Shown here piece by piece: positions 1-64,000 of a stretch of DNA of 64,000 bases. Each line of letters starts with the position of its first letter. Positions within the stretch are counted from its first letter, which is position 1. The position numbers and the translations under genes were made by a program. The DNA comes from a virus: IMG/VR virus record IMGVR_UViG_3300036770_000417, positions 1 to 64,000 of that record. The stretch is one strand, 5' to 3'. The notes below the pieces were generated by a model that ran no database searches, was not told the DNA's origin, and saw only the letters and a list, made by a program, of their open reading frames with translations.

Positions 1-120
1 GACCCGCTTGCCGCGCTTGTCAGGCATGGCGCTGGCGTATCACACGACATCTGGTGCTGCTGGCGGTCGATCATGCAGGCCCGCGCCACCCTCACAGAAC
101 TGAAGGGAGACAAGCCATGA
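1..120 (+). CDS. 3' end of a small phage protein (partial)
   Basis: The window opens inside an open frame that ends at TGA 118-120. The visible 39 residues end in TLTELKGDKP, nearly the same as the end of the next gene (TLAELEGDNP), so the two look like tandem paralogues. The stop overlaps the next start as ATGA, which suggests coupled translation. Function unknown; the start lies outside the window. Confidence 0.55.
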   Translation, partial: DPLAALVRHGAGVSHDIWCCWRSIMQARATLTELKGDKP

Positions 121-374
121 CCGACGACAACGATCTGGTGAAGAAGCTGCGGGCTGCAGCAAAGCATCCGATAATGGACAATAACTGCATAGCTGATGTG
201 TTTGACGTTTCCGAATCAGCCGACCGCATTGAGGCGCTGGAGGCCAAGCTGGCGAAGGCGGTGAAGGTTTTGGTTCTGTGCCGAGACATGTTTGATGAGG
301 TGGCGCATCCATCAGACCCTATGAGTGTGTTGTTAAACACCACACTCGCAGAACTGGAAGGGGACAACCCATGA
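117..374 (+). CDS. small phage protein, unknown function
   Basis: An 85-residue protein starting at ATG 117, with GAAGGGAGA upstream as ribosome site. A longer in-frame reading from 54 has no ribosome site and is less likely. The middle, roughly residues 35-55, is helical and may form a short coiled coil. Its C-terminus matches that of the truncated gene before it. It overlaps both neighbours by ATGA, so it belongs to a tightly packed operon of small early genes. No family recognised. Confidence 0.6.
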   Translation: MTDDNDLVKKLRAAAKHPIMDNNCIADVFDVSESADRIEALEAKLAKAVKVLVLCRDMFDEVAHPSDPMSVLLNTTLAELEGDNP

Positions 375-586
375 CCGACGACCTCAAGCGCGAGAACCAA
401 GAACTGCGGCAGCAAGCCACTTTCTGGCAGGAGCGCGCCGAGTATTGGCGTGATCTGTGGAGCAAGGCAGCCAACCGGCTGCTGCAAGTGGACCCGGAGT
501 TGTCCGGGCCGATGACAACGAAGGCGGAAGAGGTCAGGAGGATCGCGGAGGTGTTGAAGAACCCAGACCCGTGGAAGGATGTGTGA
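371..586 (+). CDS. small coiled-coil phage protein, unknown function
   Basis: A 71-residue acidic and basic helical protein that starts MTDDL, echoing the start of the gene before it (MTDDN). Heptad-like spacing of hydrophobics in the first 40 residues suggests a short coiled coil. Start and stop overlap the neighbouring genes by a few bases, so it is part of the same translationally coupled string. Function not recognised. Confidence 0.55.
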   Translation: MTDDLKRENQELRQQATFWQERAEYWRDLWSKAANRLLQVDPELSGPMTTKAEEVRRIAEVLKNPDPWKDV

Positions 587-1002
587 TGGAACTGATCGTA
601 CCCGCATACAACATCAAGCCAGCACTGGCAGCGAAGTTCGAAGAGAAGATCGCCAAGATCATGCACCGCAAGCGTGACGAGGAGATCAACAGGTTCCGTG
701 CAGACAAGCTGCCACCAAAAAAGGGGCGTGACCCCGAGCTGGTAGGTGCACCGAAACTGCCGGAGAAGAAGTTGACCGGTAGCGCAGTGGGGCGTGCAAA
801 CAACGCAACGGATGAGCTCGTGCTGAAGCTGCTGGCGAACAAGGAGCTGTCTATCCTCCAGATCGCAGAGCACATCGGTATGTCGCGTCAGGCTGTGCGG
901 CACGCCGTCGAGCGGCTGGTCGGACGGAAGGAAGTAAGGAAGAAGAACGCAGGGTTCGTGACCGTATTCTGGGCTGTGGGGAGCGTCGATGACAAGACTT
1001 GA
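586..1002 (+). CDS. helix-turn-helix DNA-binding protein
   Basis: A 138-residue protein whose C-terminal half reads as a winged helix-turn-helix: LSILQIAEHIGMSRQAVRHA at about residues 88-107, then a basic segment (GRKEVRKK). The first 65 residues are strongly charged and helical. The start ATG 586 shares its A with the previous stop (TGATG). In family terms this is a transcription-regulator-like DNA binder. As one of the few candidate regulators in the window it could act on the inverted repeats found in the early regions, which is inference only. Confidence 0.65.
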   Translation: MELIVPAYNIKPALAAKFEEKIAKIMHRKRDEEINRFRADKLPPKKGRDPELVGAPKLPEKKLTGSAVGRANNATDELVLKLLANKELSILQIAEHIGMSRQAVRHAVERLVGRKEVRKKNAGFVTVFWAVGSVDDKT

Positions 1003-1168
1003 GGCCAAGCTGGCCAAGCTGGAAGATGCACGGGTGAACGTCACCGTGGCATACCTAGTGGCGGACGGGTGGTTCTACCCCCGTTTCTTCAAACTAGCAG
1101 AGCGCTATCTGTACTGGCGCATCAACCGAGTGAAGCAAAAACTGGAGGAGACCAACTATGGCTACTGA
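989..1168 (+). CDS. small phage protein (59 aa), unknown function
   Basis: A 59-residue open frame from ATG 989 to TGA 1166-1168. It overlaps the end of the HTH gene by 14 nt and the start of the next gene by 11 nt, the same tight packing as its neighbours. The product begins with a charged helix (MTRLEAKLAKLED), has an aromatic middle (GWFYPRFFKLAERYLYW) and a basic helical end. The codon pattern and packing make it a likely real gene. No family recognised. Confidence 0.5.
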   Translation: MTRLEAKLAKLEDARVNVTVAYLVADGWFYPRFFKLAERYLYWRINRVKQKLEETNYGY

Positions 1169-1475
1169 TACGAACACCGAAGCACCCCGCCGGGTGCAGA
1201 CACTGGAGACAGCAATCAAGCTGACAGCGGGCGACCGCAACAAGGCTTACGGACCCCCGTATGGTAACCTGTCAGACTGTGCGGTGCTGTGGGATGCTTA
1301 CCTCTCCGTCCGGGGCAACGAGCGTCTCGACGCCGAAGCCGTAGCGTGGATGAACGTGCTGCAGAAGATCGCCCGCTCGTGCCAGCCGGGCTATCACCCC
1401 GACAACTATACCGATGCCGCGGCTTACGCTGCCATCGCAGGGGAGTGCCGAGAGATCGAGGAGGCGGGCATATGA
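1158..1475 (+). CDS. DUF6378-like phage protein
   Basis: A 105-residue protein with the pattern of phage DUF6378 proteins: an N-terminal TAGDRNKAYGPPYGN motif (about residues 23-37), a central run rich in Ala and Trp ending in LQKIARS, and a PDNYTDAAAYAAIAGE C-terminus. A ribosome site (GGAGGAG-like) precedes ATG 1158. Members are common next to phage replication genes. Their function is unknown, though the helical make-up resembles nucleotide pyrophosphohydrolase-like folds. Its stop overlaps the polymerase start by 4 nt. Confidence 0.7.
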   Translation: MATDTNTEAPRRVQTLETAIKLTAGDRNKAYGPPYGNLSDCAVLWDAYLSVRGNERLDAEAVAWMNVLQKIARSCQPGYHPDNYTDAAAYAAIAGECREIEEAGI

Positions 1476-2752
1476 ACATCATAACACTTGACATGGAGAC
1501 CTACTACAGTCGCGAGTACTCACTGTCCAAGATTACCACCGAGGAATACATCCGCGACCCCATGTTCGAGGTGATCGGTGTTGGTGTGAAGGTGGGCAAC
1601 GACCCCACCGAGTGGGCCAGCGGAAGCATGGAGCAGATCGCCACATACCTGCGCGGGTTCGACTGGGAGAACTCCGCCCTGCTGGCGCACAACACTATGT
1701 TCGACGGCGCCATCCTGTCGTGGCGGTTCGGTATCAGGCCCAAGGCGTATCTGGACACGCTGTCCATGGCGCGCGCCCTGCACGGCACCGAGGTAGGCGG
1801 GAGCCTCAAGGTGCTCGTCGAACGCTACGGGCTGGGTGCCAAGGGCACTGAGGTGCTCAACGCACTGGGTAAGCGCCGCCGGGACTTCACCGAGGAAGAA
1901 CTCAGCCGGTATGGGGACTACTGCGTCAACGACGTGGAGCTGACCTACAAGCTGTTTCACAAGATGGGTGCGGGCTTCCCGAAAAAGGAGCTCAAGCTGA
2001 TCGACCTGACGCTACGCATGTTCACTGAGCCGGTGCTGGAGCTCGACCGCCCGCACTTGGAGCAGCACCTCGACGCCACCGTGAAGATGAAAGAGCAGCT
2101 GCTGGTGGACGCAGGGGTGACGGACAAGGCAGACCTCATGTCCAACCCGAAGTTTGCACAGCTGCTGACGCAGTTAAGCGTGAGCCCTCCGACGAAACTT
2201 AGCCCCACGACTGGCAAGGAAGCCTTCGCGTTTGCCAAGAGCGACGAGGAGTTCAAGGCACTGCTGGAGCATGAGGACGCACGGGTGCAGGCGCTGGTCG
2301 CCGCAAGACTGGGTAACAAGTCAACGCTGGAGGAGACCCGCACGCAGCGGTTCATCAACATCGCCGAGCGGGGCACCCTACCGGTGCCTATCCGATACTA
2401 CGCAGCACACACGGGGCGCTGGGGTGGTTGCTTAGTTGCCGATACAGAGGTAACGGTGTTTGACAAAACTCGCGGAGTCTGCAAGAAGAAGATCGTCGAT
2501 GTACTGGCTGACGACCTTGTGTGGGATGGCGTGGAGTTCGTCGCACATGACGGTGTTGTATTCAGCGGCTACGCCGAGGTCATCGAGTGGGACGGAGTGC
2601 GGGGGACCGAGGACCATGTCGTATTTACAGACGCCGGAGAGATTAGCCTACGAGACGCGAAAGCGGGAGGCCACAACATCCAAACTGCAGGCATCCCTGA
2701 CAAAGACGCTGTGGACTCGGCTCGACACTGGGTTAGTGAGTACGAAGAGTAA
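1472..2752 (+). CDS. DNA polymerase family A, N-terminal half fused to intein N-fragment
   Basis: This 426-residue protein is the first half of a replicative family A polymerase. Residues 1-319 hold the 3'-5' exonuclease (Exo I D7/E9 in LDMETYY, Exo II AHNTMFD near 71-77, Exo III YCVNDVELT near 150) and the start of the polymerase domain, up to HTGRWGG. At residue 320 the sequence turns into an intein: Cys1 in CLVADTEVTV (block A) and GTEDHVVF (block B, T-x-x-H). After 107 intein residues it stops at TAA 2750-2752. The rest of the polymerase lies in the gene starting at 3364. Known split inteins trans-splice such halves. The join here would recreate TGRWGG-SDSINLQNLPSR, a conserved family A motif. 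Confidence 0.9.
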   Translation: MNIITLDMETYYSREYSLSKITTEEYIRDPMFEVIGVGVKVGNDPTEWASGSMEQIATYLRGFDWENSALLAHNTMFDGAILSWRFGIRPKAYLDTLSMARALHGTEVGGSLKVLVERYGLGAKGTEVLNALGKRRRDFTEEELSRYGDYCVNDVELTYKLFHKMGAGFPKKELKLIDLTLRMFTEPVLELDRPHLEQHLDATVKMKEQLLVDAGVTDKADLMSNPKFAQLLTQLSVSPPTKLSPTTGKEAFAFAKSDEEFKALLEHEDARVQALVAARLGNKSTLEETRTQRFINIAERGTLPVPIRYYAAHTGRWGGCLVADTEVTVFDKTRGVCKKKIVDVLADDLVWDGVEFVAHDGVVFSGYAEVIEWDGVRGTEDHVVFTDAGEISLRDAKAGGHNIQTAGIPDKDAVDSARHWVSEYEE

Positions 2753-3383
2753 GGTCCGCTGTCGGTGTACCTGCGGGCGCGAAGCACAAGTGCGTGTTGC
2801 TGAGTTGTTAGCAGGAAAATCGCGCAGCTGTCGGTCATGTAGTGTGAGGTTGAGGATGGCTAGACTGCCGCCAGACCTACGCGTGCAGCTGGCTAAGAAC
2901 GCTTCGACCGCGGCGGTGGCCGCGGTCGCCAAGCGAGAAGACCATCTTGTATCTGAGTTCGGCGCTGCTGCGGTCAGGTCTGTGCTGAACATACTGTCGG
3001 GAGCCAAGCAACGATGCACGAACCCCAACTGTAGCCAGTACGCGGGCTACGGGCTTCGGGGTATAGAGTTTCGATTCCCGTCTGTGCGCGCCGGTGCGGA
3101 GTGGCTGCTCAAGAACATAGGCCCTCGACCGGCAGGCAGGTTCAGTCTCGACCGTATCGACAACAACCGACACTACGAACCGGGAAACCTCCGGTGGGCT
3201 ACATACAGCGAACAGGCCCGCAACAAGCGTACGTATATACGCACTAAGGCGGGAGAGCGGATTCGGGTGCTCATGCAGCAGCGCTCCGATCTAACCTATG
3301 AAACCGTGCGCCTATGGATAAAGCAAGGCGCCACCGATGAAGAGATATTAGGGAGAACGAAATATGCTCGTACCAGTGTATGA
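2736..3383 (+). CDS. HNH-type homing endonuclease inside the split-intein locus
   Basis: An open frame lies between the two polymerase halves in a different frame from both. It begins with a zinc-ribbon (CRCTCG ... CRSC), as seen in many phage HNH enzymes. It then has a YGLRGIEF segment, an HNH-like core (FSLDRIDNNRHYEPGNLRWA) and a C-terminal helix-turn-helix-like tail (LTYETVRLWIKQGATDEEI). The start is uncertain. GTG 2736 is used here because it lies just before the zinc ribbon; ATG 2616, after GAGGACC, is an alternative deep inside the intein N-fragment. It overlaps the N-half by 17 nt and the C-half by 20 nt. Homing enzymes placed this way spread the split locus into intein-free alleles. 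Confidence 0.85.
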   Translation: MSTKSKVRCRCTCGREAQVRVAELLAGKSRSCRSCSVRLRMARLPPDLRVQLAKNASTAAVAAVAKREDHLVSEFGAAAVRSVLNILSGAKQRCTNPNCSQYAGYGLRGIEFRFPSVRAGAEWLLKNIGPRPAGRFSLDRIDNNRHYEPGNLRWATYSEQARNKRTYIRTKAGERIRVLMQQRSDLTYETVRLWIKQGATDEEILGRTKYARTSV

Positions 3384-4320
3384 CATACGCAACTGCGGCC
3401 CCCGGCACCGGTTTGTGGCTAACGGAAAGCTCGTGCACAACTCGGACAGTATCAACCTGCAGAACCTGCCAAGCCGCGGGCCTAACGCCAAGCAGATCAA
3501 GAAGGCTATCGTCGCACCCGAGGGCTACACACTGATCGAGGCCGACTCATCGCAGATCGAGGCCCGCGTGCTCGCGTGGCTGGCTGGGCAGGACGACATT
3601 GTTAGTGCCTTCGCTAACAAACAGGACGTCTACAAGAAGATGGCGTCGGCGATCTACAGCAAAGATGAGGGCGAGATCGACAAGCAGGAGCGGCACGTCG
3701 GCAAGACAACGGTGCTCGGATGCGGCTACGGCATGGGGGCGCCGAAGTTCCAAGACGCACTGAAAAACGGCTTCCCGCCTGTGGAGCTCCCGCTCGACGA
3801 GGCCCGCCGAATCATCAACGTGTATCGGGATACCAACTGGAAGATCGTGCAGCTGTGGCGTAACGCGCAGAACGCCCTCGTAGCTATGTCGCGTGGTGAC
3901 ACGTCACCGATAGACGTCCACGGACTTCTGGAGGTGGTGCCGGACGCACCCGGTATCCGCCTGCCGTCGGGCCTGATCGTGCGCTACGACGACCTGCGGT
4001 TCGACGAGACCGAGAAGGGCGTGCAGTTCCACTACAACACCCGACAGGGCCGCACGCGTATATACGGCGGGAAGGTTGTGGAGAACGTAACGCAGGGCGT
4101 AGCGCGCTGCATCATCGGCGAGCAGATGTTGAGGATTGCCAAGACGTATCGCGTAGTGTTAACTGTTCACGATAGCATCGTGTGCCTCGTCCGCGACGAG
4201 GAGGTGCCCGAGGCGCAGGCGTTCATCGAGGCAGAGATGCGGCGACCCCCCGAGTGGGCACCGGGGCTGCCGGTGGACTGCGAGTCAGGCGTCGGAAAAA
4301 GCTACGGAGATTGTGAGTGA
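3364..4320 (+). CDS. intein C-fragment fused to DNA polymerase family A, C-terminal half
   Basis: A 318-residue protein. Residues 1-26 are an intein C-fragment: block F VYDIRNCGPRHRFVANG, then block G ending LVHN, followed by Ser27 as the +1 residue. Residues 27-318 complete the polymerase: motif A EADSSQIEARVLAWLAG (about 59-75), motif B from R110 (RHVGKTTVLGCGYG) and motif C LTVHDSIV with D270. ATG 3364 has its own GGGAG ribosome site, so the half is translated separately. After trans-splicing, 319 + 292 residues would give a polymerase of about 611 residues. Motif C has HDS rather than the commoner HDE; the metal-binding Asp is kept. Confidence 0.9.
   Translation: MLVPVYDIRNCGPRHRFVANGKLVHNSDSINLQNLPSRGPNAKQIKKAIVAPEGYTLIEADSSQIEARVLAWLAGQDDIVSAFANKQDVYKKMASAIYSKDEGEIDKQERHVGKTTVLGCGYGMGAPKFQDALKNGFPPVELPLDEARRIINVYRDTNWKIVQLWRNAQNALVAMSRGDTSPIDVHGLLEVVPDAPGIRLPSGLIVRYDDLRFDETEKGVQFHYNTRQGRTRIYGGKVVENVTQGVARCIIGEQMLRIAKTYRVVLTVHDSIVCLVRDEEVPEAQAFIEAEMRRPPEWAPGLPVDCESGVGKSYGDCE
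3601..3618. repeat. imperfect inverted repeat GTTAGTGCCTTCGCTAAC
   Basis: Copy with five matched bases per arm, inside the polymerase C-half. Could be chance. Confidence 0.4.
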
Positions 4321-4982
4321 GCGCAGCGCCTTGGTCGTTCAGCAAGATGAAAGCCTTCGAGACCTGCCCTAAGCAGTTCTACCATGTGAACGTGCTCAAG
4401 CAGTTCCCGTTCCAAGAGACCGAGGCCATGCGGTATGGCACCGAGTTTCACAAGGCGGCGGAGGAGTTCATGCGCGACGGCACCCCCATACCGGGGAAGT
4501 TTGCGTTTGCGGCCAAGGCGCTGGAGTCCCTCAGGGCGAAGCCGGGGGAGAAGATATGTGAGCAGAAGCTAGGGCTGACCGAGAACCTAGACCCGTGCAG
4601 CTTCTTTGCTAAGGAGGTGTGGTTCCGCGGCATCGCAGACCTCATCATCCTCGACGCCGACAGTGCATGGGTGGTGGATTACAAGACCGGGAAGTCTGCA
4701 CGCTACGCAGACAAGGGGCAGCTGGAGTTGATGGCGCTCGCGGTGTTCAAGCACTACCCACAGGTAAAGCGGGTGCGTGCCGGCCTGCTGTTCGTCATCG
4801 CCAACGACCTCATAAAAGACAGCTACGAGGTCAGCGCAGAAGCAATTATGTGGGGCAAATGGCTCGCAGACTATGGTAGGATGCAGAAAGCGTTCGAAAC
4901 GAACGTGTGGAACCCGCGCCCGTCCGGCCTGTGCAAGCGGCACTGTCCGGTCACGGAGTGCCCGCACAACGGAGCTCACTGA
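4317..4982 (+). CDS. PD-(D/E)XK nuclease, Cas4/RecB-like, probable Fe-S cluster
   Basis: A 221-residue exonuclease-family protein. The GIADLIILD ... WVVDYKTGK stretch (about residues 104-125) carries the catalytic D-(x)n-D-x-K signature. An N-terminal FETCPKQF Cys and a C-terminal cluster (LCKRHCPVTECPHNG) supply four cysteines in the order seen in Cas4/AddB-type 4Fe-4S nucleases. GTG 4317 overlaps the polymerase stop, so the two are coupled. In phages such enzymes process DNA ends during replication and recombination. Location beside polymerase and helicase supports that role. Confidence 0.8.
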   Translation: MSAAPWSFSKMKAFETCPKQFYHVNVLKQFPFQETEAMRYGTEFHKAAEEFMRDGTPIPGKFAFAAKALESLRAKPGEKICEQKLGLTENLDPCSFFAKEVWFRGIADLIILDADSAWVVDYKTGKSARYADKGQLELMALAVFKHYPQVKRVRAGLLFVIANDLIKDSYEVSAEAIMWGKWLADYGRMQKAFETNVWNPRPSGLCKRHCPVTECPHNGAH

Positions 4983-5245
4983 TGCCATACGTCAACAAGC
5001 CACGGCCCTATGAGAAAGAATACCGCCAGCAGTTGGCGCGTGATGAAGGCGACGAGCGTCTGGAGCGGCAGCGTGCCCGCACTGCGTTCGACAAGAAGAA
5101 CGGCAAGAGCGCTCGCAAGGGCAAGGACATAAGCCACAACAAAGCCCTGTCCAAGGGCGGCAGTAACAAGGACGGATACCGCCTAGAGAGCCCGTCGAAG
5201 AACCGGGCACACGGCGGCTCTATAAGCAAGCCACCACGAAAGTGA
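4982..5245 (+). CDS. small HNH-like phage protein
   Basis: An 87-residue, very basic protein starting at ATG 4982, sharing its A with the previous stop (TGATG). The C-terminal half, DISHNKALSKGGSN ... SPSKNRAHGG, follows the D-H ... GGSN ... NR pattern of small HNH-like proteins that are widespread in phages. The N-terminal half is Lys/Arg/Glu helix. Whether it cuts DNA is unclear because the full HNH triad is not obvious. It is the last gene before a 17-bp palindrome and the helicase. Confidence 0.6.
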   Translation: MPYVNKPRPYEKEYRQQLARDEGDERLERQRARTAFDKKNGKSARKGKDISHNKALSKGGSNKDGYRLESPSKNRAHGGSISKPPRK

Positions 5246-5262
5246 GTTAGTGCAGCACTAAC
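5246..5262 (+). repeat. inverted repeat GTTAGTGCAGCACTAAC
   Basis: A perfect 17-bp palindrome (8-bp arms around one A), directly after the stop at 5243-5245 and 15 nt before the helicase start, next to its ribosome site (CTGAGGAG). It is identical to the copy at 55665-55681. It could act as operator or as an mRNA hairpin. Confidence 0.8.
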
Positions 5263-5277
5263 TTCTGAGGAGTTATC

Positions 5278-7692
5278 ATGGATATCGTCAACAATAAGGC
5301 GCTGCTGTTGAAGCTGCGCCACCCAAGCCGCGTCACTACGGTCATCGAAAAGAGCCAAGAGGTGCGACCGCACGAAGTGCTGGTGCGCTGGGGTGTCGAC
5401 GAGGTGCACAAGCTGCGCGACCTCAACATCTCCGCACCGTCACCGATAGAGGGCAGGTACAACTGGCCCGGACGATGGGCGCCAATGTCGCACCAGCGTA
5501 CCACAGCATCGTTTCTTACCAAGCACCGCAAGGCGTTCTGCTTCTCGGAGCAGGGTACCGGCAAGACTGCCTCGGCCATCTGGGCTGCGGACTTCCTGAT
5601 GACGCAGGGCAAGGTGCGTCGGGCACTCGTGGTCTGCCCCATCTCGATCATGGACAGTGCATGGCGCAACGACCTGTTCAACTTTGCGATGCACCGGACG
5701 GTGGACGTGGCCTACGGCGGTGCGGAGAAACGCAAGAAGATCATCGCAAACGGTGCGGAGTTCGTCATCATCAACTACGACGGCATCGAGGTGGTGCAGA
5801 ACGAGATTGCCAACGGGGGCTTCGACCTCATCATCGTAGACGAGTGCTTTGTAGCGGGCACGCCCGTACACACACCAGACGGCCTGACGCTAATTGAAAA
5901 CCTGCGGGTCGGTGACGCGGTCTTTACAAGTAACGGAGTACACAATATAAGTACTGTGTCTAAGCGGAAACCAAGCGCGCTTGTGGAGGTTACACTTGAC
6001 ACTGGAGAGCTCATCACCTGCACTCCGGAGCATCCTTTCTTCACTGACTGGGGTTGGGTGCCCGCCAAAGCTCTTGCAGGTAGACGGATCGTGTCTGCAT
6101 CTAGCCTGCCCAATATGCGGGGCGGCGTATACGCTCCGCACGGCGAAGTGGCAGTTTCACCGAAAAGCGGGAACCCACACTGGGATGACTTGCTCGCGAT
6201 CCTGCGGTCGGAAGAGGTGGCACCAACTACATCCGGGGGAGTCAGCACTCAAGCGATTGACCGCAGAGCAACGGGCGTTGGGCGTTCGGTCGGGGTTTCA
6301 CCGGACAGCGGAGCAGCGAGCACACCTGTCGAAAGTAGCGAAGGAGAGAGGGCTCCGCCCGGTAGTTCGCGGCGGGAACGGAACTGGAATGACCGGGCCA
6401 GAGAAGCAGCTTTTGCCGACGCTCCCGACGGGGTGGGTATGGAACTTCCCAGTAGCGTTGGGTCGCAGGCAGCGCGGCTTTCCTACGCACTTCAAGCTAG
6501 ACTTCGCGTGGCCAGAAAAGAAAATCGGGTTGGAGGTGGATGGAAACAGCCACCGGACGACAAAGGGTCAGGCGCGGGACAAGCGGAAAACGGAGACGCT
6601 TTCGGTGCTCGGGTGGATAGTGTTACGTATCGGAAACCGAGAAGTGACGAATACGTCTACAACCTCGAAGTTGCTGGAACGCCTAACTACTTTGTTGGGG
6701 AACAACGAGCGCTAGCGCACAACTGCACACACTACAAGACGGCAACGACCAAGCGCTGGAAGGTGCTGAACTCTCTGGTGAAGCCGGAGACTTGGGTGTG
6801 GCTGATGACGGGCACACCCGCTGCACAGTCACCGCTGGACGCCTATGGTCTGGCTAAGCTGGTCAACCCCAACAACGTGCCGCGGTTCTTTGGCTCGTTC
6901 CGGGATCAGATTATGACGAAGCTGACGCAGTTTCAGTGGGTGCCGAAGGCAAACGCATCGGAGGTCGTGTTCAACGCACTGCAACCTGCCATACGGTTCA
7001 CGAAGGCCGAGTGCTTGGACCTCCCTGAGATGGTGTACGTCAAACGGGAGATCGCCCTGACCAAGCAGCAAGTGAAATACTACAACCTGCTGAAGCAGCG
7101 TATGGTCATGGAGGCCGCAGGCGAAGAAGTCACCGCGGTCAACGCCGCCGTGAACATGAACAAGCTTCTGCAGATCAGTGCGGGGGCTGTCTACGCCGAC
7201 AGCGGCGAGGCGCTGGAGTTCGACATCCAGCCTCGCTACCAAGTGCTGCAGGAGGTCATCGCCGAGACCAAGAACAAGGTGCTCGTGTTCGTGCCGTTCA
7301 AGCACACCATCGACCTGCTCACGACTAAGCTGCGCGCTGATGGGGTGAGTACCGAGGTCATCCGAGGCGATGTGCCTGCCAGCAAGCGCACCGAAATATT
7401 CAAGGCGTTCCAAGAGCAGCCTAACCCCCGCGTGCTGGTGATTCAGCCGCAGTCAGCCGCGCATGGTGTGACACTGACCGCAGCCGACACGGTAGTGTGG
7501 TGGGGGCCCACGCCGTCACTGGAGACCTACGCACAAGCCAACGCGCGCGTGCACCGCACGGGGCAGAAGAACAAGTGCACTGTCGTACAGCTGTACGGCT
7601 CGCCTGTAGAAAAGCGTGTCTATGCGATGCTCGATAACAGGATTGACGTCCACACAAGAATGATCGAGTTATACAAAGATATGCTTGACTAG
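5278..7692 (+). CDS. SNF2-family helicase with in-frame intein
   Basis: An 804-residue open frame. The extein is a SNF2/DEAD-like DNA helicase: Walker A SEQGTGKT (91-98), a DE box at 188-189, and motif VI QANARVHRTGQ near 752. Right after the DE box an intein begins at Cys190 (CFVAGTPVHTPDG) and ends AHN-482, followed by Cys483. Block B is CTPEHPFFT and block F is VYNLEVAGTPNYFVG. Splicing would restore VDE-CTHYK. The middle of the intein (about residues 265-440) is low-complexity and Ser/Gly/Arg-rich, and it is the shadow of a homing endonuclease coded in the +1 frame. ATG 5278 has a good ribosome site. The helicase probably works with the phage polymerase and nucleases. Confidence 0.9.
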   Translation: MDIVNNKALLLKLRHPSRVTTVIEKSQEVRPHEVLVRWGVDEVHKLRDLNISAPSPIEGRYNWPGRWAPMSHQRTTASFLTKHRKAFCFSEQGTGKTASAIWAADFLMTQGKVRRALVVCPISIMDSAWRNDLFNFAMHRTVDVAYGGAEKRKKIIANGAEFVIINYDGIEVVQNEIANGGFDLIIVDECFVAGTPVHTPDGLTLIENLRVGDAVFTSNGVHNISTVSKRKPSALVEVTLDTGELITCTPEHPFFTDWGWVPAKALAGRRIVSASSLPNMRGGVYAPHGEVAVSPKSGNPHWDDLLAILRSEEVAPTTSGGVSTQAIDRRATGVGRSVGVSPDSGAASTPVESSEGERAPPGSSRRERNWNDRAREAAFADAPDGVGMELPSSVGSQAARLSYALQARLRVARKENRVGGGWKQPPDDKGSGAGQAENGDAFGARVDSVTYRKPRSDEYVYNLEVAGTPNYFVGEQRALAHNCTHYKTATTKRWKVLNSLVKPETWVWLMTGTPAAQSPLDAYGLAKLVNPNNVPRFFGSFRDQIMTKLTQFQWVPKANASEVVFNALQPAIRFTKAECLDLPEMVYVKREIALTKQQVKYYNLLKQRMVMEAAGEEVTAVNAAVNMNKLLQISAGAVYADSGEALEFDIQPRYQVLQEVIAETKNKVLVFVPFKHTIDLLTTKLRADGVSTEVIRGDVPASKRTEIFKAFQEQPNPRVLVIQPQSAAHGVTLTAADTVVWWGPTPSLETYAQANARVHRTGQKNKCTVVQLYGSPVEKRVYAMLDNRIDVHTRMIELYKDMLD
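5845..6723 (+). mobile_element. helicase intein with overprinted homing endonuclease
   Basis: The intein (293 residues) is recognised by Cys1, blocks A, B, F and G, and the terminal Asn with a +1 Cys. It sits at the DE box of a SNF2 helicase, a highly conserved site of the kind inteins prefer. Its endonuclease is not fused in frame but coded in the +1 frame of the same DNA, from about 5996 to 6715, and that gene ends 8 nt before the intein does. Confidence 0.85.
5996..6715 (+). CDS. Vsr-like homing endonuclease, out of frame inside the helicase intein
   Basis: The +1 frame within the intein encodes a protein of about 239 residues. Order of parts: a zinc-ribbon-like CPIC ... CSRSC, basic repeats of the DNA-binding NUMOD type (RTAEQRAHLSKVAKER), then a Vsr/DUF559-type nuclease core: GPEKQLL, FKLDFAWPEKKIGLEVDG, H six residues on, DKRKTETLSVLGW and VLRIGN. 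This matches the very-short-patch-repair-like homing enzymes described from fractured phage genes. No ATG is available at the front. TTG 5996 is chosen because GTGGAGG lies 6 nt upstream; TTG 5981 and a later TTG are alternatives. The last ~25 codons overlap intein blocks F and G. Confidence 0.8.
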   Translation: MTLESSSPALRSILSSLTGVGCPPKLLQVDGSCLHLACPICGAAYTLRTAKWQFHRKAGTHTGMTCSRSCGRKRWHQLHPGESALKRLTAEQRALGVRSGFHRTAEQRAHLSKVAKERGLRPVVRGGNGTGMTGPEKQLLPTLPTGWVWNFPVALGRRQRGFPTHFKLDFAWPEKKIGLEVDGNSHRTTKGQARDKRKTETLSVLGWIVLRIGNREVTNTSTTSKLLERLTTLLGNNER

Positions 7693-7741
7693 CGCAAACT
7701 AGCGCAATATATAACAAGAATCACTAGCCAAGGAGACTGTG

Positions 7742-8140
7742 ATGACTGAAGCAAGCATCCCGGTCGAGAAGCTCGCTAAAGCGTACCTGAAGATCAGGGC
7801 CAAGCGCGCAGAGCTCTCGGCGACGTTTAAGGAGGAGGACGACCGCCTTGTCAGGCAGCAGGACAAGGTGAAGCACGCGCTCTTGGAATACTGCAAGACG
7901 CAGGGTGTCGAGAGTGTCCGCACGTCTGAGGGGCTGTTCTACCGTTCGATCAAGACGCGCTACTGGACGAGCGACTGGGAGTCGATGCACCGGTTCATAC
8001 TGGCCAACGAAGTCCCTGAGTTCTTCGAGAAGCGCCTCAACCAGTCGGCGGTCAAGCAGTTCTTGGACGAAAACCCCGACCTTGTACCGCCGGGTCTAAA
8101 TGTGGACTCGGAGTACACAATAGCCGTAAGGAAGAAATGA
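7742..8140 (+). CDS. conserved phage protein, unknown function
   Basis: A 132-residue protein at ATG 7742 after AAGGAGA. The first 55 residues form a charged helix or coiled coil. The rest contains YWTSDWESMHRFI and PPGLNVDSEYTIAVRKK, a pattern found in conserved phage proteins near replication genes whose role is unknown. The short leader before it holds two tandem copies of ACTAGCGCAA (7687-7706), the first overlapping the helicase stop. The stop overlaps the next start. Confidence 0.6.
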   Translation: MTEASIPVEKLAKAYLKIRAKRAELSATFKEEDDRLVRQQDKVKHALLEYCKTQGVESVRTSEGLFYRSIKTRYWTSDWESMHRFILANEVPEFFEKRLNQSAVKQFLDENPDLVPPGLNVDSEYTIAVRKK

Positions 8141-8382
8141 TGTCTGGACCTTATGTCCCGATTGAAGACGTGGCCAAGCACCTCAGCGTGTCCGTGTCCA
8201 CCGTACGAAAGTGGGTGCGGGAGAAGCACATCCCCCGCGCCACCTACATCAAGGTAGGTAACACCTATCGCTTCGACGTCGCGGCCATCGCCGCGGCCCT
8301 GATACCGGTTGACAACGAGGAGCTGTTGCTGCTCGATGACGACCTTCCCGACCTAACAACAAACGTCGATGACGACTTCTGA
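8137..8382 (+). CDS. excisionase/MerR-type helix-turn-helix protein
   Basis: An 81-residue protein. Residues 6-45 (IEDVAKHLSVSVSTVRKWVR followed by VGNTYRFDVAAI) are a clear HTH_17/excisionase-like winged helix. The C-terminus is very acidic (LLLLDDDLPDL, DDDF). Start is ATG 8137 or the adjacent ATG 8140, both overlapping the previous stop. No integrase is visible, so it is more likely a small transcription regulator or DNA-architecture protein than an excisionase. Confidence 0.7.
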   Translation: MMSGPYVPIEDVAKHLSVSVSTVRKWVREKHIPRATYIKVGNTYRFDVAAIAAALIPVDNEELLLLDDDLPDLTTNVDDDF

Positions 8383-8392
8383 GGAGTTTACC

Positions 8393-9277
8393 ATGTCTGA
8401 ACTTACCCTGTTCCAGAACAGTGCGATTGCTAAGAGCGACCTGTTCCAGTCGCTCATGGATACCACGAAAGCCCTCATGGGTGGCGGCGGCGGGATGCGC
8501 CGCATCAGCATCAAGGGCGGTCGCTTCCGCGAGATCGTCGGCGGCCAGCAGGTGAACGTGAACAGCTCCGGCTCGATCAACGTCGTGATCGTCAACGCTG
8601 CGGCAATCTCACGCACCTACTACGCGGGCGCCTACGACCCCGATACACCAGCAGCGCCGACCTGCTGGTCGACGGATACGAACACCCCTGCAGCCGAGGT
8701 GCCGGCAAACCAGCGGCAGGCCGCGCGCTGCGCCGACTGCAAGATGAACATCAAGGGCTCCGGTGCCGGCGAGAGCCGGGCGTGCCGGTTCAACCAGCGG
8801 CTGGCTGTGGTGCTGGAGGGGCAATACGACACGGTGTATCAGCTTCAGCTGCCCGCTACGTCTGTCTTCGGTGAGGCCAAGGATGGCAAGATGCCGATGC
8901 AAGCCTATGCCAAGTATCTGCACGCGCACAACGCACCGGCCATCGCTATCGTCACGCAGGTCTACTTCGATGTGAACGCCGAGACCCCCAAGCTGTTCTT
9001 CAAGGCCGTGCGACCGCTCGAAGAGGCGGAGCTCAAGGAAGTGCTTGAAGCCAAGGACTCCGACGATGCGATCAAGGCTATCACCCTGACCGTCGCGCAG
9101 ACTGACGGGGTGCAGGCAACGACGAAGACCGAGGCCAAGGTCGAGACGAAGGCGGAGCCCAAGGCGGCGCCGAAGGAAGAGGCCACCGAGGAGCCGATGA
9201 AAATCGAGAAGAAGTCGGCCCCCGCACCCAAGAGTGACGATGATCTTGCCGACATCGTCGACGCTTGGGACGACTGA
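8393..9277 (+). CDS. probable single-stranded DNA-binding protein
   Basis: A 294-residue protein at ATG 8393 with TGAGGAG upstream. The body carries an RRISIKGGRFREIVGG start typical of conserved phage proteins, a Cys pair (CADC ... CRF) that may bind zinc, and beta-rich segments. A Lys/Ala/Glu linker (about 230-275) leads to the acidic tail DDDLADIVDAWDD, the usual interaction tail of phage SSBs. Position between helicase and primase fits ssDNA coating at the fork. The assignment rests on this architecture, not on a firm family match. Confidence 0.6.
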   Translation: MSELTLFQNSAIAKSDLFQSLMDTTKALMGGGGGMRRISIKGGRFREIVGGQQVNVNSSGSINVVIVNAAAISRTYYAGAYDPDTPAAPTCWSTDTNTPAAEVPANQRQAARCADCKMNIKGSGAGESRACRFNQRLAVVLEGQYDTVYQLQLPATSVFGEAKDGKMPMQAYAKYLHAHNAPAIAIVTQVYFDVNAETPKLFFKAVRPLEEAELKEVLEAKDSDDAIKAITLTVAQTDGVQATTKTEAKVETKAEPKAAPKEEATEEPMKIEKKSAPAPKSDDDLADIVDAWDD

Positions 9278-9349
9278 GCGACATCAACTGCCGCGGCTAG
9301 GTATATGCCGAACGGGTGTGGGAGCACCCTGCCGCGGCGTCTCTCAGTC
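9272..9349 (+). promoter_or_regulatory. structured intergenic element before the primase gene
   Basis: The gap between the SSB-like and primase genes folds into stacked helices. GACTGAGcGAC (9272-9282) pairs with GTCtCTCAGTC (9339-9349) with one mismatch. GCCGCGGC (9290-9297) pairs with GCCGCGGC (9331-9338). GGGTG (9314-9318) pairs with CACCC (9325-9329). The SSB stop codon lies in the outer stem, and AAGGTG follows before ATG 9361. It could attenuate transcription or gate primase translation. Confidence 0.5.
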
Positions 9350-9360
9350 TAAGGTGAAGC

Positions 9361-12210
9361 ATGGACACTACATCGTTCTTGGGGAAGGTGCTGGGAGACG
9401 AGGGCTATTACTGTGTGCTTGCGATCAAGGGAGATACCCGCAGGCAGAAGTTCTACCCTACCATCGAGGCGGCGCAGACGGCAGCAGAGCAGTTCGATGG
9501 TAATGGGTTTGACGCGTACTATGCCCTCGCCACTTTCCGCGACGCCGAGTCTCGTACGGTTGATAACGTGCAGCTCATGCGCGCGTTCTTCCTCGACTTG
9601 GACTGCGGCCCCACCAAAGACTACCCCGACCAGTCTTCGGCGCTGAAGGCGCTCCGCGCGTTCTGCCACCATAACAAACTACCTCGCCCGCTCCTCGTGA
9701 ACTCAGGGCGCGGGGTGCATGTGTACTGGTCGCTGGAGACGCCCATACCGCTGACCTACTGGCTACCGGTAGCCGAGCGGCTCAAGGCACTGTGCAAGGC
9801 CCAAGGGTTTGCCTGCGACCGCAACGTGACTGCGGATGCAGCACGCGTGCTGCGCGTGCCCGGCACGCACAACTATAAGGACAATCCGCCGCGCGAGGTG
9901 ACGATCTTCAACGCCAGCGCGCCGCCGCCCGCTATAGATTTCGAGGCGTTTTCGCTGCTGCTTGGCGACGACCCTATACCAGTTCCCGCGAAGTTAACGG
10001 CGCCGTACGCACCGCCCGAGGCAGACGCAGTGACGCGTGCGCTGATGGGCAACCGCGAGAGCCGGTTCAAGGACATTCTAGTCAAGACAAAGGAAGGCCG
10101 CGGCTGTGAACAGCTTGCGTATATCATACGCGAACAAGCTACCATGAGTGAGCCCATGTGGCGCGCGGGCTTGTCGATAGCGAAGTTCTGCTCGGACGGC
10201 GACAAGGCGGCGCATGTCATATCGCACAAGCACCCTGAGTTCTCTCCCGACGAGATGCACGCCAAGATGGACCGTATCAAGGGTCCGTACCTCTGCTCTA
10301 CCTTCGACGAGTATAACCCCGGCGTCTGCACCGAGTGCCCTCTGTGGGGCAAGATCAAGTCTCCTATCAATCTGGGTGCGCGCGTCCGTGAGGCCGAGAC
10401 AGACACCATAGTGGTGCCTACACCGACCGGGGTAGCGCCGGTACAGATACCCAAGTACCCACGACCTTACTTCCGCGGCGCCAACGGCGGAGTCTACATA
10501 CGGACCGTGAACGACGACGGGGACCCAGAAGACCGGTGCATATACCACTACGACCTGTACGTTACGCACCGGCTAGTCGATCCTGAGGTGGGCGAGTGCC
10601 TCGTGTTCAGACTGCACCTGCCTCGGGACGGCGCCCGAGACTTCACAGTGCCCCTGCAGGACATTACTTCCCGCGAAGAGTTCCGTAAGTACATGTCCAA
10701 GCATGGGGTTGGCGTATTCGGCAAAGATGTCGAGCGCCTGATGATGTACACACAAGCGTGGTTACATGAGATGCAAGCAAACTCTGCAGCAGACGAAGCA
10801 CACCGGCAGTTCGGCTGGGTAGGTGATGGCTTCGAGGCGTTTGTTCTAGGGCGCACCGTCTACTACCCCGGTGGCCGCACCGAGTTTAACCCCCCGACAA
10901 AGGCGACCGAGGGGCTCATGGAGGCGTTTGCTCCGCGCGGTACGCTAGACGGGTGGAAACAGAACATGGCGTTCTTCAACCGGCCCGGTATGGAGCTACA
11001 TCAGTTTGTCGTGCTGATGGGCTTCGGGTCGCTGCTGATGCAGGAGGCGTCGGAGAACTGCGCGGCGATCCACCTGTACAGTAAAGACTCAGGGTTTGGT
11101 AAGACCACGGCCATGATGGCGGCGACCTCTGCGTTCGGTCGTCCCTCAGACCTCGTGATCAAGGCCGCAGACACTAACAACTCCCACATGCTTCGGGGCG
11201 AGGTGTATCGCAGCCTGCTGCTACCCATCGACGAGGTTACAAACCTGCGCGGTATGGAGCTCTCGCAGCTTGCGTATCAGTTCACCGGAGGCAGGCAGCG
11301 CAACCGGCTAGCCCGCAGCGGTAACGTCGAGCGCGTTAGAGGTAGAGAGTGGAAGCTCCTCGCAGTGACCACCGGCAACGCCAGTGTGATTGACGCCATC
11401 AGCTCAGCCAAGGCGATGCCGAAAGCGGAAGCACAGCGCATCTTGGAAGTGCGTGTAGACCGAGTGTTCCAAGGGCACGAGGACAAGGAGACGACGACGC
11501 GGTTCTCCAAGAGCCTGCAGGCGCACTACGGGCACGCAGGGCCGCTCTTCATACAGTGGATTCTGGACAACCCGCGGCAGGCGCACGCGCTGTGCGAGAC
11601 CGTGCAGAAGCGCGTAGACACCGCCGCCAAGCTAGGGCCTGAGAACCGCTTCTGGTCGGACTTGGCGTCCCGCACACTGGCAGCGGGCATCATCTGCAGC
11701 AAGCTCGGTCTGATCTACTACGACATGCAGGCGCTCTTTCAGTTTATCGTGACGGTCATCCGCCAAGCCAAGGGCGTCGTGGCGCAGATGACTACCCCGG
11801 TCGAGACGCTGCTCACCGATTACATCACCGAGAATTGGAACAACCTGCTGCGGATCAAGAGCACGGACGACCTGCGCAAGAACGGCGCAAACAACAACGG
11901 GCTCGATACCCTCTTGGTGCCAGAGGCACAGCCACGCGGACAACTTGTCGCACGCTACGAGACGGACACGAAGCGCCTGTATATGCTGCCGAAACCGTTC
12001 AAGATGTGGTGCGTCGAGCAGCAGCTGGATCACGGCGCGATCCTCGCCGAGATGCACGACAAGATGGGTGCCAAGCGAATCAAGATACGGCTGGGTAAGG
12101 GCACCAACTTAAGCCTGCCGTCCACGGATGTAATCGCAGTCTACCTACCGGTGATGGACCCGAATGAGGCGGCGGAAGAGATCGAAACCGTTAACGCCCC
12201 TCTGGCGTGA
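9361..12210 (+). CDS. primase-polymerase (PrimPol) with C-terminal helicase/ATPase
   Basis: A 949-residue replication protein. The N-terminal archaeo-eukaryotic primase domain shows FFLDLDCG (about 75-82, D-x-D metal ligands), SGRGVHVYW (116-124) and RVLRVPGTHNYK (162-173). The C-terminal half has Walker A SGFGKTTAM (near 578-586) and Walker B LLLPIDEV (620-627), like DUF927/SF3-type phage helicases. It would prime and unwind DNA for the split polymerase upstream. A structured RNA-like element precedes the gene. Confidence 0.85.
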   Translation: MDTTSFLGKVLGDEGYYCVLAIKGDTRRQKFYPTIEAAQTAAEQFDGNGFDAYYALATFRDAESRTVDNVQLMRAFFLDLDCGPTKDYPDQSSALKALRAFCHHNKLPRPLLVNSGRGVHVYWSLETPIPLTYWLPVAERLKALCKAQGFACDRNVTADAARVLRVPGTHNYKDNPPREVTIFNASAPPPAIDFEAFSLLLGDDPIPVPAKLTAPYAPPEADAVTRALMGNRESRFKDILVKTKEGRGCEQLAYIIREQATMSEPMWRAGLSIAKFCSDGDKAAHVISHKHPEFSPDEMHAKMDRIKGPYLCSTFDEYNPGVCTECPLWGKIKSPINLGARVREAETDTIVVPTPTGVAPVQIPKYPRPYFRGANGGVYIRTVNDDGDPEDRCIYHYDLYVTHRLVDPEVGECLVFRLHLPRDGARDFTVPLQDITSREEFRKYMSKHGVGVFGKDVERLMMYTQAWLHEMQANSAADEAHRQFGWVGDGFEAFVLGRTVYYPGGRTEFNPPTKATEGLMEAFAPRGTLDGWKQNMAFFNRPGMELHQFVVLMGFGSLLMQEASENCAAIHLYSKDSGFGKTTAMMAATSAFGRPSDLVIKAADTNNSHMLRGEVYRSLLLPIDEVTNLRGMELSQLAYQFTGGRQRNRLARSGNVERVRGREWKLLAVTTGNASVIDAISSAKAMPKAEAQRILEVRVDRVFQGHEDKETTTRFSKSLQAHYGHAGPLFIQWILDNPRQAHALCETVQKRVDTAAKLGPENRFWSDLASRTLAAGIICSKLGLIYYDMQALFQFIVTVIRQAKGVVAQMTTPVETLLTDYITENWNNLLRIKSTDDLRKNGANNNGLDTLLVPEAQPRGQLVARYETDTKRLYMLPKPFKMWCVEQQLDHGAILAEMHDKMGAKRIKIRLGKGTNLSLPSTDVIAVYLPVMDPNEAAEEIETVNAPLA

Positions 12211-12256
12211 GGGGCTAAACCCTGACGGGGTCAACATCCGCGTGCGGTGGGATGCT

Positions 12257-12412
12257 ATGGTTGTCGGGGCATCGGTGTTCATACCGTGCGTCAATACGAC
12301 GCGCGCACTCGCGCAAGTTAGTGCTGCACTAACAGCACGCAGGTGGTCGTTCGCGTCGGCCGTGGTGATAGAAAACTACAAATTGGGGCTTCGCATATGG
12401 CGAACCGCATGA
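12257..12412 (+). CDS. small conserved phage protein (51 aa)
   Basis: A 51-residue frame from ATG 12257 to TGA 12410-12412. It has the make-up of a small protein common in phages and plasmids: an opening VGASVFIPC and a closing LGLRIWRT, where relatives typically end GVRVWR. The inverted repeat at 12317-12333 lies inside it and is read as VSAALT. The ribosome site is poor. Function unknown. Confidence 0.5.
   Translation: MVVGASVFIPCVNTTRALAQVSAALTARRWSFASAVVIENYKLGLRIWRTA
12317..12333 (+). repeat. inverted repeat GTTAGTGCTGCACTAAC
   Basis: A perfect 17-bp palindrome with 8-bp arms around one T, within the small gene at 12257-12412. It differs from the 5246 and 55665 copies only at the centre base. 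Confidence 0.8.
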
Positions 12413-12462
12413 TATAGAGGTGTTGGTTAACTCCTCCCTGTTGACCGGCTTGCTTCACCTCT

Positions 12463-12497
12463 GACCCCCGCCCCCTCCCCCGGCGGGGGTCTTTTTT
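12463..12497 (+). terminator. rho-independent terminator after the replication operon
   Basis: GACCCCCGCC (12463-12472) and GGCGGGGGTC (12482-12491) form a perfect 10-bp G+C-rich stem with a 9-nt loop, followed by six T. It ends plus-strand transcription. The stop codon of the convergent minus-strand gene lies in the T-run. Confidence 0.9.
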
Positions 12498-15400
12498 AGA
12501 AGAGCGAGAAGCCCTGATCCCACTCAGCCAGATTCGCTTTGATCGCCTCGCGCATCATCGGGCTGAACGACACACCGTTGTACATCGTAGCAGACCGCTC
12601 CATGTGCTGGTTCATGGAGCGCCGGATTGTATCGGGTGTGATAGCAGCTGCCGGGTGCTTCCGGCTGAACTCGACCATGGCCCGCAGTGCGTCCTGCGCC
12701 TCGGAGAAGTCCCCCATACGCATGGCGACGTAGTACTGCCGTAGCAGCTTGGTGCGACGCACCCCCACGGCTGCGTCGATACGCTTGCCGACCTGATTCT
12801 GTTCTTGCCGGAACGTGTATTCCGTGGGTGCGAAGCCGAGCGCTTGTGCCAGCAGCTCGCCGTTAGTGATGTCGCTGTAGATGGGGTCGCCCCTGCGGGT
12901 AAGGATGCCGTCCTCGGACGGGTACCGGAAGGTGGCTTTCATCAGGTTCGACATCGCCGCCGGGATCATCTGCTCGATGCCGCGCTCTAGGTTGCCCTCG
13001 GCGATGTCGTTCACACCTCGGATACCCCGCAGTATGACGCTGGCCGCCGGACCGCCGGCGAAGAATACTAGCTGCTCTTCGGGCGACGGGTTGTTGTTGA
13101 ACTTGTTGGCTTGGAAGATGAGGTTCGACAGGCCGATACGCGACGCCACGTCGACCCCCAAGAACTCCGCTATGGCGCCCTTGTAATACAGCTCGCCCAA
13201 CGCCTTGCGTGTGAGCGTCTCCGCGTCCTCCTCATCGTCATCGAGGAAGAGGTTTGCCAGCATCGTGTAGACGCCGAACAGCGGTAGCCCCTGCACCCCT
13301 GCCAAGAACGCCGTAGAGCCGAACACGCCCACCAGCTGCTTGAACGCTGCGTTGCGGAGCTTGGGATCGCCCGCAAACATGTTATCGACAGCGGAGCGCG
13401 CCGTCTTGAGCAGCAGGTAGTTCATGGCGATGCCGTAGCTCTTATACATCATGGCTACGCGCCCGATGCCCTGCTGGGCGATGCGCGGTGCGGTCTCCAG
13501 CACCGTGCCACCATTGGTGAGCTGCGTCTCGTAGATCGCTTGCTCTGCAGCGCGCTTGCGCCGCGTAGCCTCAGGTAGGTTGGCCAGCTCGGGGCTCTTG
13601 AGCGCCAGCTTGTACGCGGCGATAGCCGTGATCTGCCGGTTGAACTGATCCGACTGGTGAAACAGGAAAGCTGCGACAGCGTTGAACCGCTCCCACACGG
13701 TGCGGTCTTTGTACGCGTCCTTGAGGCCGATGGTGTCGGCGAGCATGGAGCGGTGCAGCTGTCCACGATCTGCCAGCAACTGCACCATGGGCTGCAGCTC
13801 GTCGAGCTCCTTCTTTAGCCCCTCGGGGTACGTCCGGTCGGCACGAACCCGGTAGCTGCCGTCTGCCGCCAGCTCGAAGTAGTTGTCTATCGACGGAGCA
13901 GCACCGGTGTTGACCGACTCCGTTTTGCCGTCAGGTGCAGTCATACGCACGTTGCGGTTCATACCACTACCGATGAACAGCTTGCCGGCGTCTTTTAGCG
14001 CGACGAACGCGGGGGTATAACCGTACTTGCCCCCGAGGTAGGGGTAGATGATCGTGCCCATGCTGGACACCTGCGTCAACGCTGACGAGGTGTTGAAGCC
14101 CAGCGTGAACAGGAACGCCGTGCGGTTCAGGCCCTCGGCGAGCGCGTCTCGCGGAGGGTTGCGGGCAAACGCAGCGCGCTGCAGGAACTCATCGCGGATC
14201 AGACGCGCGCTACCGCTGAGCGGCGGCTCCTTGTCCTTCTTCTCCACCATCTTCGTCTCAACCGCACGGATGCGGCTGCTGTACTGCAGCCGTACTGCCT
14301 GCTGCGCGAGCTGCGGCGCCTTGTTGCGGAACGCGTAGAGGATGTCCTCTTCGAAGCCGAGGGTGCCCTTGCGCTTCTGCATGGACTTCACGAAGGACGT
14401 CTCGGGCATCGTGTTGATGACCGCCCGCATGATCTCTTGCTGGACCTCGGGAGGAACTTTGTTCGCGCTCAGAATCTGGAACGTCTGGGCCACGAACGAC
14501 GTCGGCGGCACTCGATTGATGTCGATCTTGTCGGGCGTCTCCAGCTCCGCGATACTCCGTACGTCAACATCTCCGGTAGCTTTGAGCTCCTCGATGAAAT
14601 CGCGGCGTTCACCGATACTGTTGAACGCCTTCAGGACGTACTCGCCCGGATTGTTCTTGGCGGTGCTCTTGATGTTGAACTCCAGCCAGTACTCGCCCTC
14701 GCGGTAGAGCGGGAAGTAGGGTTCGATGCGCCCCGCCATGGCGACGATCTTCTTCAGCACCTCGTTCTTGAACTGCGTCTTGACCGCAGCGTCATCGACG
14801 TAGACGTCAACCGTCTTCGATATGGTGTCGATCACGCGGTCGAACAGCTCCTTGTACGAGTCTCGCACCTGCCGGTAGATGCGCTGGCCGTCTGCGCCCA
14901 GCGCGCGCCAGTCAGACTGCATCTCGTCCCACAGCTTAAGCTGCTCATTGTTGCCGTCATACGCGCTGCGCGGCTTGGCCGGGTCAACACCGAGGTGTGT
15001 ACCGTCGCTGACTTCTACGCCGAGCGTAGCCTTCGGCCAGAGACGGTTAATCGTGGCCAGCTTCTTGGGGTTTGCGTCTGCCCACTTCGCCACGTTGTCG
15101 ATGGTGGCGTTGATGCGGTCGTTCTCCTTGGCCACGGCAGCGCGCTGCTCTTCGAAGAGCCGCACCAAATCCTTCGCACCGGGGACGTTCAGGCTGGCGA
15201 CTTCAACACCAAAGACCTTACCGCCCTTGAAGGACGCTACATCCGCTAGCAGGTTGGCAGGCAGGAACTGCAGCGCAAGGCGCTTCACCGCAACCGGCGC
15301 AGACCCCGCCAAGACGCTCTCGGTGTAGTACGCCATATCGCGGATGGCAGGCTGACGCTTGTAGAGCGCCTTCTGGGCCTTGCCCAAATTGGCCATTACC

Positions 15401-18400
15401 TTCTTGACTCCGGCGGGGGTAGACATGCGGTACAGCGCCCCGGCGTTCCGGTACTCAGGAGCCGGTGCAAGGATGGTGTCCACGAGGCTATCAAGCTCTG
15501 ACAGCGCCGACGCCTCCGGCGGCTTGGCCTGCGCACCCACCAGCTTGCGCACGAAGTTGGCCACAGCGTTGGAGAACCGATGCCACACGCTGATCGGGTC
15601 GCCCTTGGGATTGAGGCGGGCAAGTTCCGATTGAAACCGCGGGTTAGACATCCCCTCCGACACGAACTCGTCGAGGTTCTGCGCACCATATGCTGTGCCC
15701 AGCTGGCCCTCTACGGAGTCAAACAGCTTCTGCAGCTGTCGCGTCAGCGGATGGTTCTTGTTGGCCAACGTCGCCGAAACCGCCGCGTGGGTAGTCTCGT
15801 GCAGCACTGTGTGCGCGTTCATGCCGCGCTTGCTGTCAAGCTTGATGGTGTTCGTCTTGGGGTCGAACAGACCCGACACAGACCTGCCGTCCGGGGCCTT
15901 GAGGTCTTCGACGATCTCGATCTTCGTATTGCCTGCGTACCGCTGTAGCTTGGAAGCTACAGAGCTGATGCGGCTCGACGGGGCGGTGGCGGCCAGCGCA
16001 CCGAGCGCCTCGGGCAGGTTACCGGCCTTCAGCGCCGAGACAACCGTCGGGTGCGCCGGGAACTGCACCATGGTGACGTCGGATAGAAGCGGGAAGTACC
16101 GTGCGATGATCGCGGCCTTCTCCTCGGCCGTGGTGCCCTCCAAGATCGACCGCCCCGGAAGCGCCGCGGCGACAGGACGCGCTAGCGTCGGCACCTCGCC
16201 AGTCTTCTTGTCGGCCTTCTCGATTGAGGCTGTTACGATCCCAGCCTCCAGATTCAGGAACTTCTGGATTTCCGCGTCCGTGGCCCCGCGCGCCAGCGCC
16301 ACAGTATCGGCAGCGACACCCTCTTCAATCTCAGCCAGCCGCTGCATATCGTCGAGTTCGTTTGCCAGACGCTTGTCCAGCCATGCCTTGGCGCTGGGCG
16401 ACAGGTTATTCTGCACCCACTCAACAGCACGCATAGCCGCGGCACGCCCCATGCTCGGCACGTTCTTGGAAGTCAGCCCGCGGTAGAACTCCCGCTGGCC
16501 GGCCGTTATACCCTGCTGCGGCTGGAATTGCGCAGGTGAGAACGCGACATCGTAAGCTATGAAGCCGAAGGCGTCGATAGGCCGTGGCATCTTGCTGAAG
16601 TAGGTGTAGGCCGCGGCAGCAGTCTTATTGCGTGACACTGCAGAGCGCAGCAGATCGAGAATCTTCTTCTTGTCGCCCGCCGTCGTCGGATCAGCACCGC
16701 GCTCTTTCTCAAGCGTGCGGTCCATAGCCTTCAGCTCTACTGAGGCAGTGATATCGAACTGCTCGTCGAGGCGCTCCTGCGCGGCCCTGTTCGCGGCCTT
16801 CTCTGCAGCGGTCAGCTCTGCAGCGGTCTTGCCCTTTGGCGCAACTTTAAGCGGCACGCGCTCGCGCGGTGCGAGAGCCCGCGTTGTACGGCCGGCACGC
16901 TCTTCGGGTACCGGCTTGAGCGTGCGCTTGTCGAGGAGCGGCTGGCGCGGAAGCGTCGGCACGATCTTGCGTATCTCCCCGCGGGGCTCTGCCGCCTTCG
17001 GCGCGGGCTTGGGCGCTGCCGCCTTCGGCGCGGGCTTGGGCTCCGCTGCCTTCGGCGCGGGCTTGGGCTCTGCCGCCTTCGGCGCGGGCTTGGGCTTGGG
17101 CGCCGCCTTGGGCGCTGTCGCCTTCGGCGCGGGAGCTACCGGGGCAGTGATAGCCGGTGTGACTAGTGCAGGGGGCTGCGCGCCCGTTGCTGCAGCAGCA
17201 GATGCAGGGCCGCTAGGAGCGCCTCCCAGTCCCCCACGGTCAGATGCTGCAGCTCCTCCGGCACGTCCAGCACCGGGGGTAGGTCCTTGGACACCACCAC
17301 GTGGTACGCCACCTGTAGGCCCAGCTCCAGTTGGCGCTGGTCCAGCTCCCGAAGGCGGCCTACCGGCTCTACGGGGCTGAAACAGTTCAAGTTGCGCCTC
17401 CGGCACCCCCTCAAGGAACCTTGCGACATTGAGCCGGGTAGCTTGGGGAACTCGCTCATTGTTGGCAAACTCCACGAATTGCGCCCGCACTTCGGGTGCG
17501 TTCAGGTCCTTACCTAGCGTACGCTTACGGATCGGCGCCTTCTCAGCAACACCAAGCTGGTTGAGCATCTCCTCGGTGACCGGACGCGGCTCGGGTGTGG
17601 GCTCCGGGGTAGGCTGCGCACGCGGACCACGCCGACCGAAGCCGGGTAGCGAGGGCGGCCCCTCAGGCCGAGTGCGTCCCGCCTCGGGGATGCGCGCCTC
17701 CATCTCCCCCAGCTGCGTAGCGCCGGGGGGCGCCTCGACCCGCTCCATGGGCGGTGCGGGCGGACGCTCGGCACGCTGAACGTCGACAGCGCGACGAATT
17801 GTCGCAAGCTCCCGCTCGGTGGGCGCAGTCCGCGCGACACCCGCTTCTGCGAGAGCGGCACTGAACGCACGGGAGAGGGTGCCCTCTTGGCGCGTCGGAG
17901 CACGCTCGATAACGTCTTGTAGTATGCGGTAGCGCCGCGCCTCTGCAGCCTGCGCCTGCGTGTCAGGGCGACCGGCGAGCGTCTCCATCTCGGACTCACG
18001 GCGCAGTGCCGCGCGCTCGGCCTCAGTCGCAGCCTGTGCTTGCTGCTCGCCTTCTATACCCCGGAGGAGTTCGGCGACGTCGGTCTCCTCTTGCCGAGAC
18101 CGCTCAATCAGATCGAGTAGCGGGGCGCCCTCGGGTGCAGCTTCGGGTGCAGGGGGTGCCTCCGCCGGTCGCGGTTCGGGACGCCCAAGCCGCCGCTGCG
18201 CTTGCTCAAGCTCAAGGGCAAACAAGTCAGGCTGCTCGAAGGCTTCTACGTCGCCACGCTCCGCGGCCTCAAGCCCAAGGCGTTCACGGGCAGCGGCCTG
18301 CGCCCGCTGTTCTTCTTCCGGCACCGTGCGTAGCGCGGCTTCGAACTCTTCCTGCTCGCGAGCAGCGCCCGCAAGGCGGCGGGCCTCAAATACCTCGGGG

Positions 18401-19533
18401 CGGGGGGTTTCCCCGGTGACGCGTTCTTTTTGCCGCCGCAGGTACTCTTCTGCGCGCTGGCGCTCTAGCTCCGCTTGCTGCTGCTCTACCGTAAGCGCAG
18501 TGCCTTCGGGCGTAACACGTACATCGGGCGGCGGCAGTGCTTGCGGCGTTGGTGCAGGGAGCCCAAGCGGCGGCGCGGGAAGCGCCAGCGGCGGAGCGGG
18601 TAGTGCGAGGCGTTCCTCTTCGGGAGCGGGGAGCGCAAGGGGTTCGGGGGCACCCGCCGCGCGCGACCGCGGTAGCGCAAGGTCCATGAGACCCTGAACA
18701 AAGGCGCCGACACCAGCACCGTATCCGAACGCCTCACCTGTATTAGTGAACACACCCTGTTCAGGATCGTAAACACCACGCGCGATAAGATTTTGTCCGA
18801 TGTTTGTCGCGGCTTCCTGCAGGCCCTCTACACCGCCCTGTGCGGCGGCACGCTTCAGGCGGTCGACAATCTCTCCAGTGGTGCGTCGCCCCAAGACCTT
18901 CTGCAGGCGGAAGATCGGAATCATCTCCGTCGCGCCGAGCGGTGCGCCGAGCAGCGCAGCGATACCGCGCTCTTCTTCGGTGGCCCCCGCTGCACGGGCA
19001 CGTTCGCTGGCCTCCCCGGCTCCCGCCGCAACGGCTGCACCGCCTGCGACAACAGGGCCCACACCGGGGATGAGGCTAGCCAGACCAAGCGCGCCGAAAG
19101 AACCGAGGGCCTCGCTGAACTTGCGAGGGATAGACTCTTCGAGTCCTACGTCTGGTGCGAGGTACTCTTCGATACCCCGCGTGCCCCGCATGATGGCTTC
19201 ACGCGCTGACGTCTCAGTCTCTTCGCCAAGCGGTGTGATTGCACCCAGCGCGGCTGTCTTACCGAGACCCACAGCACCCGCGGCAATACCCTTGGGAATC
19301 TCACCGAGATAGTCGAGGAAGCCGGGCTCCTCTGGCCTCGGGGCGTACCGTTCTTGGGCTGCAGCAAGTTCTTCGTCGATCTGCCGCTGACGCTCCGCGC
19401 GGCGCGCTTCCATGCGCGCACGCGGGCTACTCTGCTGTGCAGCGAGCCGGAGAAGCTCTTCGGGGGACGTGTTGGGCGGAGCTTCGACCTCTACGCGCGA
19501 TCCATCTCGCAGCGTCAGCGTATAGATGCCCAT
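12496..19533 (-). CDS. giant virion protein with zincin-like and LPD38-like regions
   Basis: About 2345 residues. Start is ATG 19533 (ATGA overlap with the gene before it); GTG 19536 is the alternative. The N-terminus has Ala/Gly-rich hydrophobic stretches, then long Glu/Arg/Pro-rich disordered regions and Lys-Pro-Ala repeats (KPAPKAAE, about residues 809-852). A zinc-protease signature LHETTHAA with HExxH at about 1245-1249 follows, with NLDEFVSEG downstream. The C-terminal quarter (SSALTQVSSMGTIIYPYLGG near 1816-1836) resembles the LPD38 domain of large polyvalent phage proteins. Such proteins are packed in the head and injected with the DNA. It is the last gene of the late operon. Confidence 0.75.
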   Translation of the reverse strand: MGIYTLTLRDGSRVEVEAPPNTSPEELLRLAAQQSSPRARMEARRAERQRQIDEELAAAQERYAPRPEEPGFLDYLGEIPKGIAAGAVGLGKTAALGAITPLGEETETSAREAIMRGTRGIEEYLAPDVGLEESIPRKFSEALGSFGALGLASLIPGVGPVVAGGAAVAAGAGEASERARAAGATEEERGIAALLGAPLGATEMIPIFRLQKVLGRRTTGEIVDRLKRAAAQGGVEGLQEAATNIGQNLIARGVYDPEQGVFTNTGEAFGYGAGVGAFVQGLMDLALPRSRAAGAPEPLALPAPEEERLALPAPPLALPAPPLGLPAPTPQALPPPDVRVTPEGTALTVEQQQAELERQRAEEYLRRQKERVTGETPRPEVFEARRLAGAAREQEEFEAALRTVPEEEQRAQAAARERLGLEAAERGDVEAFEQPDLFALELEQAQRRLGRPEPRPAEAPPAPEAAPEGAPLLDLIERSRQEETDVAELLRGIEGEQQAQAATEAERAALRRESEMETLAGRPDTQAQAAEARRYRILQDVIERAPTRQEGTLSRAFSAALAEAGVARTAPTERELATIRRAVDVQRAERPPAPPMERVEAPPGATQLGEMEARIPEAGRTRPEGPPSLPGFGRRGPRAQPTPEPTPEPRPVTEEMLNQLGVAEKAPIRKRTLGKDLNAPEVRAQFVEFANNERVPQATRLNVARFLEGVPEAQLELFQPRRAGRPPSGAGPAPTGAGPTGGVPRGGVQGPTPGAGRAGGAAASDRGGLGGAPSGPASAAAATGAQPPALVTPAITAPVAPAPKATAPKAAPKPKPAPKAAEPKPAPKAAEPKPAPKAAAPKPAPKAAEPRGEIRKIVPTLPRQPLLDKRTLKPVPEERAGRTTRALAPRERVPLKVAPKGKTAAELTAAEKAANRAAQERLDEQFDITASVELKAMDRTLEKERGADPTTAGDKKKILDLLRSAVSRNKTAAAAYTYFSKMPRPIDAFGFIAYDVAFSPAQFQPQQGITAGQREFYRGLTSKNVPSMGRAAAMRAVEWVQNNLSPSAKAWLDKRLANELDDMQRLAEIEEGVAADTVALARGATDAEIQKFLNLEAGIVTASIEKADKKTGEVPTLARPVAAALPGRSILEGTTAEEKAAIIARYFPLLSDVTMVQFPAHPTVVSALKAGNLPEALGALAATAPSSRISSVASKLQRYAGNTKIEIVEDLKAPDGRSVSGLFDPKTNTIKLDSKRGMNAHTVLHETTHAAVSATLANKNHPLTRQLQKLFDSVEGQLGTAYGAQNLDEFVSEGMSNPRFQSELARLNPKGDPISVWHRFSNAVANFVRKLVGAQAKPPEASALSELDSLVDTILAPAPEYRNAGALYRMSTPAGVKKVMANLGKAQKALYKRQPAIRDMAYYTESVLAGSAPVAVKRLALQFLPANLLADVASFKGGKVFGVEVASLNVPGAKDLVRLFEEQRAAVAKENDRINATIDNVAKWADANPKKLATINRLWPKATLGVEVSDGTHLGVDPAKPRSAYDGNNEQLKLWDEMQSDWRALGADGQRIYRQVRDSYKELFDRVIDTISKTVDVYVDDAAVKTQFKNEVLKKIVAMAGRIEPYFPLYREGEYWLEFNIKSTAKNNPGEYVLKAFNSIGERRDFIEELKATGDVDVRSIAELETPDKIDINRVPPTSFVAQTFQILSANKVPPEVQQEIMRAVINTMPETSFVKSMQKRKGTLGFEEDILYAFRNKAPQLAQQAVRLQYSSRIRAVETKMVEKKDKEPPLSGSARLIRDEFLQRAAFARNPPRDALAEGLNRTAFLFTLGFNTSSALTQVSSMGTIIYPYLGGKYGYTPAFVALKDAGKLFIGSGMNRNVRMTAPDGKTESVNTGAAPSIDNYFELAADGSYRVRADRTYPEGLKKELDELQPMVQLLADRGQLHRSMLADTIGLKDAYKDRTVWERFNAVAAFLFHQSDQFNRQITAIAAYKLALKSPELANLPEATRRKRAAEQAIYETQLTNGGTVLETAPRIAQQGIGRVAMMYKSYGIAMNYLLLKTARSAVDNMFAGDPKLRNAAFKQLVGVFGSTAFLAGVQGLPLFGVYTMLANLFLDDDEEDAETLTRKALGELYYKGAIAEFLGVDVASRIGLSNLIFQANKFNNNPSPEEQLVFFAGGPAASVILRGIRGVNDIAEGNLERGIEQMIPAAMSNLMKATFRYPSEDGILTRRGDPIYSDITNGELLAQALGFAPTEYTFRQEQNQVGKRIDAAVGVRRTKLLRQYYVAMRMGDFSEAQDALRAMVEFSRKHPAAAITPDTIRRSMNQHMERSATMYNGVSFSPMMREAIKANLAEWDQGFSLF

Positions 19534-21356
19534 CACTCTTCCCTGTATTCGATATCCGCGATGTCTTCCAAGGACGGCATCGGTGCGGAGAACTCACCGA
19601 TTTCGGCAAGGCGCCCCTGCAGTCCTTCAAGCGCGTCGAGGACTCCCAGACGGTTCAGCACCGTCTGCACAGAGGCGTCTGCTTCAGCTTTACGGCGTGC
19701 GTATTCGGCCTCGGCGATAGCGCGGGCTTCCTCGTCGCGGGCACCCGTGATCTGCATGGCCAGCATGTCGAGACCGGCAGCACTATACATGCGCTCTGTG
19801 ATGTCATCAGTGATGCCTAGCATACGGTCCATACCTTGCGTAATCGCATCAAGGTCAGTCGTACGCTGCCGGGCCGCCGTAGCGGCGCGCTCTGCTTCAA
19901 GTTCTTTCTCTCGCAGGCCGAAGTCACGGTCGTCTCTGAGTTTCTCGTACTCAAGTTCACCACGCCGAATGGCGGCGTTGAGCTCGGTGGTCCGAAGCGT
20001 CGTGGCGGCGCTGACTGCGGCGCGCTGGTTGGCAGCAGCCTGCGCAAACATCTCTTGGCCCAGCTGGAGCCCAGCTTTGCCGAGATCGACGTCGACAACC
20101 ATGCCGGCCTTGGCAAGGTCAAACTGATCCATAAGGCGCTTGCGGCGGGCAGACTTCTGGTCTGCACGGAGCGACATGGACGCACGACCCGCCGCACCAA
20201 GTGCACCGGCAGCAGTAGACTGGCCACCCGCACCGAGCAGGAACGCCTTGAGTTGATCGCGCCGCTCTTCAGCCGGATCATATTGCGCTTCGTCGAGCGC
20301 GGCGAGGCGCTGCTCCATTTCGGCGAACTTCGCGGCCTTCTCACCACGCCCGAGATACTCGTCTGCGGTAGCAAACCCGCGGCGCATGGCGGCTTCAGGA
20401 CCACCAAGGCCAAGACTTGCGATACCGCCACCGCCAGCACCGCCACCAGCATCCGCGTCAGGCGCGGGAGGTTCAAGCGACTCCACCTCGGCCGCCGGAA
20501 GCTGCCCCGGTCCGCCGGGGGCCGGGCGCACAAAGTTCTGCTGCTCCGCCGGTATGTCAATGACCCCAAGGTCGACGATACCCCCTGCAGGGGGCTCAGG
20601 CTGTGGCGGTGTAGGCATCGGCTTAGGGCCCGCACCTTCCGGACCGAACTGCGTGATGGTGCCGGGCTGATAGTCTTCTGGCACCCCGGCGGGGCGCCCG
20701 ACATCGGACATGTCGTCTACGAGGAGCATCTCCAGCTGCTCGCGGCTCATGGTAGGCAGGTCGCGGAGGATTTCTTGTGCACGAGCGCGCTCCTCGTCGG
20801 TCTGCCGACGGAACGCTCCTAGCGGCGACGCCTTGGTACCGTACTTCATTTGCACGCGCTGACGCAGGCGCTGCAGGTCGAAGTCTTCGCCGATCTGACT
20901 TGTGGTCCGGCCTAGCCACCGCCCGAACGGAGTCGCGGCTTCTACCTGCCCGCCCGGTTGAAACGCGACGATGCCCCCACCGGCCATTCTCGGCACAGGT
21001 TGGGGCGCTGCTTGCGGGCGCTGGAGCAGCGCACCGATACCCCCCTGCGCTACCTGCTGCAGGTTCTTCTGCTGCTGCGCTTGGCGCTGCTGCATGATGC
21101 CTTGAGTTTGCTGTGCGAGCTCCTGCTTGGTGAGCCCGAGCACCTCCTGCTCACGCTGTTGCGCCACCGTTTGCGGCTGCTGTTGCATCTGCATCTGCAT
21201 TTGCCGTGCAGCGGCTTCCTTCTCAGACTTGAGCTTCTGCAAAGCAAGCAGGTCCAGCAGCTGCTGGTTCTGCTGGTACCGCTGCATCAACGCTTGCGGG
21301 TTGCCCCGATACGCATCGACTTTCTGCTGAATCTGCTGGTCGAGACCACCGTTCAT
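19533..21356 (-). CDS. virion-associated protein, Gln-rich
   Basis: A 607-residue protein. Residues 1-125 are Gln-rich coiled coil (QQRQAQQQKNLQQ). MAGGGIVAFQPGGQVE follows, a motif echoed in neighbouring virion proteins. Then comes a Pro/Gly-rich linker and a long charged coiled-coil C-terminal half. No enzyme motif is visible. Position between giant virion proteins and the composition suggest an internal or ejected structural protein. It overlaps the next gene by ATGA. Confidence 0.6.
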   Translation of the reverse strand: MNGGLDQQIQQKVDAYRGNPQALMQRYQQNQQLLDLLALQKLKSEKEAAARQMQMQMQQQPQTVAQQREQEVLGLTKQELAQQTQGIMQQRQAQQQKNLQQVAQGGIGALLQRPQAAPQPVPRMAGGGIVAFQPGGQVEAATPFGRWLGRTTSQIGEDFDLQRLRQRVQMKYGTKASPLGAFRRQTDEERARAQEILRDLPTMSREQLEMLLVDDMSDVGRPAGVPEDYQPGTITQFGPEGAGPKPMPTPPQPEPPAGGIVDLGVIDIPAEQQNFVRPAPGGPGQLPAAEVESLEPPAPDADAGGGAGGGGIASLGLGGPEAAMRRGFATADEYLGRGEKAAKFAEMEQRLAALDEAQYDPAEERRDQLKAFLLGAGGQSTAAGALGAAGRASMSLRADQKSARRKRLMDQFDLAKAGMVVDVDLGKAGLQLGQEMFAQAAANQRAAVSAATTLRTTELNAAIRRGELEYEKLRDDRDFGLREKELEAERAATAARQRTTDLDAITQGMDRMLGITDDITERMYSAAGLDMLAMQITGARDEEARAIAEAEYARRKAEADASVQTVLNRLGVLDALEGLQGRLAEIGEFSAPMPSLEDIADIEYREE

Positions 21357-21365
21357 GGCGTCACC

Positions 21366-22217
21366 TTACGTAGCGGGCGTAGTGCTGGGGAACAGCAGGT
21401 CGTAGAGTTCTTGTATACCCCCAGAGGCGCTCAGCACCTGCGATAATTGACTGGGCTGCATGTAAGAGTACGACTGCGCAGCAATCGGAAGCCCCTGCAG
21501 CAGCGACTGCATATACTGCACCTGCTTGTACGGGAAGTCCCGCTCTTCCTCGAACTGCGCCCGCTCAGCAGAGATACCTGCCTGCTCGATTTCGCGCTCG
21601 CGCGCACCAAGCTCAGCCTGTTTGGTCAGAGCAGCAAGGCCGTAGACATTGGCGGCTTCTTGCGCGGCACGCTGCCGATCCTGCTCGGTGTTGAACTGCT
21701 GCATGGCTTGGTTGTACGCCTGTGCGTAGCCCGTGCCGGTAATGCCCGCGAGGTTCTGGAGCAGGTTGCGGTTGAGCTCCGACTCCATGACTGCCTGCCG
21801 AGAGCCCCCGTAGGCACCAGCCTGCGTAAGCCGGGACGCGTCCATGACGCGCTGAATCTGCGCTTGCCGCCGAGCCTCGTCGATCTGCGGCTGAAGCGCG
21901 GCCATCAGATAAGGGTTCATGTACTGTTGTGCGGATTCCGCAGTGAACGTCTGGGGCACAAACGCGCCCATCTGCTCTGTTGGGATCGTAAGCCCCGCGA
22001 CACCTTGGAACGCCGACGTCTCCGCAGCCGACGGACCCGCTGTGAGCGGACCGGTGTAGGCTTGATACGGTTGGTCAGCCATAGCCCAACCACGCCCGAG
22101 CATGTCGGTAACGTAGGGGCCGGCCCAGTTGGAGAGGGAAGACTCGCTACCTGTGACCTCTCCGACGAGAGGGTCGGTCGTTGTGGTGCCCGTTGCGCCC
22201 GTGGTTCCGTTAGACAT
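21366..22217 (-). CDS. virion structural protein, unknown role
   Basis: A 283-residue protein with a Thr/Gly-rich start, an Ala/Gln-rich helical middle and an AYGGSRQAVMESELNRNLL segment typical of conserved structural proteins in marine podovirus-like phages. No signal peptide or enzyme motif. It lies within the block of internal virion proteins with short spacing, and is probably part of the ejected or tail-tip complex. Confidence 0.6.
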   Translation of the reverse strand: MSNGTTGATGTTTTDPLVGEVTGSESSLSNWAGPYVTDMLGRGWAMADQPYQAYTGPLTAGPSAAETSAFQGVAGLTIPTEQMGAFVPQTFTAESAQQYMNPYLMAALQPQIDEARRQAQIQRVMDASRLTQAGAYGGSRQAVMESELNRNLLQNLAGITGTGYAQAYNQAMQQFNTEQDRQRAAQEAANVYGLAALTKQAELGAREREIEQAGISAERAQFEEERDFPYKQVQYMQSLLQGLPIAAQSYSYMQPSQLSQVLSASGGIQELYDLLFPSTTPAT

Positions 22218-22225
22218 CGGCTACC

Positions 22226-23002
22226 TCACTTCGGCATGAGTTTGCGGGCGTTGATCTGGCGCCCCTGTTTCGGATTCCCCGTGCGAGCCTTCCGCACGTT
22301 GACCATCATCTCTTCTAGGCGTTTCGCACCGGCGTTGGAGTTACCGTTGCCAAGGTGGCTCACGACGTCCGCGGGTATGACGAACTCTCCGTCGCTGAGC
22401 CGAGCTTCCTGCTGTCCCTCGATGCTTGCACGCACCTTGTCTTCCATACCATCAGTGCCTCCGGCGAGATAGCGCCCGCCTCCGGCAAGTGTGGCGATGC
22501 CGCCCCCGGCGTAGCGGGGTCGGTAGCCCTCAAGCCCTTCGAGTATCGGCGGAGGGAGGTCCTCGATAACCCGCGCCGGGGCGCGCGATACGATGGGTGA
22601 CACGTTACCCTGCGGTGCACGCTCGATAGGCGCTGCACGCATCTGTCTGGCCGGGTTGAGCTGCGTTAGAGACGCGATGCCCGCGGCTTCCTGAGAAGCC
22701 AGCGCGTTGGAGGCGTCCATGTCGCCGCCCTCCTGCGGGACATACTGCTGTGTAGTGAAGTAGCGCCGCCCCGCACTGCCGGGACGCACGTTGGGGTCGT
22801 ACGGCACGTTAACCGCCTGCCGAGCCGCGGTGTATCGAGGGATGCCTCCCTGATAGCCGGTAGGCGGTGCCGACGCGTTGCCCGCACCCGATTGAGCAAG
22901 CGCGTAGCCCCCGCCAAGGCTGAGGAGAGTGCGACCCCAGTTGATGTTACCGCCGCTGGTGCTGCCACTCAGGAAGCCGGTAATGTCGTCCCACAAGCTC
23001 AT
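22226..23002 (-). CDS. virion structural protein with GGG and SDGEFVIPADVVSHLG motifs
   Basis: A 258-residue protein. The C-terminal third has YAGGGIATLAGGGRYLAGG, then LSDGEFVIPADVVSHLGNGN and a basic end (RKARTG ... QINARKLMPK). This arrangement recurs in virion proteins of many aquatic phages, but the role is not known. The first 30 residues contain a hydrophobic Gly-rich segment. Its ATG overlaps the stop of the 2400-residue gene. Confidence 0.65.
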   Translation of the reverse strand: MSLWDDITGFLSGSTSGGNINWGRTLLSLGGGYALAQSGAGNASAPPTGYQGGIPRYTAARQAVNVPYDPNVRPGSAGRRYFTTQQYVPQEGGDMDASNALASQEAAGIASLTQLNPARQMRAAPIERAPQGNVSPIVSRAPARVIEDLPPPILEGLEGYRPRYAGGGIATLAGGGRYLAGGTDGMEDKVRASIEGQQEARLSDGEFVIPADVVSHLGNGNSNAGAKRLEEMMVNVRKARTGNPKQGRQINARKLMPK

Positions 23003-26000
23003 CGTGACCCCCTGAGAAGTTCCAGCAAAGTATCATTCACAGCCTCTACTTGTCCACCCTTCGCGTAGGGGCTCGGGAACATCGCCGCCTGCTGAGGCGT
23101 AGCGAAGATGCTGCTGAAGTCGTAGATGTAGCGGAGCTGCAGCGGATCGGGCGTTTTCACATCTACCTTTTGCCCGTACAGGTCCTCCTGTTGCGCCAGC
23201 AGATTCCACAGCGCACCGACGTTGGCTTGCTGCTGGTTGGTCTGCAGCTGCGTCTGGATGTTCTGCTCAATCTGGCGCTGCGTATCAAGCTGCTGCTGAT
23301 ACTGCAGTTCTTGCTGCCGCCGGGTCTCCAGCTCCGCCTCAAGCTGCTGCTGGGTGTTGAGCGCCTGCTGGACTTGCGTCTGATACTGCTGCGCGTACAG
23401 CCCCGTGGGTGCAAATTTGGACTCCGCTGCGATTTGCACCGGTGTGCCCTGCTGAATCTGAAGCAGCGCGTCGAGGTCAGCCTGCGTGATCTGCTGGTCG
23501 CCGGTGACGTCATAGAGGAGTTGCTCGGGCGTGAACGAGGTGAGCGTCTCTTGCTGCGCGATCAGGTCCGCAACGAAGTCGATGTCGACGTCGGTAACTT
23601 CACCGACCGGCTTGCCGATGAGGTCGGCAATAGCCTGCATGTCCCCGCGGAGCGTGGTCTCGGTCTGGCTGAGCTGCGTCAGCAGGTCTTCTCGGGTAAC
23701 CCCGATCTCGTCAAGCAGTGACTGCTCGGTCTGCCCCATACGTGTCAGCAGGTCTGCACGTGTCGTACCCAGATCGGCGGCTACGTCGTCGATAGCTTGC
23801 GATAGCGCCTCGTCGCGCTCGATACCCGCGGCCTCATAGGCGGCTGCTTGGTTGGCCAGTGCGGTGACAGCCTCGGTGAAGCCCGTGGTCAGCCGCTCTT
23901 CGGTGGCACCGATCTCTCCGAGCAGGGTCTGCTCAGTCACGCCGATCCGATCCAGCAGGTCTTCCCGCGTGGTGCCAACGTCGGCAGCAACCTCGTCGAT
24001 GGCTGTCTGCAGTGCCTCGCCGCGGGCGATGCCCTCGGACTCCAGCTCGCGCACCCGGTTGAGGATCGACGCCTCGACCCCGCTGAGCTCCTCTTGCAGC
24101 TCTGTCTCTACCTCGCCCAGTCGGTCAAGGAGCGACTGCTCGGTCTCGCCGAGCTGCGACAGCAGCTCTTCGCGGGTCGCCCCGACGTCGCCTGCAACTT
24201 CGTCGATAGCGGTCTGCAACGCCTCGTCGCGCGCGACACCGGCGGCCTCCAGCTCCTGCACGCGGTCTAGGATCGACGCCTCAACGTCGCCGATCTGCTC
24301 CTCCAGCCCGCTCACTGCCTCTTCAAGCTTGGTTGTGAGAGACTGCTCAGTCTCGCCAAGACGGTCCAGCAGGTCCTCACGCGTCGTGCCGACGTCGGCG
24401 GCAACCTCATCCAGCGCAGTCTGCAGCGCCTCGTCGCGCGCGACACCGGCGGCCTCCAGCTCCTGCACCCGGTCGAGGATAGCTGTCTCGACATTACCGA
24501 GTTCGGCCGAGAGCGCATCGACCCTTGCGTTGAGCGACTCTGCCGTCTCGCCGATACGGGCGAGCAACGTGGCCTCGGTTGTCCCAAGCTCCGTAGCAAG
24601 ATCGCTGACCGCAGCCTGAATAGCGTCGTCGCGGGACATGCCCGCAGCCTCGTTAGCCTGAATCTGGTCGAGCAGGCGGTCCTCGGATGCGGCGATCTCG
24701 TCGCGTATCTCGCCGGTAACCGCGTCGATGCGATACCCGAGGGACGCCATCTGTCCTTCGAGGTCTGCCTTGACAGCGGCAATCGCCTCCTGCACGCCGG
24801 GACCTGTGCCCATCTGGTCTGCGAGCTGGTCTAGCTGATAGACCAACGAGTTATAGCGTGCGGTGGGCAGGTACTCTTCAGCCCGTCCGGCCAGCTCGGT
24901 CTCAGCGTACTGCCCCACAAACTTGGCCAGATCGTCCGGTGACGGGCGCGACAGTCCGAGCGCCTCATAGGCTGCACGGACTTCATCCTCGCTGACATAG
25001 CGCGGGTCCACATAGGCGTCGATTTCGGCTTGGCGCGTCTGCTGGAACGAGGCGTCGTTAAGCTGCCCGGTGAACTGCGCAACCTCTTCGGGGGTCGGCT
25101 GATAGCCAATGGCAGACAAGAAGTCGCGCGCTTCATCCGCCGTAACCTGCCGGGGGTTGACGTACTCACCGATGGCTGCGCGCTGCTGTTCTTCGGAGGC
25201 AGATGCGACAAACTGCGCGATCTCCTGCGCAGTGGCCTGATACCCTGTCGCGGCCATGAACTGCGTGGCCTCTTCAAGCGTAGTAGCCAGCGGGTCGAAC
25301 TCAGTGCGCGCTGCGGTGAGCCGTGTGGTCTCAAAGGCGGCGTCTTGGCTCTGACCGATATACGCCTGCGCCAGCGCGTCGGTGAAGGTCAGCCCTTCTT
25401 GCTGGGCGATGGCACGCACCTCGTCGAGCGTGACCTGCCGGGGGTTTACGTAGGCACCAAGCGCGCCGCGCTGCGCGGCCTCTTCGATCTGCCCGACAAA
25501 CTGCGTGACTTCCTCGTCGGTGGGCTCATAGCCAAGCTCGCTAAAGAACTCCCGTGCTTCCGCGTCAGTGACCTGCCGGGGGTCGATATAAGTTTCAACG
25601 CGCCCCGGCGCAGTAGACTGAAAGTCTGCACCGCCTTGGCCAACAAACTGACGAACCTCAGCGTCGGTGGGCGTGTATTGCCGGTCAGTGAAGAACTTGC
25701 GGGCTTCGGCCTCGGTAACCTGCCGAGGATCGACGTAAGTCTGGACGCGACCCGGTGCGGTTTGTTCGAAGTCTGCACCGCCTTGGCCGACAAACTGACG
25801 CACCTCCGCGTCGGTGGGCGTGTAGCCGCGGTCAGCGAAGAACTTGCGGGCCTCAGCATCTGTAACCTGCCGGGGGTTGACGTAGTTACCTACGTTGGTG
25901 CCCGCTGTGGTTTGGAAGGTAGCACCGCCTTGACCGACGAAGTTCTTAACCTCTGCATCTGTCGGAGTGTAGCCACGGTCGGCGAAGAACTTGCGGGCCT

Positions 26001-29000
26001 CGGCCTCGGTGACCTGCCGGGGGTTGACGTACGTCTCCACGCGACCCGGTGCGGTAGATTGGAAGTCGGCCCCGCCTTGACCAATAAACTGACGCACCTC
26101 TGCGTCTGTCGGGGTATAACCGCGGTCGGTAAAGAACTTGCGGGCCTCAGCTTCTGTAACCTGCCGCGGGTTGACGTAAGTCTCGACACGTCCCGGCGCA
26201 GTAGACTGGAAGTCTGCACCGCCTTGGCCGACAAACTGCCGGACCTCGGCATCTGTCGGGGTATACCCCCGGTCAGTGAAGAACTTGCGAGCCTCGGCCT
26301 CGGTGACCTGCCGCGGATTGACGTAGGACGCGATCTGCGTCTTCGTCGTGGCGTCCGGCACGGGGCCTACGAACTGCTTCACTTCGGCGTCGGTAGGCGT
26401 GTAGCCTTGGTCGGCGAAGAACTTGCGGGCCTCGGCGTCCGATGTGGCCTGCGTATTCACCGTCTGGCGCAGGGCAAACAGTGCCTGCTCCTCATCCTTC
26501 TGGCCGACGTAAGCTGCAGCCTGCTCATCCGTTAGCGTGACGCCCTCGGCTGCGGCAGCGGCTTTGACCTCGGCGATGTCAAGGTAGCGCCGGTCCACGT
26601 AGTTCTCGACGTAGGTCGTAAGCCCAACGTCTGTCGAGTTGAGCAGTACGGTGAGCATCTCAGCGTCGGACACGCTGAAGTACGGATACTGCTCGAAGAC
26701 CTGCTTAACCTTACCCGTACTAGTGTACTGATCGCTGACAGTGCTCAGAATGTTACGGCGGACAACGTCGTCGGTGATACCGAGATTCTGCAGCGCCGTG
26801 TTAGCCGCTGCGGGGTTGGTCTTGCCATTGGCGATGGCCTTACGCACATCGGCGTTGGTGCGGAGCATGGCATCTGCGACAGCGTGACCTGTGTACATAC
26901 CGCCTGCCGTACCGGCACCAGCGATAGCGCCTAGAAGCGCGGCCTGCGCCACGTTACCAAGCACGTCGCGGTTGGGGTCGATCTGCTTGAGTGACGTCTC
27001 GACGTACAGGGTAGGTAGACCCTCCTCAAACGACTCCTGCACACCCTCGCGCCATGTAACCGCGGCACCTTCTGCGATCCTATCTCGTATGGCGTTGAAG
27101 GTCGTCGCCGCGTTACCCGTGCCGGTGCCGTTAAGCATGACGCGCTCAAAGCGGTTACCGTCGATGATACCCATGCTGGCCAGCGTGGTCAAACTACCGA
27201 TCATGCCCGCAGTGATGGACAAGTCGCGGGCGTAAGTCTCCGCCTGTGCGGCAGTCATACCGCTGTTGACCGCGGTAGCGTAGGCGGTGTCGTAGGCGCT
27301 GTTAGCCGCGCCCCCGAAGGATTCGGCGAGATCGAGCACTGCGGCGGTGCCCAGCCCCACGCGCGCACCCATCTTCTTGGCTACGTCCTCCCCTGCGGCG
27401 GACAGGAGCCGCCGGGTGACCGAGCCGGTGCCACCGCTAGCAAGGAGAATCGGGAACTCTTGCAGGATTTCTTTGCCGATGACTTCCGCAGCGAACTGCA
27501 CGGGAGCCTCGCGGATCGCCCCGAACACTGAGCCGATCTTCTCCCAGCCTTCGCCTTGGGCCATGACCCCGTTCATGCGGTCCACGGCCGCGCGCCACTC
27601 GGCCGTCTTTGTGTTCGCCCCTAGCGTAAGCATGTCGTTGGCGATGCGCGCACCCGGTGTAGTGCGCGGGTCAATACCTAGCGACAGCGACAGCGTAGTG
27701 TTAAACGTATCCAGCAGTTCGCCGCCCGCTTCGAGCGCGATACCCGCGGTGTTCTTGAACTCGTCGGACTGCACGGCGTCGAGCGTTTTCGCATAGGCAA
27801 CCGCATTTCTGGAGAACTCGACGACCGCATTGCCGACGATGTTGCCTAGGATAGACGCACTCTGCCCCGTGAGTTGAGCGGCCTGCTCGATAAACTGCCC
27901 CGGTGCAGTGGTTCTAAGGTCGGCAAGAGTCTGCCCGGCGCGCGTACCTTCAAACCCGGCCAGCGGCGTTGTGCGCCAGCCAGTCACCCAGTTGCCCTTG
28001 AGGTCCTTGTAGGCGTACTGATACGCGCCGGTCGGTGTAGCCCCATCTGCCGGTGTAGACGTGCCGGATGGCCAACCTTTGAGTTGGACGTTGGGGTTGA
28101 CCTTGTTGTAGACGGGGATCGAGTATTGCAGCACCATCTGCCCGAGCTCCGGGCTATAGACAGGCTTAGCGACCCCTAGAGTGTTCCAGTTAAGGAGACC
28201 GGTGTTAGGGTCGATGACGCGCACGGCCGCGCCTGCGGCTATCTCTTCAGGCGTTGCGTTGGCGCTTGCGATCCGGTCGATGGTATCGGTGCGGTCGAGG
28301 ATGTTTCCCCCGAGGTCAGAGAACTTTTTCACCATCGCGTCGTAGTCGGCCTTGGTGAGCGATTCTCCGACGATACCCGCAGGGCGCCCTGCAAGCTTCA
28401 GCACGTCGTTGATAGCGGCGGTAATTACGGGGTCGGCGCCGACGCTTACCGCGTCCTCGTAGCTATCCAGCACCGCTCCGATGCGCGACTGCGTGCTGCG
28501 GTCGTTCTGCACCGCCGTCAGGTTGTCGTTGTACGTCTTCTTCAGGTTGTCGCCCAGCGTGGCGATAGGCGCGCTCTTGAGCTTCTGCAGCGTGTTATAC
28601 TGCGTGTTGATCTGGTTGGTGAACGTACGCAGTTGCTCAGGCGTGAGGTCGCCCGGATCAATCCCCGCACGCGTGAACGCGCCGTCAAGGACGCGGCGCT
28701 GCCAGTCTTGGGTTTCGGCGGCGTACGCTTGCATGTTCGTCGGCAAGCCTTGGTCCTTGCCCGTACGCAGCCAGTGCAGGTACGCGTCGTCGCTGGACTT
28801 CAGCCCGGCAATCTGCCGGTACTCCGACTCGTTGAAGGTCGGGTCCATGAACTTGACAAAGGTCTTGTCGATCTCCGTGTAGAGCGGCGTGAGGTCAGAG
28901 TTCAGCCGGTCCGACGCCGTTTGCAGGCTTCCGAGCGTATTCTCATAAGCCGTTAGTTCAGAGTTGAACCGGGTCTGAAGCGTTCCAAGGTCTTTTTCGT

Positions 29001-30201
29001 ACCGATCCAGCGACGGCTTCAGAGTGTTGGTGTAGTCGGCGTTGAACTTGGTGACGTAGTCGTTGTATGCGTTGACCGCGGCTACAAGCGCATCGCCGTT
29101 AGCCTGCGTCTCATTTGCTTGGAAGTTACTGAGCGCACGGTCATAGAGCGTCTTGAGCCGCTGCTCTTCCGCGACGCCGTTGTTGATCTTGTCGACGACG
29201 CCCGAGTAGGCCGCGTATGTGGAGTCATACGACGCACGCGTGCCGTCCAGCTTCTTTGCTGCAGCCTCGGCCTTCTGGTAATCGCCCGTGACCTTGTCGA
29301 GCGTATTGTTGAGCTTCGTACCCGCGCTGGTGCGGTCGAACCACCGCTGAAACTCTTGGGTGCCGTAGCTGTCGAAGGCGGACCGGATGGCAGCAGGTAC
29401 GTCGCCCCCGCTAAACGCCACGGCCGCGGTACGCGCAACGCCGGACGCAAGCGCGCTAACTTGGTCCGGCGACATAGACGTGTTGCGCCCAATGAAGTCA
29501 CCTACGACATCAGTAACAGCACGGCTGGTGAGCACCGCGTCCCAGACAATATCGGCGGTTATGGGGCGCCCTGACGCAGCGGCCGACACAGTGGACGCAA
29601 GCGTGCTGGTGATGACGTTCTGTGCGGCGGGGGGCAGGCTGGCAAACATGCCACCTGTTTGTTGGTTGATCCACCCGGCGGACGCGGAAACACCGGCGGA
29701 TACGCCGCCCGATATGAACGCTTTAACAGGGTCCTGCCCCATGACGATAGCCGTGGCGGCCTTTGCGCTCCCGGCGGTGATAACCGTCTTGGCAAGCTCC
29801 GAGCTCGTGGCCTTGGCCACGGCGTCCCCGGCAACCTTACCAACTGTGGTCCCGACTTTGCCGCCAACATAAGAGATAGCCGTCGCTTTGAGCGCCTCAC
29901 CGACGTCTCCGCCCCGAGCCAGTGTAGACGCGCCGTCGATCAGGGGGATAGCCCACGCGTTGCCAGTAACAACCGCGGTCATCTTGGCGATGGCTTCGAT
30001 GGGGTTGTCGAAGACAGCCTTCACCGTGCGCCCAACGAACTTGCCGACGGGTTCGATGATGTTGTCTTCTACCCAGCCAGTGGCGCCGCTCTGGTGCGCG
30101 ATGACAGTTGCAGCCGTCCCGATAAGCGCACCGGCAACAAGAGAGCCCGTGACCGCAGTGCCAACACCGACAGCAGCACCGAAGACTAGCAGTACTGCCA
30201 T
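22999..30201 (-). CDS. giant repeat-containing virion protein
   Basis: A 2400-residue protein. It opens with a hydrophobic, Gly-rich membrane-active-looking region (residues 1-50) and has a long helical middle. About twelve tandem repeats of 46-50 residues follow (about 1220-1784); typical units read YVNPRQVTEAEARKFFTDRG then YTPTDAEVRQFVGQGG. Next is a second repeat set (about 1840-2204) with the core ATREDLLDRLGETEQSL, predicted coiled coil. The end is a Gln-rich coiled coil with YAKGGQVE near the C-terminus. No catalytic motif is visible. Length and composition fit an internal ejection protein or tape-measure-like component. Confidence 0.7.
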   Translation of the reverse strand: MAVLLVFGAAVGVGTAVTGSLVAGALIGTAATVIAHQSGATGWVEDNIIEPVGKFVGRTVKAVFDNPIEAIAKMTAVVTGNAWAIPLIDGASTLARGGDVGEALKATAISYVGGKVGTTVGKVAGDAVAKATSSELAKTVITAGSAKAATAIVMGQDPVKAFISGGVSAGVSASAGWINQQTGGMFASLPPAAQNVITSTLASTVSAAASGRPITADIVWDAVLTSRAVTDVVGDFIGRNTSMSPDQVSALASGVARTAAVAFSGGDVPAAIRSAFDSYGTQEFQRWFDRTSAGTKLNNTLDKVTGDYQKAEAAAKKLDGTRASYDSTYAAYSGVVDKINNGVAEEQRLKTLYDRALSNFQANETQANGDALVAAVNAYNDYVTKFNADYTNTLKPSLDRYEKDLGTLQTRFNSELTAYENTLGSLQTASDRLNSDLTPLYTEIDKTFVKFMDPTFNESEYRQIAGLKSSDDAYLHWLRTGKDQGLPTNMQAYAAETQDWQRRVLDGAFTRAGIDPGDLTPEQLRTFTNQINTQYNTLQKLKSAPIATLGDNLKKTYNDNLTAVQNDRSTQSRIGAVLDSYEDAVSVGADPVITAAINDVLKLAGRPAGIVGESLTKADYDAMVKKFSDLGGNILDRTDTIDRIASANATPEEIAAGAAVRVIDPNTGLLNWNTLGVAKPVYSPELGQMVLQYSIPVYNKVNPNVQLKGWPSGTSTPADGATPTGAYQYAYKDLKGNWVTGWRTTPLAGFEGTRAGQTLADLRTTAPGQFIEQAAQLTGQSASILGNIVGNAVVEFSRNAVAYAKTLDAVQSDEFKNTAGIALEAGGELLDTFNTTLSLSLGIDPRTTPGARIANDMLTLGANTKTAEWRAAVDRMNGVMAQGEGWEKIGSVFGAIREAPVQFAAEVIGKEILQEFPILLASGGTGSVTRRLLSAAGEDVAKKMGARVGLGTAAVLDLAESFGGAANSAYDTAYATAVNSGMTAAQAETYARDLSITAGMIGSLTTLASMGIIDGNRFERVMLNGTGTGNAATTFNAIRDRIAEGAAVTWREGVQESFEEGLPTLYVETSLKQIDPNRDVLGNVAQAALLGAIAGAGTAGGMYTGHAVADAMLRTNADVRKAIANGKTNPAAANTALQNLGITDDVVRRNILSTVSDQYTSTGKVKQVFEQYPYFSVSDAEMLTVLLNSTDVGLTTYVENYVDRRYLDIAEVKAAAAAEGVTLTDEQAAAYVGQKDEEQALFALRQTVNTQATSDAEARKFFADQGYTPTDAEVKQFVGPVPDATTKTQIASYVNPRQVTEAEARKFFTDRGYTPTDAEVRQFVGQGGADFQSTAPGRVETYVNPRQVTEAEARKFFTDRGYTPTDAEVRQFIGQGGADFQSTAPGRVETYVNPRQVTEAEARKFFADRGYTPTDAEVKNFVGQGGATFQTTAGTNVGNYVNPRQVTDAEARKFFADRGYTPTDAEVRQFVGQGGADFEQTAPGRVQTYVDPRQVTEAEARKFFTDRQYTPTDAEVRQFVGQGGADFQSTAPGRVETYIDPRQVTDAEAREFFSELGYEPTDEEVTQFVGQIEEAAQRGALGAYVNPRQVTLDEVRAIAQQEGLTFTDALAQAYIGQSQDAAFETTRLTAARTEFDPLATTLEEATQFMAATGYQATAQEIAQFVASASEEQQRAAIGEYVNPRQVTADEARDFLSAIGYQPTPEEVAQFTGQLNDASFQQTRQAEIDAYVDPRYVSEDEVRAAYEALGLSRPSPDDLAKFVGQYAETELAGRAEEYLPTARYNSLVYQLDQLADQMGTGPGVQEAIAAVKADLEGQMASLGYRIDAVTGEIRDEIAASEDRLLDQIQANEAAGMSRDDAIQAAVSDLATELGTTEATLLARIGETAESLNARVDALSAELGNVETAILDRVQELEAAGVARDEALQTALDEVAADVGTTREDLLDRLGETEQSLTTKLEEAVSGLEEQIGDVEASILDRVQELEAAGVARDEALQTAIDEVAGDVGATREELLSQLGETEQSLLDRLGEVETELQEELSGVEASILNRVRELESEGIARGEALQTAIDEVAADVGTTREDLLDRIGVTEQTLLGEIGATEERLTTGFTEAVTALANQAAAYEAAGIERDEALSQAIDDVAADLGTTRADLLTRMGQTEQSLLDEIGVTREDLLTQLSQTETTLRGDMQAIADLIGKPVGEVTDVDIDFVADLIAQQETLTSFTPEQLLYDVTGDQQITQADLDALLQIQQGTPVQIAAESKFAPTGLYAQQYQTQVQQALNTQQQLEAELETRRQQELQYQQQLDTQRQIEQNIQTQLQTNQQQANVGALWNLLAQQEDLYGQKVDVKTPDPLQLRYIYDFSSIFATPQQAAMFPSPYAKGGQVEAVNDTLLELLRGSR
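23590..24680 (-). repeat. coiled-coil coding repeats in the 2400-residue virion protein
   Basis: Six to eight imperfect in-frame copies encode ILDRVQELEAAGVARDEALQ followed by a TREDLLDRLGETEQSL-like segment. They look like a repetitive rod. Confidence 0.75.
24880..26540 (-). repeat. in-frame tandem repeats in the 2400-residue virion protein
   Basis: About twelve tandem repeats lie head to tail, the central ones about 147 bp long. Five or six central copies (about 25.57-26.32 kb) are nearly identical at the protein level but show many synonymous differences. The outer copies are diverged. This is the pattern of duplication followed by purifying selection. Confidence 0.85.
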
Positions 30202-30668
30202 CAGGGCCTCCAGAACTGCGTGAGAGGCTGCTCACCTATGGTGATGTATCCGCGGTACCCGTCCGGGCCGTCGGTAACAGCAATCTCAGTGTCGGTGTTC
30301 TTGGTCTTGTTGTGCCAGTATTGGAACGCAGCTAGGTAGGATTTCGGGGTGAAGGTTGTCTGGTAGTACTTGATCTTCTTGTTCTGCAGGTAAGCTAGAT
30401 AGGTCAGGCCGCTCTTGACGAAGTTCTGCGCCGTGTCTGCGTTGAGTGCGCGCCCGGCCATGATGTCAGGGCGCTCCTCCATAACGTGGCCGATAAAGAC
30501 CGTGTTCCCGATCTGAACGTAGTCGGCGCTGGGGAGCGTCAGCTCCTCGGCAAGCCCGGCAGCGACAGCATACGCGGGGTACTCCGTGTTGTTGAACTCC
30601 TCCGCGGCGATCAGAAGAATCTCCGGGGCGCTTAGGAACCGATCTTTGCTGTCGACGACTGTAGGCAC
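30201..30668 (-). CDS. structural-region protein, unknown function
   Basis: A 155-residue protein with a GTG start directly after the ACP-like gene's TAG; GGAGG lies 8 nt upstream. Mixed alpha/beta composition with several aromatic segments (KIKYYQTTFTPKSYLAAFQYW). No family recognised. The close coupling to the ACP-like gene upstream raises the possibility that it acts on, or with, that carrier. A GNAT-like or transferase fold is possible but cannot be shown from motifs. Confidence 0.5.
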   Translation of the reverse strand: MPTVVDSKDRFLSAPEILLIAAEEFNNTEYPAYAVAAGLAEELTLPSADYVQIGNTVFIGHVMEERPDIMAGRALNADTAQNFVKSGLTYLAYLQNKKIKYYQTTFTPKSYLAAFQYWHNKTKNTDTEIAVTDGPDGYRGYITIGEQPLTQFWRP

Positions 30669-30950
30669 CTACGCGGCCTCCAGAAACTGTTCGAGCGACT
30701 CAGGCTCTTTGGTTTTGTGCTTGAGGACAAAGTCCCGCAGGTCGCCGAGCGTAGTAGTGGATATCTTGTCCACGGTAGCCCCTTCGGGGAGGCCAAACGC
30801 TTCTGCGAACGTCACCATGACAAGTACCATATCCAGACTGTCCAGTCCAATGTCAAATGGCACCTGCTCGTAGCTCGTGGCCGCACTCCCGCCGCGGACG
30901 CCAAGCGAGTTGTGTTTCAGGAGCGCGTTGAAGAGTTCGAGGAAGTCCAT
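30669..30950 (-). CDS. acyl carrier protein-like
   Basis: A 93-residue acidic helical protein with FDIGLDSLDMVLVMVTFAEA. The D37-S38-L39 motif is the site where a 4'-phosphopantetheine arm is attached in acyl and peptidyl carriers, and the length matches. A second helix (FGLPEGATVDKISTTTLGDL) also fits the family. No ketosynthase or ligase lies nearby. Phage ACP-like proteins occur but their role is unsettled. Possible roles are host fatty-acid or lipid A rewiring, or modification of a virion protein. Confidence 0.75.
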   Translation of the reverse strand: MDFLELFNALLKHNSLGVRGGSAATSYEQVPFDIGLDSLDMVLVMVTFAEAFGLPEGATVDKISTTTLGDLRDFVLKHKTKEPESLEQFLEAA

Positions 30951-30956
30951 GCGCCC

Positions 30957-31580
30957 TCACAGGTTGCTGACGAAGCTCACCGCGACAATAGCCGACGGGA
31001 TGCCGGGGTGCGGCGATGAGGGCGTCTGCGTGTTCAAACTCAGGTTAGTGTCGTCCGTCGCCCAGTACATCTCGATGTACTGCCCGGCAAGCAGGTCGAT
31101 GGAGAAGTTCCAGAAGACCGCGTGGACGGAACTACCTTTGACAGTCTGCTCTTGGCCACCGTAGGACACATCGGTGCCGTTCTTGTTGATCCACGTGTAG
31201 ATTACCGCGTCAGACCCGCTGGTGTGGTCAGTTTGCAGCGTGACCTGAAAGTTGTAGACGCCGTCCGCGGTCACAGTGATGCGCGTGTCGTTGGTGCCCC
31301 CAATGCTGACCCCGTTGCCGAGGTAGGTGTTCTCGAACTCCACCGGGTAGCCTGTGTTGGTAGCCGCAGCCGTCTGGTCGGTCGTGCTGTAGAACAACCC
31401 ACGGGGCATGTAGAGGTACCTGCCACCATCGTCAGGGCTGAGAAGGGCGTTGAGCGTAGCTATCAGCCGGTTGAAGAACAACCGGAACACGTTGTTGCGC
31501 TGGTCCTCGTACGGTCGGTCGTACTGGAACGTCGCCTGCGGGATAGCGGGGGGCTCGGGGCGCTGCAGTTGGTTAGCCAT
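30957..31580 (-). CDS. structural protein with C1q/TNF-like beta-sandwich
   Basis: A 207-residue protein. The N-terminal helical arm (RLFFNRLIATLNALL) is followed by a beta-rich domain with alternating hydrophobics (GVYNFQVTLQTDH ... IYTWINKNG ... YIEMYWATDD) typical of jelly-roll C1q/TNF-like phage head or tail decorations. Its start overlaps the stop of the nozzle-like gene (ATGA). Probably a trimeric virion-surface protein. Confidence 0.6.
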   Translation of the reverse strand: MANQLQRPEPPAIPQATFQYDRPYEDQRNNVFRLFFNRLIATLNALLSPDDGGRYLYMPRGLFYSTTDQTAAATNTGYPVEFENTYLGNGVSIGGTNDTRITVTADGVYNFQVTLQTDHTSGSDAVIYTWINKNGTDVSYGGQEQTVKGSSVHAVFWNFSIDLLAGQYIEMYWATDDTNLSLNTQTPSSPHPGIPSAIVAVSFVSNL

Positions 31581-33427
31581 CAGCGACGACCATCAGGCCG
31601 AATGTCGAGGCGAGGATTACCCAGCTGCCAGCGCACGCCCAGCGCCGTAGACTCAACCTTGATGGCGAGCTGTCGCCCACGTACCCGGACGTAGACCTGC
31701 CCGGTGAAGGCTTCGATAGGCACCGTCGTAGTGCGCGTAACGGTCGCAGCGTCTGTGCCGCCGACGGACGCGGGGGAGGTGTATCCCGACCCTGCGTTGA
31801 CCATCGGGAGGAGCGTCATAGTCATGCTGGGAGAGGCTACGTCCGAGCCGTCAAACGTCACGTCTGGCAGCACACGCCACAGGAAGGAGAACTTGTCGCC
31901 GTTGTCGAGGTCGAACGGCGAGGACGAGATGAACGCATGGATAGCCGCCGGGGTGCCGGTGGTGTTGTCGTCGTTGCCCTCCTCGTGGTTGACGAGGTTG
32001 TTCTGGTAGGTGGCGGCCAGCGGGTAGTTACGCAGGCCCGAGTCCAGCCACGCGGTGCGCCCGAGCTCGCCGTAGTACCAGACGTTCTCCATGTAGTTGT
32101 AGACTACATACCGGTCATTTTCGGTGGAGCCGGCGGAGCAGTAGAACCACCACACTTCGTGGTATGCCTCGCTGGTCCCTGCAGTGACCTGTAGATACTG
32201 GGAGGTGTTCATGTTGTCGAAGACGAAGCGCCGCAGGTCAGACGGCAGCGGCTGCGCGCGACCGTCGTAGCGGTAGAACTTATCCTTACCCATCCAGTAG
32301 GCGACGCCGTTTGCGTACGCCACGGCGTTCTGCGACGCGATAGAGATGTTCTCGCCGACAAGCTGCGCGGCCCACACCCCAGCCCCTGCACCGACATATT
32401 GGAGCGAGTACAGGCTGGAGTCGGTCCACACGAGGACTTCCTGTCGAGACTGCGCCGCGGTCACGATCTCGGAACCCCGAGACAGCCGCAGGTCGCCCGC
32501 TTGGTTTGTCGCAGCCGGAGTCCAGTTAGCCGCGTCTTCTTGGTCCGACCAGCGGATTAACATCGGGTCCTGTGTACCACTACCAAGTTCGTTGCACCCG
32601 AACGCGAACACGAACCGGCTGATGTCAGACACGAGTATGTGGTTCTGCACCGTGGGTGTGTTTGACGCGCCTCCAAGCGCCGACAGCGCGATAGCGCGCG
32701 TAGCCAGCCCGCCAGTCGCATCCCAGTAGTATATCTGGCCGCCGCGCGGCCCGAAGACGAGGTCCTCACCAAAGTTAGCTTGGCTCCACAACCGCAGCGC
32801 GTCGGTGGAAGATGTGCCGACACCCCACGTGCCAGAGCCCCATGAGGACGAACCCCAGCCGGTCAACGGTACCGTGAACGCCGGGCCGACATTGATCTGA
32901 TAGGCGGCGGTTACCGTGCCACCCCCCGTAGCCGTGCTCGACGCCGGGGTACCTGCGTCGATGGTATAGGTCGTGCCGCTGGAGTAGCTAATCTGGTACT
33001 CGCCGTTGAGCGTAAGGCCCCCTACGGCGGTAGCCCCGCTGAAGGTGACGAAGTCTCCGTCAATGTAGCCGCCAGCGGCGTCTGTAACGTCAACCAGCGG
33101 CGAGCCCGATGTGGTCGAGAACGGGTCGACTAGCGTCTCGGTGTCCCGCAGGGGGGTGATGTCGTAGTAGGAGCCCCCCTGATTCAGGTAGAACTTGAGG
33201 TTAGTGCCGACACCAATGAGATTCTGCGAGCCGAGGGTAACCCAATTCCATAGCGATCTGCACACGCCGAGGTATGTGTCCGCGGATATACGCGTCCAGC
33301 CCCCGATCTTTTCGGGGGAGCCCTGACGGAACCGAATCTTGTCGCACTCGTACCAGCGGCCTTCGTTGGTGTACCGCGTGTTCTCGCGGTTGACTCCGGG
33401 CGCTAGGCGTACCTTCTGCAGCGGCAT
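31580..33427 (-). CDS. tail nozzle-like protein (P22 gp10/T7 gp12 type)
   Basis: A 615-residue beta-rich protein. The opening MPLQKVRLAPGVNRENTRYT, followed by a CDKIRFRQG segment, is characteristic of the packaged-DNA stabilisation/nozzle proteins of short-tailed phages. Many beta-propeller-like repeats with WSD and YDG turns run through the middle (VWTDSSLYSLQYVG, KFYRYDG). It likely closes the tail channel below the connectors. Its neighbours are virion proteins and the lysis cassette. Confidence 0.75.
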   Translation of the reverse strand: MPLQKVRLAPGVNRENTRYTNEGRWYECDKIRFRQGSPEKIGGWTRISADTYLGVCRSLWNWVTLGSQNLIGVGTNLKFYLNQGGSYYDITPLRDTETLVDPFSTTSGSPLVDVTDAAGGYIDGDFVTFSGATAVGGLTLNGEYQISYSSGTTYTIDAGTPASSTATGGGTVTAAYQINVGPAFTVPLTGWGSSSWGSGTWGVGTSSTDALRLWSQANFGEDLVFGPRGGQIYYWDATGGLATRAIALSALGGASNTPTVQNHILVSDISRFVFAFGCNELGSGTQDPMLIRWSDQEDAANWTPAATNQAGDLRLSRGSEIVTAAQSRQEVLVWTDSSLYSLQYVGAGAGVWAAQLVGENISIASQNAVAYANGVAYWMGKDKFYRYDGRAQPLPSDLRRFVFDNMNTSQYLQVTAGTSEAYHEVWWFYCSAGSTENDRYVVYNYMENVWYYGELGRTAWLDSGLRNYPLAATYQNNLVNHEEGNDDNTTGTPAAIHAFISSSPFDLDNGDKFSFLWRVLPDVTFDGSDVASPSMTMTLLPMVNAGSGYTSPASVGGTDAATVTRTTTVPIEAFTGQVYVRVRGRQLAIKVESTALGVRWQLGNPRLDIRPDGRR

Positions 33428-33435
33428 GGCTTACC

Positions 33436-33648
33436 TCAATTAACGGCCCCCAGCATGGGCGGGAGGGCGGTAACCTGCACGGTAGCGTTGCGCCGTAGCT
33501 CAAGGTCTGCGCCGCAGGCAGCACACTTTGCAGCGGCTAGCTCCTCAGCGGCGAGGTCGTAGCCACAGCTACTACAAACGATGTCTACCGTGTGCGTAGG
33601 CTGCACCGTGCCGTCTTCGGCGATGTCAGGCTTGTGGGCGATACGCAT
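33436..33648 (-). CDS. small zinc-ribbon protein
   Basis: A 70-residue protein with two Cys pairs (CSSCGYD and CAACGAD), a classic zinc ribbon. ATG 33648 is preferred because AGAGGAG lies at proper spacing; a GTG at 33654 is too close to it. Function unknown. It is placed between lysis and nozzle genes. Confidence 0.6.
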   Translation of the reverse strand: MRIAHKPDIAEDGTVQPTHTVDIVCSSCGYDLAAEELAAAKCAACGADLELRRNATVQVTALPPMLGAVN

Positions 33649-33670
33649 GTGCACTCCTCTGATGCCGGGG

Positions 33671-33892
33671 TTATTGGGCGCAGCCTACATCAAGTTGTGC
33701 GATCAGGTAAGCACCGGTCATCACCGATTTTGGCCCGCCATCTTCATAGAGCGCCCCGGCGTGGGCCGTGCGACTGTCCTTGGTTGCGTCGCAGATAGCG
33801 TTACTGCTTTGAACGGTCGTGCAACCAACCGCGAGCGACGTCCACACTGCTAGGGCGATCCACTTCGTCGATCCGCTTCCGAGTGTCCACAT
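33671..33892 (-). CDS. o-spanin (Rz1-like lipoprotein)
   Basis: A 73-residue protein with a signal sequence ending in a lipobox LAVGC, so that Cys24 would be lipidated and outer-membrane-anchored. The first 92 nt overlap the i-spanin gene in another frame, the typical Rz/Rz1 arrangement. It would join with the i-spanin across the periplasm to disrupt the outer membrane at lysis. Confidence 0.7.
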   Translation of the reverse strand: MWTLGSGSTKWIALAVWTSLAVGCTTVQSSNAICDATKDSRTAHAGALYEDGGPKSVMTGAYLIAQLDVGCAQ

Positions 33893-34016
33893 AGCTTTCG
33901 GCCTCCTTGCGCTTGGCGTCAGCCTGAGCCGATTTTCTGCCACCAAACCATGTTGCTGCTAGAGCCATGACGAAAACGCCAACCGCCGTAGCCCACAGCT
34001 GGAGGCGCAACATCAT
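33801..34016 (-). CDS. i-spanin (Rz-like)
   Basis: A 71-residue protein: N-terminal transmembrane segment (LQLWATAVGVFVMALAATWF) followed by a charged coiled-coil periplasmic part (SAQADAKRKEAESYVDTRKR). The short length and the overlapping lipoprotein gene mark it as an inner-membrane spanin. Tandem ATGs at 34016 and 34013 overlap the endolysin stop. Confidence 0.7.
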   Translation of the reverse strand: MMLRLQLWATAVGVFVMALAATWFGGRKSAQADAKRKEAESYVDTRKRIDEVDRPSSVDVARGWLHDRSKQ

Positions 34017-34693
34017 CTGACACCTTCCGCGAACTTCTTGATCCGCTCGCGCATGACCCATGCTGCAGCGAGAATGACGATGCCCGCAAAGATCAGCGCG
34101 ACGAGCTGCGCCGTCCCGTCAAGCGCGCCGACCGCAGCGATGCCAGCACCTGCACCCGAAGCAATCTGCACTGCCGACGCCTGCACTGTCGTGGACTGCG
34201 CTACGCTCTCTCTGGGCACATCCGGCGCGGGGGGCCGCGGCTCATCATAGTCTTTCAGGAACAGGGCAACTTCCGCCTCACGGCGGCGCACAAGGCCACG
34301 CAGAACCTTCCCACCCGCTTTGTTGAACCACGCCATCGCCTCGGCGCAGCCCATCATGTCTCCAGCGTTCCACCGCTTGAGAGCCGTGGACTTCGCGAAG
34401 GCCGGCACACCGATGTTGTATGCCAGCGAGACAAATGCGCCGAACTGATGCGGGTTCGGTTGCTGCTTGAGAAGGGGTAGGACTTCCGCGGCAAACGTCT
34501 CAAGGCCGAGGGTCAGCATCTCCTCGGCCTGCTTCTTCGTCCACTTGTCACCCATCTTCACGCCGGGGCCATAGCCCGCACGGTTCGTGTAGCCATAGCC
34601 GATGGTGACAACGCCAGCAGGGTCGAAGTAGGCATCAAGCCGCAGGCCCTCGAACTCCTTGACGAGATCAATCGCTTCTTGGGGTAGCTTCAT
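34013..34693 (-). CDS. endolysin, GH24 lysozyme with C-terminal membrane segment
   Basis: A 226-residue T4-type lysozyme with the E-x8-D-x5-T triad E15, D24, T30 in KEFEGLRLDAYFDPAGVVTI. The muramidase domain ends near residue 150. A Pro-rich linker (EPRPPAPDVP) leads to a hydrophobic segment near 195-215 (VALIFAGIVILAAAWVM) with a basic end. That added membrane segment is unusual for GH24 phage enzymes and may tether the protein or act holin-like. Confidence 0.85.
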   Translation of the reverse strand: MKLPQEAIDLVKEFEGLRLDAYFDPAGVVTIGYGYTNRAGYGPGVKMGDKWTKKQAEEMLTLGLETFAAEVLPLLKQQPNPHQFGAFVSLAYNIGVPAFAKSTALKRWNAGDMMGCAEAMAWFNKAGGKVLRGLVRRREAEVALFLKDYDEPRPPAPDVPRESVAQSTTVQASAVQIASGAGAGIAAVGALDGTAQLVALIFAGIVILAAAWVMRERIKKFAEGVR

Positions 34694-34926
34694 TTTCTCA
34701 ACGCCTGCTCTATGCTGTCCAGCTTCGCAAAGACCGCCTTGAAGTTTTCGCGCATCTCCTTGAACTCGCGGTCATGCGCGGTCTTCTGCTCGGACATGGT
34801 TGCACGGATGACAGCGATCTCGGTCTCGTGCCGCTGCTGCCTGTTGAACATGAAGATCACGAAGCCGGTAACCGGCGCGACGATCCACTTCATTACCGTA
34901 TCGAGTAGTTCCATGCCCGGCCTCAT
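34690..34926 (-). CDS. putative holin-like small membrane protein
   Basis: A 78-residue protein: one hydrophobic segment (VMKWIVAPVTGFVIFMF, about 11-27) followed by a long charged coiled coil (HDREFKEMRENFKAVFAKLD). It sits directly before the endolysin in the transcript with ATGA overlaps on both sides, the usual place for a holin. With a single membrane span it could instead be a lysis accessory. Confidence 0.55.
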   Translation of the reverse strand: MRPGMELLDTVMKWIVAPVTGFVIFMFNRQQRHETEIAVIRATMSEQKTAHDREFKEMRENFKAVFAKLDSIEQALRK

Positions 34927-35669
34927 GTGGCTGTAACGCGTTCTATGTCGTCCTCAACACATTCGAGGCCGTACTGGATTTCGACTACCCGCAGAATCTC
35001 GTCGAACGGGTTAGCGAGACAATGCCACGAACCGCAGTCGATTTCCACAGCATCATGCTGAGATAACACAGCGATGTCACCGTCAAGGCAAACTACCGCC
35101 CGTCCCTCCGCGATGTGCCAATGCTCCGAGCGGTAGCGATGCCGCTGCATACTCAGTTTCTGCCCCGGCTCCACGACGAGTTCCTTGACCTTCACGCCCG
35201 GTGCCTCATGCAGCACGCGGTAATGGCCCCATAGCTTCTCGACAGTCGGAGCCTGCCACTCGCGCAGTATCCACGACGACGAGTTCTGCTTGTCCTCACC
35301 GCCGACGCCGAAGACGAAGGTGACGCCCTTGGCTGTCATCTCGGGGATGTTGTCGCGCGTCCTGTCACCCCCGTTGGCGAAGATCAGCTTGTCCTCTGGA
35401 TACATCTCACGGACCGCATCAATCAACCGCAGGGCGGTGCCATCCTTGTCGTCAAACGAAATAGCCGCATCGACGCAGCCCAGCGCACGGATAATCGACA
35501 GCCGCTCTTGCAGGGGCATGAAGGCGCGACCCTTCTTGCAGATCAGCCACCCATCTGAATTGACGCCAACCACCAGCCTGTCGCCCAGCTTCGCAGCCGC
35601 CGTGAGATAGGCGATGTGGCCGCTGTGCAGAGGATCGAAGCCGCCGCTGACGATCACCGTTCTAGGCAT
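34923..35669 (-). CDS. cytidylyltransferase-like domain fused to a sugar-isomerase-type cupin
   Basis: A 248-residue fusion. Residues 1-140 are a nucleotidyltransferase of the HxGH class (VSGGFDPLHSGHIAYL), like glycerol-3-phosphate/HldE cytidylyltransferases. Residues ~145-245 form a cupin with the signature of type II mannose-6-phosphate isomerases (GHYRVLHEAPGVKVKEL, SMQRHRYRSEHWHIAEG). It would activate and adjust a sugar for cell-surface glycans. It overlaps the DUF6165 gene and the holin-like gene. Confidence 0.8.
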   Translation of the reverse strand: MPRTVIVSGGFDPLHSGHIAYLTAAAKLGDRLVVGVNSDGWLICKKGRAFMPLQERLSIIRALGCVDAAISFDDKDGTALRLIDAVREMYPEDKLIFANGGDRTRDNIPEMTAKGVTFVFGVGGEDKQNSSSWILREWQAPTVEKLWGHYRVLHEAPGVKVKELVVEPGQKLSMQRHRYRSEHWHIAEGRAVVCLDGDIAVLSQHDAVEIDCGSWHCLANPFDEILRVVEIQYGLECVEDDIERVTAT

Positions 35670-36024
35670 ACGATTTCTCCTCGATCAGTGTAGACCTGCT
35701 CGCGACATTGATTCGCCGTTTGATGTCAGCACGCTTGTCGTTTGTGATGTAGACCGAGCGCGCTAGCGCGATAAACTCGTCGTCGAACTCCTGCCGCTTT
35801 TCCTTCACCCTGATCCGATCTTCGATCTCCCACAGTTGGGTGTTGACAGCCTTTAGCTCCGCCTCCAGCTCCGCGTGCCGAGAGTAGCGGGCTACCTCCG
35901 AGAGATAGCCCAGCTCTTTCTTTACGTTCGCCAGCTTGCTCGCGTCGGTGATGCGCTCGGACTTGATCTGCAAGATGCTGATCTTGTCGAGAACCTCACC
36001 GACGCTAACAGGGACCTCAAGCAT
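35662..36024 (-). CDS. DUF6165 family protein
   Basis: A 120-residue helical protein. EVPVSVGEVLDKISILQIKS, LWEIEDRI, FIALARSVYITNDKRADIKR and the STLIEEKSY ending match DUF6165. Bacterial members sit among polysaccharide and LPS genes, and the glycosyltransferase-like and cytidylyltransferase neighbours here repeat that context. Biochemical function unknown. Confidence 0.8.
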   Translation of the reverse strand: MLEVPVSVGEVLDKISILQIKSERITDASKLANVKKELGYLSEVARYSRHAELEAELKAVNTQLWEIEDRIRVKEKRQEFDDEFIALARSVYITNDKRADIKRRINVASRSTLIEEKSYA

Positions 36025-36226
36025 GGGCAGCGATGGCGTCGTTGAACGGCTTCATGTCGAAGCCAGCGGGCCACTCTTTCGCCACCTGAATCTTGAGGTG
36101 ATCGACGTTGCGCTGCACGGTGCCCGCCCAGTCCTCATCGCTGTCGCCTTCGGGCTTGCCCTTGTTGAGCAGGTTCACGCTGTCCATCGCAGCGTTGTAG
36201 GTGCCTTGCCAGTTCTCTTCAGTCAT
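36017..36226 (-). CDS. small protein, unknown function
   Basis: A 69-residue acidic helical protein between the glycosyltransferase-like and DUF6165 genes, overlapping the latter by 8 nt. It has no recognised motif beyond a probable helix pair (WQGTYNAAMDSVNLL). Confidence 0.5.
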   Translation of the reverse strand: MTEENWQGTYNAAMDSVNLLNKGKPEGDSDEDWAGTVQRNVDHLKIQVAKEWPAGFDMKPFNDAIAAHA

Positions 36227-36237
36227 TGTCGCTCTCC

Positions 36238-37143
36238 TTAAGCGGTTAAACAGTAGGTGTTGATCGGCTTGTTCTCGATCTTCACCGTCAGTGCCGAATA
36301 TGCCTCAACCACGCTGCGCGGATCAACCAGCACGTTGCGCGGATCGGCAGGATCGAACTTCCGTGCATCCCACTTCTTGCCCATGTGGAACTGCATGTTG
36401 GTGTTGTGGCCGTAGCCGAACTGCGTCGGCGGGGTGCTGCCCCAGATCACGACACCGCGCTTCTGTGCCGATGCCGAGAAGTGTTGCAGGCTGCTGTCGA
36501 TGCCGATGAAGCCTTCAGCGCCCTTTAGCATCTCGTGGACCACGGCCCAATGCTCGGCGCACTTGATCGCACCAGCGTAGCCCGGCTCGTTAGGCAGGGT
36601 GCAGTCGATGATCGCCACGTTGGGATAGGCCGCACGAAGGTGGCTGACGACTTGCTGAGCCAGATAGGCCGGATAGTTGCGGCCCGGATTGTGGCTCGCG
36701 TAGCCGTTGTTCGGGGACCAGCCGACAGGTGTCTGCCCGCCGGTAAACTGCACCATCATGTATTTGCCGGTGATGCCGTTCTGCTCCAGCCACTTGTCGG
36801 CGCGTTCCTTCAGGTGGCTCGTATATAGCTTCGGAGCCATCGCCTTGTCGTATTCGACGCCGAACAGTTCGCAGTAGGACTCGATCAGGTGCTGCTTGCC
36901 CAGAGCGAAGTTGCTCTTGTAAGGCTCGCAGTAGAAGATGTTGTCCGAGCGCATGATGCGCGGATCGTTCAGCGGCAGCGACTGCTCGTAGGCCATCGCC
37001 ACGTCGGGGTTGAAGGCGAACACGTCGATGTAGGGCGTGTAAATCTGGATCGCCTCACCAGCCTTCTCGGCCAGCTTGGGGATCAGAGCGGTGAACGCCG
37101 TGCATTTGCCGATGCCGCCTTCGATGACGTAGGTGTTAAGCAT
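36238..37143 (-). CDS. glycosyltransferase family 9-like protein
   Basis: A 301-residue protein from ATG 37143, with GGAGGCG upstream (a TTG at 37149 is less likely). The N-terminal Gly-rich loop EGGIGKCTAFTALIPKL and the C-terminal GIDSSLQHFSASAQKRGVVI followed by WGSTPP resemble heptosyltransferase-type (GT-B, family 9) enzymes. It may transfer a sugar to host LPS or to a virion protein. It overlaps the end of the tail-fibre gene. Confidence 0.65.
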   Translation of the reverse strand: MLNTYVIEGGIGKCTAFTALIPKLAEKAGEAIQIYTPYIDVFAFNPDVAMAYEQSLPLNDPRIMRSDNIFYCEPYKSNFALGKQHLIESYCELFGVEYDKAMAPKLYTSHLKERADKWLEQNGITGKYMMVQFTGGQTPVGWSPNNGYASHNPGRNYPAYLAQQVVSHLRAAYPNVAIIDCTLPNEPGYAGAIKCAEHWAVVHEMLKGAEGFIGIDSSLQHFSASAQKRGVVIWGSTPPTQFGYGHNTNMQFHMGKKWDARKFDPADPRNVLVDPRSVVEAYSALTVKIENKPINTYCLTA

Positions 37144-39958
37144 TCTCAAGCGCCTCCAAGCGCGCGGTCAGGGTTTCGACCTGAGCCGTTAGTTCTTGTA
37201 TCGCCTTCACCAGCACGGGGATCAAGTGCGCTTCGGTGTATTGCAACTTGTCCGGGTTGTCGGCGCTGATGATGACGGGATCGTCACCTTCGAGCGGCAG
37301 GACTTCTTGTGCAAGGAAGCCATAGCGGCGCTTGCCGTCTGTCTCGTCGCTCTCGCGGCCCTTGCGGAACTGATACTCGGTCGGCTTGAGAGCGCGCACA
37401 AAGTCCAGACCATGCTCGATGGGGCGGAAGCATGTCTTGTCGCGGCAGTCCGATGTAGCCGTCCACGCGATCTTGATGAGAGCGCAGGTGTGGTCGTCAT
37501 TCCCCATGACGATGTAGTTGCACTCGGTGGTGATGTTGCAGATGCCTTCGGGCGTAGAGCCTGTGCGGCCTGCGTTGCGGCCGATGCCGATGTTGTTGTT
37601 GCCTGTGGCATTGAGGAATGCCGCACTGCCGATGGCGACGTTGTTAAATCCGGTTACAACCGCGCCAAGGGCTGAGTTACCAACGGCGACGTTTTGGCAC
37701 CCTGTTGTGTTGCAGGACATCACAGAAGCGCCCAGTCCCGAGTTGTTAGGCCCTGTTGTAGTTACATTAAGCGCAGCGTTGCCGACAGCCACATTGCCGT
37801 CTGCTGTTGTACTAGAGGAAAGTGCCGATCTCCCAAGCGCAGTATTACCCGTACCTGTCGTGCTAGAGGTTAGTGCGCCTTGCCCTGTTGCTGTGTTATT
37901 ACATCCCGTCGTATTCAGCCTCAGACTGCAAGCCCCAACCGCAGTATTACTCGTCCCCGTCGTCGTACAAAGCGCAGCCTGAAAGCCTACGGCCACGTTG
38001 TTCATGTCAGCGTTGCCGGAGGGGTTTTGGTTGCGGAGGGCATCGTAGCCTAGCGCAGTAGATTGGTCACCCTCTACGTTGGAGAGAAGGGCGTTGGTGC
38101 CCACCGCAGTGTTGAGTGTGCCCGTGGTGTTACTGAAAAGTGCGTTGACGCCAGAGGCAGTGTTGTTGCTGCCCGTGGTGTTGGAAAAGAGGGCGCTGAC
38201 GCCAGAGGCGGTGTTGTCGCCGCCCGTGGTGTTTAAGCGAAGGGCTTGGAGGCCGGTGGCGGTGTTCTGACAACCAGTGGTGTTCAGCCTAAGCGAACAC
38301 GCCCCAACAGCCGTATTATTGCACCCCGTCGTCGTACACAACGCAGCCTGATAGCCTACGGCTACGTTGTTCATGCCCACGTTGCCGGAGGGGTTTTGGT
38401 TTAGAAGCGCGGAGTGGCCGACGGCTACGGAATTGCCGCCTTCTTGGTTAGCGTTGAGGGCATCTCTGCCCACAGCGGTGTTAAATACACCAACAGTATT
38501 TGAACAAAGGGCGTTACTGCCTACAGCTACGTTTTGAAGCCCTGTAGTGTTATTCCGAAGTGCTGAAGACCCGATAGCTGTGTTGAAGTTGCCTGTTGTA
38601 TTCGCCGCTAGCGCGCAATGACCAGCCGCGACCCCAAAACAACCGCTCGTATTCGCCGTCAGCGCACAAGCCCCAACCGCTGTATTGCTTGCCCCAGTCA
38701 GCCCAGCATCATCCAGCGCCTGATCCCCCAGCGCCACGTTGTTCGTGCCAACAGGATAGTTCCCGTCCAGCTTGATCGTGCCGCCGTCGAACGAGACGTT
38801 CCCCGTCGCCGTGAGCGTCGTGAACGTACCAGCAGCGGCGGTGCCGCCACCGATTGTCGTCCCGTCAATCGTCCCGCCGTTGATGTCAATCGTCGTGACT
38901 GTGCCGCCGTTCGAGACCGTAGCACCCGTGAAGTTGATCGTGCCGTTCGCCGTGACGTTGGTGAACGTAGCCGCCGCAGCCGAAGCGCCACCAATAACCG
39001 TGCCGTCGATGGTCCCGCCGTCGATGTCGACCTTCGAGATGTCCACCTCGCCCGTGCCGTTGGGCGTGATCGCGATGTTCCCGCTCGCACCGTCGTAGAT
39101 ACGGATCGTCCCGCTGTTCGTCCCGGCGTTCGTGTTGAGGATCAAGTCCCCCGTGCCGTTGGTCGTGACAGTCACATCCGCGTTGCTGTCGCCAACCCGA
39201 ACCGTGTCCGCGTCCAGTTGCACGTCGCCCGTGCCGTTCGGCGCAAGAACGATGTTGCCGTTCGCGTCCGTCGAGCTGATCGTGTTGCCGTTCAGGCTCA
39301 GATTGTCCACGTTGATGAGCGTAGCAGCCGTGCTCGCGCCGATGCTGACACCGTCAATCGTCCCGCCGTTGATGTCCGCAGTTGTTAAAACAACCGACGA
39401 GAACGTGACAACGCCGGTGGAGTCGGCGATGCTGCCTGCGGCCGTGCCATCCTTCGCCTTGATGTTCGTGACCTCAAGGTTTGTCGTATCCACCGTGGTA
39501 GAGTTTACCGTGGTGATGTTGCCGGTTGTCGAGTCGAGCGTAGCGATGCTCGTGACCGCCTCTACGACGTTAGTGCCATCGCAGAAGACAAACTTGGTCT
39601 GGCCGTTGGCGATAGCCACACCGGTGCCCGCGGACGTCTTGATCGTAATCGTCTGACCTGCGGCGTTCTTGACGATGTAAATCTTGGTCGCTGTGGGGCA
39701 GATCACCTCGCCCGCACCCGTGAGCTGAACACCCGTATCAGTAAGCTCCAGCATCGCGCAGCGCGACTCGGATGTCGTACCGTTCGCCGTAGTCAGCGTA
39801 TGCGCATTGGCGGTCCAGCTGTTGATGACCGCGCGGCCTGCAACCGCCTCTTCGACCATGGAGGTGATGTTGTCGTTTACGACAGTACCCCACGTACCGC
39901 TGAGCTCGCCAGTGGTCGGAAGCGCAAGTTTCAGAATCGACGTGTATTGCGTAGCCAT
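37136..39958 (-). CDS. tail fibre with beta-roll repeats and S74 self-chaperone
   Basis: A 940-residue protein. The N-terminus (MATQYTSILKLALPTTGELS) is of the kind that anchors phage fibres. Then come IDGGTIDGTTIGG-like repeats, and from about residue 416 to 786 many copies of NTAVGxxxLxxNTTG, a YadA-like beta-roll rich in Cys (GCQNTATG). Residues about 835-940 form a peptidase S74/intramolecular chaperone domain: TSDCRDKTCF, EHGLDFVRALKPTEYQF, YGFLAQEV and a coiled-coil end. The fibre trimerises with the help of this domain and binds the host receptor. Confidence 0.85.
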   Translation of the reverse strand: MATQYTSILKLALPTTGELSGTWGTVVNDNITSMVEEAVAGRAVINSWTANAHTLTTANGTTSESRCAMLELTDTGVQLTGAGEVICPTATKIYIVKNAAGQTITIKTSAGTGVAIANGQTKFVFCDGTNVVEAVTSIATLDSTTGNITTVNSTTVDTTNLEVTNIKAKDGTAAGSIADSTGVVTFSSVVLTTADINGGTIDGVSIGASTAATLINVDNLSLNGNTISSTDANGNIVLAPNGTGDVQLDADTVRVGDSNADVTVTTNGTGDLILNTNAGTNSGTIRIYDGASGNIAITPNGTGEVDISKVDIDGGTIDGTVIGGASAAAATFTNVTANGTINFTGATVSNGGTVTTIDINGGTIDGTTIGGGTAAAGTFTTLTATGNVSFDGGTIKLDGNYPVGTNNVALGDQALDDAGLTGASNTAVGACALTANTSGCFGVAAGHCALAANTTGNFNTAIGSSALRNNTTGLQNVAVGSNALCSNTVGVFNTAVGRDALNANQEGGNSVAVGHSALLNQNPSGNVGMNNVAVGYQAALCTTTGCNNTAVGACSLRLNTTGCQNTATGLQALRLNTTGGDNTASGVSALFSNTTGSNNTASGVNALFSNTTGTLNTAVGTNALLSNVEGDQSTALGYDALRNQNPSGNADMNNVAVGFQAALCTTTGTSNTAVGACSLRLNTTGCNNTATGQGALTSSTTGTGNTALGRSALSSSTTADGNVAVGNAALNVTTTGPNNSGLGASVMSCNTTGCQNVAVGNSALGAVVTGFNNVAIGSAAFLNATGNNNIGIGRNAGRTGSTPEGICNITTECNYIVMGNDDHTCALIKIAWTATSDCRDKTCFRPIEHGLDFVRALKPTEYQFRKGRESDETDGKRRYGFLAQEVLPLEGDDPVIISADNPDKLQYTEAHLIPVLVKAIQELTAQVETLTARLEALENA
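37600..38710 (-). repeat. NTAVG-type fibre repeats
   Basis: Tandem imperfect coding repeats for the beta-roll of the tail fibre. They also create long open frames on the opposite strand, which are shadows. Confidence 0.8.
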
Positions 39959-40001
39959 GGCGAGACCTCCTAGGTCAAAGCGGCAGTTTCAGGTGCACAA
40001 C

Positions 40002-40577
40002 TCACGCGACGTCCTGCCATTGTGGCGATTGTGCACTAGGCGAAGGGGTCCAATTAGGAGCCTGTGTGTCGCTGACGTTCTGCCAACTCGGATTCTGCGT
40101 GTCGTTGACGTCGCTCCACAAGAACACGTTACCGAGTTCGCCGGTAGCAACGACGCCAACGGCTGCAGCAAGGGCATCCGCCGTAGGAGACACTATACCA
40201 AGCGAGGCCGTTGCAGACAAGCCGTTTGGGAACGCCAGCGCTGGCCCGCGCGCGACAACATCGCCAAGCGCAGATGTTGTGACCTCACCGGTGACGGCTA
40301 TACTGGCGTCCGCCACAAACGCGACGGTGCCCACAACACCCGTGGCTTCAACCCCGGTAACCGCCACAACGGAGCCCGCGACGGTAACAACAGTGCCTAC
40401 AGCGCCGGTAGCTTCGACCCCGGTAACAGCGATGTTGGCGTCTGCAGTGGTACCAACAGTACCAACAGCTCCAGTAGCCGCGACGCCGTCAGGGAAGACC
40501 TCGATAAGGTCAAGGCCCCACGAACCTTCAGACCATGGGACAGCGCCCCACCCGATATACGAGTTGGAGCTAGCCAT
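40002..40577 (-). CDS. repeat-containing structural protein
   Basis: A 191-residue protein. The middle consists of repeats around VTGVEATGAVGTV, followed by an Asn/Trp/Gln-rich tail with three repeats of the type QNPSWQNV/QAPNWTPS/QSPQWQDV. The start contains GWGAVPWSEGSWG. It resembles short repeat proteins encoded beside tail fibres in marine phages, and is probably a fibre-associated or tail-tip protein. Confidence 0.6.
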   Translation of the reverse strand: MASSNSYIGWGAVPWSEGSWGLDLIEVFPDGVAATGAVGTVGTTADANIAVTGVEATGAVGTVVTVAGSVVAVTGVEATGVVGTVAFVADASIAVTGEVTTSALGDVVARGPALAFPNGLSATASLGIVSPTADALAAAVGVVATGELGNVFLWSDVNDTQNPSWQNVSDTQAPNWTPSPSAQSPQWQDVA

Positions 40578-40585
40578 ACGTCACG

Positions 40586-41014
40586 TCACGCCAGCCGCAA
40601 GATGGCGTTGGACGCATCCGCGGCGGGAAACTGAATCGTGAAGTCCCCGTTGGTAGAGGTGATATCGGCCCCGAAGTTCAGGACGGCCACCGCAGGGTTA
40701 CCGCCGCCGCTCTTGTAGATGAGCGCCCCACGCGCCGTGATGCTCGCCGCTGCCCACGTCGTGTCGTTGAAGTCCAAGAAGGCGGTCGTGCCCGAAGTAG
40801 TGGGCGCCACTACAGTGAGCGTATTGCCCCCGGCTGTATACCCCGTGCCCGTGACCTCGTTGGAGGTAGTGTAGGCCGTGGTGGTCGCATCGAGCGACGC
40901 ACTGGACGTGTACAGCGCGATCTTGAAGACCTGCGAAGTGTCCGAGCTGAAGTCCATCTCGCCATCAAGCAGTGCGAGCTTGAACGAGGTACACATTGCC
41001 TGTGTGATCGCCAA
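40586..41014 (-). CDS. phage structural protein (142 aa)
   Basis: A Thr/Ser/Ala-rich beta protein starting at TTG 41014, supported by AAGGAGG 5 nt upstream. MAITQAMCTSFKLALLDG, the YTSSASLDATTTAY segment and the IYKSG/FGADITSTNGDF end are typical of a conserved structural protein found beside tail fibres in many aquatic phages. Exact place in the particle unknown. Confidence 0.65.
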   Translation of the reverse strand: MAITQAMCTSFKLALLDGEMDFSSDTSQVFKIALYTSSASLDATTTAYTTSNEVTGTGYTAGGNTLTVVAPTTSGTTAFLDFNDTTWAAASITARGALIYKSGGGNPAVAVLNFGADITSTNGDFTIQFPAADASNAILRLA

Positions 41015-41024
41015 AGTAGCCTCC

Positions 41025-41654
41025 TTAGCTTATCGGGTTGCGGACCTGCCCGGACCGGTACGCATCCGCCCTGAGCTTTCCGTCGCCGAGATTCTTGAGC
41101 AGCCCGATGGCTAGCACGTACAGCTTCTCGTACATGGCAACCAGATCAGGCTCACCCTTCATAAAGCGGATAGCCTCAATCAGGGCACCGTTCAGCAGTG
41201 CGCTATCGAACTCAGTACCCAGCCACGTCGTGCCCGCAGTGACGATAGACTCCGGGTAGTACCCGTAGTGCAGCTCGACCGCGTAAGCCGCGTTAGGCGT
41301 AGGCCCAAGCAGGAAGGCCGTGTCATTGAAGTTTGCGTAGTGCTTAGGCACACCGGTAGCCGCAGACGACGGATACGCCTCCCGGATGAAGTTCACATCC
41401 TTGTTGAGGAGGTACATGTAATCGCCGTCCCCGTCGATGACGGCGAGGCTGAACGTGTAGAGGTAATCAGACGGGGTGGCGAGGTAGCTGTTACCCGCGG
41501 TCAAGGTGCCCGTCTGATTGCGCCGCAAAGCGGGAATCTGAACAGTGTTGTAGATTTTCTGCTCAGCTTGCTGAGTGAACATAGCGAGCTGCGCATCTGT
41601 GAACGTGTTTTCACAGATGTCTTGGATGTTGGCCTTCAGCTCGACATAGTTCAT
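41025..41654 (-). CDS. head-tail adaptor-like protein
   Basis: A 209-residue helical protein of the adaptor type seen in SU10-like and other short-tailed phages: ELKANIQDICENTFTDAQLA, then AEQKIYNTVQIPALRRNQTG, then beta strands with FLLGPTPNAAYAVELHYGYY. It would dock below the portal. A second connector-like gene lies just upstream at 42153. Confidence 0.65.
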   Translation of the reverse strand: MNYVELKANIQDICENTFTDAQLAMFTQQAEQKIYNTVQIPALRRNQTGTLTAGNSYLATPSDYLYTFSLAVIDGDGDYMYLLNKDVNFIREAYPSSAATGVPKHYANFNDTAFLLGPTPNAAYAVELHYGYYPESIVTAGTTWLGTEFDSALLNGALIEAIRFMKGEPDLVAMYEKLYVLAIGLLKNLGDGKLRADAYRSGQVRNPIS

Positions 41655-41657
41655 CTG

Positions 41658-41828
41658 TTAGCCCATCGGCCCCCGAGCCATCGTGCCCTTGATAGCTGCA
41701 CCGGTACCACGAATCTTGACGCCGCCGCCCTTCTTCATGCCGTGCATCCGCTTCTCATGCGCCTTGACCTCAGTCTTGGCGACCTTCTTGGCGGTGGACA
41801 TGCCGCCGGACTTCATCATCTTCTTCAT
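41658..41828 (-). CDS. small Lys/Gly-rich protein (56 aa)
   Basis: A 56-residue, strongly basic protein (MKKMMKSGGMSTAKKVAKTE, then KKGGGVKIRGTG) with GGAGG before ATG 41828. It is one of six small basic proteins in this stretch. It may bind packaged DNA; no family function known. Confidence 0.6.
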   Translation of the reverse strand: MKKMMKSGGMSTAKKVAKTEVKAHEKRMHGMKKGGGVKIRGTGAAIKGTMARGPMG

Positions 41829-41839
41829 CGGTGCCTCCG

Positions 41840-42151
41840 TTATGTGACTACTACCGTAACCTGCCCCACAAATCCAGTAGCGACGACTGAACGCTGCGGG
41901 ATGATCTGCGCGCGGCTCTCCGGGTAACCAGCGAAGTCCGGACGCGGATTTCGAATAGCCTGCGGGTCGTCCACCGGAAACTCGCCCAGCTTGAGCTGCG
42001 GGTGATCGGGGTCCCAGCACTCGTGACAAGCTTTGACGTTGGTATCGCGACCCTTGACGATGACGTTGCGCAGCTCCTTTAGCTTGAAGCGGAAGCCGCA
42101 GACGTCGCACTCGGCGATGGCGATCTTGGTAGAGGCGAAGCGGTTGCTCAT
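41840..42151 (-). CDS. zinc-ribbon phage protein
   Basis: A 103-residue protein with CDVCGFRFKLKELR and CHECWDPDHPQLKLG, a two-pair zinc ribbon conserved in phages beside connector genes. The tail is beta-like (VATGFVGQVTVVVT). Possibly a minor structural or adaptor-stabilising protein. Confidence 0.65.
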   Translation of the reverse strand: MSNRFASTKIAIAECDVCGFRFKLKELRNVIVKGRDTNVKACHECWDPDHPQLKLGEFPVDDPQAIRNPRPDFAGYPESRAQIIPQRSVVATGFVGQVTVVVT

Positions 42152-42152
42152 G

Positions 42153-42839
42153 TCACACCCGCATCATTCGAGGAACGAAGCGCACCGGGGCCTTCTCCCG
42201 GTCCTCGCCCGCGGCGAGGTCAAACTGCTCGCTGTACGCCTGCTTGAGCATCGGGATACGCTCTGCCAGCTCCGGAACCTTCATGGCGATGTGATAGGCC
42301 AACCCCGCCACGAGGCAGGGGAGGAAGCGGAAGTTCATGTCCGCGGTCTGGACCCCACTTCCAGCGTCCTCAATGCGGCGCATCCGCCAGTAGACAAAGA
42401 CGTAGCCCGCCACATCGGGTACCGGCCACAGGTTGATCCGCGGCGCGTCGCGAAGCCTCTCAATCCAGACTTGGATCGGCCGCCCCTGAGTGAGCTTGTT
42501 CGGTATCGAAGAGTAGGTGCTGACGCTGATGCGCGAGATTGTGAGGTCCTGCTGCGTAGACTCACTACCTGCTCCTGTACGCACGACGTGGTCGAGTAGA
42601 TCAATCGTATCCGCCGGGAGCGTATACTGCCCCACACCCGGAGTCAGCGACACACTGCCGCTGTCGATAGTCCACATGTTGATGCCGCGGTTCTGCCACT
42701 CGATGGTCATCAAGTTCATCGACCGCCGCGCGGTGCGCAGGTCGTAGCCAGACCGCATCTCCCGGCCCGCACGCTCCCATGCTTCCTCGGCGATCTCCGT
42801 GAAGTCCATGTTGAACGCAGTGGTGCCGGACGTCGTCAT
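42153..42839 (-). CDS. connector/adaptor-like tail protein
   Basis: A 228-residue protein: MDFTEIAEEAWERAGREMRS, a WQNRGINMWTID segment, then VSLTPGVGQYTLPADTIDLL and VFVYWRMRRIEDA. This pattern recurs in phage head-tail connector proteins. Its ATG shares an A with the stop of the small basic gene upstream (TAATG). Likely part of the portal-adaptor-nozzle stack. Confidence 0.65.
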   Translation of the reverse strand: MTTSGTTAFNMDFTEIAEEAWERAGREMRSGYDLRTARRSMNLMTIEWQNRGINMWTIDSGSVSLTPGVGQYTLPADTIDLLDHVVRTGAGSESTQQDLTISRISVSTYSSIPNKLTQGRPIQVWIERLRDAPRINLWPVPDVAGYVFVYWRMRRIEDAGSGVQTADMNFRFLPCLVAGLAYHIAMKVPELAERIPMLKQAYSEQFDLAAGEDREKAPVRFVPRMMRV

Positions 42840-43015
42840 TACTTACCAAGCCCCCGTAGAGTCTGTGCGAGGCGTGCACGCTGCCCCATCTTGCCGGGCT
42901 TCTTGGCGGCGGCCGCAAGCTTCTTGGGCGGAATCTTGGCGCCCTTCTTGACGCCCATGCTCTCACGCAGGGCACCGGGCTTCTTGATCGCGTTCTGAAT
43001 CCACTTCTCTGCCAC
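42839..43015 (-). CDS. small basic phage protein (58 aa)
   Basis: A 58-residue protein starting at GTG 43015; AGGAGG lies five bases upstream and no ATG fits better. It is very Lys-rich (GVKKGAKIPPKKLAAAAKKP), with a conserved-looking opening (AEKWIQNAIKKPGALRE). Similar small proteins occur beside capsid genes of many aquatic phages. Function unknown. Confidence 0.65.
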   Translation of the reverse strand: MAEKWIQNAIKKPGALRESMGVKKGAKIPPKKLAAAAKKPGKMGQRARLAQTLRGLGK

Positions 43016-43017
43016 AG

Positions 43018-43392
43018 CTACCTCCTGTAGGGCGCAGTCTTAGCTGCGATGCGTTTGGGTTGGGGGACAAATTGCTGGCCCTTCTTTGTGCCCTCGCGCT
43101 TGGCTCGGGTCGTGGCAGCGTACTCGGACGGAGTCAGCGCTTCACGCGCCTTCTTCGGCAGGTAACGCTCGCCCGTTTCACCAGAAGGCTTCCCGCTCTT
43201 TGTCCCCCAATCTTCCTTGGTCCACTTAGACATGCTCTTCTGAGCCTTTGTCTTAGCACCGGTGTAGCCGCCACCCTTCTCTCTGTAGAGTTTGCCCGCA
43301 AGCTGCATGGCGCGAGCTGAGTGCTTACCACCCATCTTCGCCTTAGCCTGCGACTTGGCCTTCTCCCAGAGAGCTTCGTTGGTGCGGCCCAT
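43018..43392 (-). CDS. DUF5872-like basic protein
   Basis: A 124-residue basic protein. WTKEDWGTKSGKPSGETGER, then YLPKKAREALTPSEYAATTR and the TKKGQQFVPQPKRIA ending match the DUF5872-type family of phages and large viruses. Charge and position suggest DNA binding in the virion. No enzyme motif. Confidence 0.7.
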   Translation of the reverse strand: MGRTNEALWEKAKSQAKAKMGGKHSARAMQLAGKLYREKGGGYTGAKTKAQKSMSKWTKEDWGTKSGKPSGETGERYLPKKAREALTPSEYAATTRAKREGTKKGQQFVPQPKRIAAKTAPYRR

Positions 43393-43395
43393 CGG

Positions 43396-43746
43396 TCAGA
43401 CCATCTTCCCCTTCGTGTGCCCCTTGGAGCACATGCCGTCGCCACGGGTGACCTTGCCGCCCTTGGCGTACTTCTTCATCTTGGCCATGCCGCCCTTCTT
43501 CATGGCAGGCATGGCACCGCCACCGCCCATGCCACCGCCCATGCCACCGCCCATGGCACCGCGCATCATACGGCGACGACGCTCTTCCTCGGTCTCACCG
43601 CCCATAGCGGCCATACCGCCCATCTGGTACTTCTTCATCGAGAACTCCTTTCCGACCTTCTGAGGCACCCCGACCTTCTTTGCGAACTTGGGGTTGTTTG
43701 CTACCGCAGCCATGAACCGTCGCTGCTTTTCAGACTTTGCTGGCAT
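43396..43746 (-). CDS. DUF3008-like N-terminus with Gly/Met/Lys-rich tail
   Basis: A 116-residue protein. It starts MPAKSEKQRRFMAAVANNPK, the mark of DUF3008-like proteins. It continues through a Gly-Met repeat (GGGMGGGMGGGG) to KKGGMAKMKKYAKGGKV, a motif echoed in the large virion proteins. Basic and low-complexity; probably virion-associated. Confidence 0.65.
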   Translation of the reverse strand: MPAKSEKQRRFMAAVANNPKFAKKVGVPQKVGKEFSMKKYQMGGMAAMGGETEEERRRRMMRGAMGGGMGGGMGGGGAMPAMKKGGMAKMKKYAKGGKVTRGDGMCSKGHTKGKMV

Positions 43747-43747
43747 C

Positions 43748-44002
43748 TCAACACCGCCACGCCCGCAGCGACTTATTGATCCGCGAGTTCGGATCGTTGC
43801 GCGTCTTCTCGCTCGTCATTTTCTTACGCATTCCGGACATCCGGGCACAGAAGCTTTTCTTGCGAGGGCCGCCCTCGGGCTGCGGAGCCTTCAACCCCGG
43901 CTTGCCGGGGTTAGCCTTGTTGTAGCTGGCACGACCCTTGGCGTTCAGGCCGCCTTTCGGGTTCTGTCCCTCCTTGCGCTGCCATGCCGGAGTCTTGGCC
44001 AT
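43748..44002 (-). CDS. DUF6321-like protein
   Basis: An 84-residue basic protein. KTPAWQRKEGQNPKGGLNAK, APQPEGGPRKKSFCARMSGM and NDPNSRINKSLRAWRC match DUF6321 proteins of aquatic phages and other viruses. The strong conservation across unrelated viruses suggests a structural or DNA-binding role, still unknown. Confidence 0.75.
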   Translation of the reverse strand: MAKTPAWQRKEGQNPKGGLNAKGRASYNKANPGKPGLKAPQPEGGPRKKSFCARMSGMRKKMTSEKTRNDPNSRINKSLRAWRC

Positions 44003-44006
44003 GGGC

Positions 44007-44588
44007 TTACCCGCAGATGAGGTTCAGCACGACCAAGTTGGTCGTAGCCACCGTTGCGTAATCGTTCACCGTGTAGGCGGTGAGGATGCCCTCACCCGGC
44101 ATGAGCAGCCCGTCCGTGTGGTCTTCAGATGACGGCGTGGGGAGGTAGAACAGCTGCGCACTGTCGCTTGCGCGCGTGACGGTGATAGTCCCCGCCGTGG
44201 CGCTAGCCTCGTAGTACACATGCTTGATGCGCGTCTTCGGGAGCGAGAAGTTGCCGCCGTATCCCACCGTGATCGAGCCCGCGGTGGCGGCGTCAACCGA
44301 CACCCCCGTGACCTCTACAAAGTAGGACGAGCCCGTTACGGTTGTGGTAGCCGGCCCGGTGATAGCCTCGGTCAGCACCTTGCCATCCATACCGATGCCG
44401 GTGACAGTGAACGTACGCCCGCCGTCCGCACCGTCAGAGGTGACCGTAACCTGATACCCGACCCCGTTACGCGCGGGTACTGAGTTGGCAACGGTAAGCG
44501 CGCCCCCGGCAACGGGGGTGACCGCCTCAACATAGAAGTCCGCGTCCGACTGCTGCGTTACGGACCAGACGTCTCCAGACATACCCAT
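44007..44588 (-). CDS. structural protein, beta-rich
   Basis: A 193-residue Thr/Val/Gly-rich protein with Ig-like alternation (VGYQVTVTSDGADGGRTFTV, GSITVGYGG). Probably a capsid decoration or minor head protein. ATG 44588 has AAGGAGG upstream, within the end of the small gene before it. Confidence 0.6.
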   Translation of the reverse strand: MGMSGDVWSVTQQSDADFYVEAVTPVAGGALTVANSVPARNGVGYQVTVTSDGADGGRTFTVTGIGMDGKVLTEAITGPATTTVTGSSYFVEVTGVSVDAATAGSITVGYGGNFSLPKTRIKHVYYEASATAGTITVTRASDSAQLFYLPTPSSEDHTDGLLMPGEGILTAYTVNDYATVATTNLVVLNLICG

Positions 44589-44591
44589 AGG

Positions 44592-44705
44592 TCACGCCTC
44601 CTTGATTTCTCCGCGGAGGACCATCGCCTTGTACGCGGCGCTGCCCTTGGGGGGCAGCGGCTTTGTAGGTTCAGCGGGGGCCTTCTTGGTGATTGCCTTA
44701 GCCAT
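44592..44705 (-). CDS. small basic protein (37 aa)
   Basis: A 37-residue frame (MAKAITKKAPAEPTKPLPPK ... LRGEIKEA) between two structural genes. It ends with the sequence that forms the ribosome site of the next gene. Codon use and spacing match the neighbours. Function unknown. Confidence 0.45.
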   Translation of the reverse strand: MAKAITKKAPAEPTKPLPPKGSAAYKAMVLRGEIKEA

Positions 44706-44715
44706 CAACAGCCCC

Positions 44716-45432
44716 TCACCGATCCGCGGTGGCAAACAGGTAGTCTATGGACATCGACTTGGTGCCGGTAGCCGAGCCCGACAGCTCCATCGCTGCAACA
44801 GTCAGGTTCTCGTCATCCGGCAGGTTGGTCGTGTGCGTAGCAACGAGCTGGCGGTTCACAAAGAACTGCACATAGCTCGTACCCACAACACGGAACCCGA
44901 GGATGACCGACGTGCCGCTGACGATGTCGACGCCCGAATCGGTCGACGTCTCGGTGCCGTCCTTCTCGGTCTTGCAGAGAATGTTGCTGTCGCCGTCGTT
45001 GATCTGGAACACGATGCGGTCCGCAGCGGTGAGCATGGCCTCAGGGTTCGTGGCAAAGTTAACCGTCATGCCCACGCAAACATCCATCGCGTCGCCTTCG
45101 GCGTCGGTGATGAAGAGCTTCGTTTCGAACCAGATGTCCTTGCCAGCCGAGAGGGCGAAGATTTCGTTGCCCTGAATCGACGCACCATCATCATCGGTTG
45201 TGGCTTCCGAAGTCAGAACCGCGACCCCGCCAACGATATCCGCGCCAATGGCGACAGTCGCGTTGGTATCTTTCACAACGGTCCAGTCGTTGGTGGCATC
45301 CAGCGTGACACCCGTGAAATCATCCCAGAAGGTGATGAAGTCGGGGTTCTTGTCGATGGGCATGTCTGCGAACCACAGACGAGGGGCGTCCTTCCCCGCA
45401 AAAAGGATCGGACCAGTAAAACGTACAGCCAT
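44716..45432 (-). CDS. structural protein, lectin-like beta-sandwich
   Basis: A 238-residue protein with WDDFTGVTLDATNDWTVVKD and IWFETKLFITDAEGDAMDVC, a pattern of concanavalin/LamG-like jelly rolls found as capsid decorations. It begins a new block after the capsid terminator and has a long leader containing a hairpin and a possible promoter. Confidence 0.6.
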   Translation of the reverse strand: MAVRFTGPILFAGKDAPRLWFADMPIDKNPDFITFWDDFTGVTLDATNDWTVVKDTNATVAIGADIVGGVAVLTSEATTDDDGASIQGNEIFALSAGKDIWFETKLFITDAEGDAMDVCVGMTVNFATNPEAMLTAADRIVFQINDGDSNILCKTEKDGTETSTDSGVDIVSGTSVILGFRVVGTSYVQFFVNRQLVATHTTNLPDDENLTVAAMELSGSATGTKSMSIDYLFATADR

Positions 45433-45457
45433 GTGAGTCTCCTGTCGTGGCTAGGGT

Positions 45458-45476
45458 CGGCTGCACCGCGCAGCCG
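45458..45476 (-). promoter_or_regulatory. leader hairpin before the decoration gene
   Basis: CGGCTGC (45458-45464) and GCAGCCG (45470-45476) form a 7-bp stem with a 5-nt loop in the leader of the minus-strand gene starting at 45432. It has no T-run, so a regulatory or RNA-stability role is likelier than termination. Confidence 0.4.
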
Positions 45477-45551
45477 TCAGGAACTGCAGGCACTGTACAG
45501 CATAAGAAAGCAAAAAGAAAGAGGGGAACCGCTGCAACCTCTAGCGGTACT

Positions 45552-45581
45552 ATCCTAGGTAACGATAGACGTACTTGTGAA
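45552..45581 (-). promoter_or_regulatory. possible promoter downstream of the capsid terminator
   Basis: Read on the minus strand, TTCACA (45581-45576) and TAGGAT (45557-45552) are 18 nt apart, near the sigma70 pattern. They lie just after the capsid terminator and before the next gene, which would let that block start afresh. The -10 match is only moderate. Confidence 0.3.
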
Positions 45582-45602
45582 TTTTTTGTACCGGCGAACC
45601 AC

Positions 45603-45629
45603 AAAAAACCCCCGCCGAAGCGGGGGTTT
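45603..45629 (-). terminator. terminator after the major capsid gene
   Basis: On the minus strand, AAACCCCCGC pairs with GCGGGGGTTT around a TTCG loop, and the T-run continues. It lies 24 nt past the capsid stop codon, so it ends or thins late transcription after the most abundant product. Confidence 0.9.
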
Positions 45630-45652
45630 CATGGTTAAGCTCTTGATTTCTA

Positions 45653-46564
45653 TCAAGAAGCGCCGGGCGAACCGAAGATGCCCAAAGGATCAGACACCCC
45701 GAAGCTGTAACGTTCGCGGGCCTTATAGCGGGAGTTGCCCGTGTCGAAGTCGGCGTCCATGGAGGTCGACATCGGCGAGCGGACAAAGTGCTTCAGGCCG
45801 TTCGGAACGTCGGTCATCAGGAACCAAGCGTTCGTGTCCGTCAGCCAGTGGTTGACGGTGTAGCCGTCGGGGATCGACCCGTTGTTCCGCAGCGCGTTGA
45901 TGTCGTTATCAGCCGTGCCGACACGGAGTTCCGTCTCCAGCAGGCGGGTAGCGACGAACTGCAGAGCCGGCGGGATGACCAGCTTACGCGGCTTCGCCGC
46001 GATAAGGAGGCCGCGCTCATCCGTCCAAGCAGCGATCTGGATCACTGCGGCTTCGAGCGAAGTCTCGTTCAGGTCAGCACCGACGGTGGGCCGGTTCGAG
46101 TTGGTGCCGCCCGAAACAAGCGGGTGGTCGGTGGCGCAGAGCGACTTACCGTCGCCATACGTCGTACCCGACGCAAACGCGTTGTTCAGGATGGCTGCGG
46201 CCTTAACCTGCTTGGTGTAGGCCATCGCACGAGCCAGCGACTTGGTGTAACGCGCCGACAGAGAGTCATAGAGGTTGTCCTCGATGGCCTCTTCAGTGAG
46301 CGAGAAACCCATGGCGATGGTTTCATGCGTATACCGGGCCGTCCACGCTTCTTGCGCGTTGTCGTACGAGATAGCGGAGCCCTCGTTTTTGACAGGCGCT
46401 GCAGAAAAGCCCGATAGTTTCGTTTCCTCCTCGAATGAGCGCTCGGAAGTCTCAGTCTCGTAGATTTCCTTGTGCTCTTCGGGATAGCGAGCGTACTCCA
46501 TGCCGAACAGGGCGTTCAGGCCGGGAAGGAGCTCTTTGAGAAGTTGGGCGCGCGAAATTGCCAT
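45653..46564 (-). CDS. major capsid protein
   Basis: A 303-residue HK97-type capsid candidate. An N-terminal helix (SRAQLLKELLPGLNALFGME) precedes FEEETKLSGFSAAPVKNEG, a spine-helix region (NLYDSLSARYTKSLARAMAY), and a P-domain with LVIPPALQFVATRLLETELR. Length, the strong terminator just after it, and its place after scaffold and decoration genes all support the call. Confidence 0.8.
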   Translation of the reverse strand: MAISRAQLLKELLPGLNALFGMEYARYPEEHKEIYETETSERSFEEETKLSGFSAAPVKNEGSAISYDNAQEAWTARYTHETIAMGFSLTEEAIEDNLYDSLSARYTKSLARAMAYTKQVKAAAILNNAFASGTTYGDGKSLCATDHPLVSGGTNSNRPTVGADLNETSLEAAVIQIAAWTDERGLLIAAKPRKLVIPPALQFVATRLLETELRVGTADNDINALRNNGSIPDGYTVNHWLTDTNAWFLMTDVPNGLKHFVRSPMSTSMDADFDTGNSRYKARERYSFGVSDPLGIFGSPGAS

Positions 46565-46580
46565 CTCACATCACTCCTTA

Positions 46581-47228
46581 TTACACGCCAAGCGGATTGA
46601 GATACTGATGACCGCCAGCCCACGTGATCGTGTTCGGCGTGCCCTCAGACAGGGTGAAGTACGGCGCGTTCCACTTGACGATGACCTCGGTGTAGTTGCC
46701 CGAAGCATCGACAGTCTCCGGAACCACATCAATGATGCGGATCGGGAGCGAAACAGTGGTAGCCGCAGAGGCCCCGTTTACTGCTACCGCAGAGTTGCCG
46801 GTGTTGGCGCTACCCGCGTTCTGCACGAGCGGAACGTTGTTGCCAACGACGGTGCGGCCGTAACCAGCGATGACAGTCGTGCCAGACACGAGCGCCACTT
46901 TGAAGAGCTGGTCAGGGTCGTCCGCGACATACGCTTGGATGTCGCTCGCGACCGTGTTGGCCGGGAAGTACTGGCTGAACAGCTTGTACTTCAGGGTGGG
47001 GTCCGTGTAGGTGCACCCCAGAAAGACGCCAACCGGAGTAGCGGTGGTCGTCCCGGTTTCCTTCTCCAGCGTGCCGTCGCTGACAAGCTTGACCACGTCG
47101 CCATTGAAGATCGACGTAGCATAGCCCGAAGCAATCGGAATCTGGCGAGTGGCACCGGCGAACACCTGTCCCCCGATCAGATTGATCGGTTTCAGCCCGT
47201 ACGGGGCCGACACAGTGGGATAAGCCAT
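46581..47228 (-). CDS. head decoration-like structural protein
   Basis: A 215-residue beta-rich protein: PYGLKPINLIGGQVFAGATR, then GDVVKLVSDGTLEKETGT and ATPVGVFLGCTYT. This pattern is common in proteins encoded immediately before the capsid gene of short-tailed aquatic phages. It probably caps or stabilises capsomers. Confidence 0.65.
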   Translation of the reverse strand: MAYPTVSAPYGLKPINLIGGQVFAGATRQIPIASGYATSIFNGDVVKLVSDGTLEKETGTTTATPVGVFLGCTYTDPTLKYKLFSQYFPANTVASDIQAYVADDPDQLFKVALVSGTTVIAGYGRTVVGNNVPLVQNAGSANTGNSAVAVNGASAATTVSLPIRIIDVVPETVDASGNYTEVIVKWNAPYFTLSEGTPNTITWAGGHQYLNPLGV

Positions 47229-47242
47229 GGTGAGCTCCTGAG

Positions 47243-47692
47243 TTAAGTTCCTTTGCCGAAGGTAACCTGCGTCTTCCGCTCATTGAACAGCGGCATCCGC
47301 GGGTCGCTCTGCCGCATCAGGTTGTTATCCACGGACTGCATTTGCGCACGCGTCTGGTTCTCGAACCACTCGGTACGCTCCTGAATCATCTCCGTGGGTG
47401 CCTTGCACAGCATGAGGCCACCGATGACGATGTTGTCAGCAAACTTGTCATGGTTCACTGCGACTACCGTGATCTCGGGGTGGTCCACCGCCTTCACAGG
47501 CTCCCAACCTTCTTGCAGCTTCGAGGACACATTCGTGGCGTCGACTTGCCCGTGTGTGCTCACACGTACCCAGCGAAATTCATAGCCCGGCTCGGGATTC
47601 GGCGAGGGGAGTACCTCAGGCCGTTGCCAAGCCCGTCTACGGGCCGTTTTCTCGCGGGTGTCGAGATCGCGCGCTATGCGATTCTCAGCCAT
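47243..47692 (-). CDS. conserved phage head-region protein
   Basis: A 149-residue protein with GYEFRWVRVSTHGQVDATNV, a KLQEGWEPV segment and a helical tail with VDNNLMRQSDPRMPLFNERK. Conserved between scaffold and capsid genes in related phages. No known activity. Overlaps the scaffold gene by 8 nt. Confidence 0.6.
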   Translation of the reverse strand: MAENRIARDLDTREKTARRRAWQRPEVLPSPNPEPGYEFRWVRVSTHGQVDATNVSSKLQEGWEPVKAVDHPEITVVAVNHDKFADNIVIGGLMLCKAPTEMIQERTEWFENQTRAQMQSVDNNLMRQSDPRMPLFNERKTQVTFGKGT

Positions 47693-48692
47693 TCTGTGAT
47701 CTCCTCATCTCCAACGCAACCTGCATGGCGTATTTGTCCAACGGGACCCCAAGTCGTTTAGCGATCTGCACTTGTGTCTGCGTAAGGGTGACCTTTTTAG
47801 GGGCCGTGCTCCGCGTAGCGGGTGCGACAACTTGTGCTGTGCGTTTCGGCTTAGGTGCCTCGGGCTCTCCAGCATCCTCGAACTGATCGGGGAAGAGTTC
47901 GCGCATACGAGAGTTCAACCTCTCGTAGTAAGTATCACTCTGCGGGCTCACGCCCTGTTTGACGAGCTTGCTATGCAACCCCAGCGCAAGGCTCGTCATC
48001 TCGTCGTCTACCCCAAACCAAGGATTGGCAGCTCGCCATGCCTCCGCTTTGGGGTCGGCAGAAGGTGCCGGGGCGGATGTACCTTCTGGTTGTACAGGAG
48101 TCTCAGACTCCTGTAAAGGTGGTAACTTAATATTGGCTACCTTGTCTGCCTTAATCTTAGCAGCGGTTAGCTGTTCTTGCGCTACAACGACAGCTTCGGA
48201 ATCACCTGCCTCATAGGCGTCCTTGTACGCCTTCTTGGCCTGCTCGACCTCTACCGCGGCGTTCTTCTTCGCCTGCTCTAGCAGCGCCGTCTGGTTCTTC
48301 CCGACGGTACCCTTGAGCCGCTTGTTCTCCTCGACAAGCTGCTGCGCCAGCCGCTCCAGCTCCTGCTTCTCCCGCAGCGCGGCCTCTTTGGCTCGGCGCT
48401 CGTCGTGATAGCCCTTGCTGAAGTGCTTGATGCGCTTACGCACCTTGTCGGAATACTCGGAGAGCTCCTCGTCGGTGACCTCCTCCGGCGGCTCGGACGG
48501 CTTGCGCCCCCTATCCGCTTTCGGCGTATCGTCGACGACTTCGATCTCGATTTCCGACGCCTCTTCAGGCTCCGGAGCTGCGCGTTTACCCTTGGCAGGA
48601 GGCGTGATGGCCTCTGCCGTCGAGCTCGACACCTCGATGCGCTCGTCATCATCCGGGTCGGGGAACGTAAACTCTACTTTCTGAATAGGCAT
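47685..48692 (-). CDS. scaffolding-like protein
   Basis: A 335-residue, highly charged protein. Residues 1-80 are acidic and disordered. A long coiled coil follows (REKQELERLAQQLVEENKRL) with an Ala/Lys/Glu helix. A basic C-terminus (VTLTQTQVQIAKRLGVPLDK) is the kind that docks on capsid protein. Position between portal and capsid genes fits a scaffold. Confidence 0.7.
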   Translation of the reverse strand: MPIQKVEFTFPDPDDDERIEVSSSTAEAITPPAKGKRAAPEPEEASEIEIEVVDDTPKADRGRKPSEPPEEVTDEELSEYSDKVRKRIKHFSKGYHDERRAKEAALREKQELERLAQQLVEENKRLKGTVGKNQTALLEQAKKNAAVEVEQAKKAYKDAYEAGDSEAVVVAQEQLTAAKIKADKVANIKLPPLQESETPVQPEGTSAPAPSADPKAEAWRAANPWFGVDDEMTSLALGLHSKLVKQGVSPQSDTYYERLNSRMRELFPDQFEDAGEPEAPKPKRTAQVVAPATRSTAPKKVTLTQTQVQIAKRLGVPLDKYAMQVALEMRRSQNG

Positions 48693-48702
48693 TGTTTACC
48701 CC

Positions 48703-49062
48703 TCACACGCGCGAGACGCCCCGCGGGTCCGCAACCACGGCCTGCACGGAGTCGTCGTTCATAAGTCGGTACTCGGTACCCTTGATCTTGAACCGTGTGC
48801 CCGTGTTTGCGCGGAACATCACATAGTCACCGGGTTTGCACCACGGCCCGTGGGGGAACCTATCCGGGTCTCGGTACGCCTGCGGCCCCATGTCGAGGAC
48901 AAGCCCGATGGTCGACATGACCTTCTCAAGCTCGCGCTGCGCGTCTGTCTTCAGCACGCTGGTGCCGTCGTACGTCGCGTCGACATCAGGCATGGCTACC
49001 AGCAAGAAGTATCCCGCGGGTACCGGGAGTTGCGCTTCCAGTTCAGTATCTTCAGTCATCAT
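48703..49062 (-). CDS. GroES-like co-chaperonin
   Basis: A 119-residue protein with the Cpn10 plan: VPAGYFLLVAMPDVD at the start, CKPGDYVMFRANTGTRFKIK and YRLMNDDSVQAVVADP at the end, with a loop between (TDAQRELEKVMSTIG) in place of the mobile loop. It may pair with host GroEL to help fold the capsid protein, as other phage co-chaperonins do. It sits between portal and scaffold. Confidence 0.65.
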   Translation of the reverse strand: MMTEDTELEAQLPVPAGYFLLVAMPDVDATYDGTSVLKTDAQRELEKVMSTIGLVLDMGPQAYRDPDRFPHGPWCKPGDYVMFRANTGTRFKIKGTEYRLMNDDSVQAVVADPRGVSRV

Positions 49063-49249
49063 CGCTTTCCATGAAGTTTCGCGAGAGGTCTTCTATGTAC
49101 GACTTGCTGGCTTCGAGACCCCGAATTAAGCCAACAACTTCCCGATAGTGGGCGTAGTCCTTGGGAGCGCCCCCCTTCAGAAAATCCATCGCAGACGAGA
49201 GTTGCTCGTCGATGTTGTCCTTAAGCACGTCAAAGACGGTCTTCGGCAT
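49052..49249 (-). CDS. small phage protein between portal and co-chaperonin
   Basis: A 65-residue acidic helical protein (VFDVLKDNIDEQLSSAMDFL ... IRGLEASKSYIEDL) conserved in this position in related phages. Overlaps the co-chaperonin-like gene by 11 nt. Function unknown. Confidence 0.6.
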   Translation of the reverse strand: MPKTVFDVLKDNIDEQLSSAMDFLKGGAPKDYAHYREVVGLIRGLEASKSYIEDLSRNFMESDDD

Positions 49250-49252
49250 CGG

Positions 49253-51739
49253 TTACTCCTTTGCCGGTTTGGGCTTTTGCTGCGCACGCTGCGCGTTCAC
49301 GACGGTCTGCATGATCGCCAAGTCCACTTTGTTCTCCATGTCGCGCTTACGCTGCGCGAGCTCCACACCCATGCGCCGCGCCTCGATGTCGACCTCCTGC
49401 TGGGCGATCTGCGTGTCCTTGGCCTTGATGAGGTTGTCGGCCTGCGTCTTCTGGGCCTGCAGCGCAAGCTGTTGCGCCCGCAGCTGCAAGTCTGCTTGGT
49501 CCTTTGCCGCCTTGCGCTGCACCTCGGCCTGCTTGACCTGCACCTCCGCCTGCGCGAGCTGGAACATCGGGTCTTGGGCTTGCTGCTGCGCCGCCTGCTG
49601 CGCCGCCTGCTGCTGATGTGACTGCGTGAGCTGCTTGCCGGCGTCGGCCACGAGACGCGCGAGGTTGACCTCGATCTCCTCTGGCAGCTCCTCGTTCGGC
49701 GGCGGCAGCGGAGCCCCGAGCCGCTCCTCGATCTGCTGGCGGTACTGGAACCCAAGATGCTCGGCGATGTGGGCTTGCAGCGAGGCCATGATCTGCTGCG
49801 CCTGCGGGTTCTGCCCGATCATCTGCGCGATCATCGGGTCCTGCATGAACGACATGTGCGACGCGATATGCGCTTGGTGGTCTTGGTAGATGAAGGCCCG
49901 CAGGGGCTTGCCGATCAGCGCGTTCATGTTCTCGCTGACGGGGTCCACCGGCACCGCATCCTCGCGTGTCGGCACGAGCTTGTCGGCGTTCTTGATACCC
50001 AGCACCTCGATCATCTGGCGGTGCAGCTGCGGCAGGTCGTATATCTGGGGCGCAGCCTGCGCCATCTGCAACACAGCCTGATACTGCACCACGCGCTGGG
50101 CCATGGTCGAGCTGTTAGGGTCGCTGACCGGGATCACGTCGACCATGGTGTAGTCGGCCTGCCGCGCGCTCACCTCGCCCCTGTGCGGCTGGTAGGCATA
50201 GTCCGTGGGGGCATACTCGGCCATGAGGGCCTTGAGCAGCTTGAACTCCTGCTTCATGGCGTAGTGCACGCGGGCCTGCACCGCGGCCATGGGCTTCAGC
50301 GTGCGCTCCAGCAGCGCCAGCGTGGTACCCACAGGGGCGTTAGCCGACATGTCCGAGATGTTCATGTCGGAGATAGCCCCGAGGCGCCGCCCCTCGTTTG
50401 TGATGCGGTCCAGCAGCGCGAGCAGCGTCTGGCTGGGCTCCTTGTACGGCAGCGGCATCACGTTGTCGCGGATAGACCCCGACGGCACGTCGACGTCCCT
50501 GAACTCACCCGGCGCGATGGGTGTGTCGTCGCCCTTGACGCGCAGCCCCTTGGACTTGAGCCCCCCGGGCAGGTTAGCCAGCGTGCCGGCGTCCACGAGC
50601 TGACGGATGATACTTGTGCCCGCCCGCGCGTAGCCCCCGATGATGTGGATGAGCCCCAGCCCGTAGAACCCGAACCCCGGCACGTAGGGGTAGTGCACGA
50701 AGTGCTGCCGCTTGAGCATCAGCGGATCATCAGGGTTCCAGTTTCGGCGTATCGCCAGCACCATACCCGTGCCACGCTCGATAGTCACGACATAGGGCTT
50801 GGCGATGGAGATGTCGTCCTCGTCCTCCTCGTCGATACCGTCGATCACGAGGTCCGCGTGAATCTCGTAGATCGTATACCGGTTGTCGTCGGTGAGGCTG
50901 TAGCCGCCCTCCTTGGCCTTTTTCTCCTCGATGTCCGTATGGAACGCCTGCGGCTCTCCGAGATCAACCTTGCGGTAGAACCCCGCAGCCTGCAGCTTGT
51001 TGAGCTCGTTCTTGGTCTTGCGCATGACGTGCGTCACACGCTCCGCGGTCTCCAGATGGCTCGCGCCATATGGCACGATCATGTCCTCAGCAGGCACATA
51101 GACGGCTACTTGCCGTCCAAGACTCGGGTCGAAGTAGATTTTCTTGAACGCAGACCCGGCCAGCCCCAGCGCATAGAGCATCCGCTCGTGCTCCGGGCGG
51201 TACTCCACCATGTGCTCTGTCAGCTCATAGTTCATGTCCGCCTTGACGCGCATGGCGGCCTCGGTCTTCTCCTTTGTCTCCTCGCCGAGAATCTTGACCT
51301 TCACCGGCCCTGCAGCGGGGAATGTCTCGGACATAGTCTCCGCTTGGAACCGGATAGCCGCCTCGGCCAGCACCGTCGAGTACACCCCACAGGCGTCCTC
51401 CCACGGGTCGCTACGCTCCTCGTAGCGGAACCCGAGCACCTCCAGCCCCTTGACGAATGAGTCCGCCCAGTCCTTGCGGCTGTCGATGTCGGCCTGCACC
51501 AGCCCGAGGATGTCCGAGGAGAGCACCGACATCTCCCCGTCGTCCATGGCCTCCGCGAGGTTACCATCGAAGGGCAGCAGGTCGCTCTCTTCGGCGTCGG
51601 GGATCAGCGTGATCTCCACGCTCCCGTCGTCCAGCGTCACGGCTTCCGGGTCGATGATCTCGATCTCCAGCTCGCCCTCGTCCTCGTCGTCCTCTGTCAG
51701 CCCCTGCGGAGCGGCGTAGAGTCCCTTCTCGATAGCCAT
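49253..51739 (-). CDS. portal protein, P22-like
   Basis: An 828-residue portal. After an acidic start, DIDSRKDWADSFVKGLEVLG and the DPWEDACGVYSTVLAEAAI segment match large P22-type portals, as does YALGLAGSAFKKIYFDPSLG. The C-terminal Gln/Ala-rich coiled coil (VQRKAAKDQADLQLRAQQLA) forms the barrel. It lies directly downstream of the terminase gene. Confidence 0.85.
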   Translation of the reverse strand: MAIEKGLYAAPQGLTEDDEDEGELEIEIIDPEAVTLDDGSVEITLIPDAEESDLLPFDGNLAEAMDDGEMSVLSSDILGLVQADIDSRKDWADSFVKGLEVLGFRYEERSDPWEDACGVYSTVLAEAAIRFQAETMSETFPAAGPVKVKILGEETKEKTEAAMRVKADMNYELTEHMVEYRPEHERMLYALGLAGSAFKKIYFDPSLGRQVAVYVPAEDMIVPYGASHLETAERVTHVMRKTKNELNKLQAAGFYRKVDLGEPQAFHTDIEEKKAKEGGYSLTDDNRYTIYEIHADLVIDGIDEEDEDDISIAKPYVVTIERGTGMVLAIRRNWNPDDPLMLKRQHFVHYPYVPGFGFYGLGLIHIIGGYARAGTSIIRQLVDAGTLANLPGGLKSKGLRVKGDDTPIAPGEFRDVDVPSGSIRDNVMPLPYKEPSQTLLALLDRITNEGRRLGAISDMNISDMSANAPVGTTLALLERTLKPMAAVQARVHYAMKQEFKLLKALMAEYAPTDYAYQPHRGEVSARQADYTMVDVIPVSDPNSSTMAQRVVQYQAVLQMAQAAPQIYDLPQLHRQMIEVLGIKNADKLVPTREDAVPVDPVSENMNALIGKPLRAFIYQDHQAHIASHMSFMQDPMIAQMIGQNPQAQQIMASLQAHIAEHLGFQYRQQIEERLGAPLPPPNEELPEEIEVNLARLVADAGKQLTQSHQQQAAQQAAQQQAQDPMFQLAQAEVQVKQAEVQRKAAKDQADLQLRAQQLALQAQKTQADNLIKAKDTQIAQQEVDIEARRMGVELAQRKRDMENKVDLAIMQTVVNAQRAQQKPKPAKE

Positions 51740-51749
51740 AGCTTATCTC

Positions 51750-53285
51750 CTAGTAGTAGCCGCCCCGGCGTTGCTTGAAGAATCTCGGCTCCTCCGGCTC
51801 GTCAGTCGGCAGGCGGATGAACCCGCCCTGACGGAACCGCATCAGGGCCATCACAGTGGAGTCCACGAGGTCGTCATGCGACACGAAGGGGAACCCCGCT
51901 ATCTCCTCCACGAGCTCCTCGGCCCACCGTGTCTGAGGCACCCAACAGATACCCGACGCCACGATGTCAGCCACGCTGTTGAGGCGCGCAAGCTTGTCCC
52001 CCGAGCCTCGGTGCGGTGTGTACTCCTGCACGGATATACCCATGCGCCGCATCTCCTGATAGAGCGCGGTCCCCGCACTCTTCTTCTCGACGATGAAGCT
52101 GTCTGGCTCCCACTCGCGATACTCGCGCATGGCGAGCTCCTTGAGCTCCGGGAACTCCAACCGCTGCTTGATACTGTTTAACAAGATAATGTGATGCGCG
52201 CCAGCGTCTTCGTTGTAGAAGACTCCCCACGTCGTCAGCGCCGTGTAGTCCGCCCGGTTGTGCTTCTCGGCCGCGGCGTCGAGAGACATGATGATGTATT
52301 CGCACGGGGGAGGGTCATCGAGGCGCCACTCCTGCCACCACTCCCGCTTCACTATGGCGGCTTCCTCGGCCGTGGGCTGCTGCTGGTACTGCGCGTTCCA
52401 CTGGAACACAGGCATACTGGCCTTTGTCCGCATCAGCGCCTGCAGGTCGAAAAACTCCGGCCAGAGGGGCTTTTGCCCGCTCTCAGTCTCCAAAATAGCC
52501 GGAAATTCAATGATTTCGTACTGATCGGCGTCGTCATTCTGCGCCATGTCGCGCGTAACACGCCCTGTCAAGTCGTCCATGTGCCATCTGGTGGCCACGA
52601 TAGCCACCCGACCACCCGGCATGAGGCGCGTCCGCGCCCCGTAGGTGAACCACTCGTATGCCTTGTCAAAAACCTCGAAATTACCGCTCAAAACGTCCTG
52701 TTCGGAGTGCGGATCGTCGATCAACAGCAGGTCTGCACCCCTTCCGGCGATGCTGGAGCCTACGCCAGCGGCGTAGTACTCGCCTCCGGCGCTCGTATTC
52801 CAGCGCCCCGCGGACTTGGAGTCCGAAGCGAGGGCCACAGCGGGAAAAATCTCCTTGTATTCGCTCGTAGCGATCAGATTTCGCACCTTCCGACCGAAAT
52901 CGACGGCCAAATCGGTGGTGTGAGACACCATCATCACCTTCTTGGTGGGATTTCGACCCAAAAACCACGCCGGAAACATGATGGATACGAGCTGTGACTT
53001 GCCATGACGTGGTGGCATGTTCACGCACACGCGGTCTTTTGCACCCTGTTCGAGGGCCATGAGCTGATCCGCGAGTATTCTGTGGTGCTTTCCTACCCTG
53101 TAGTCCGGCTGCATCCGTTTGCAGAAGGCAATCAGGTCGTCATAGGCCGCGGTGTTGCGTTTCCGGGCCATCAGCTCGTCGAGCATCCGCTCGACCTCTG
53201 CAGCTTCCACCGGGGACAGCTCGTCCACGTTGTCGAGGAGCGCGTTGAGTTCTTCCTCTGTAAATCCGAGGGTGTCAGTCGTCAT
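51750..53285 (-). CDS. terL: terminase large subunit
   Basis: A 511-residue packaging motor. The ATPase has Walker A PPRHGKSQ (90-97) and Walker B LLLIDDP (185-191), then a TRWHMDD coupling motif (231-237). The C-terminal RNase H-like nuclease has D335 in IMSLDAAAE, the EKKSAGTALY segment and HDDLVDS near 473-480. It cuts and pumps DNA into the head through the portal. Overlaps terS by 11 nt. Confidence 0.92.
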   Translation of the reverse strand: MTTDTLGFTEEELNALLDNVDELSPVEAAEVERMLDELMARKRNTAAYDDLIAFCKRMQPDYRVGKHHRILADQLMALEQGAKDRVCVNMPPRHGKSQLVSIMFPAWFLGRNPTKKVMMVSHTTDLAVDFGRKVRNLIATSEYKEIFPAVALASDSKSAGRWNTSAGGEYYAAGVGSSIAGRGADLLLIDDPHSEQDVLSGNFEVFDKAYEWFTYGARTRLMPGGRVAIVATRWHMDDLTGRVTRDMAQNDDADQYEIIEFPAILETESGQKPLWPEFFDLQALMRTKASMPVFQWNAQYQQQPTAEEAAIVKREWWQEWRLDDPPPCEYIIMSLDAAAEKHNRADYTALTTWGVFYNEDAGAHHIILLNSIKQRLEFPELKELAMREYREWEPDSFIVEKKSAGTALYQEMRRMGISVQEYTPHRGSGDKLARLNSVADIVASGICWVPQTRWAEELVEEIAGFPFVSHDDLVDSTVMALMRFRQGGFIRLPTDEPEEPRFFKQRRGGYY

Positions 53286-53862
53286 CCGGCACCTTCAGCC
53301 CGAGCTCGGCATCCACGTCGATGACCTCGCCCTCGACGACAACGGCATCTTCCAGCTCCGGATTCACGAGACGGGCCAGCTTCTCGCGCAGCCGAGCCTT
53401 GATATCGTCCGTCGTCTGGTGCGTTACGGTAACTTCGCTCTTTTCGGCAAACAGCCCCACGTCGCTGATCTTGCCGAGCAGCTCCAACGCCTTCAACCGC
53501 ACCCTCGGATCGGGATTCTCCGTCTCCTGCACCAGCTTGTTCGTGACCAGATTGCGTATCTGCACCGCATCATCGGCGACCCTATGGCCGAACTCGTCCA
53601 GAATATGCTTGGTCAGCAGCAGCGCCGCGGGCGTCGTCTTGGCCATCCGCTTGTGGGTCATCGCCTTGGAGGTGGCGTCCGGGGCCTCCGCATAGTCTCG
53701 CGCCAGCTGCTCCGCAGCCTCCATGTCGGCATCCGACGGTTCCGGCACCAGCCCGAGCTCGTCCAATGTACTGCACGCGGCCTCCAGCCGGTGGCGGAGG
53801 TCCGTATATGGCGCCTCTACAGTCAGAGGCACCCCCAACTCGGGCACGAGTTCCAGTGTCAT
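53275..53862 (-). CDS. terS: terminase small subunit
   Basis: A 195-residue protein upstream of terL. It has an N-terminal helical part, a long helix rich in Leu and Lys (NPDPRVRLKALELLGKISDV), and a VTVTHQTTDDIKARLREKLA segment like those that bind the large subunit. ATG 53862 is used; a TTG 25 codons upstream would add a tail overlapping a hairpin. It should recognise the packaging site, probably close to its gene. Confidence 0.75.
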   Translation of the reverse strand: MTLELVPELGVPLTVEAPYTDLRHRLEAACSTLDELGLVPEPSDADMEAAEQLARDYAEAPDATSKAMTHKRMAKTTPAALLLTKHILDEFGHRVADDAVQIRNLVTNKLVQETENPDPRVRLKALELLGKISDVGLFAEKSEVTVTHQTTDDIKARLREKLARLVNPELEDAVVVEGEVIDVDAELGLKVPDDD

Positions 53863-54265
53863 CGTCTCTCGCAGGCTGGTGTGGCCGTTTACGTAATATG
53901 CAGCATGATATGATATCCCGTCAAGCGGGGGACCCAACGGGTCCCTTTAAGGGGGGTGTTTCCTGTACGTATTAAGAACAAATAGCGTACGAAAATGGGG
54001 GAGGGGGAGTTGTTTGTGTGGATTAGTAGTACATAGGACGCGCGCGGAGTCCCGTTTGCCAAGTGGTGCCCCCGGTATGGGTAGGGGTCGCGCCCCCACG
54101 ATTCGTGCCATGCCCCTAGTGTGCCGCGCGGGCTGTTAGTTTAGTAACTAACAGTGGCGAATCGTGCCAAGGCGTGTCGGATGGTGTGTTGATTTCTTAG
54201 GCTGGACATGCGACAAATAATCATCGGGCGGCAATGGTGCGGCCCGATTAGCTAGGAGAACTGCC
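53863..54265. other. divergent intergenic region, candidate packaging/promoter region
   Basis: About 400 nt separate the leftward terS from the rightward 54266 gene. It holds a GGGACCC-AAC-GGGTCCC hairpin (53929-53945), a G-run, a GGGG-TCGCG-CCCC element near 54085, two close copies of ATTCGTGCCA/AATCGTGCCA, and the inverted repeat at 54133-54154. Divergent promoters must lie here, but none is convincing. Being next to terS, it is a reasonable place for the packaging site. Confidence 0.4.
54133..54154. repeat. inverted repeat, extended (CTGTTAGTT-TAGT-AACTAACAG)
   Basis: The longest copy: 9-bp arms around TAGT, between the divergent terS and 54266 genes. Confidence 0.8.
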
Positions 54266-54763
54266 ATGTTTACTGCTTCCACTCTGAAGGCCGTCACCAC
54301 TGCATCCGCAGCCATCGTCGCGGGTGAGAAGGCGCAGCGCAAGTTTCTGGACACCTTGCGCGCTGATAACGTCGCGGCATCGGCTTTGAAGTCGACGCAA
54401 ACTGAGGGCTCGACTGCAACTGAAGAAAGCTGGGCCGCATTGAAAGTGGCCGTCGTTGCGGGATTTGATGCACGCATCCAGAAACTGCTCGCACTGCCGC
54501 CTAATGCCGTGCGTGATACCGACAAGGCAGAACGTCGCCATTGGCATATGCAAATCGGTTCTATCATTGGCCGTTGGCAGCGCGCGCTCGCCAAAGACGA
54601 GGCCAAGCGAGCTGGCGTCGTGAAGAATGCGACGTCACCGGTTGAAAAGCTTCGCGACGCGTTTACCGCGATTGAAACGGCCGTTAAGAAGGGCACGGAT
54701 TGGGGATTCGACGTCGACGACTTCCTGCGCGACCTTCGCGCGCTAAATAAGCGCATCTGCTAG
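54266..54763 (+). CDS. unknown protein (165 aa), first gene of the rightward region
   Basis: A 165-residue Ala-rich helical protein at ATG 54266 with TAGGAGA upstream. N-terminus MFTASTLKAVTTASAAIVAG; central AERRHWHMQIGSIIGRWQRA; acidic-basic end. It stands alone between the divergent region and a hairpin, not in an operon. A host-takeover or packaging-related role is possible. No family recognised. Confidence 0.55.
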   Translation: MFTASTLKAVTTASAAIVAGEKAQRKFLDTLRADNVAASALKSTQTEGSTATEESWAALKVAVVAGFDARIQKLLALPPNAVRDTDKAERRHWHMQIGSIIGRWQRALAKDEAKRAGVVKNATSPVEKLRDAFTAIETAVKKGTDWGFDVDDFLRDLRALNKRIC

Positions 54764-54770
54764 CAGGGGC

Positions 54771-54792
54771 GGGGGCGGCGCAAGCCGCCCCC
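54771..54792 (+). terminator. hairpin after the 54266 gene
   Basis: GGGGGCGGC and GCCGCCCCC pair perfectly (9 bp) around GCAA. No T-run follows, so it may be a weak terminator or an mRNA-stabilising end. Confidence 0.5.
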
Positions 54793-54800
54793 GACATCAC

Positions 54801-54881
54801 ATGAGAAACCACATCGAAAACGCCCTTGGCGTCGTCATACTGTTTGCCGTTCTGTTCGCCTTCCTCTGGCTCACGCCCTGA
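54801..54881 (+). CDS. small membrane peptide (26 aa)
   Basis: A 26-residue frame. A charged start (MRNHIEN) is followed by a hydrophobic span (ALGVVILFAVLFAFLWL) ending in TP. It fits a single-span membrane peptide. It lies between two hairpins, and a classic terminator begins 9 nt after its stop, so it looks like a short transcription unit's last gene. No clear ribosome site; CCCCCG of the preceding hairpin lies just upstream. Confidence 0.4.
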   Translation: MRNHIENALGVVILFAVLFAFLWLTP

Positions 54882-54889
54882 CAATCAAA

Positions 54890-54917
54890 CCCGCGTGCTT
54901 CGGCACGCGGGTTTTTT
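54890..54917 (+). terminator. rho-independent terminator
   Basis: CCCGCGTGC and GCACGCGGG form a 9-bp stem with a TTCG loop, followed by six T: a textbook terminator. It closes the 54266 unit and separates it from the origin-like region. Confidence 0.92.
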
Positions 54918-54950
54918 CATGCCCTGCGCGCACCGCGCGCGGGGCCTCAT

Positions 54951-55093
54951 GCACCAGTTACCAGAGGAGCGCTGAGCCCTAGGCCGCGGATCGGGGCACG
55001 CTGGGTTGTTAGTGCGCGACTAACACATAGGCACGTAGCACCACGCACGCGCAGCGTGTGGCATCTTACTGCACCAGTTACTAGAGGAGCGCG
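54951..55093 (+). repeat. direct repeat GCACCAGTTACYAGAGGAGCG
   Basis: Two copies exactly 120 nt apart (54951-54971 and 55071-55091), differing by one base. Each is followed by a palindrome of the GTTAGT family. They look like a duplicated regulatory unit. Confidence 0.7.
55008..55024. repeat. inverted repeat GTTAGTGCGCGACTAAC
   Basis: 17-bp copy, arms GTTAGT and ACTAAC, five-base spacer; first of two identical copies 97 nt apart. Confidence 0.8.
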
Positions 55094-55104
55094 GCGCCCC
55101 AGCT

Positions 55105-55121
55105 GTTAGTGCGCGACTAAC
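55105..55121. repeat. inverted repeat GTTAGTGCGCGACTAAC
   Basis: Second identical copy, directly left of the iteron-like repeats. Confidence 0.8.
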
Positions 55122-55136
55122 TCATTGATATTACGT

Positions 55137-55173
55137 AATGTTCCAAATGTTCCGTAATGTTCCGCAATGTTCG
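55137..55173 (+). repeat. iteron-like direct repeats AATGTTCC
   Basis: Four copies start at 55137, 55146, 55156 and 55166 (the last ends in G). The 9-10 nt period puts them on one face of the helix, as for initiator-binding iterons. A further AATGTTC lies at 55300. Confidence 0.75.
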
Positions 55174-55238
55174 GTCAGTGTTAGATCATTATGTAAACGT
55201 GGTGCGCCGTGGTGCACGGTGTTGAGCACCGCTCCCTT

Positions 55239-55267
55239 TTGACATGCTGGATGTTGTAGTTTTTTAT
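55239..55267 (+). promoter_or_regulatory. possible promoter at the AT-rich tract
   Basis: TTGACA (55239-55244), a 17-nt spacer and TTTTAT (55262-55267). The -35 is consensus and the -10 weak. It reads into the AT-rich part of the putative origin. Confidence 0.35.
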
Positions 55268-55466
55268 CTATATCTATCTAATCTTACTACTACTACTATA
55301 ATGTTCTATGACACACATATACCCTTTCCTAACGAGGCAGTTCTGACGGCGTTTGTGCTCCCGTTTGTTCCAGTGCCTAAAAATACTCTAGGGGGCCTTA
55401 AAACGCTCCTAAAACCGAACAAACGAACAGTTCAATCTTTTCAAGGACTTACAGGCCATTTGAACA

Positions 55467-55578
55467 GAACATTACACAGAACATTAGAACATTACGTCCT
55501 GCCAAGGACTTACACCTCACACTTCACGTGATTTTCCGCTCACGAAAGAACATTACCAAACCGCGCAAGATCATTACC
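55467..55578 (-). repeat. inverted iteron-like repeats GAACATTAC(C)
   Basis: Copies at 55467-55475, 55479-55486, 55487-55495 and 55548-55557, plus a variant at 55569-55578. They are the reverse complement of the left-hand set. Confidence 0.75.
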
Positions 55579-55597
55579 AAAGCACCCCCTGCAAACA

Positions 55598-55626
55598 TTG
55601 ACATGAACCCTCACTTCTGCTATACT
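55598..55626 (+). promoter_or_regulatory. sigma70-type promoter for the right early operon
   Basis: TTGACA (55598-55603), exactly 17 nt, TATACT (55621-55626). Near-perfect consensus. Initiation would be about 55633, about 60 nt before the first gene. The palindrome 55665-55681 lies in the resulting leader, well placed for an operator or leader hairpin. Confidence 0.85.
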
Positions 55627-55664
55627 GTAAGTAGTAATAGGAAGTTCTGCCCACCCCGCTGCTA

Positions 55665-55681
55665 GTTAGTGCAGCACTAAC
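55665..55681. repeat. inverted repeat GTTAGTGCAGCACTAAC
   Basis: Perfect palindrome in the leader between the promoter and the ribosome site of the 55695 gene. Identical to the copy at 5246. Confidence 0.85.
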
Positions 55682-55694
55682 AAGGAGACAGCCC

Positions 55695-55961
55695 GTGCCT
55701 ACACCTCTCACCACCCCTGCTGTTAGTTCGGAACTAACTGATCTCGTTGCTGAGTTCCTCGCACGTGACGGCGAGGCCATCACTTACATCCGTGCGGGCT
55801 ACCGCTCCGCAGCCGGTCGCCGTGCCTTTACAGTCTCGGCGCTGCGTGACGCCCCGCTCCGCGGTATCGACCGCAAGCCCCCGCGCCCTGCGCGCACCTA
55901 CATCGCCTCGGGCCACCGCATCCTGCCGGTGCCGACCTTCGAGAAGTGGGGTGACGTATGA
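55695..55961 (+). CDS. unknown early protein (88 aa)
   Basis: An 88-residue protein starting at GTG 55695 with AAGGAGA upstream. Basic, with YIRAGYRSAAGRRAFTVSAL and a Pro-rich DRKPPRPARTYIASG end. A palindrome (55722-55738) lies in its tenth to fifteenth codons. First gene after a strong promoter, so probably expressed early. No family recognised. Confidence 0.6.
   Translation: MPTPLTTPAVSSELTDLVAEFLARDGEAITYIRAGYRSAAGRRAFTVSALRDAPLRGIDRKPPRPARTYIASGHRILPVPTFEKWGDV
55722..55738. repeat. inverted repeat GTTAGTTCGGAACTAAC
   Basis: Perfect palindrome with 8-bp arms around G, within the start of the 55695 gene, read as VSSELT. Confidence 0.8.
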
Positions 55962-56236
55962 GCGCGGTGGAGCCGGCGGAGCCGGTGGAGCCGGCGGAGC
56001 CGGTGGAGCCGGCGGAGCCGGTGGAGCCTGCACTCGTAGAGTGCTTCGACTGCGGCGCCCCGTTCCCGCCTGCGCGCGCTGCGCTGGGCTACAACCTGTG
56101 CCTTGCCTGCGGAGATAAGGCCGCACGCGAAGCCCGCGCTGGCTGGTGCATAAGTTTGTCTGGACACAAACAGGGATACACGCTAATAACTCGAAAGGAG
56201 CAACTAAAGGAGTTGAACAAGTATGCAGCGTCATGA
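55958..56236 (+). CDS. zinc-ribbon protein with Glu-Pro repeat
   Basis: A 92-residue protein. The N-terminus is a (VEPAEP)n repeat, then a two-pair zinc ribbon (CFDCGAPFP ... CLACGDKAAREARAGWC). The end, GYTLITRKEQLKELNKY, matches a family of phage zinc proteins. The repeat is coded by four 18-bp units (about 55970-56030). Start overlaps the previous stop. Confidence 0.65.
   Translation: MSAVEPAEPVEPAEPVEPAEPVEPALVECFDCGAPFPPARAALGYNLCLACGDKAAREARAGWCISLSGHKQGYTLITRKEQLKELNKYAAS
55966..56032 (+). repeat. tandem 18-bp repeat coding VEPAEP
   Basis: GTGGAGCCGGCGGAGCCG repeats almost perfectly three to four times in frame. Copy number could vary between relatives. Confidence 0.75.
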
Positions 56237-56810
56237 CCAGACGGGTGGAAAAAACCCCAACTACAGGCACGGCATGTATTCCACACCGGAGTATAAACAT
56301 TGGGTGTGGATGAAAGCACGCTGCAAACAGTGCGCGCGGTATGTCGCAAAGGGCCTAACCGTGCACCCAGAGTGGCAGGATAACTTCCTAGCTTTCTACG
56401 CTGACATAGGGCCGAAACCGTCGGATGGCAGGAGGTATTCTGTAGATCGTATCGACAACGACAGGGGCTACGAGCCCGGCAACGTGCGGTGGGCCACGAC
56501 GAGCGAACAGAACTACAACAGGGGAGAGGTTTCTCAAAGGGCGCGCGGGTTACGCACACAGGCCGCCGCAACCGGCTTGCACCTAGAGACCGTGCGTTAC
56601 CGCATCGCCAAAAATATCCCGTTAGAGGCTCCAAAATACGGAGAGCATACGCACTGCCGCAACGGACACGAGTATACCGAGGAGACCACCTACATCGACA
56701 AGAAGGGCATACGAATGTGTCGCACATGCAGGAACGCGGCGATGCGAAGATATCGCGCGAGGATAACGAAGAAGGAGGAGCTGAAACATCTGAATCAGAA
56801 ACCGAGGTAA
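56223..56810 (+). CDS. HNH homing endonuclease, free-standing
   Basis: A 195-residue HNH enzyme related to the one in the polymerase split intein: YSVDRIDNDRGYEPGNVRWA mirrors the motif there. The N-terminal MYSTPEYKHWVWMKARC is typical of these proteins. A C-terminal zinc-binding part (HCRNGHEYTEE ... RMCRTCRNAAMRRYR) follows. It overlaps the end of the zinc-ribbon gene by 14 nt, with AAGGAG upstream. Probably a selfish insertion into the early operon. Confidence 0.85.
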   Translation: MQRHDQTGGKNPNYRHGMYSTPEYKHWVWMKARCKQCARYVAKGLTVHPEWQDNFLAFYADIGPKPSDGRRYSVDRIDNDRGYEPGNVRWATTSEQNYNRGEVSQRARGLRTQAAATGLHLETVRYRIAKNIPLEAPKYGEHTHCRNGHEYTEETTYIDKKGIRMCRTCRNAAMRRYRARITKKEELKHLNQKPR

Positions 56811-56816
56811 TTTACT

Positions 56817-56833
56817 GTTAGTCGACAACTAAC
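56817..56833. repeat. inverted repeat GTTAGTCGACAACTAAC
   Basis: Lies between the HNH gene and the DUF3150-like gene, 22 nt before the latter's start. Confidence 0.75.
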
Positions 56834-56855
56834 CCAAACCAAACAGGAGACTGAT

Positions 56856-57752
56856 ATGAACATGACCATGACCGCGCCGTCCACGCTCTCTGCCCCGTCC
56901 ATCGCATCGAGTGCGATGCTGGTGGAACTCAACATCTCGACGTGGACCGCACGGAAGAAGGACCGTGCAGCGTCCGACGACGTGACGCGCCTTAACAACG
57001 CACAGAAGGGCGTTGCCAGCGTGAGCAAGCACCTGCTCGGGGACTGCGCGGAACTCGACGCCGTGCAGAAGTTCGCCGGGAACACCCGGAACGTGCATTA
57101 CTCTGCCACCATGCCTTGGTCCGACAGCGGGCTGCGGCTGCTGCCGACCACCCAGTATTTCAAGTATCACCAGCAGATGACGGCCCTGCGCGACGAGTTC
57201 ACGCGGCTCGTGGATGCCTTCCTCGGTGCATACGCATGGGAAATCACGCAGGCGCAGGCCAAGTTGGGCCATCTGTTCAACGCCGAGGAGTATCCCGACG
57301 TGGACGGGCTGCGCGACAAGTTCAAGTTCCGGTTCACCTACATCCCGCTGCCGGACGCGGGTGACTTCCGGGTGGACGTGGGCAACGAGGCGCAGGCTGT
57401 CCTGCGTGAGCAGTATGCGTCGGCATTCACCGAGCAGTTGAACGCTGCCATGAACGACCTCTGGTCTCGCACCCACGCCGTGCTCATCCGCATGTCGGAG
57501 CGGCTCGACTATGGCCCTGCGGAGCAGAAGAAGATTTTCCGCGACAGCCTCGTGGAGAACGTCGTCGAGATGATCGACCTGCTGCGGGCCTGTAACATCA
57601 CACAGTCCGTGCAGATGGCCGAGATGGCCGACACGCTGGAGCGCGCGCTGCGCGGCGTGACGCCGGACAACCTGCGTGAAGACGCACGCCTGCGTGCGGA
57701 TACCAAGAAGTCTATCGACGCGGCAATCGCCGCGCTGCCGTCACTGATGTAA
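56856..57752 (+). CDS. DUF3150-like protein
   Basis: A 298-residue helical protein that precedes a MoxR-type ATPase and a VWA protein, the context in which DUF3150 proteins occur in phages. LVELNISTWTARKKDRAASD and the long helical C-terminal half support this. It may be the substrate or partner of the ATPase pair. ATG 56856 follows CAGGAGA. Confidence 0.6.
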   Translation: MNMTMTAPSTLSAPSIASSAMLVELNISTWTARKKDRAASDDVTRLNNAQKGVASVSKHLLGDCAELDAVQKFAGNTRNVHYSATMPWSDSGLRLLPTTQYFKYHQQMTALRDEFTRLVDAFLGAYAWEITQAQAKLGHLFNAEEYPDVDGLRDKFKFRFTYIPLPDAGDFRVDVGNEAQAVLREQYASAFTEQLNAAMNDLWSRTHAVLIRMSERLDYGPAEQKKIFRDSLVENVVEMIDLLRACNITQSVQMAEMADTLERALRGVTPDNLREDARLRADTKKSIDAAIAALPSLM

Positions 57753-57773
57753 GAAAACAAGGAGAAGCAAGCC

Positions 57774-58868
57774 ATGACAAACTTCAACAGCCTCTACGCC
57801 CTCGGGCTCGACCAGATCACCACGCTCATCAAGGCCGTGGGCCACCAGCGCACCGTCCTCGTGCAGGGACATATGGGCACCGGCAAGTCCTCGCTGCTCA
57901 AGACCCTCGCACACAGCCTGCCCACGCATACCGCGTGTTACTTCGACTGCACCACGAAGGACCTCGGTGACATCACCCTGCCGCGCATCGCAGAGGCTGG
58001 GGCCGGGGCGGCATATGTTAGTTATGCCACTAACGAAGAACTCGGTGCACACCACGACGGCCCGGTGCTCCTGATGATCGACGAGTTCGGTAAGGCTAAC
58101 CCGGCGGTGAAGAACGCCCTGCTGCGCCTCATCTTGGAGCGCAAGATCGGCAGCTACACCCTGCACCCCGACAGTATCGTGTTCGCAACGACTAACCTCG
58201 GTGCCGAGGGTGTCGGGGACATGCTGCCACCCCATGCGCGCAACCGCATCATGGTGGTCACGTCGCGCAAGCCGAGTAACATGGAGTGGATCGAATGGGG
58301 TATCAACAATGGGGTGGACCACACCCTGCTGGGCTGGTGCAAGGACAACCCGCAGCTGTTCGCTGACTTCACCGAGATGAAGGACCCGGACGAGAACCCC
58401 TACATCTACCACCCCCGTGCACAGCGTGCGGCGTTCGTCACGCCGCGCTCGCTTGAAGCAGCATCCGACATCTTGAAGCAGCGTGCGCTCATGGACGACC
58501 AGACTGTGATCGCTGCGCTGGGTGGCACTATCGGTGAGCGTGCGGCGATGGACTTGATGGCGTTCGTTGCACTCGCGGACAAGCTGCCGTCGCTCCAGTC
58601 TATCAAGGACGATCCGAGCAACGCCAAGGTGCCCGACAACGCCGCAGGCGTCTGCATGGTGGTGTATCGCACGCTCGCTGCCATCGAGCGGGACTGGATC
58701 GACGCGTGGATGACTTACCTCGACCGCCTGCCGGCCGAGGCACAGGGTATGTTCGCAAACGGTGTGCGCTCGCCCAAGTATTCCAAGCAGGCAATGGTGA
58801 TGACCAACGGGCTCTTTACCCGCTGGGCGATGGCGAACAGCCACATGTTCGCGTCTGACAAGAAGTAA
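57774..58868 (+). CDS. MoxR-like AAA+ ATPase
   Basis: A 364-residue AAA+ protein: Walker A GHMGTGKS (32-39), Walker B LLMIDEF (99-105), a sensor-1-like FATTN and an Arg-rich segment near 155. MoxR proteins work with VWA proteins to remodel targets or insert metals. A palindrome lies in its coding sequence at 58017. Confidence 0.85.
   Translation: MTNFNSLYALGLDQITTLIKAVGHQRTVLVQGHMGTGKSSLLKTLAHSLPTHTACYFDCTTKDLGDITLPRIAEAGAGAAYVSYATNEELGAHHDGPVLLMIDEFGKANPAVKNALLRLILERKIGSYTLHPDSIVFATTNLGAEGVGDMLPPHARNRIMVVTSRKPSNMEWIEWGINNGVDHTLLGWCKDNPQLFADFTEMKDPDENPYIYHPRAQRAAFVTPRSLEAASDILKQRALMDDQTVIAALGGTIGERAAMDLMAFVALADKLPSLQSIKDDPSNAKVPDNAAGVCMVVYRTLAAIERDWIDAWMTYLDRLPAEAQGMFANGVRSPKYSKQAMVMTNGLFTRWAMANSHMFASDKK
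58017..58034. repeat. inverted repeat GTTAGTTATGCCACTAAC
   Basis: 18-bp copy with six-base spacer inside the MoxR-like gene (read VSYATN). Confidence 0.7.
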
Positions 58869-58889
58869 CCACAAACCAAGGAGCAAGCC

Positions 58890-59108
58890 ATGAAGTATGA
58901 TCCGCTTGAGCGGCTGTATAACCACAACTACGGCCTGTCTAACTCCGTGCGTCGCAAGGCGCTCGACGACGCCGCGCTGACCAGCGTCAAGCTGGCAGCA
59001 GAGGCACACCGCGTGTCCACGGGGACAATCTACAAGTGGCGCCGGCATGTCGGTGCCTATGAACTGGGCTACGCAGACGCGCTGGCCGAAACCAAGGGAG
59101 TCAAGTGA
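58890..59108 (+). CDS. small helix-turn-helix protein
   Basis: A 72-residue protein. SVKLAAEAHRVSTGTIYKWR (about 32-51) is a homeodomain-like HTH of the transposase/regulator kind. AAGGAGC precedes ATG 58890. Inserted between MoxR and VWA genes; its stop overlaps the VWA start. Candidate regulator. Confidence 0.65.
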   Translation: MKYDPLERLYNHNYGLSNSVRRKALDDAALTSVKLAAEAHRVSTGTIYKWRRHVGAYELGYADALAETKGVK

Positions 59109-60301
59109 TGCTGATGTTAGGTAAGGCACTAACAGCGGAGCAGCGCATCCAGAAGGCCGTGATCGACATCATGGCCAAGGACCGCTACCGCGCACTGACC
59201 GGCGTGCTGATGATCGGGAGCAAGCGGGTGTGTGACAACACTCCCACTGCCTACACTAACGGCAAGGACGAGGTGTATGGCCGGGCCTTCGTGGACAGTC
59301 TGAACGATGCCGAGTTGCGGTTCCTCGTGATCCACGAGGTCAAGCACAAGATGTATAAGCATCTCACCACATGGCAGCACCTGTGGCAGGAGGACCGCGA
59401 CCTTGCAAATCAAGCGTGCGATCATGTCATCAACACCGAGACTGTCGAGGAGAACAGCGACGGCTTCGCTACGATGACCGGCCCGCTCACCGCCGGGTGC
59501 TGTGACATGAAGTATCTCAGGTGGGACAGCGCACGGGTGTTCAACGACCTCAAGCAGCAGGGCAACGGCGGGAACGGCGGTGGCGGACAGGGCGACGGCT
59601 TCGACGAGCACGGGTGGGAGGACGCGCAGGAGATGACTGCCGAGGAGCAGCGCGAACTCGCACGGGCTATCGACGAGGCGCTGCGTCAGGGTGCGCTGGT
59701 GGCAGGCAAGACGGGCGGGGGTGTGGACCGCGGGCTCGACAACCTGCTGACACCGCAGGTGCCGTGGCAGGAGACGCTGCGGGAGTTCGTGACCAGCACC
59801 TGCACGGGCTCTGACTATTCAACGTGGCGGCGGCCCAACCGCCGCTACATCGGCGCGGGTATCTACATGCCGAGCGGGATCAGCGAGCAGATCGGCGAGA
59901 TCGTGGTGGCCGTGGACACATCGGGTAGCATCGGACAGCGTGCGCTCAATGCGTTCTTCAGCGAGATTGTGGGCATCGCCGATACCGTTCACCCGGAGGC
60001 TATCCGCGTCCTGTATTGGGACACGTCAGTGCGTGGCGACGAGCGGTATGAGCCGCACGAGTTTGCCAACATGGCGCAGTCAACCAAGCCCAAGGGTGGC
60101 GGCGGCACCACCGTCGAGTGCGTGCCCAAGTATCTGCACGACAAGCAGATCAAGGCACAGGCGGTGATCGTGCTGACCGACGGCTATCTCGGCGGTGCGT
60201 GGGGTCGGTGGCAGCACCCGCTGCTGTGGGCCATCCTCGACAACGAGCGGGCTACGCCCGACTGCGGCAAGACAGTGCGTATCAACACACAACACCTATA
60301 A
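59108..60301 (+). CDS. VWA-like protein with putative metallopeptidase N-terminus
   Basis: A 397-residue protein of the type that pairs with MoxR. Residues 70-85 hold FLVIHEVKH, an HExxH zinc motif (H76, E77, H80). A Gly-rich linker (about 153-163) leads to a VWA domain with VAVDTSGSIG near 267-277 (MIDAS). ATG 59108 shares the A of the previous stop (TGATG); GTG 59105 is the alternative. Confidence 0.8.
   Translation: MLMLGKALTAEQRIQKAVIDIMAKDRYRALTGVLMIGSKRVCDNTPTAYTNGKDEVYGRAFVDSLNDAELRFLVIHEVKHKMYKHLTTWQHLWQEDRDLANQACDHVINTETVEENSDGFATMTGPLTAGCCDMKYLRWDSARVFNDLKQQGNGGNGGGGQGDGFDEHGWEDAQEMTAEEQRELARAIDEALRQGALVAGKTGGGVDRGLDNLLTPQVPWQETLREFVTSTCTGSDYSTWRRPNRRYIGAGIYMPSGISEQIGEIVVAVDTSGSIGQRALNAFFSEIVGIADTVHPEAIRVLYWDTSVRGDERYEPHEFANMAQSTKPKGGGGTTVECVPKYLHDKQIKAQAVIVLTDGYLGGAWGRWQHPLLWAILDNERATPDCGKTVRINTQHL
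59116..59133. repeat. inverted repeat GTTAGGTAAGGCACTAAC
   Basis: 18-bp copy with one mismatch in the left arm, 8 nt after the VWA start codon. Confidence 0.6.
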
Positions 60302-60314
60302 AAGGAGAGAAACA

Positions 60315-60644
60315 ATGACAGACGCCGAGGTATACGACACCCTCGACCGGCTGGTCGACAGCCTGCAGAAACAGATCGCGACGGCCCGTGAACTCAAGCG
60401 GATGTTCCGCATCGCCGATATCGTCGGACGCGCGCCGTCGAACATCAAGGGCAGGGTGCGGACGCACATCCACAGCGGGGGGCGGGCACTCCACACATGG
60501 AAACATGACCACTTCGTGGTCCATCTCGACGGCAAGGAAGTGTTTAGGGCCAAGCTGGTCGATGTGCACAACGACCTGTGGCCCGACGACGTTCGTGAAG
60601 CGTATGCGCGTTATGCGCGCAGCCTAATAAACCACTCATTCTAA
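60315..60644 (+). CDS. unknown phage protein (109 aa)
   Basis: A 109-residue protein at ATG 60315 with AAAGGAGAG upstream. Helical start (YDTLDRLVDSLQKQIATARE), beta-rich middle (WKHDHFVVHLDGKEVFRAKL). No family recognised. Short gaps to both neighbours; part of the right operon. Confidence 0.6.
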   Translation: MTDAEVYDTLDRLVDSLQKQIATARELKRMFRIADIVGRAPSNIKGRVRTHIHSGGRALHTWKHDHFVVHLDGKEVFRAKLVDVHNDLWPDDVREAYARYARSLINHSF

Positions 60645-60664
60645 TACACACAAGGAGCAAGCCA

Positions 60665-61069
60665 ATGGGATACAGAAGCGAAGTGCTGTTGGCGGTAGCG
60701 TTTGACAGCAAAGAGGAGCGGGACGAGGTGTGGGCGGTCTACTGCATGAACCCCCACGTGCAGAAGCACAACCTCGCAGGAGCATGGCAGAACCACGACA
60801 GGGATGACTGCTTCATGCTGTGGTATCAGGCCACGGATGTGAAATGGTATGAGAGTTACGAGGATGTGCAGGGCTTTGAGCACATGCTGGAACTTGTTGA
60901 GAAGTTCGGCGCGGAGCGCGACTTCAACTACGCAGGCTGCAAGCTGCGTATCGGCGAGAACATGGACGACGCGGAAGCCTACGACATATGTTCCGACGAC
61001 GGGACCCACCTGCAACACGCGCTCTGGGATATGTGCGGTATCGAGCGCCGCATCGTGAACAACTTCTAG
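60665..61069 (+). CDS. conserved phage protein, MGYRSEV type
   Basis: A 134-residue alpha/beta protein whose MGYRSEVLLAVAFDSKEERD start and FMLWYQATDVKWYESYEDVQ middle are shared with many phage proteins of unknown function. AAGGAGC precedes ATG 60665. Confidence 0.6.
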   Translation: MGYRSEVLLAVAFDSKEERDEVWAVYCMNPHVQKHNLAGAWQNHDRDDCFMLWYQATDVKWYESYEDVQGFEHMLELVEKFGAERDFNYAGCKLRIGENMDDAEAYDICSDDGTHLQHALWDMCGIERRIVNNF

Positions 61070-61079
61070 GAGACCTGAC

Positions 61080-62066
61080 ATGGCAATAGCTTGGACCAAC
61101 TTTGGTAGCTTCGCTGAAGTCGAGGCATACTACAACAAGATCAAACCCATCATCAGCAGCCGCTTCACAAGAGAACATGACATCCGGCCTATCGGCGACC
61201 GCCGTCGCTTCTATGAGCGGATTGTTAGGGTAAGCACTAACAGCTATGCGCTGGCCGATTGGTATACGGGCGGACCCACTCGGGACTTCGCCTATGGCGT
61301 CGACGCAACGCCAGAAGAAACCATCATGCTTGCGCCCATCCTGTGGGAGCGCCACGCCGACGGCACCGAGACAGTGCGTATCCGCAACGCAACCCACAGT
61401 TTCGCAACCTGTCGCTATCTGTTTCTCGGGCGGCACACGCCTGCTAAGATGCTGTTCCAGCAGACGCGCATGGGTGTGCAGTTCATCAAGGTGGGCAGCA
61501 GCAAGCATGTCCTGCCGCAGCACAAGTCCACACCGCGCGCCCTGTATGAGCAGCGCAGGGACAAGACCAATCTCGTGGCCGGGTGCGATGGGCGCTACCT
61601 CGTGTTCCGCCGGGACGACACCACGCCCGACCGCTGGGTGCATACTTACGGAGAGTTCGCAGCACGCCCGCCGTCCAAGCCGTATGTGGACCGGGAACTC
61701 AAGGCGGAGCACAAGCAGGATGTCGAGGAGTTCTACACATGGGCCTGCGCCATACTGCCAATGTTCGGCAAGGGCAGAGACTGGGGGGTAGAGAACGGCC
61801 TTGTCCGGGAGGCGCACGAATACATGAAGGACCTGCGCGTGCATCCGCCGTGGCGCCCCCTGTGGAACCACCCCTTACCGGCACCCATCGCACGCACTGT
61901 GCTTGCCGATCCCGACCACCCGCTGCGTATGTTCGCACTCCACCAGATGCGTCTGCGCTGCGACTGGATCACGGATATCGAGACCGAAGCAGACCAGAAG
62001 CGGTTCCGTGCGCAGTTCATGCGCTGGGTCAACAGATTCGCTAGCTTTCACAAGGAGAACAACTGA
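61080..62066 (+). CDS. unknown phage protein (328 aa)
   Basis: A 328-residue protein with an N-terminal FAEVEAYYNKIKPIISSR, a middle rich in Arg/His and a C-terminal helical region (HQMRLRCDWITDIETEADQK). No enzyme motif is visible. A GTTAGGG palindrome lies about 145 nt into the gene. Stop and next start overlap (TGATG). Confidence 0.55.
   Translation: MAIAWTNFGSFAEVEAYYNKIKPIISSRFTREHDIRPIGDRRRFYERIVRVSTNSYALADWYTGGPTRDFAYGVDATPEETIMLAPILWERHADGTETVRIRNATHSFATCRYLFLGRHTPAKMLFQQTRMGVQFIKVGSSKHVLPQHKSTPRALYEQRRDKTNLVAGCDGRYLVFRRDDTTPDRWVHTYGEFAARPPSKPYVDRELKAEHKQDVEEFYTWACAILPMFGKGRDWGVENGLVREAHEYMKDLRVHPPWRPLWNHPLPAPIARTVLADPDHPLRMFALHQMRLRCDWITDIETEADQKRFRAQFMRWVNRFASFHKENN
61224..61241. 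repeat. inverted repeat GTTAGGGTAAGCACTAAC
   Basis: 18-bp copy within the 61080 gene, with one arm mismatch as in the 59116 copy. Confidence 0.6.
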
Positions 62067-62893
62067 TGGCATACAACTACAAACTTGTCGCCGACTTCAT
62101 TGACCCATCGGCTGACCTTACGGCGCAACTCGCTGACCTTGTCGAGTTGGTGCGGACTGCGTTCCCGAGCGCAGAGTTCTACTCTACCGCATCCAACCGC
62201 GTGCATGTGTTCTATCGGGGGGACGCCTTTGCGATGGGCGAACTTCAGCTGGTATGGGACCACAAGCTGCGGGACTATAACTACGTTGTGCGTTCTCCAC
62301 ACATCAAGAAGGAGCGCGGCGACCAATACGCCATGCAGACATCCAAGATAAAGGTAGCTGCCAAGACTGCGAGCAAGTTCTTCCGCAGGCAGAGTAACAC
62401 CGAGGCCATGAGTGTGCAGGCAGAGGATGCTGCGTCCGCCGTGTTCCGTGCCAAGAAGCACGACGAGCGGCTGATGAACGATCTGGCGCGTGGCCTGCTG
62501 GGCGGGTCTGTCAACCCCAACGGGTATATCATGCAGGAGTTTCGCTATTTGCTCACAGCGGGGCACCGCTTCCACAACCCGGAGGTGCATGAGAAGATCG
62601 AGAAGCTAGTGGCTGCTGCTGATGCCGTCGTTGCACAGCCTAAGCAATACCCCGGCATCGCCGTGTGGATGCACGAGGTGGAGGGTGAGACAGTGTTCGA
62701 TGTGGCCCACATCCCGCGCTTCGACACGGTGTATCAGTGTAAGGTGGACCCGAACTACACGCGCTACCGGCACGATACGCTGCCGGAAGCAGTAGCGGGC
62801 AAGCTGTCGCTGCTCAGCATGGTCGATCCAAACCATGCGGTCGTGGGCGTCGGTGTTCGGGCCAAGGGTAACATGTTCTATCTTGAGGCATGA
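62066..62893 (+). CDS. unknown phage protein (275 aa)
   Basis: A 275-residue protein. AYNYKLVADFIDPSADLTAQ start; FYRGDAFAMGELQLVWDHKL suggests a beta domain; a basic helix follows (KTASKFFRRQSNTEAM). No family recognised. Overlaps both neighbours by 1-4 nt. Confidence 0.55.
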   Translation: MAYNYKLVADFIDPSADLTAQLADLVELVRTAFPSAEFYSTASNRVHVFYRGDAFAMGELQLVWDHKLRDYNYVVRSPHIKKERGDQYAMQTSKIKVAAKTASKFFRRQSNTEAMSVQAEDAASAVFRAKKHDERLMNDLARGLLGGSVNPNGYIMQEFRYLLTAGHRFHNPEVHEKIEKLVAAADAVVAQPKQYPGIAVWMHEVEGETVFDVAHIPRFDTVYQCKVDPNYTRYRHDTLPEAVAGKLSLLSMVDPNHAVVGVGVRAKGNMFYLEA

Positions 62894-63276
62894 GAATGTG
62901 CACACGCATAACCGACGAGTTTCTGCACGCACTGGACGAGCGGGCCCGCCTGTTCTTCTATGACTTCCTGCGCGCCACACAGGCGGGCCGGTGCGTGGTA
63001 ACCATGACGTGGGATACTGACGAGCCACTACCGAAAGACATAATATATCGCGTTGAGATACATGACGCCATGAAACATATAGATGTGATATCCATTGGCA
63101 TGGATACACTTGACGTATCAGACGACGGCAGCTATACATCGGTCGATGCACTACCAGAGTGGATGCAGAAGAAGATCGCAGTGCTCATGCTTACGAGTGC
63201 TGTGCCCCCCACGCACCCAGTGGACGGCGTGGGCCGACGCATAGCCGAGAACATATTTTGGTTAGTGCCTGACTAA
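62890..63276 (+). CDS. unknown phage protein (128 aa)
   Basis: A 128-residue protein from ATG 62890 or 62896. RITDEFLHALDERARLFFYD start and a beta/alpha mix. The stop codon lies within the palindrome 63261-63277. Function unknown. Confidence 0.5.
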   Translation: MRMCTRITDEFLHALDERARLFFYDFLRATQAGRCVVTMTWDTDEPLPKDIIYRVEIHDAMKHIDVISIGMDTLDVSDDGSYTSVDALPEWMQKKIAVLMLTSAVPPTHPVDGVGRRIAENIFWLVPD

Positions 63277-63277
63277 C
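63261..63277. repeat. inverted repeat GTTAGTGCCTGACTAAC
   Basis: Covers the end of the 62890 gene; the ribosome site of the VRR-NUC gene follows at once. Confidence 0.75.
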
Positions 63278-63287
63278 AGGAGACCGC

Positions 63288-63629
63288 ATGGCACAGACAC
63301 CCGAAGCAAAAGTCAAACGGCGGGTGACCGCCCAACTGAAGGCCCTCGGTGCTTACTACTTCTACCCTGTCACCGGGGGCTACGGCAGCAGTGGTGTGCC
63401 GGACATCGTGGGGTGCTGGAACGGCACCTTCTTCGGTATCGAGTGCAAGGCCGGCAAGAACAAGCCGACCATGCTACAACAGAAGAACCTCGCGGACATA
63501 GCCGCCGCGGGGGGTATCGCCCTACTCATCAATGAACAGAACGCAGACCGCATAGCATCTTTACTCAGAGGAGAAACTCCAGATGAACGTCAACTCGAAC
63601 TCGACTTCGACCGCCCTGCCGGTGAATAG
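63288..63629 (+). CDS. VRR-NUC domain nuclease
   Basis: A 113-residue PD-(D/E)XK enzyme of the VRR-NUC family: GVPDIVG (D39), FFGIECKAG (E52, K54) and a following LQQKNLADI helix. In phages it often works with SNF2-type helicases such as the one at 5.3 kb, probably on branched DNA. ATG 63288 has AGGAGA upstream. Confidence 0.85.
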   Translation: MAQTPEAKVKRRVTAQLKALGAYYFYPVTGGYGSSGVPDIVGCWNGTFFGIECKAGKNKPTMLQQKNLADIAAAGGIALLINEQNADRIASLLRGETPDERQLELDFDRPAGE

Positions 63630-64000
63630 CACCGTCTTCAGCGGGTTAGTCTTCTGCACTAACATCATCCCGTCCGGCAGCGCCTTCGGCGTGCGCGTAG
63701 ACAACGGCGACACCGTCTACATCCCATCGTCCGTGGCGATGGCGTCCAAGCTGGAGGTGGGTGAGACCGTCGAGGGTATGCTTGCCCCGAACAGCAAGGA
63801 GCACCGCACCCCGTGGCTGCTCGTGAAACTTAACCGTGCGGCGCCTGAGCCCGCGGCTACGCCCGCGGCTACGCCCGCCCCTGCACCAGTTACCGCAGAG
63901 CCGCAGGACTTGGGCGCGGCGGTCCGTTCGCTTGTGCGTGGTGGTGGCGCATGGTCCGTGGGGTCTATCTACGCCAAGTTGTTTCCCAACACAGCGCGGT
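63583..64000 (+). CDS. unknown protein, 3' end beyond window
   Basis: An open frame from ATG 63583 (AGAGGAGA upstream) reaches the window edge: 139 residues visible. A beta-rich domain (FGVRVDNGDTVYIPSSVAMA ... VGETVEGML) looks OB-fold-like. It is followed by an Ala/Pro linker and the start of a possible winged helix (LGAAVRSLVRGGGAWSVGSI). It overlaps the VRR-NUC gene by 47 nt. Function unknown. Confidence 0.55.
   Translation, partial: MNVNSNSTSTALPVNSTVFSGLVFCTNIIPSGSAFGVRVDNGDTVYIPSSVAMASKLEVGETVEGMLAPNSKEHRTPWLLVKLNRAAPEPAATPAATPAPAPVTAEPQDLGAAVRSLVRGGGAWSVGSIYAKLFPNTAR
63645..63663. repeat. inverted repeat GTTAGTCTTCTGCACTAAC
   Basis: 19-bp copy with seven-base spacer near the start of the 63583 gene. 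Confidence 0.65.

What the first reader, a model, noticed from the sequence alone, without database searches (positions are those of the whole stretch)
1472..4320. DNA polymerase fractured by a split intein with an HNH gene in the gap
The polymerase N-half ends in an intein N-fragment (Cys1, T-x-x-H block B) and a stop. The C-half has its own ribosome site and starts with a 26-residue intein C-fragment ending HN before Ser. The endonuclease gene between them is in another frame and overlaps both. Trans-splicing would restore a conserved family A motif (TGRWGG-SDSINLQNLP). Fractured genes with split inteins are known from environmental phage sequence, mostly with Vsr-like enzymes. Here the enzyme is HNH/zinc-ribbon type, and the C-fragment is very short.
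Basis: partly seen in the sequence, partly recalled or inferred. Interest (0 to 1): 0.82.

Follow-up and report, generated by a model that had tools for sequence, protein, structure and literature searches.

The report
Phage DNA polymerase with split intein
A virus of bacteria makes its DNA polymerase as two separate proteins that a self-splicing "split intein" very probably stitches together, with a gene-spreading DNA-cutting enzyme wedged between and partly written over the intein; dozens of related viruses share the layout, which shows how split inteins may arise.

Summary
Confirmed and extended. A family A DNA polymerase is encoded as an N-half (1472-2752) ending in a 107-aa intein N-fragment (IntN) and a C-half (3364-4320) starting with a 26-aa C-fragment (IntC). 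A zinc-ribbon/HNH endonuclease gene lies between them in the third frame. It is no assembly error: about 47 distinct IMG/VR IntN loci are fractured or split in this way. The parts are under purifying selection; Cys1 is present in 28/28 loci and the +1 residue is Ser/Cys in 28/28, against 6/153 intein-free polymerases. A contiguous homologue at the same site folds as an intein (best hit gp41-1). New: in 22 of 23 loci compared the HNH gene starts at an ATG made by the catalytic block-B His-Val codons (CAT-GTC; window 2616). From that codon on, synonymous sites in IntN freeze, so about 45 codons are dual-coding. Element identity of 94% between polymerases only 63-80% identical shows recent horizontal transfer. 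Related phage polymerase inteins are contiguous but hide the HNH gene out of frame, and states with decayed or lost HNH also exist, giving a graded route to split inteins. Trans-splicing and cleavage remain untested. New variant of the known "fractured gene" arrangement.

The parts
1472..2428 (+). N-extein: 3'-5' exonuclease domain and N-terminal part of a family A DNA polymerase (319 aa), ending TGRWGG
   Evidence: Pfam PF01612 E 1.3e-8; phrog_17 DNA polymerase E 2.2e-21; aligned through the junction with 153 intein-free polymerases
2429..2749 (+). IntN, 107-aa intein N-fragment, Cys1 to stop codon 2750-2752
   Evidence: phrog_26005 matches IntN and IntC in order; Cys1 in 28/28 distinct loci; joined profile hits Spl DnaX mini-intein 7cfv E 4e-4
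2603..2617 (+). Block B GTEDH; its His codon CAT plus GTC makes the ATG of the HNH gene in the +1 frame
   Evidence: CAT 22/23 against a background of 52 CAT:73 CAC; GTC 18 of 19 Val codons
2616..3383 (+). HNH endonuclease gene, 255 aa, ATG 2616, TGA 3381-3383, in a third frame; overlaps the N-half gene by 137 nt and the C-half gene by 20 nt
   Evidence: phrog_374 E 6.5e-30 for the longer frame 2460-3380; synonymous constraint in IntN starts at this ATG and that in IntC ends at this stop; core dN/dS about 0.03-0.22; AF2 pLDDT 87 with the overlap-coded N-terminus a confident helix
2760..2840 (+). Zinc ribbon of the endonuclease (CxCxCG...CxxC)
   Evidence: Cys at HNH positions 51, 53, 72, 75 invariant and 49 nearly so in 20 homologues
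3150..3188 (+). HNH-type motif DRIDNNRHYEPGN
   Evidence: alignment; PHROG HNH profiles
3351..3356 (+). Shine-Dalgarno-like GGGAGA for the C-half
   Evidence: dG -8.9; mean -6.8 at IntC starts of 28 loci against -2.5 at internal ATGs
3364..3441 (+). IntC, 26-aa intein C-fragment with its own ATG (blocks F and G, ends HN)
   Evidence: 26-aa form starting at ATG or GTG in nearly all relatives; dN/dS 0.02-0.07 in codons 8-26 where measurable
3442..4317 (+). C-extein: polymerase C-terminal part (292 aa), +1 Ser, stop 4318-4320
   Evidence: PF00476 E 4e-36

Best explanation
The locus is a fractured family A DNA polymerase gene carrying a mobile split intein. Step 1 (inferred): one mRNA is read from three starts, giving N-extein-IntN, the HNH endonuclease (ATG 2616, inside block B) and IntC-C-extein (ATG 3364 behind its own SD). 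Step 2 (inferred from conserved anatomy): IntN and IntC assemble into one intein, opposite charge (-13 and +3) helping; Cys1 attacks, the chain passes to Ser+1, Asn at the end of IntC cyclises, and a 611-aa polymerase is released. Step 3 (transfer shown, endonuclease role inferred): the HNH enzyme cuts intein-free polymerase alleles at the TGRWGG/DDKINLQNLP site and repair copies IntN-HNH-IntC into them as one cassette. Step 4 (shown by conservation): the first ~45 codons of HNH are written over block B to the end of IntN, and the last codons of HNH over the start of IntC, so the cassette is compact and the HNH ends cannot change without touching the intein. Step 5 (inferred history): the ancestor was a contiguous intein with HNH hidden out of frame; once IntC had its own start, stop codons in the linker became harmless and the gene split.
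For: About 47 distinct fractured or split loci with the same order. +1 residue Ser 26/Cys 2 in fractured loci against Asp 115, Ala 29, Ser 6, Gln 2, Gly 1 in 153 intein-free polymerases (Fisher p 2e-27, related sequences not corrected for). Excess synonymous codon identity: extein 0.06, IntN codons 1-61 0.08, codons 62-85 0.60, codons 86 on 0.73; IntC codons 1-6 0.30, codons 7-26 0.04. dN/dS mostly well under 1 for exteins, IntN 1-61, HNH core and IntC. A contiguous homologue at the same site (L253) folds with pLDDT 90, pTM 0.81; best PDB hit gp41-1 intein E 3e-5, then DnaB, DnaE and NrdJ-1 inteins; the low-confidence loop (about residues 91-110) is where the others split. Mobility: L178/L179 share the element at 94% nucleotide identity with near flanks 63-83%; HNH core pS 0.11 against 0.74 in the polymerase; window/L173 are 85% identical in IntN but 63% in the N-extein, while the window's nearest polymerases are intein-free. 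States: hidden HNH in contiguous inteins, decayed HNH (L254, L311), HNH core deleted (L094).
Against: No splicing, cleavage or translation data. Pfam, NCBIfam and single-sequence searches do not recognise the intein. Foldseek found no solved relative of the HNH model, so its nuclease identity rests on PHROG profiles and motifs. L013/L175 lacks the block-B ATG (CAC ACA) and must start HNH elsewhere; the divergent L096/L098/L100/L203 and the HNH-less L094 were left out of the codon test. SD support at the HNH ATG is modest (mean -5.4 against -1.8). The order of evolutionary states is inferred; at the neighbouring site a' only one contiguous hidden-HNH locus (L327) was found.
Confidence: 0.86

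Rival explanations
1. The intein no longer splices; the two halves work as a two-subunit polymerase held together non-covalently, the intein pieces being remnants.
For: No splicing data. The break lies between the exonuclease/N-terminal part and the polymerase palm, so two-chain assembly is imaginable.
Against: Cys1, the terminal HN and a +1 nucleophile are kept in all 28 distinct loci while intein-free alleles mostly have Asp or Ala at +1; block B Thr and His invariant in the 11 aligned; strong purifying selection on IntN 1-61 and IntC 8-26.
Confidence: 0.06
2. Ribosomal frameshifting joins IntN, HNH and IntC into one chain, a normal contiguous intein with an HNH domain.
For: Frames run 0, +1, +2 in the window and most relatives, so two +1 shifts would join them.
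Against: Own start codon and SD before IntC in nearly all loci; IntC lies in the N frame in L096-L098, L294, L297, L302-L304 and L314, which needs other shifts; split persists without HNH in L094 and with a decayed one in L254/L311. No shift-site search was run.
Confidence: 0.03
3. The gap is a self-splicing RNA intron carrying an HNH gene.
For: Phage HNH genes often sit in group I introns.
Against: No Rfam intron in 1400-7800 at E up to 1; the flanks of the gap are protein-conserved intein fragments with free synonymous sites outside the HNH overlap; contiguous protein-level homologues exist at the site (L253 and Moraxella phages).
Confidence: 0.02
4. Assembly error or recent frameshift pseudogene.
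For: The window is a single metagenomic viral contig.
Against: L173, L174, L013 and dozens of other distinct contigs share stop, HNH frame and IntC start; dN/dS low on both halves.
Confidence: 0.01

Closest known systems
Fractured genes (Dassa et al. 2009, NAR 37:2560; paper not held, content from my own knowledge)
   Same: Conserved phage replication enzyme broken in two by a split intein with a free-standing endonuclease gene between; order N-half/IntN, endonuclease, IntC/C-half.
   Different: Endonuclease here is zinc-ribbon HNH, not the Vsr-like type reported in about half of the published loci; IntC only 26 aa; the endonuclease start lies in block B with about 45 dual-coding codons. Whether a family A polymerase was among the published enzymes I could not check.
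gp41-1 intein (PDB 6qaz), itself from a fractured locus (own knowledge)
   Same: Best fold match of the contiguous homologue L253 (Foldseek E 3e-5, probability 1.0).
   Different: About 23% identity; host gene a helicase; longer IntC (37 aa, own knowledge).
Split inteins of phage PolB polymerases (Aes123 PolB1, CP21 PolB1, LCGC14 PolB2; PMC12707363, PMC11923092)
   Same: Split inteins in DNA polymerase genes of phages or phage-like metagenomic sequences, cut at the homing-endonuclease position.
   Different: Family B polymerases and cysteine-less; here family A with Cys1.
Naturally split DnaE intein of cyanobacteria; Nanoarchaeum equitans PolB split intein (latter from own knowledge)
   Same: Replicative polymerase made in two halves joined by a split intein; NEQ IntC also short (30 aa, own knowledge).
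   Different: No endonuclease gene between the halves; other polymerase families; cellular genes.
Hidden out-of-frame HNH in the ShiLan methylase (Arsenault et al. 2025, PMC11855218)
   Same: HNH homing gene with zinc-finger parts in a frame other than the invaded gene, moving horizontally.
   Different: That insertion has no intein motifs; here the host element is an intein, split in two.
APSE-1 phage P45 polymerase intein with nested P46 HNH (NC_000935)
   Same: Same type of intein and zinc-ribbon HNH gene out of frame in a phage polymerase.
   Different: Intein frame is contiguous; other insertion site.

Membership tests
Fractured gene (split intein plus endonuclease) | Conserved enzyme gene broken in two, each half with one intein part | tested here: met
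Fractured gene (split intein plus endonuclease) | Free-standing endonuclease gene between the halves | tested here: met
Fractured gene (split intein plus endonuclease) | Trans-splicing restores the enzyme | not testable with these tools
   Only indirect: +1 residue switch, fold
Split intein (Cys1, class 1 type) | Nucleophile at residue 1 | tested here: met
   Cys1 28/28
Split intein (Cys1, class 1 type) | Block B TxxH | tested here: met
   T60 and H63 invariant in 11 aligned inteins
Split intein (Cys1, class 1 type) | C-terminal HN and +1 Cys/Ser/Thr | tested here: met
   HN invariant
Split intein (Cys1, class 1 type) | Hint fold | tested here: met
   On the contiguous homologue L253 only; the split pair itself could not be folded together
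HNH homing endonuclease | HNH motif and family similarity | tested here: met
   phrog_374 E 6.5e-30 and others; no Pfam hit
HNH homing endonuclease | Element moves between divergent alleles | tested here: met
HNH homing endonuclease | Cuts the intein-free site | not testable with these tools
Group I/II intron | Intron RNA structure | tested here: not met
   No Rfam match

The most novel reading that the evidence does not exclude
Out-of-frame overprinting is a general route by which inteins become split: an HNH gene nests out of frame inside an intein, its start codon is captured by the catalytic block-B His-Val codons so that endonuclease and splicing domain cannot easily be separated, the linker loses its need to stay open, IntC gains its own start, and the gene fractures; later loss of HNH leaves a plain split intein. 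All steps would be visible among family A phage polymerase inteins at or next to one insertion site.
Probability: 0.5. Interest if true: 0.82.

Novelty: new variant of a known kind. Interest (0 to 1): 0.7.

Why it matters
How contiguous inteins become split inteins is an old question. Here intein-free, contiguous mini, contiguous with hidden HNH, fractured with HNH, fractured with decayed HNH and split without HNH all occur in homologous polymerases, so the route can be tested. The block-B start codon is a concrete mechanism tying a homing gene to the splicing domain it rides on. The family also offers dozens of natural split inteins with an unusually short (26-aa) IntC of the kind wanted for peptide ligation (PMC2664965), missed by Pfam and NCBIfam.

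Tried and rejected
Intron: Rfam found none. Assembly error: rejected by relatives. HNH start at GTG 2736: first assumed, dropped because most relatives lack a start codon there and constraint begins at ATG 2616. HNH identity by Pfam, PDB sequence search and Foldseek: no usable hit; the listed Foldseek matches are noise (E at least 0.7). IntN alone in Pfam: nothing. Polymerase tree: label needs at least 3-4 changes, but the free sample was chosen by closeness to the window and long branches meet, so it is weak evidence. Dassa 2009 and Carvajal-Vallejos 2012 are not held.
Full report
Observation. The N-half (1472-2752) carries a 3'-5' exonuclease domain and the start of a family A polymerase and ends in 107 residues beginning Cys-Leu-Val-Ala-Asp-Thr. 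The C-half (3364-4320) begins with 26 residues ending His-Asn and goes on as PF00476 polymerase. Between them a frame open to 3383 matches PHROG HNH families (E 6.5e-30). The three genes lie in three frames. One PHROG family of unknown function (phrog_26005) matches IntN and IntC in order, pointing to contiguous relatives; a contiguous intein of this kind is found in Moraxella phages Mcat20/21.

Not an artefact. The first scan gave L013, with polymerase halves 63 and 53%, IntN 62%, HNH 61% and IntC 85% identical and with the same stop, HNH frame and IntC start. A scan with the HNH pair gave about 30 more relatives, all in the same layout, and a scan with the joined intein profile gave further ones, 47 distinct by the first 250 nt of IntN. 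Intein-free polymerases 70-74% identical to the N-extein run straight through the junction.

Splicing evidence. Cys1 is present in 28/28 distinct loci and the residue after the intein is Ser 26/Cys 2, whereas 153 intein-free polymerases have Asp 115, Ala 29, Ser 6, Gln 2, Gly 1 (Fisher p 2e-27, without correction for relatedness). A profile of joined IntN+IntC finds solved inteins (Spl DnaX mini-intein, E 4e-4), although Pfam and NCBIfam miss it. A contiguous 134-aa homologue at exactly this site (L253, in a MAG contig) was folded with the split fragments as alignment rows: pLDDT 90, pTM 0.81, best PDB match gp41-1 intein, then DnaB, DnaE and NrdJ-1 inteins. The only weak stretch of the model is the loop before the last strands, where the other members are split. 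IntN and IntC have mean net charges of -11 and +2.4 (window -13 and +3), the pattern described for split inteins (PMC11923092).

Where the HNH gene starts and ends. In 23 distinct fractured loci synonymous codon choice was compared with codon usage in the polymerase C-half. Excess identity is 0.06 in the last 60 extein codons and 0.08 in IntN codons 1-61, then 0.60 and 0.73. The step falls on codon 63, the block-B His: CAT in 22/23 (background 52:73 against CAC), followed by GTC in 18 of 19 Val codons, which together make ATG in the HNH frame. At the other end IntC codons 1-6 are constrained (0.30) and 7-26 are free (0.04); Tyr6 is TAT in 21/23, which supplies the T of the TGA stop. So HNH runs from 2616 to 3383 in the window, with 137 nt shared with the N-half gene and 20 nt with the C-half gene. 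In the AF2 model of the 255-aa HNH protein the part coded inside IntN is a confident helix plus the first strand of the zinc ribbon. SD-like pairing is above control at both starts (-5.4 against -1.8 for HNH; -6.8 against -2.5 for IntC). One locus (L013/L175) lacks the block-B ATG.

Selection and mobility. dN/dS is low for HNH core, IntN 1-61, IntC 8-26 and both exteins in the pairs where dS can be estimated. L178 and L179 share the element at 94% nucleotide identity while the near polymerase flanks are 63-83% identical; pS is 0.11 in HNH against 0.74 in the polymerase. The window's nearest intein is in L173 (IntN 85%, HNH 80%), whose N-extein is only 63% identical, while the window's nearest polymerases are intein-free. 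This is horizontal transfer of the cassette; that HNH drives it is inference from its family.

Series of states. Family A polymerase inteins of APSE-1, EBPR siphovirus 2, Pseudomonas phage MR14, Gardnerella phage AB1 and Streptococcus phage Javan255, and of L019, L042, L077 and L253 (second site), are contiguous but hold the zinc-ribbon HNH gene in another frame. The in-frame linkers of 135-189 codons that were tested stay open where a first-order Markov model gives 0.4% or less for the polymerase cases and 1.3% for the window's helicase intein. Three residues downstream of the window's site (site a'), L327 is contiguous with a hidden +1-frame HNH, while L314 and L315 are fractured with HNH. 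L311 has a truncated HNH and L254 none recognisable, yet both remain split. L094 has lost the HNH core: the start and the end of HNH are fused and IntC follows IntN after a few bases. L253 and the Moraxella phages carry contiguous mini-inteins without HNH. The most economical order is contiguous with hidden HNH, then fractured, then decayed or lost HNH, but direction is inferred.

Comparison. The arrangement is the fractured-gene kind of Dassa et al. 2009 (cited; text not held, details from my own knowledge). Differences are the HNH enzyme, the 26-aa IntC (usual 35-40, PMC12707363), the dual-coding block-B start and the link to hidden-HNH inteins. Hidden out-of-frame HNH genes are described in a phage methylase insertion without intein motifs (PMC11855218); a bioRxiv study cited there on non-canonical actinobacteriophage inteins is not held and may overlap. 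Searches of the held library found no report of an HNH gene nested out of frame in an intein, which is weak evidence of absence.

Limits. No biochemistry; HNH nuclease identity by profile and motif only; the codon test leaves out four divergent loci and the HNH-less one; viral contigs are from one collection and E-values of the search for related loci refer to candidates only.

Noticed in passing
window 5845-6723 (intein), 5981-6715 (hidden ORF): The helicase gene 5278-7692 carries a contiguous intein, and a DUF559/Vsr-like endonuclease ORF (PF04480 E 1e-8) lies wholly inside it in the +1 frame; eight other contigs (L337-L344) show the same.
   Followed up: partly
L007 (APSE-1), L008, L009, L011, L012, L019, L042, L077, L253: Contiguous family A polymerase inteins with a zinc-ribbon HNH gene hidden in another frame; in APSE-1 it is annotated in part as P46.
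   Followed up: partly
L003 2306-3238, L004, L308, L309: Moraxella phage genes look like chimeras: ThyX-like N-terminus, polymerase motif, mini-intein, then a DUF3310-like C-terminus (domain names from my own reading, not searched).
   Followed up: no
L261, L268, L270, L253, L315: Polymerases with two inteins at once: site a or a' (fractured, or contiguous in L253) and site b (contiguous).
   Followed up: no
window 2432-2440 and 3382-3384: Unexplained codon constraint: IntN codons 2-4 (TTA GTT GCC favoured), outside the HNH overlap, and GAC for IntC Asp7 in 21/23, whose third base lies just past the HNH stop; perhaps endonuclease recognition or stop-codon context.
   Followed up: no
L254, L325, L311, L312: Split polymerase intein in Aggregatibacter kilianii (L254) and viral relatives, with the HNH gene decayed or absent.
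   Followed up: partly
L336: A contig from IMG/VR sample 3300034073 is 100% identical to the window over 3426 bases at the helicase.
   Followed up: no

Follow-up and report, generated by a model that had tools for sequence, protein, structure and literature searches.

The window analysed here, the whole stretch of 64,000 nucleotides at positions 1 to 64,000 of the IMG/VR virus record IMGVR_UViG_3300036770_000417, carries a phage helicase gene with an intein in its reading frame, and a putative homing endonuclease gene overprinted on the intein in the +1 frame. The features of the locus, all on the + strand, are given below in the order of their positions; the part of the intein frame that underlies the endonuclease gene between the two splicing halves is referred to as the shadow.

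5278..7692 (+), SNF2/SF2-type phage helicase precursor, an uninterrupted 804-aa ORF with SNF2-rel_dom and Helicase_C domains
5278..5844 (+), N-extein, whose last residues ...LIIVDE belong to the Walker B motif (DE.H type), where intein-less relatives read DE/ATHYK
5845..6723 (+), intein of 293 aa (C1...HN), with the splicing residues C1, T60xxH63, H292 and N293 intact
5845..6123 (+), N-terminal splicing half with blocks A and B, residues 1-93; high pLDDT, intein-frame codon phase to ~nt 250
5985..5990 (+), Shine-Dalgarno sequence GGAGGT of the endonuclease, inside the intein codons Val-Glu-Val; a GAGGT-type motif is kept in relatives
5996..6715 (+), overprinted endonuclease gene in the +1 frame, 239 aa, with a TTG start and a TAG stop at 6713-6715
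5996..6055 (+), endonuclease residues 1-20, a passive N-terminal tail coded across the block B region; pLDDT < 50, intein frame dominates
6107..6205 (+), zinc-finger-like CxxC...CSxxC module, endonuclease residues 38-70; four Cys invariant in A1 and A3
6124..6597 (+), intein shadow, residues 94-251, 158 codons without stops, predicted to be disordered, endonuclease-dictated
6353..6640 (+), nuclease domain, endonuclease residues ~120-215; D169, E180, H186 and D195 invariant, D182 at at least 90%
6598..6723 (+), C-terminal splicing half with blocks F and G, sharing bases with the endonuclease C-terminus; high pLDDT
6724..7692 (+), C-extein, starting with the +1 nucleophile Cys, which is Ala in intein-less relatives

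The helicase product matches the DNA helicase family phrog_62 of PHROGs (9.2e-95), and its frame has no internal stop from 5278 to 7692, so that host gene and intein form one ORF and the gene is not split. This confirms the preliminary description, in which the helicase frame stays open through a 293-residue intein with its splicing residues in place. The intein extends from Cys1 at 5845 to Asn293 at 6721-6723 and is followed by Cys as the +1 residue. It scores 37.9 bits with the Pfam Intein_splicing model (cut-off 35.8) and lies above the cut-offs of both NCBIfam models of intein termini, TIGR01445 and TIGR01443. The nucleophile at position 1, TxxH in block B, the C-terminal HN and Cys at +1 identify a class 1 intein, and C1, T60, H63, H292, N293 and C+1 are invariant or nearly so across 50-57 related inteins. 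Searches of the helicase-intein protein against Pfam, PHROGs and NCBIfam found no endonuclease domain in the frame of the intein itself; an endonuclease hidden in frame within the shadow was rejected on the same searches.

Structures were predicted with AlphaFold, the input alignments being without isolate-phage rows. In the intein model, the splicing fold has a pLDDT of ~96 overall (residues 1-88 ~97, with 85 over residues 81-90; residues 252-293 ~95, with 94-96 from residue 261), while the shadow, residues 94-251, is mostly below 50. The best Foldseek match of the model in the PDB is gp41-1 (6qaz, E 2.3e-6), a split intein of fractured-gene origin, and other mini-inteins are also among the top matches. 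The two high-confidence halves together with the gp41-1 match point to a Hint fold. The insert in the intein, earlier described as disordered and ~170 codons long, is likewise disordered in the prediction, but its length is 158 codons.

A complete +1 gene had been proposed from about 5996 to 6715, and such a gene is present: the start codon, TTG at 5996, follows GGAGGT at a distance of five bases, the frame closes at the TAG, and the product matches DUF559 (PF04480) of Pfam with an E-value of 1.2e-8. The gene is full length, carries every invariant residue, lies at the midpoint of the intein and is out of frame within an open host frame. The designation of the enzyme as Vsr-like applies to its predicted fold, for which the nearest PDB entry is the Vsr-like homing endonuclease I-Bth0305I (3r3p, Foldseek E 4e-3, a modest score), but not to its sequence, which is DUF559-like and gives an E-value of 0.13 with the NCBIfam vsr model TIGR00632. 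The mean pLDDT of the endonuclease model is 81, with the core mostly at 81-96 and a disordered N-terminal tail overlying block B. The model and the conserved acidic and His residues agree with the fold of a DUF559/Vsr-like homing endonuclease.

A nucleotide search with the helicase gave no match in isolate phages, and protein searches were therefore used. Frame-blind profile searches were performed on viral and genome contigs and the loci were classified with intein HMMs built for this analysis. Both frames are open in all of the nine IMG/VR loci L001-L009, of which L001 has the same gene sequence as the window, with endonuclease identities down to 49%. Among 112 loci in which both intein halves were recognised, 111 are continuous with the endonuclease in +1 and the remaining one (L130) is split; the 10 partial loci are all +1, and no DUF559-type endonuclease in frame 0 or +2 was found among the classified loci. 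Some of the 111 loci are redundant, and 84 non-redundant ones entered the selection tests. The insertion point lies nearly always after the DE of a Walker B motif, in hosts that include several kinds of helicases as well as terminases. Searching by intein instead of endonuclease gave the same picture, and the endonuclease core and the splicing blocks are co-inherited (r 0.78; maximum of the Mantel null 0.20).

Isolate phages also carry the +1 endonuclease in a continuous helicase-intein ORF, at 26-32% endonuclease identity; these include Corynebacterium phage phi673, Vibrio phages CP-T1, K391, 104E43.1, 159E43-1b and others, and Pseudomonas phage MR14. Their annotations give a helicase, P-loop, coil-containing or hypothetical protein and leave the nuclease gene unannotated. 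Bacterial examples come from Ktedonobacter, Anaerolineae, Elusimicrobia and Polyangiaceae contigs. The overprinted layout thus defines a stable family, whose endonucleases stay in +1 down to ~26% identity. An open shadow in relatives had been set beforehand as one of the observations on which the proposal should stand or fall, and it is seen in L001-L009 and in all but one of the 112 loci. Likewise, the continuous intein with a +1 endonuclease holds its place, through the same 111 loci, as a third layout beside the in-frame and the fractured ones.

Selection in the two frames was compared in 30 close relatives. Mean pairwise differences at intein codon positions 1, 2 and 3 are 0.28, 0.23 and 0.57 in the intein-only part and 0.52, 0.34 and 0.33 in the shadow, and are flat and low over blocks F and G (0.24, 0.22 and 0.29); the variable codon position thus passes from the intein third position before the overlap to the endonuclease third position, equivalent to the intein first, in the shadow. 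Identity at four-fold sites of the endonuclease is 82-96% over block B and 85-90% over F/G, as against 43-56% for the main part of the shadow and 32-45% for the exteins. Purifying selection acts on the intein frame where folding is required and, beyond keeping it open, only weakly in the middle. The per-frame comparison of relatives that had been suggested as a check therefore bears out the overprinting, through the switch of codon phase and the conserved four-fold sites at block B and F/G. The accompanying claim that both frames carry constrained sequence is correct for these two regions, but in the middle the endonuclease dominates and conservation of the shadow is mostly its projection.

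In the +1 geometry, a shadow stop arises only if an endonuclease codon ending in T precedes AA, AG or GA, and as C is always a synonym for T, each potential stop is removable silently. In the 84 loci, T occurs at 0 of the 1,109 pyrimidine-ending codons at risk of a stop, versus 573 expected from the other codons of the same genes; in the extein control, 2,259 of 6,808 end in T. The shadow is therefore kept free of stops, as had been proposed. For the window alone, the chance of an open shadow given the endonuclease protein and the phage codon usage is P ~0.026, which makes one genome only suggestive, and the case rests on the family, across which the summed probability of stop-free shadows is ~10^-383, ignoring relatedness; chance is excluded as the cause of the open shadows across the family. 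Over the nuclease core (6425-6600 in the window), silent endonuclease sites are 52-73% identical, compared with 43-56% in the rest of the shadow. This excess is higher than stop avoidance obviously explains and is not fully accounted for.

The TTG, with a purine-rich Shine-Dalgarno sequence, lies 151 nt into the intein in every one of L001-L009, and in four of these loci (L003, L004, L005 and L009) a stop interrupts the endonuclease frame two codons 5' of the conserved TTG, so that translation of the endonuclease must begin at or after that point. Across the family, 64% of the candidate starts have a Shine-Dalgarno strength of -6 kcal/mol or better, compared with 24% in a best-of-n background. 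TTG is a weak start, and a clear Shine-Dalgarno sequence is missing in some family members such as L096, L100 and L115. The upstream stops and the conservation of the TTG and the Shine-Dalgarno sequence favour internal initiation over an upstream frameshift.

Several known systems share parts of this organisation. Canonical large inteins also have the Hint fold and carry the endonuclease between blocks B and F, but in the frame of the intein, whereas here a different frame encodes it, so that it would be made as a polypeptide of its own. Dassa et al. are said to have described, in 2009, fractured phage DNA-metabolism genes with split inteins and a Vsr-like endonuclease gene at the intein midpoint; such genes resemble the present locus in their DNA-metabolism phage host and in the Vsr-like endonuclease as a midpoint gene of its own, but the host gene is broken there, and here it is one continuous ORF with the +1 endonuclease running across it. 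I-Bth0305I, which resides in a group I intron and whose PDB entry is titled as a mobile intron protein, provides the nearest nuclease fold at a modest score; the enzyme studied here resides in an intein and has a zinc-finger module. The closest published case found is that of the ShiLan elements, in which the host frame stays open with an out-of-frame HNH gene, in the absence of splicing motifs and of a detectable ribosome-binding site (PMC11855218). The ShiLan element and the Pacc40 insertion of the same report share with the window an out-of-frame endonuclease inside the open host frame of a phage gene, but their endonucleases are of the HNH type and come without splicing domains or a detectable ribosome-binding site (PMC11855218), while the window has a full intein, a DUF559/Vsr-like enzyme and a Shine-Dalgarno sequence.

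By analogy with these elements, the insert could be an unspliced one that is retained in the helicase protein, since ShiLan elements, too, stay open in the host frame around an out-of-frame HNH gene (PMC11855218). This is extremely doubtful, because the window insert interrupts a Walker B motif and, unlike the ShiLan elements, has all the splicing residues and a Hint fold predicted at high confidence. As the window belongs to a metagenomic virus record, a sequencing or assembly indel could also give a false overprinted appearance to an intein of the usual in-frame or split kind; the same phase in isolate phages and in bacterial genomes from independent projects leaves practically no chance for such an artefact, which was rejected on these genomes and is already refuted by the family. 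It is highly improbable that the shadow is a functional domain in itself, on which the endonuclease arose by overprinting. Some shadow residues, such as Q217, do not vary, and across the nuclease core the silent positions of the endonuclease show somewhat higher conservation than is seen in the exteins, but the shadow is predicted to be disordered and follows the codon phase of the endonuclease, whose families also occur free-standing. The invariance of Q217 stems from the Y-K motif of the endonuclease, since TAC-AAR gives the intein frame a CAA codon and TAT in place of TAC would create a stop; conserved shadow residues were accordingly rejected as a sign of a domain.

Two further alternatives concern the +1 gene. 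Programmed +1 frameshifting, which would fuse the endonuclease to the helicase and the N-terminal half of the intein and dispense with internal initiation, suits an endonuclease that is in +1 throughout and a nested gene that needs ribosome access inside a translated ORF. It is judged quite improbable in view of the conserved Shine-Dalgarno-TTG unit, the Shine-Dalgarno strength above background and the stops upstream of the TTG in the four loci, with which slippage 3' of those stops is formally compatible. Decay of the +1 frame to an endonuclease that has lost its function is unlikely: homing endonucleases commonly decay and one relative (L223) has kept no more than a remnant of 61 residues in an intein that is otherwise intact, but the window gene is full-length and lacks none of the invariant residues, and the shadow follows the codon phase of the endonuclease across the 30 relatives.

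The locus is very probably a mobile element in which two genes share the same DNA, a class 1 intein in the helicase frame and a free-standing homing endonuclease in +1. This reading is drawn from the two open frames, the conservation of layout and phase, the selection acting on each frame, the conserved Shine-Dalgarno sequence and start, the predicted folds and the empty alleles. The two Hint halves, joined by a loose linker of 158 residues, would excise the insert post-translationally and restore the Walker B motif of the helicase. The endonuclease would be made from the TTG behind its own Shine-Dalgarno sequence inside the intein, and the resulting zinc-finger and DUF559/Vsr-like enzyme would cleave helicase alleles that lack the intein within their Walker B codons; repair after cutting would then spread the insert and co-convert the neighbouring Ala codon to the Cys required for splicing. 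Control of the sequence would pass from the intein over blocks A and B to the endonuclease over the middle and to both at F/G, the intein frame in the middle being merely kept stop-free by changes silent in the endonuclease. In this scheme, splicing, cleavage, homing and translation of the +1 gene are predicted activities.

Empty alleles are represented by 79 new intein-less helicases (L265-L343), 60-73% identical to that of the window; no closely matched pair of filled and empty alleles was found. The insertion site is visible in 71 of the 79, and all 71 have Ala (DE/ATHYK, ANAYK, ANHYK or ANSYK) where the filled allele has Cys, so that homing would have to co-convert the +1 codon. A free-standing relative of the endonuclease overlaps the start of an intein-less helicase at L114:3968-6033, possibly representing a donor or a collaborative-homing state. 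Splicing and mobility by cutting are separated in function, yet encoded on the same bases, so that losing one does not necessarily disable the other. L223:248-748, a 167-aa relative of the intein that has lost most of the endonuclease, keeps both the helicase and the splicing frame intact.

The out-of-frame endonuclease within a full splicing intein is what distinguishes the locus from the ShiLan elements and the fractured genes, and no description of such an arrangement was found in the literature searched. The ShiLan report cites a 2025 preprint by its authors on a non-canonical intein architecture for overlapping reading frames in actinobacteriophages (PMC11855218), which may overlap the present findings and pre-empt their novelty. 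Overprinting also explains the absence of the nuclease from the phage annotations that were checked. The family constitutes an exceptionally deep natural data set on long same-strand gene overlap, and its loose-linker inteins may be good sources of engineered split inteins.

We tentatively suggest, as a rather doubtful generalisation, that overprinting is a general and repeatedly evolved mode of endonuclease carriage by inteins and the usual precursor of naturally split inteins. Along such a route, an endonuclease would settle out of frame in a contiguous intein, whose shadow stays open by silent changes; the shadow would then gain stops and the C-terminal half a start of its own, giving a fractured gene with a split intein. 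The precursor part draws on one fractured relative, L130:3436-5727 from an uncultured Lacinutrix MAG, in which the N- and C-terminal halves are separate ORFs that share one frame, the shadow is full of stops, the C-terminal half has its own ATG and the +1 endonuclease overlaps both ends. The earlier view of the window as an intermediate between a contiguous and a split intein gains from this relative, but not as a singular or transient state, since the overprinted loci form a stable family; moreover, the tree gives no direction. This tree of 101 endonucleases is poorly resolved because it has only 131 columns, and the order of the split, free-standing and overprinted states is not separated in it. 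With this layout, the origin of split inteins becomes open to direct test.

The repeated-evolution part is largely borne out by the other endonuclease families in the same layout, DUF559 being always in +1, HNH always in +2 and one GIY-YIG endonuclease in +1; overprinting therefore arose at least three times. The control inteins brought to light zinc-finger HNH_3 endonucleases overprinted on terminase inteins in +2 (L224, L226, L229, L230, L235, L236, L240, L344-L423, L424), and of the loci recovered by a targeted HNH search, 55 are continuous and 17 partial; all have the enzyme in +2, and most belong to terminases. Among isolates, Acinetobacter phage Highwayman (OZ038341) carries a +2 HNH gene unannotated inside its terminase gene. 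In the +2 geometry, Met before a codon starting with A makes an unavoidable shadow stop, and this combination occurs at 0 of 83 positions in the +2 enzymes, compared with 36% in the +1 enzymes and 31% in the exteins; openness of the shadow in +2 thus shapes the endonuclease protein itself. The third endonuclease superfamily is represented by L260:3001-4251, an intein in which a GIY-YIG endonuclease has a +1 frame open over 325 aa. One HNH-type locus, L403:1241-3525, was classed as split, with the N- and C-terminal parts of the intein in different ORFs, and may be a fractured gene or a frameshift. Free-standing HNH homologues were also observed beside terminases in Pseudomonas phage FBPa53, Acinetobacter phage BP10 and Salmonella phage Shemara (L425, L426 and L427, respectively).
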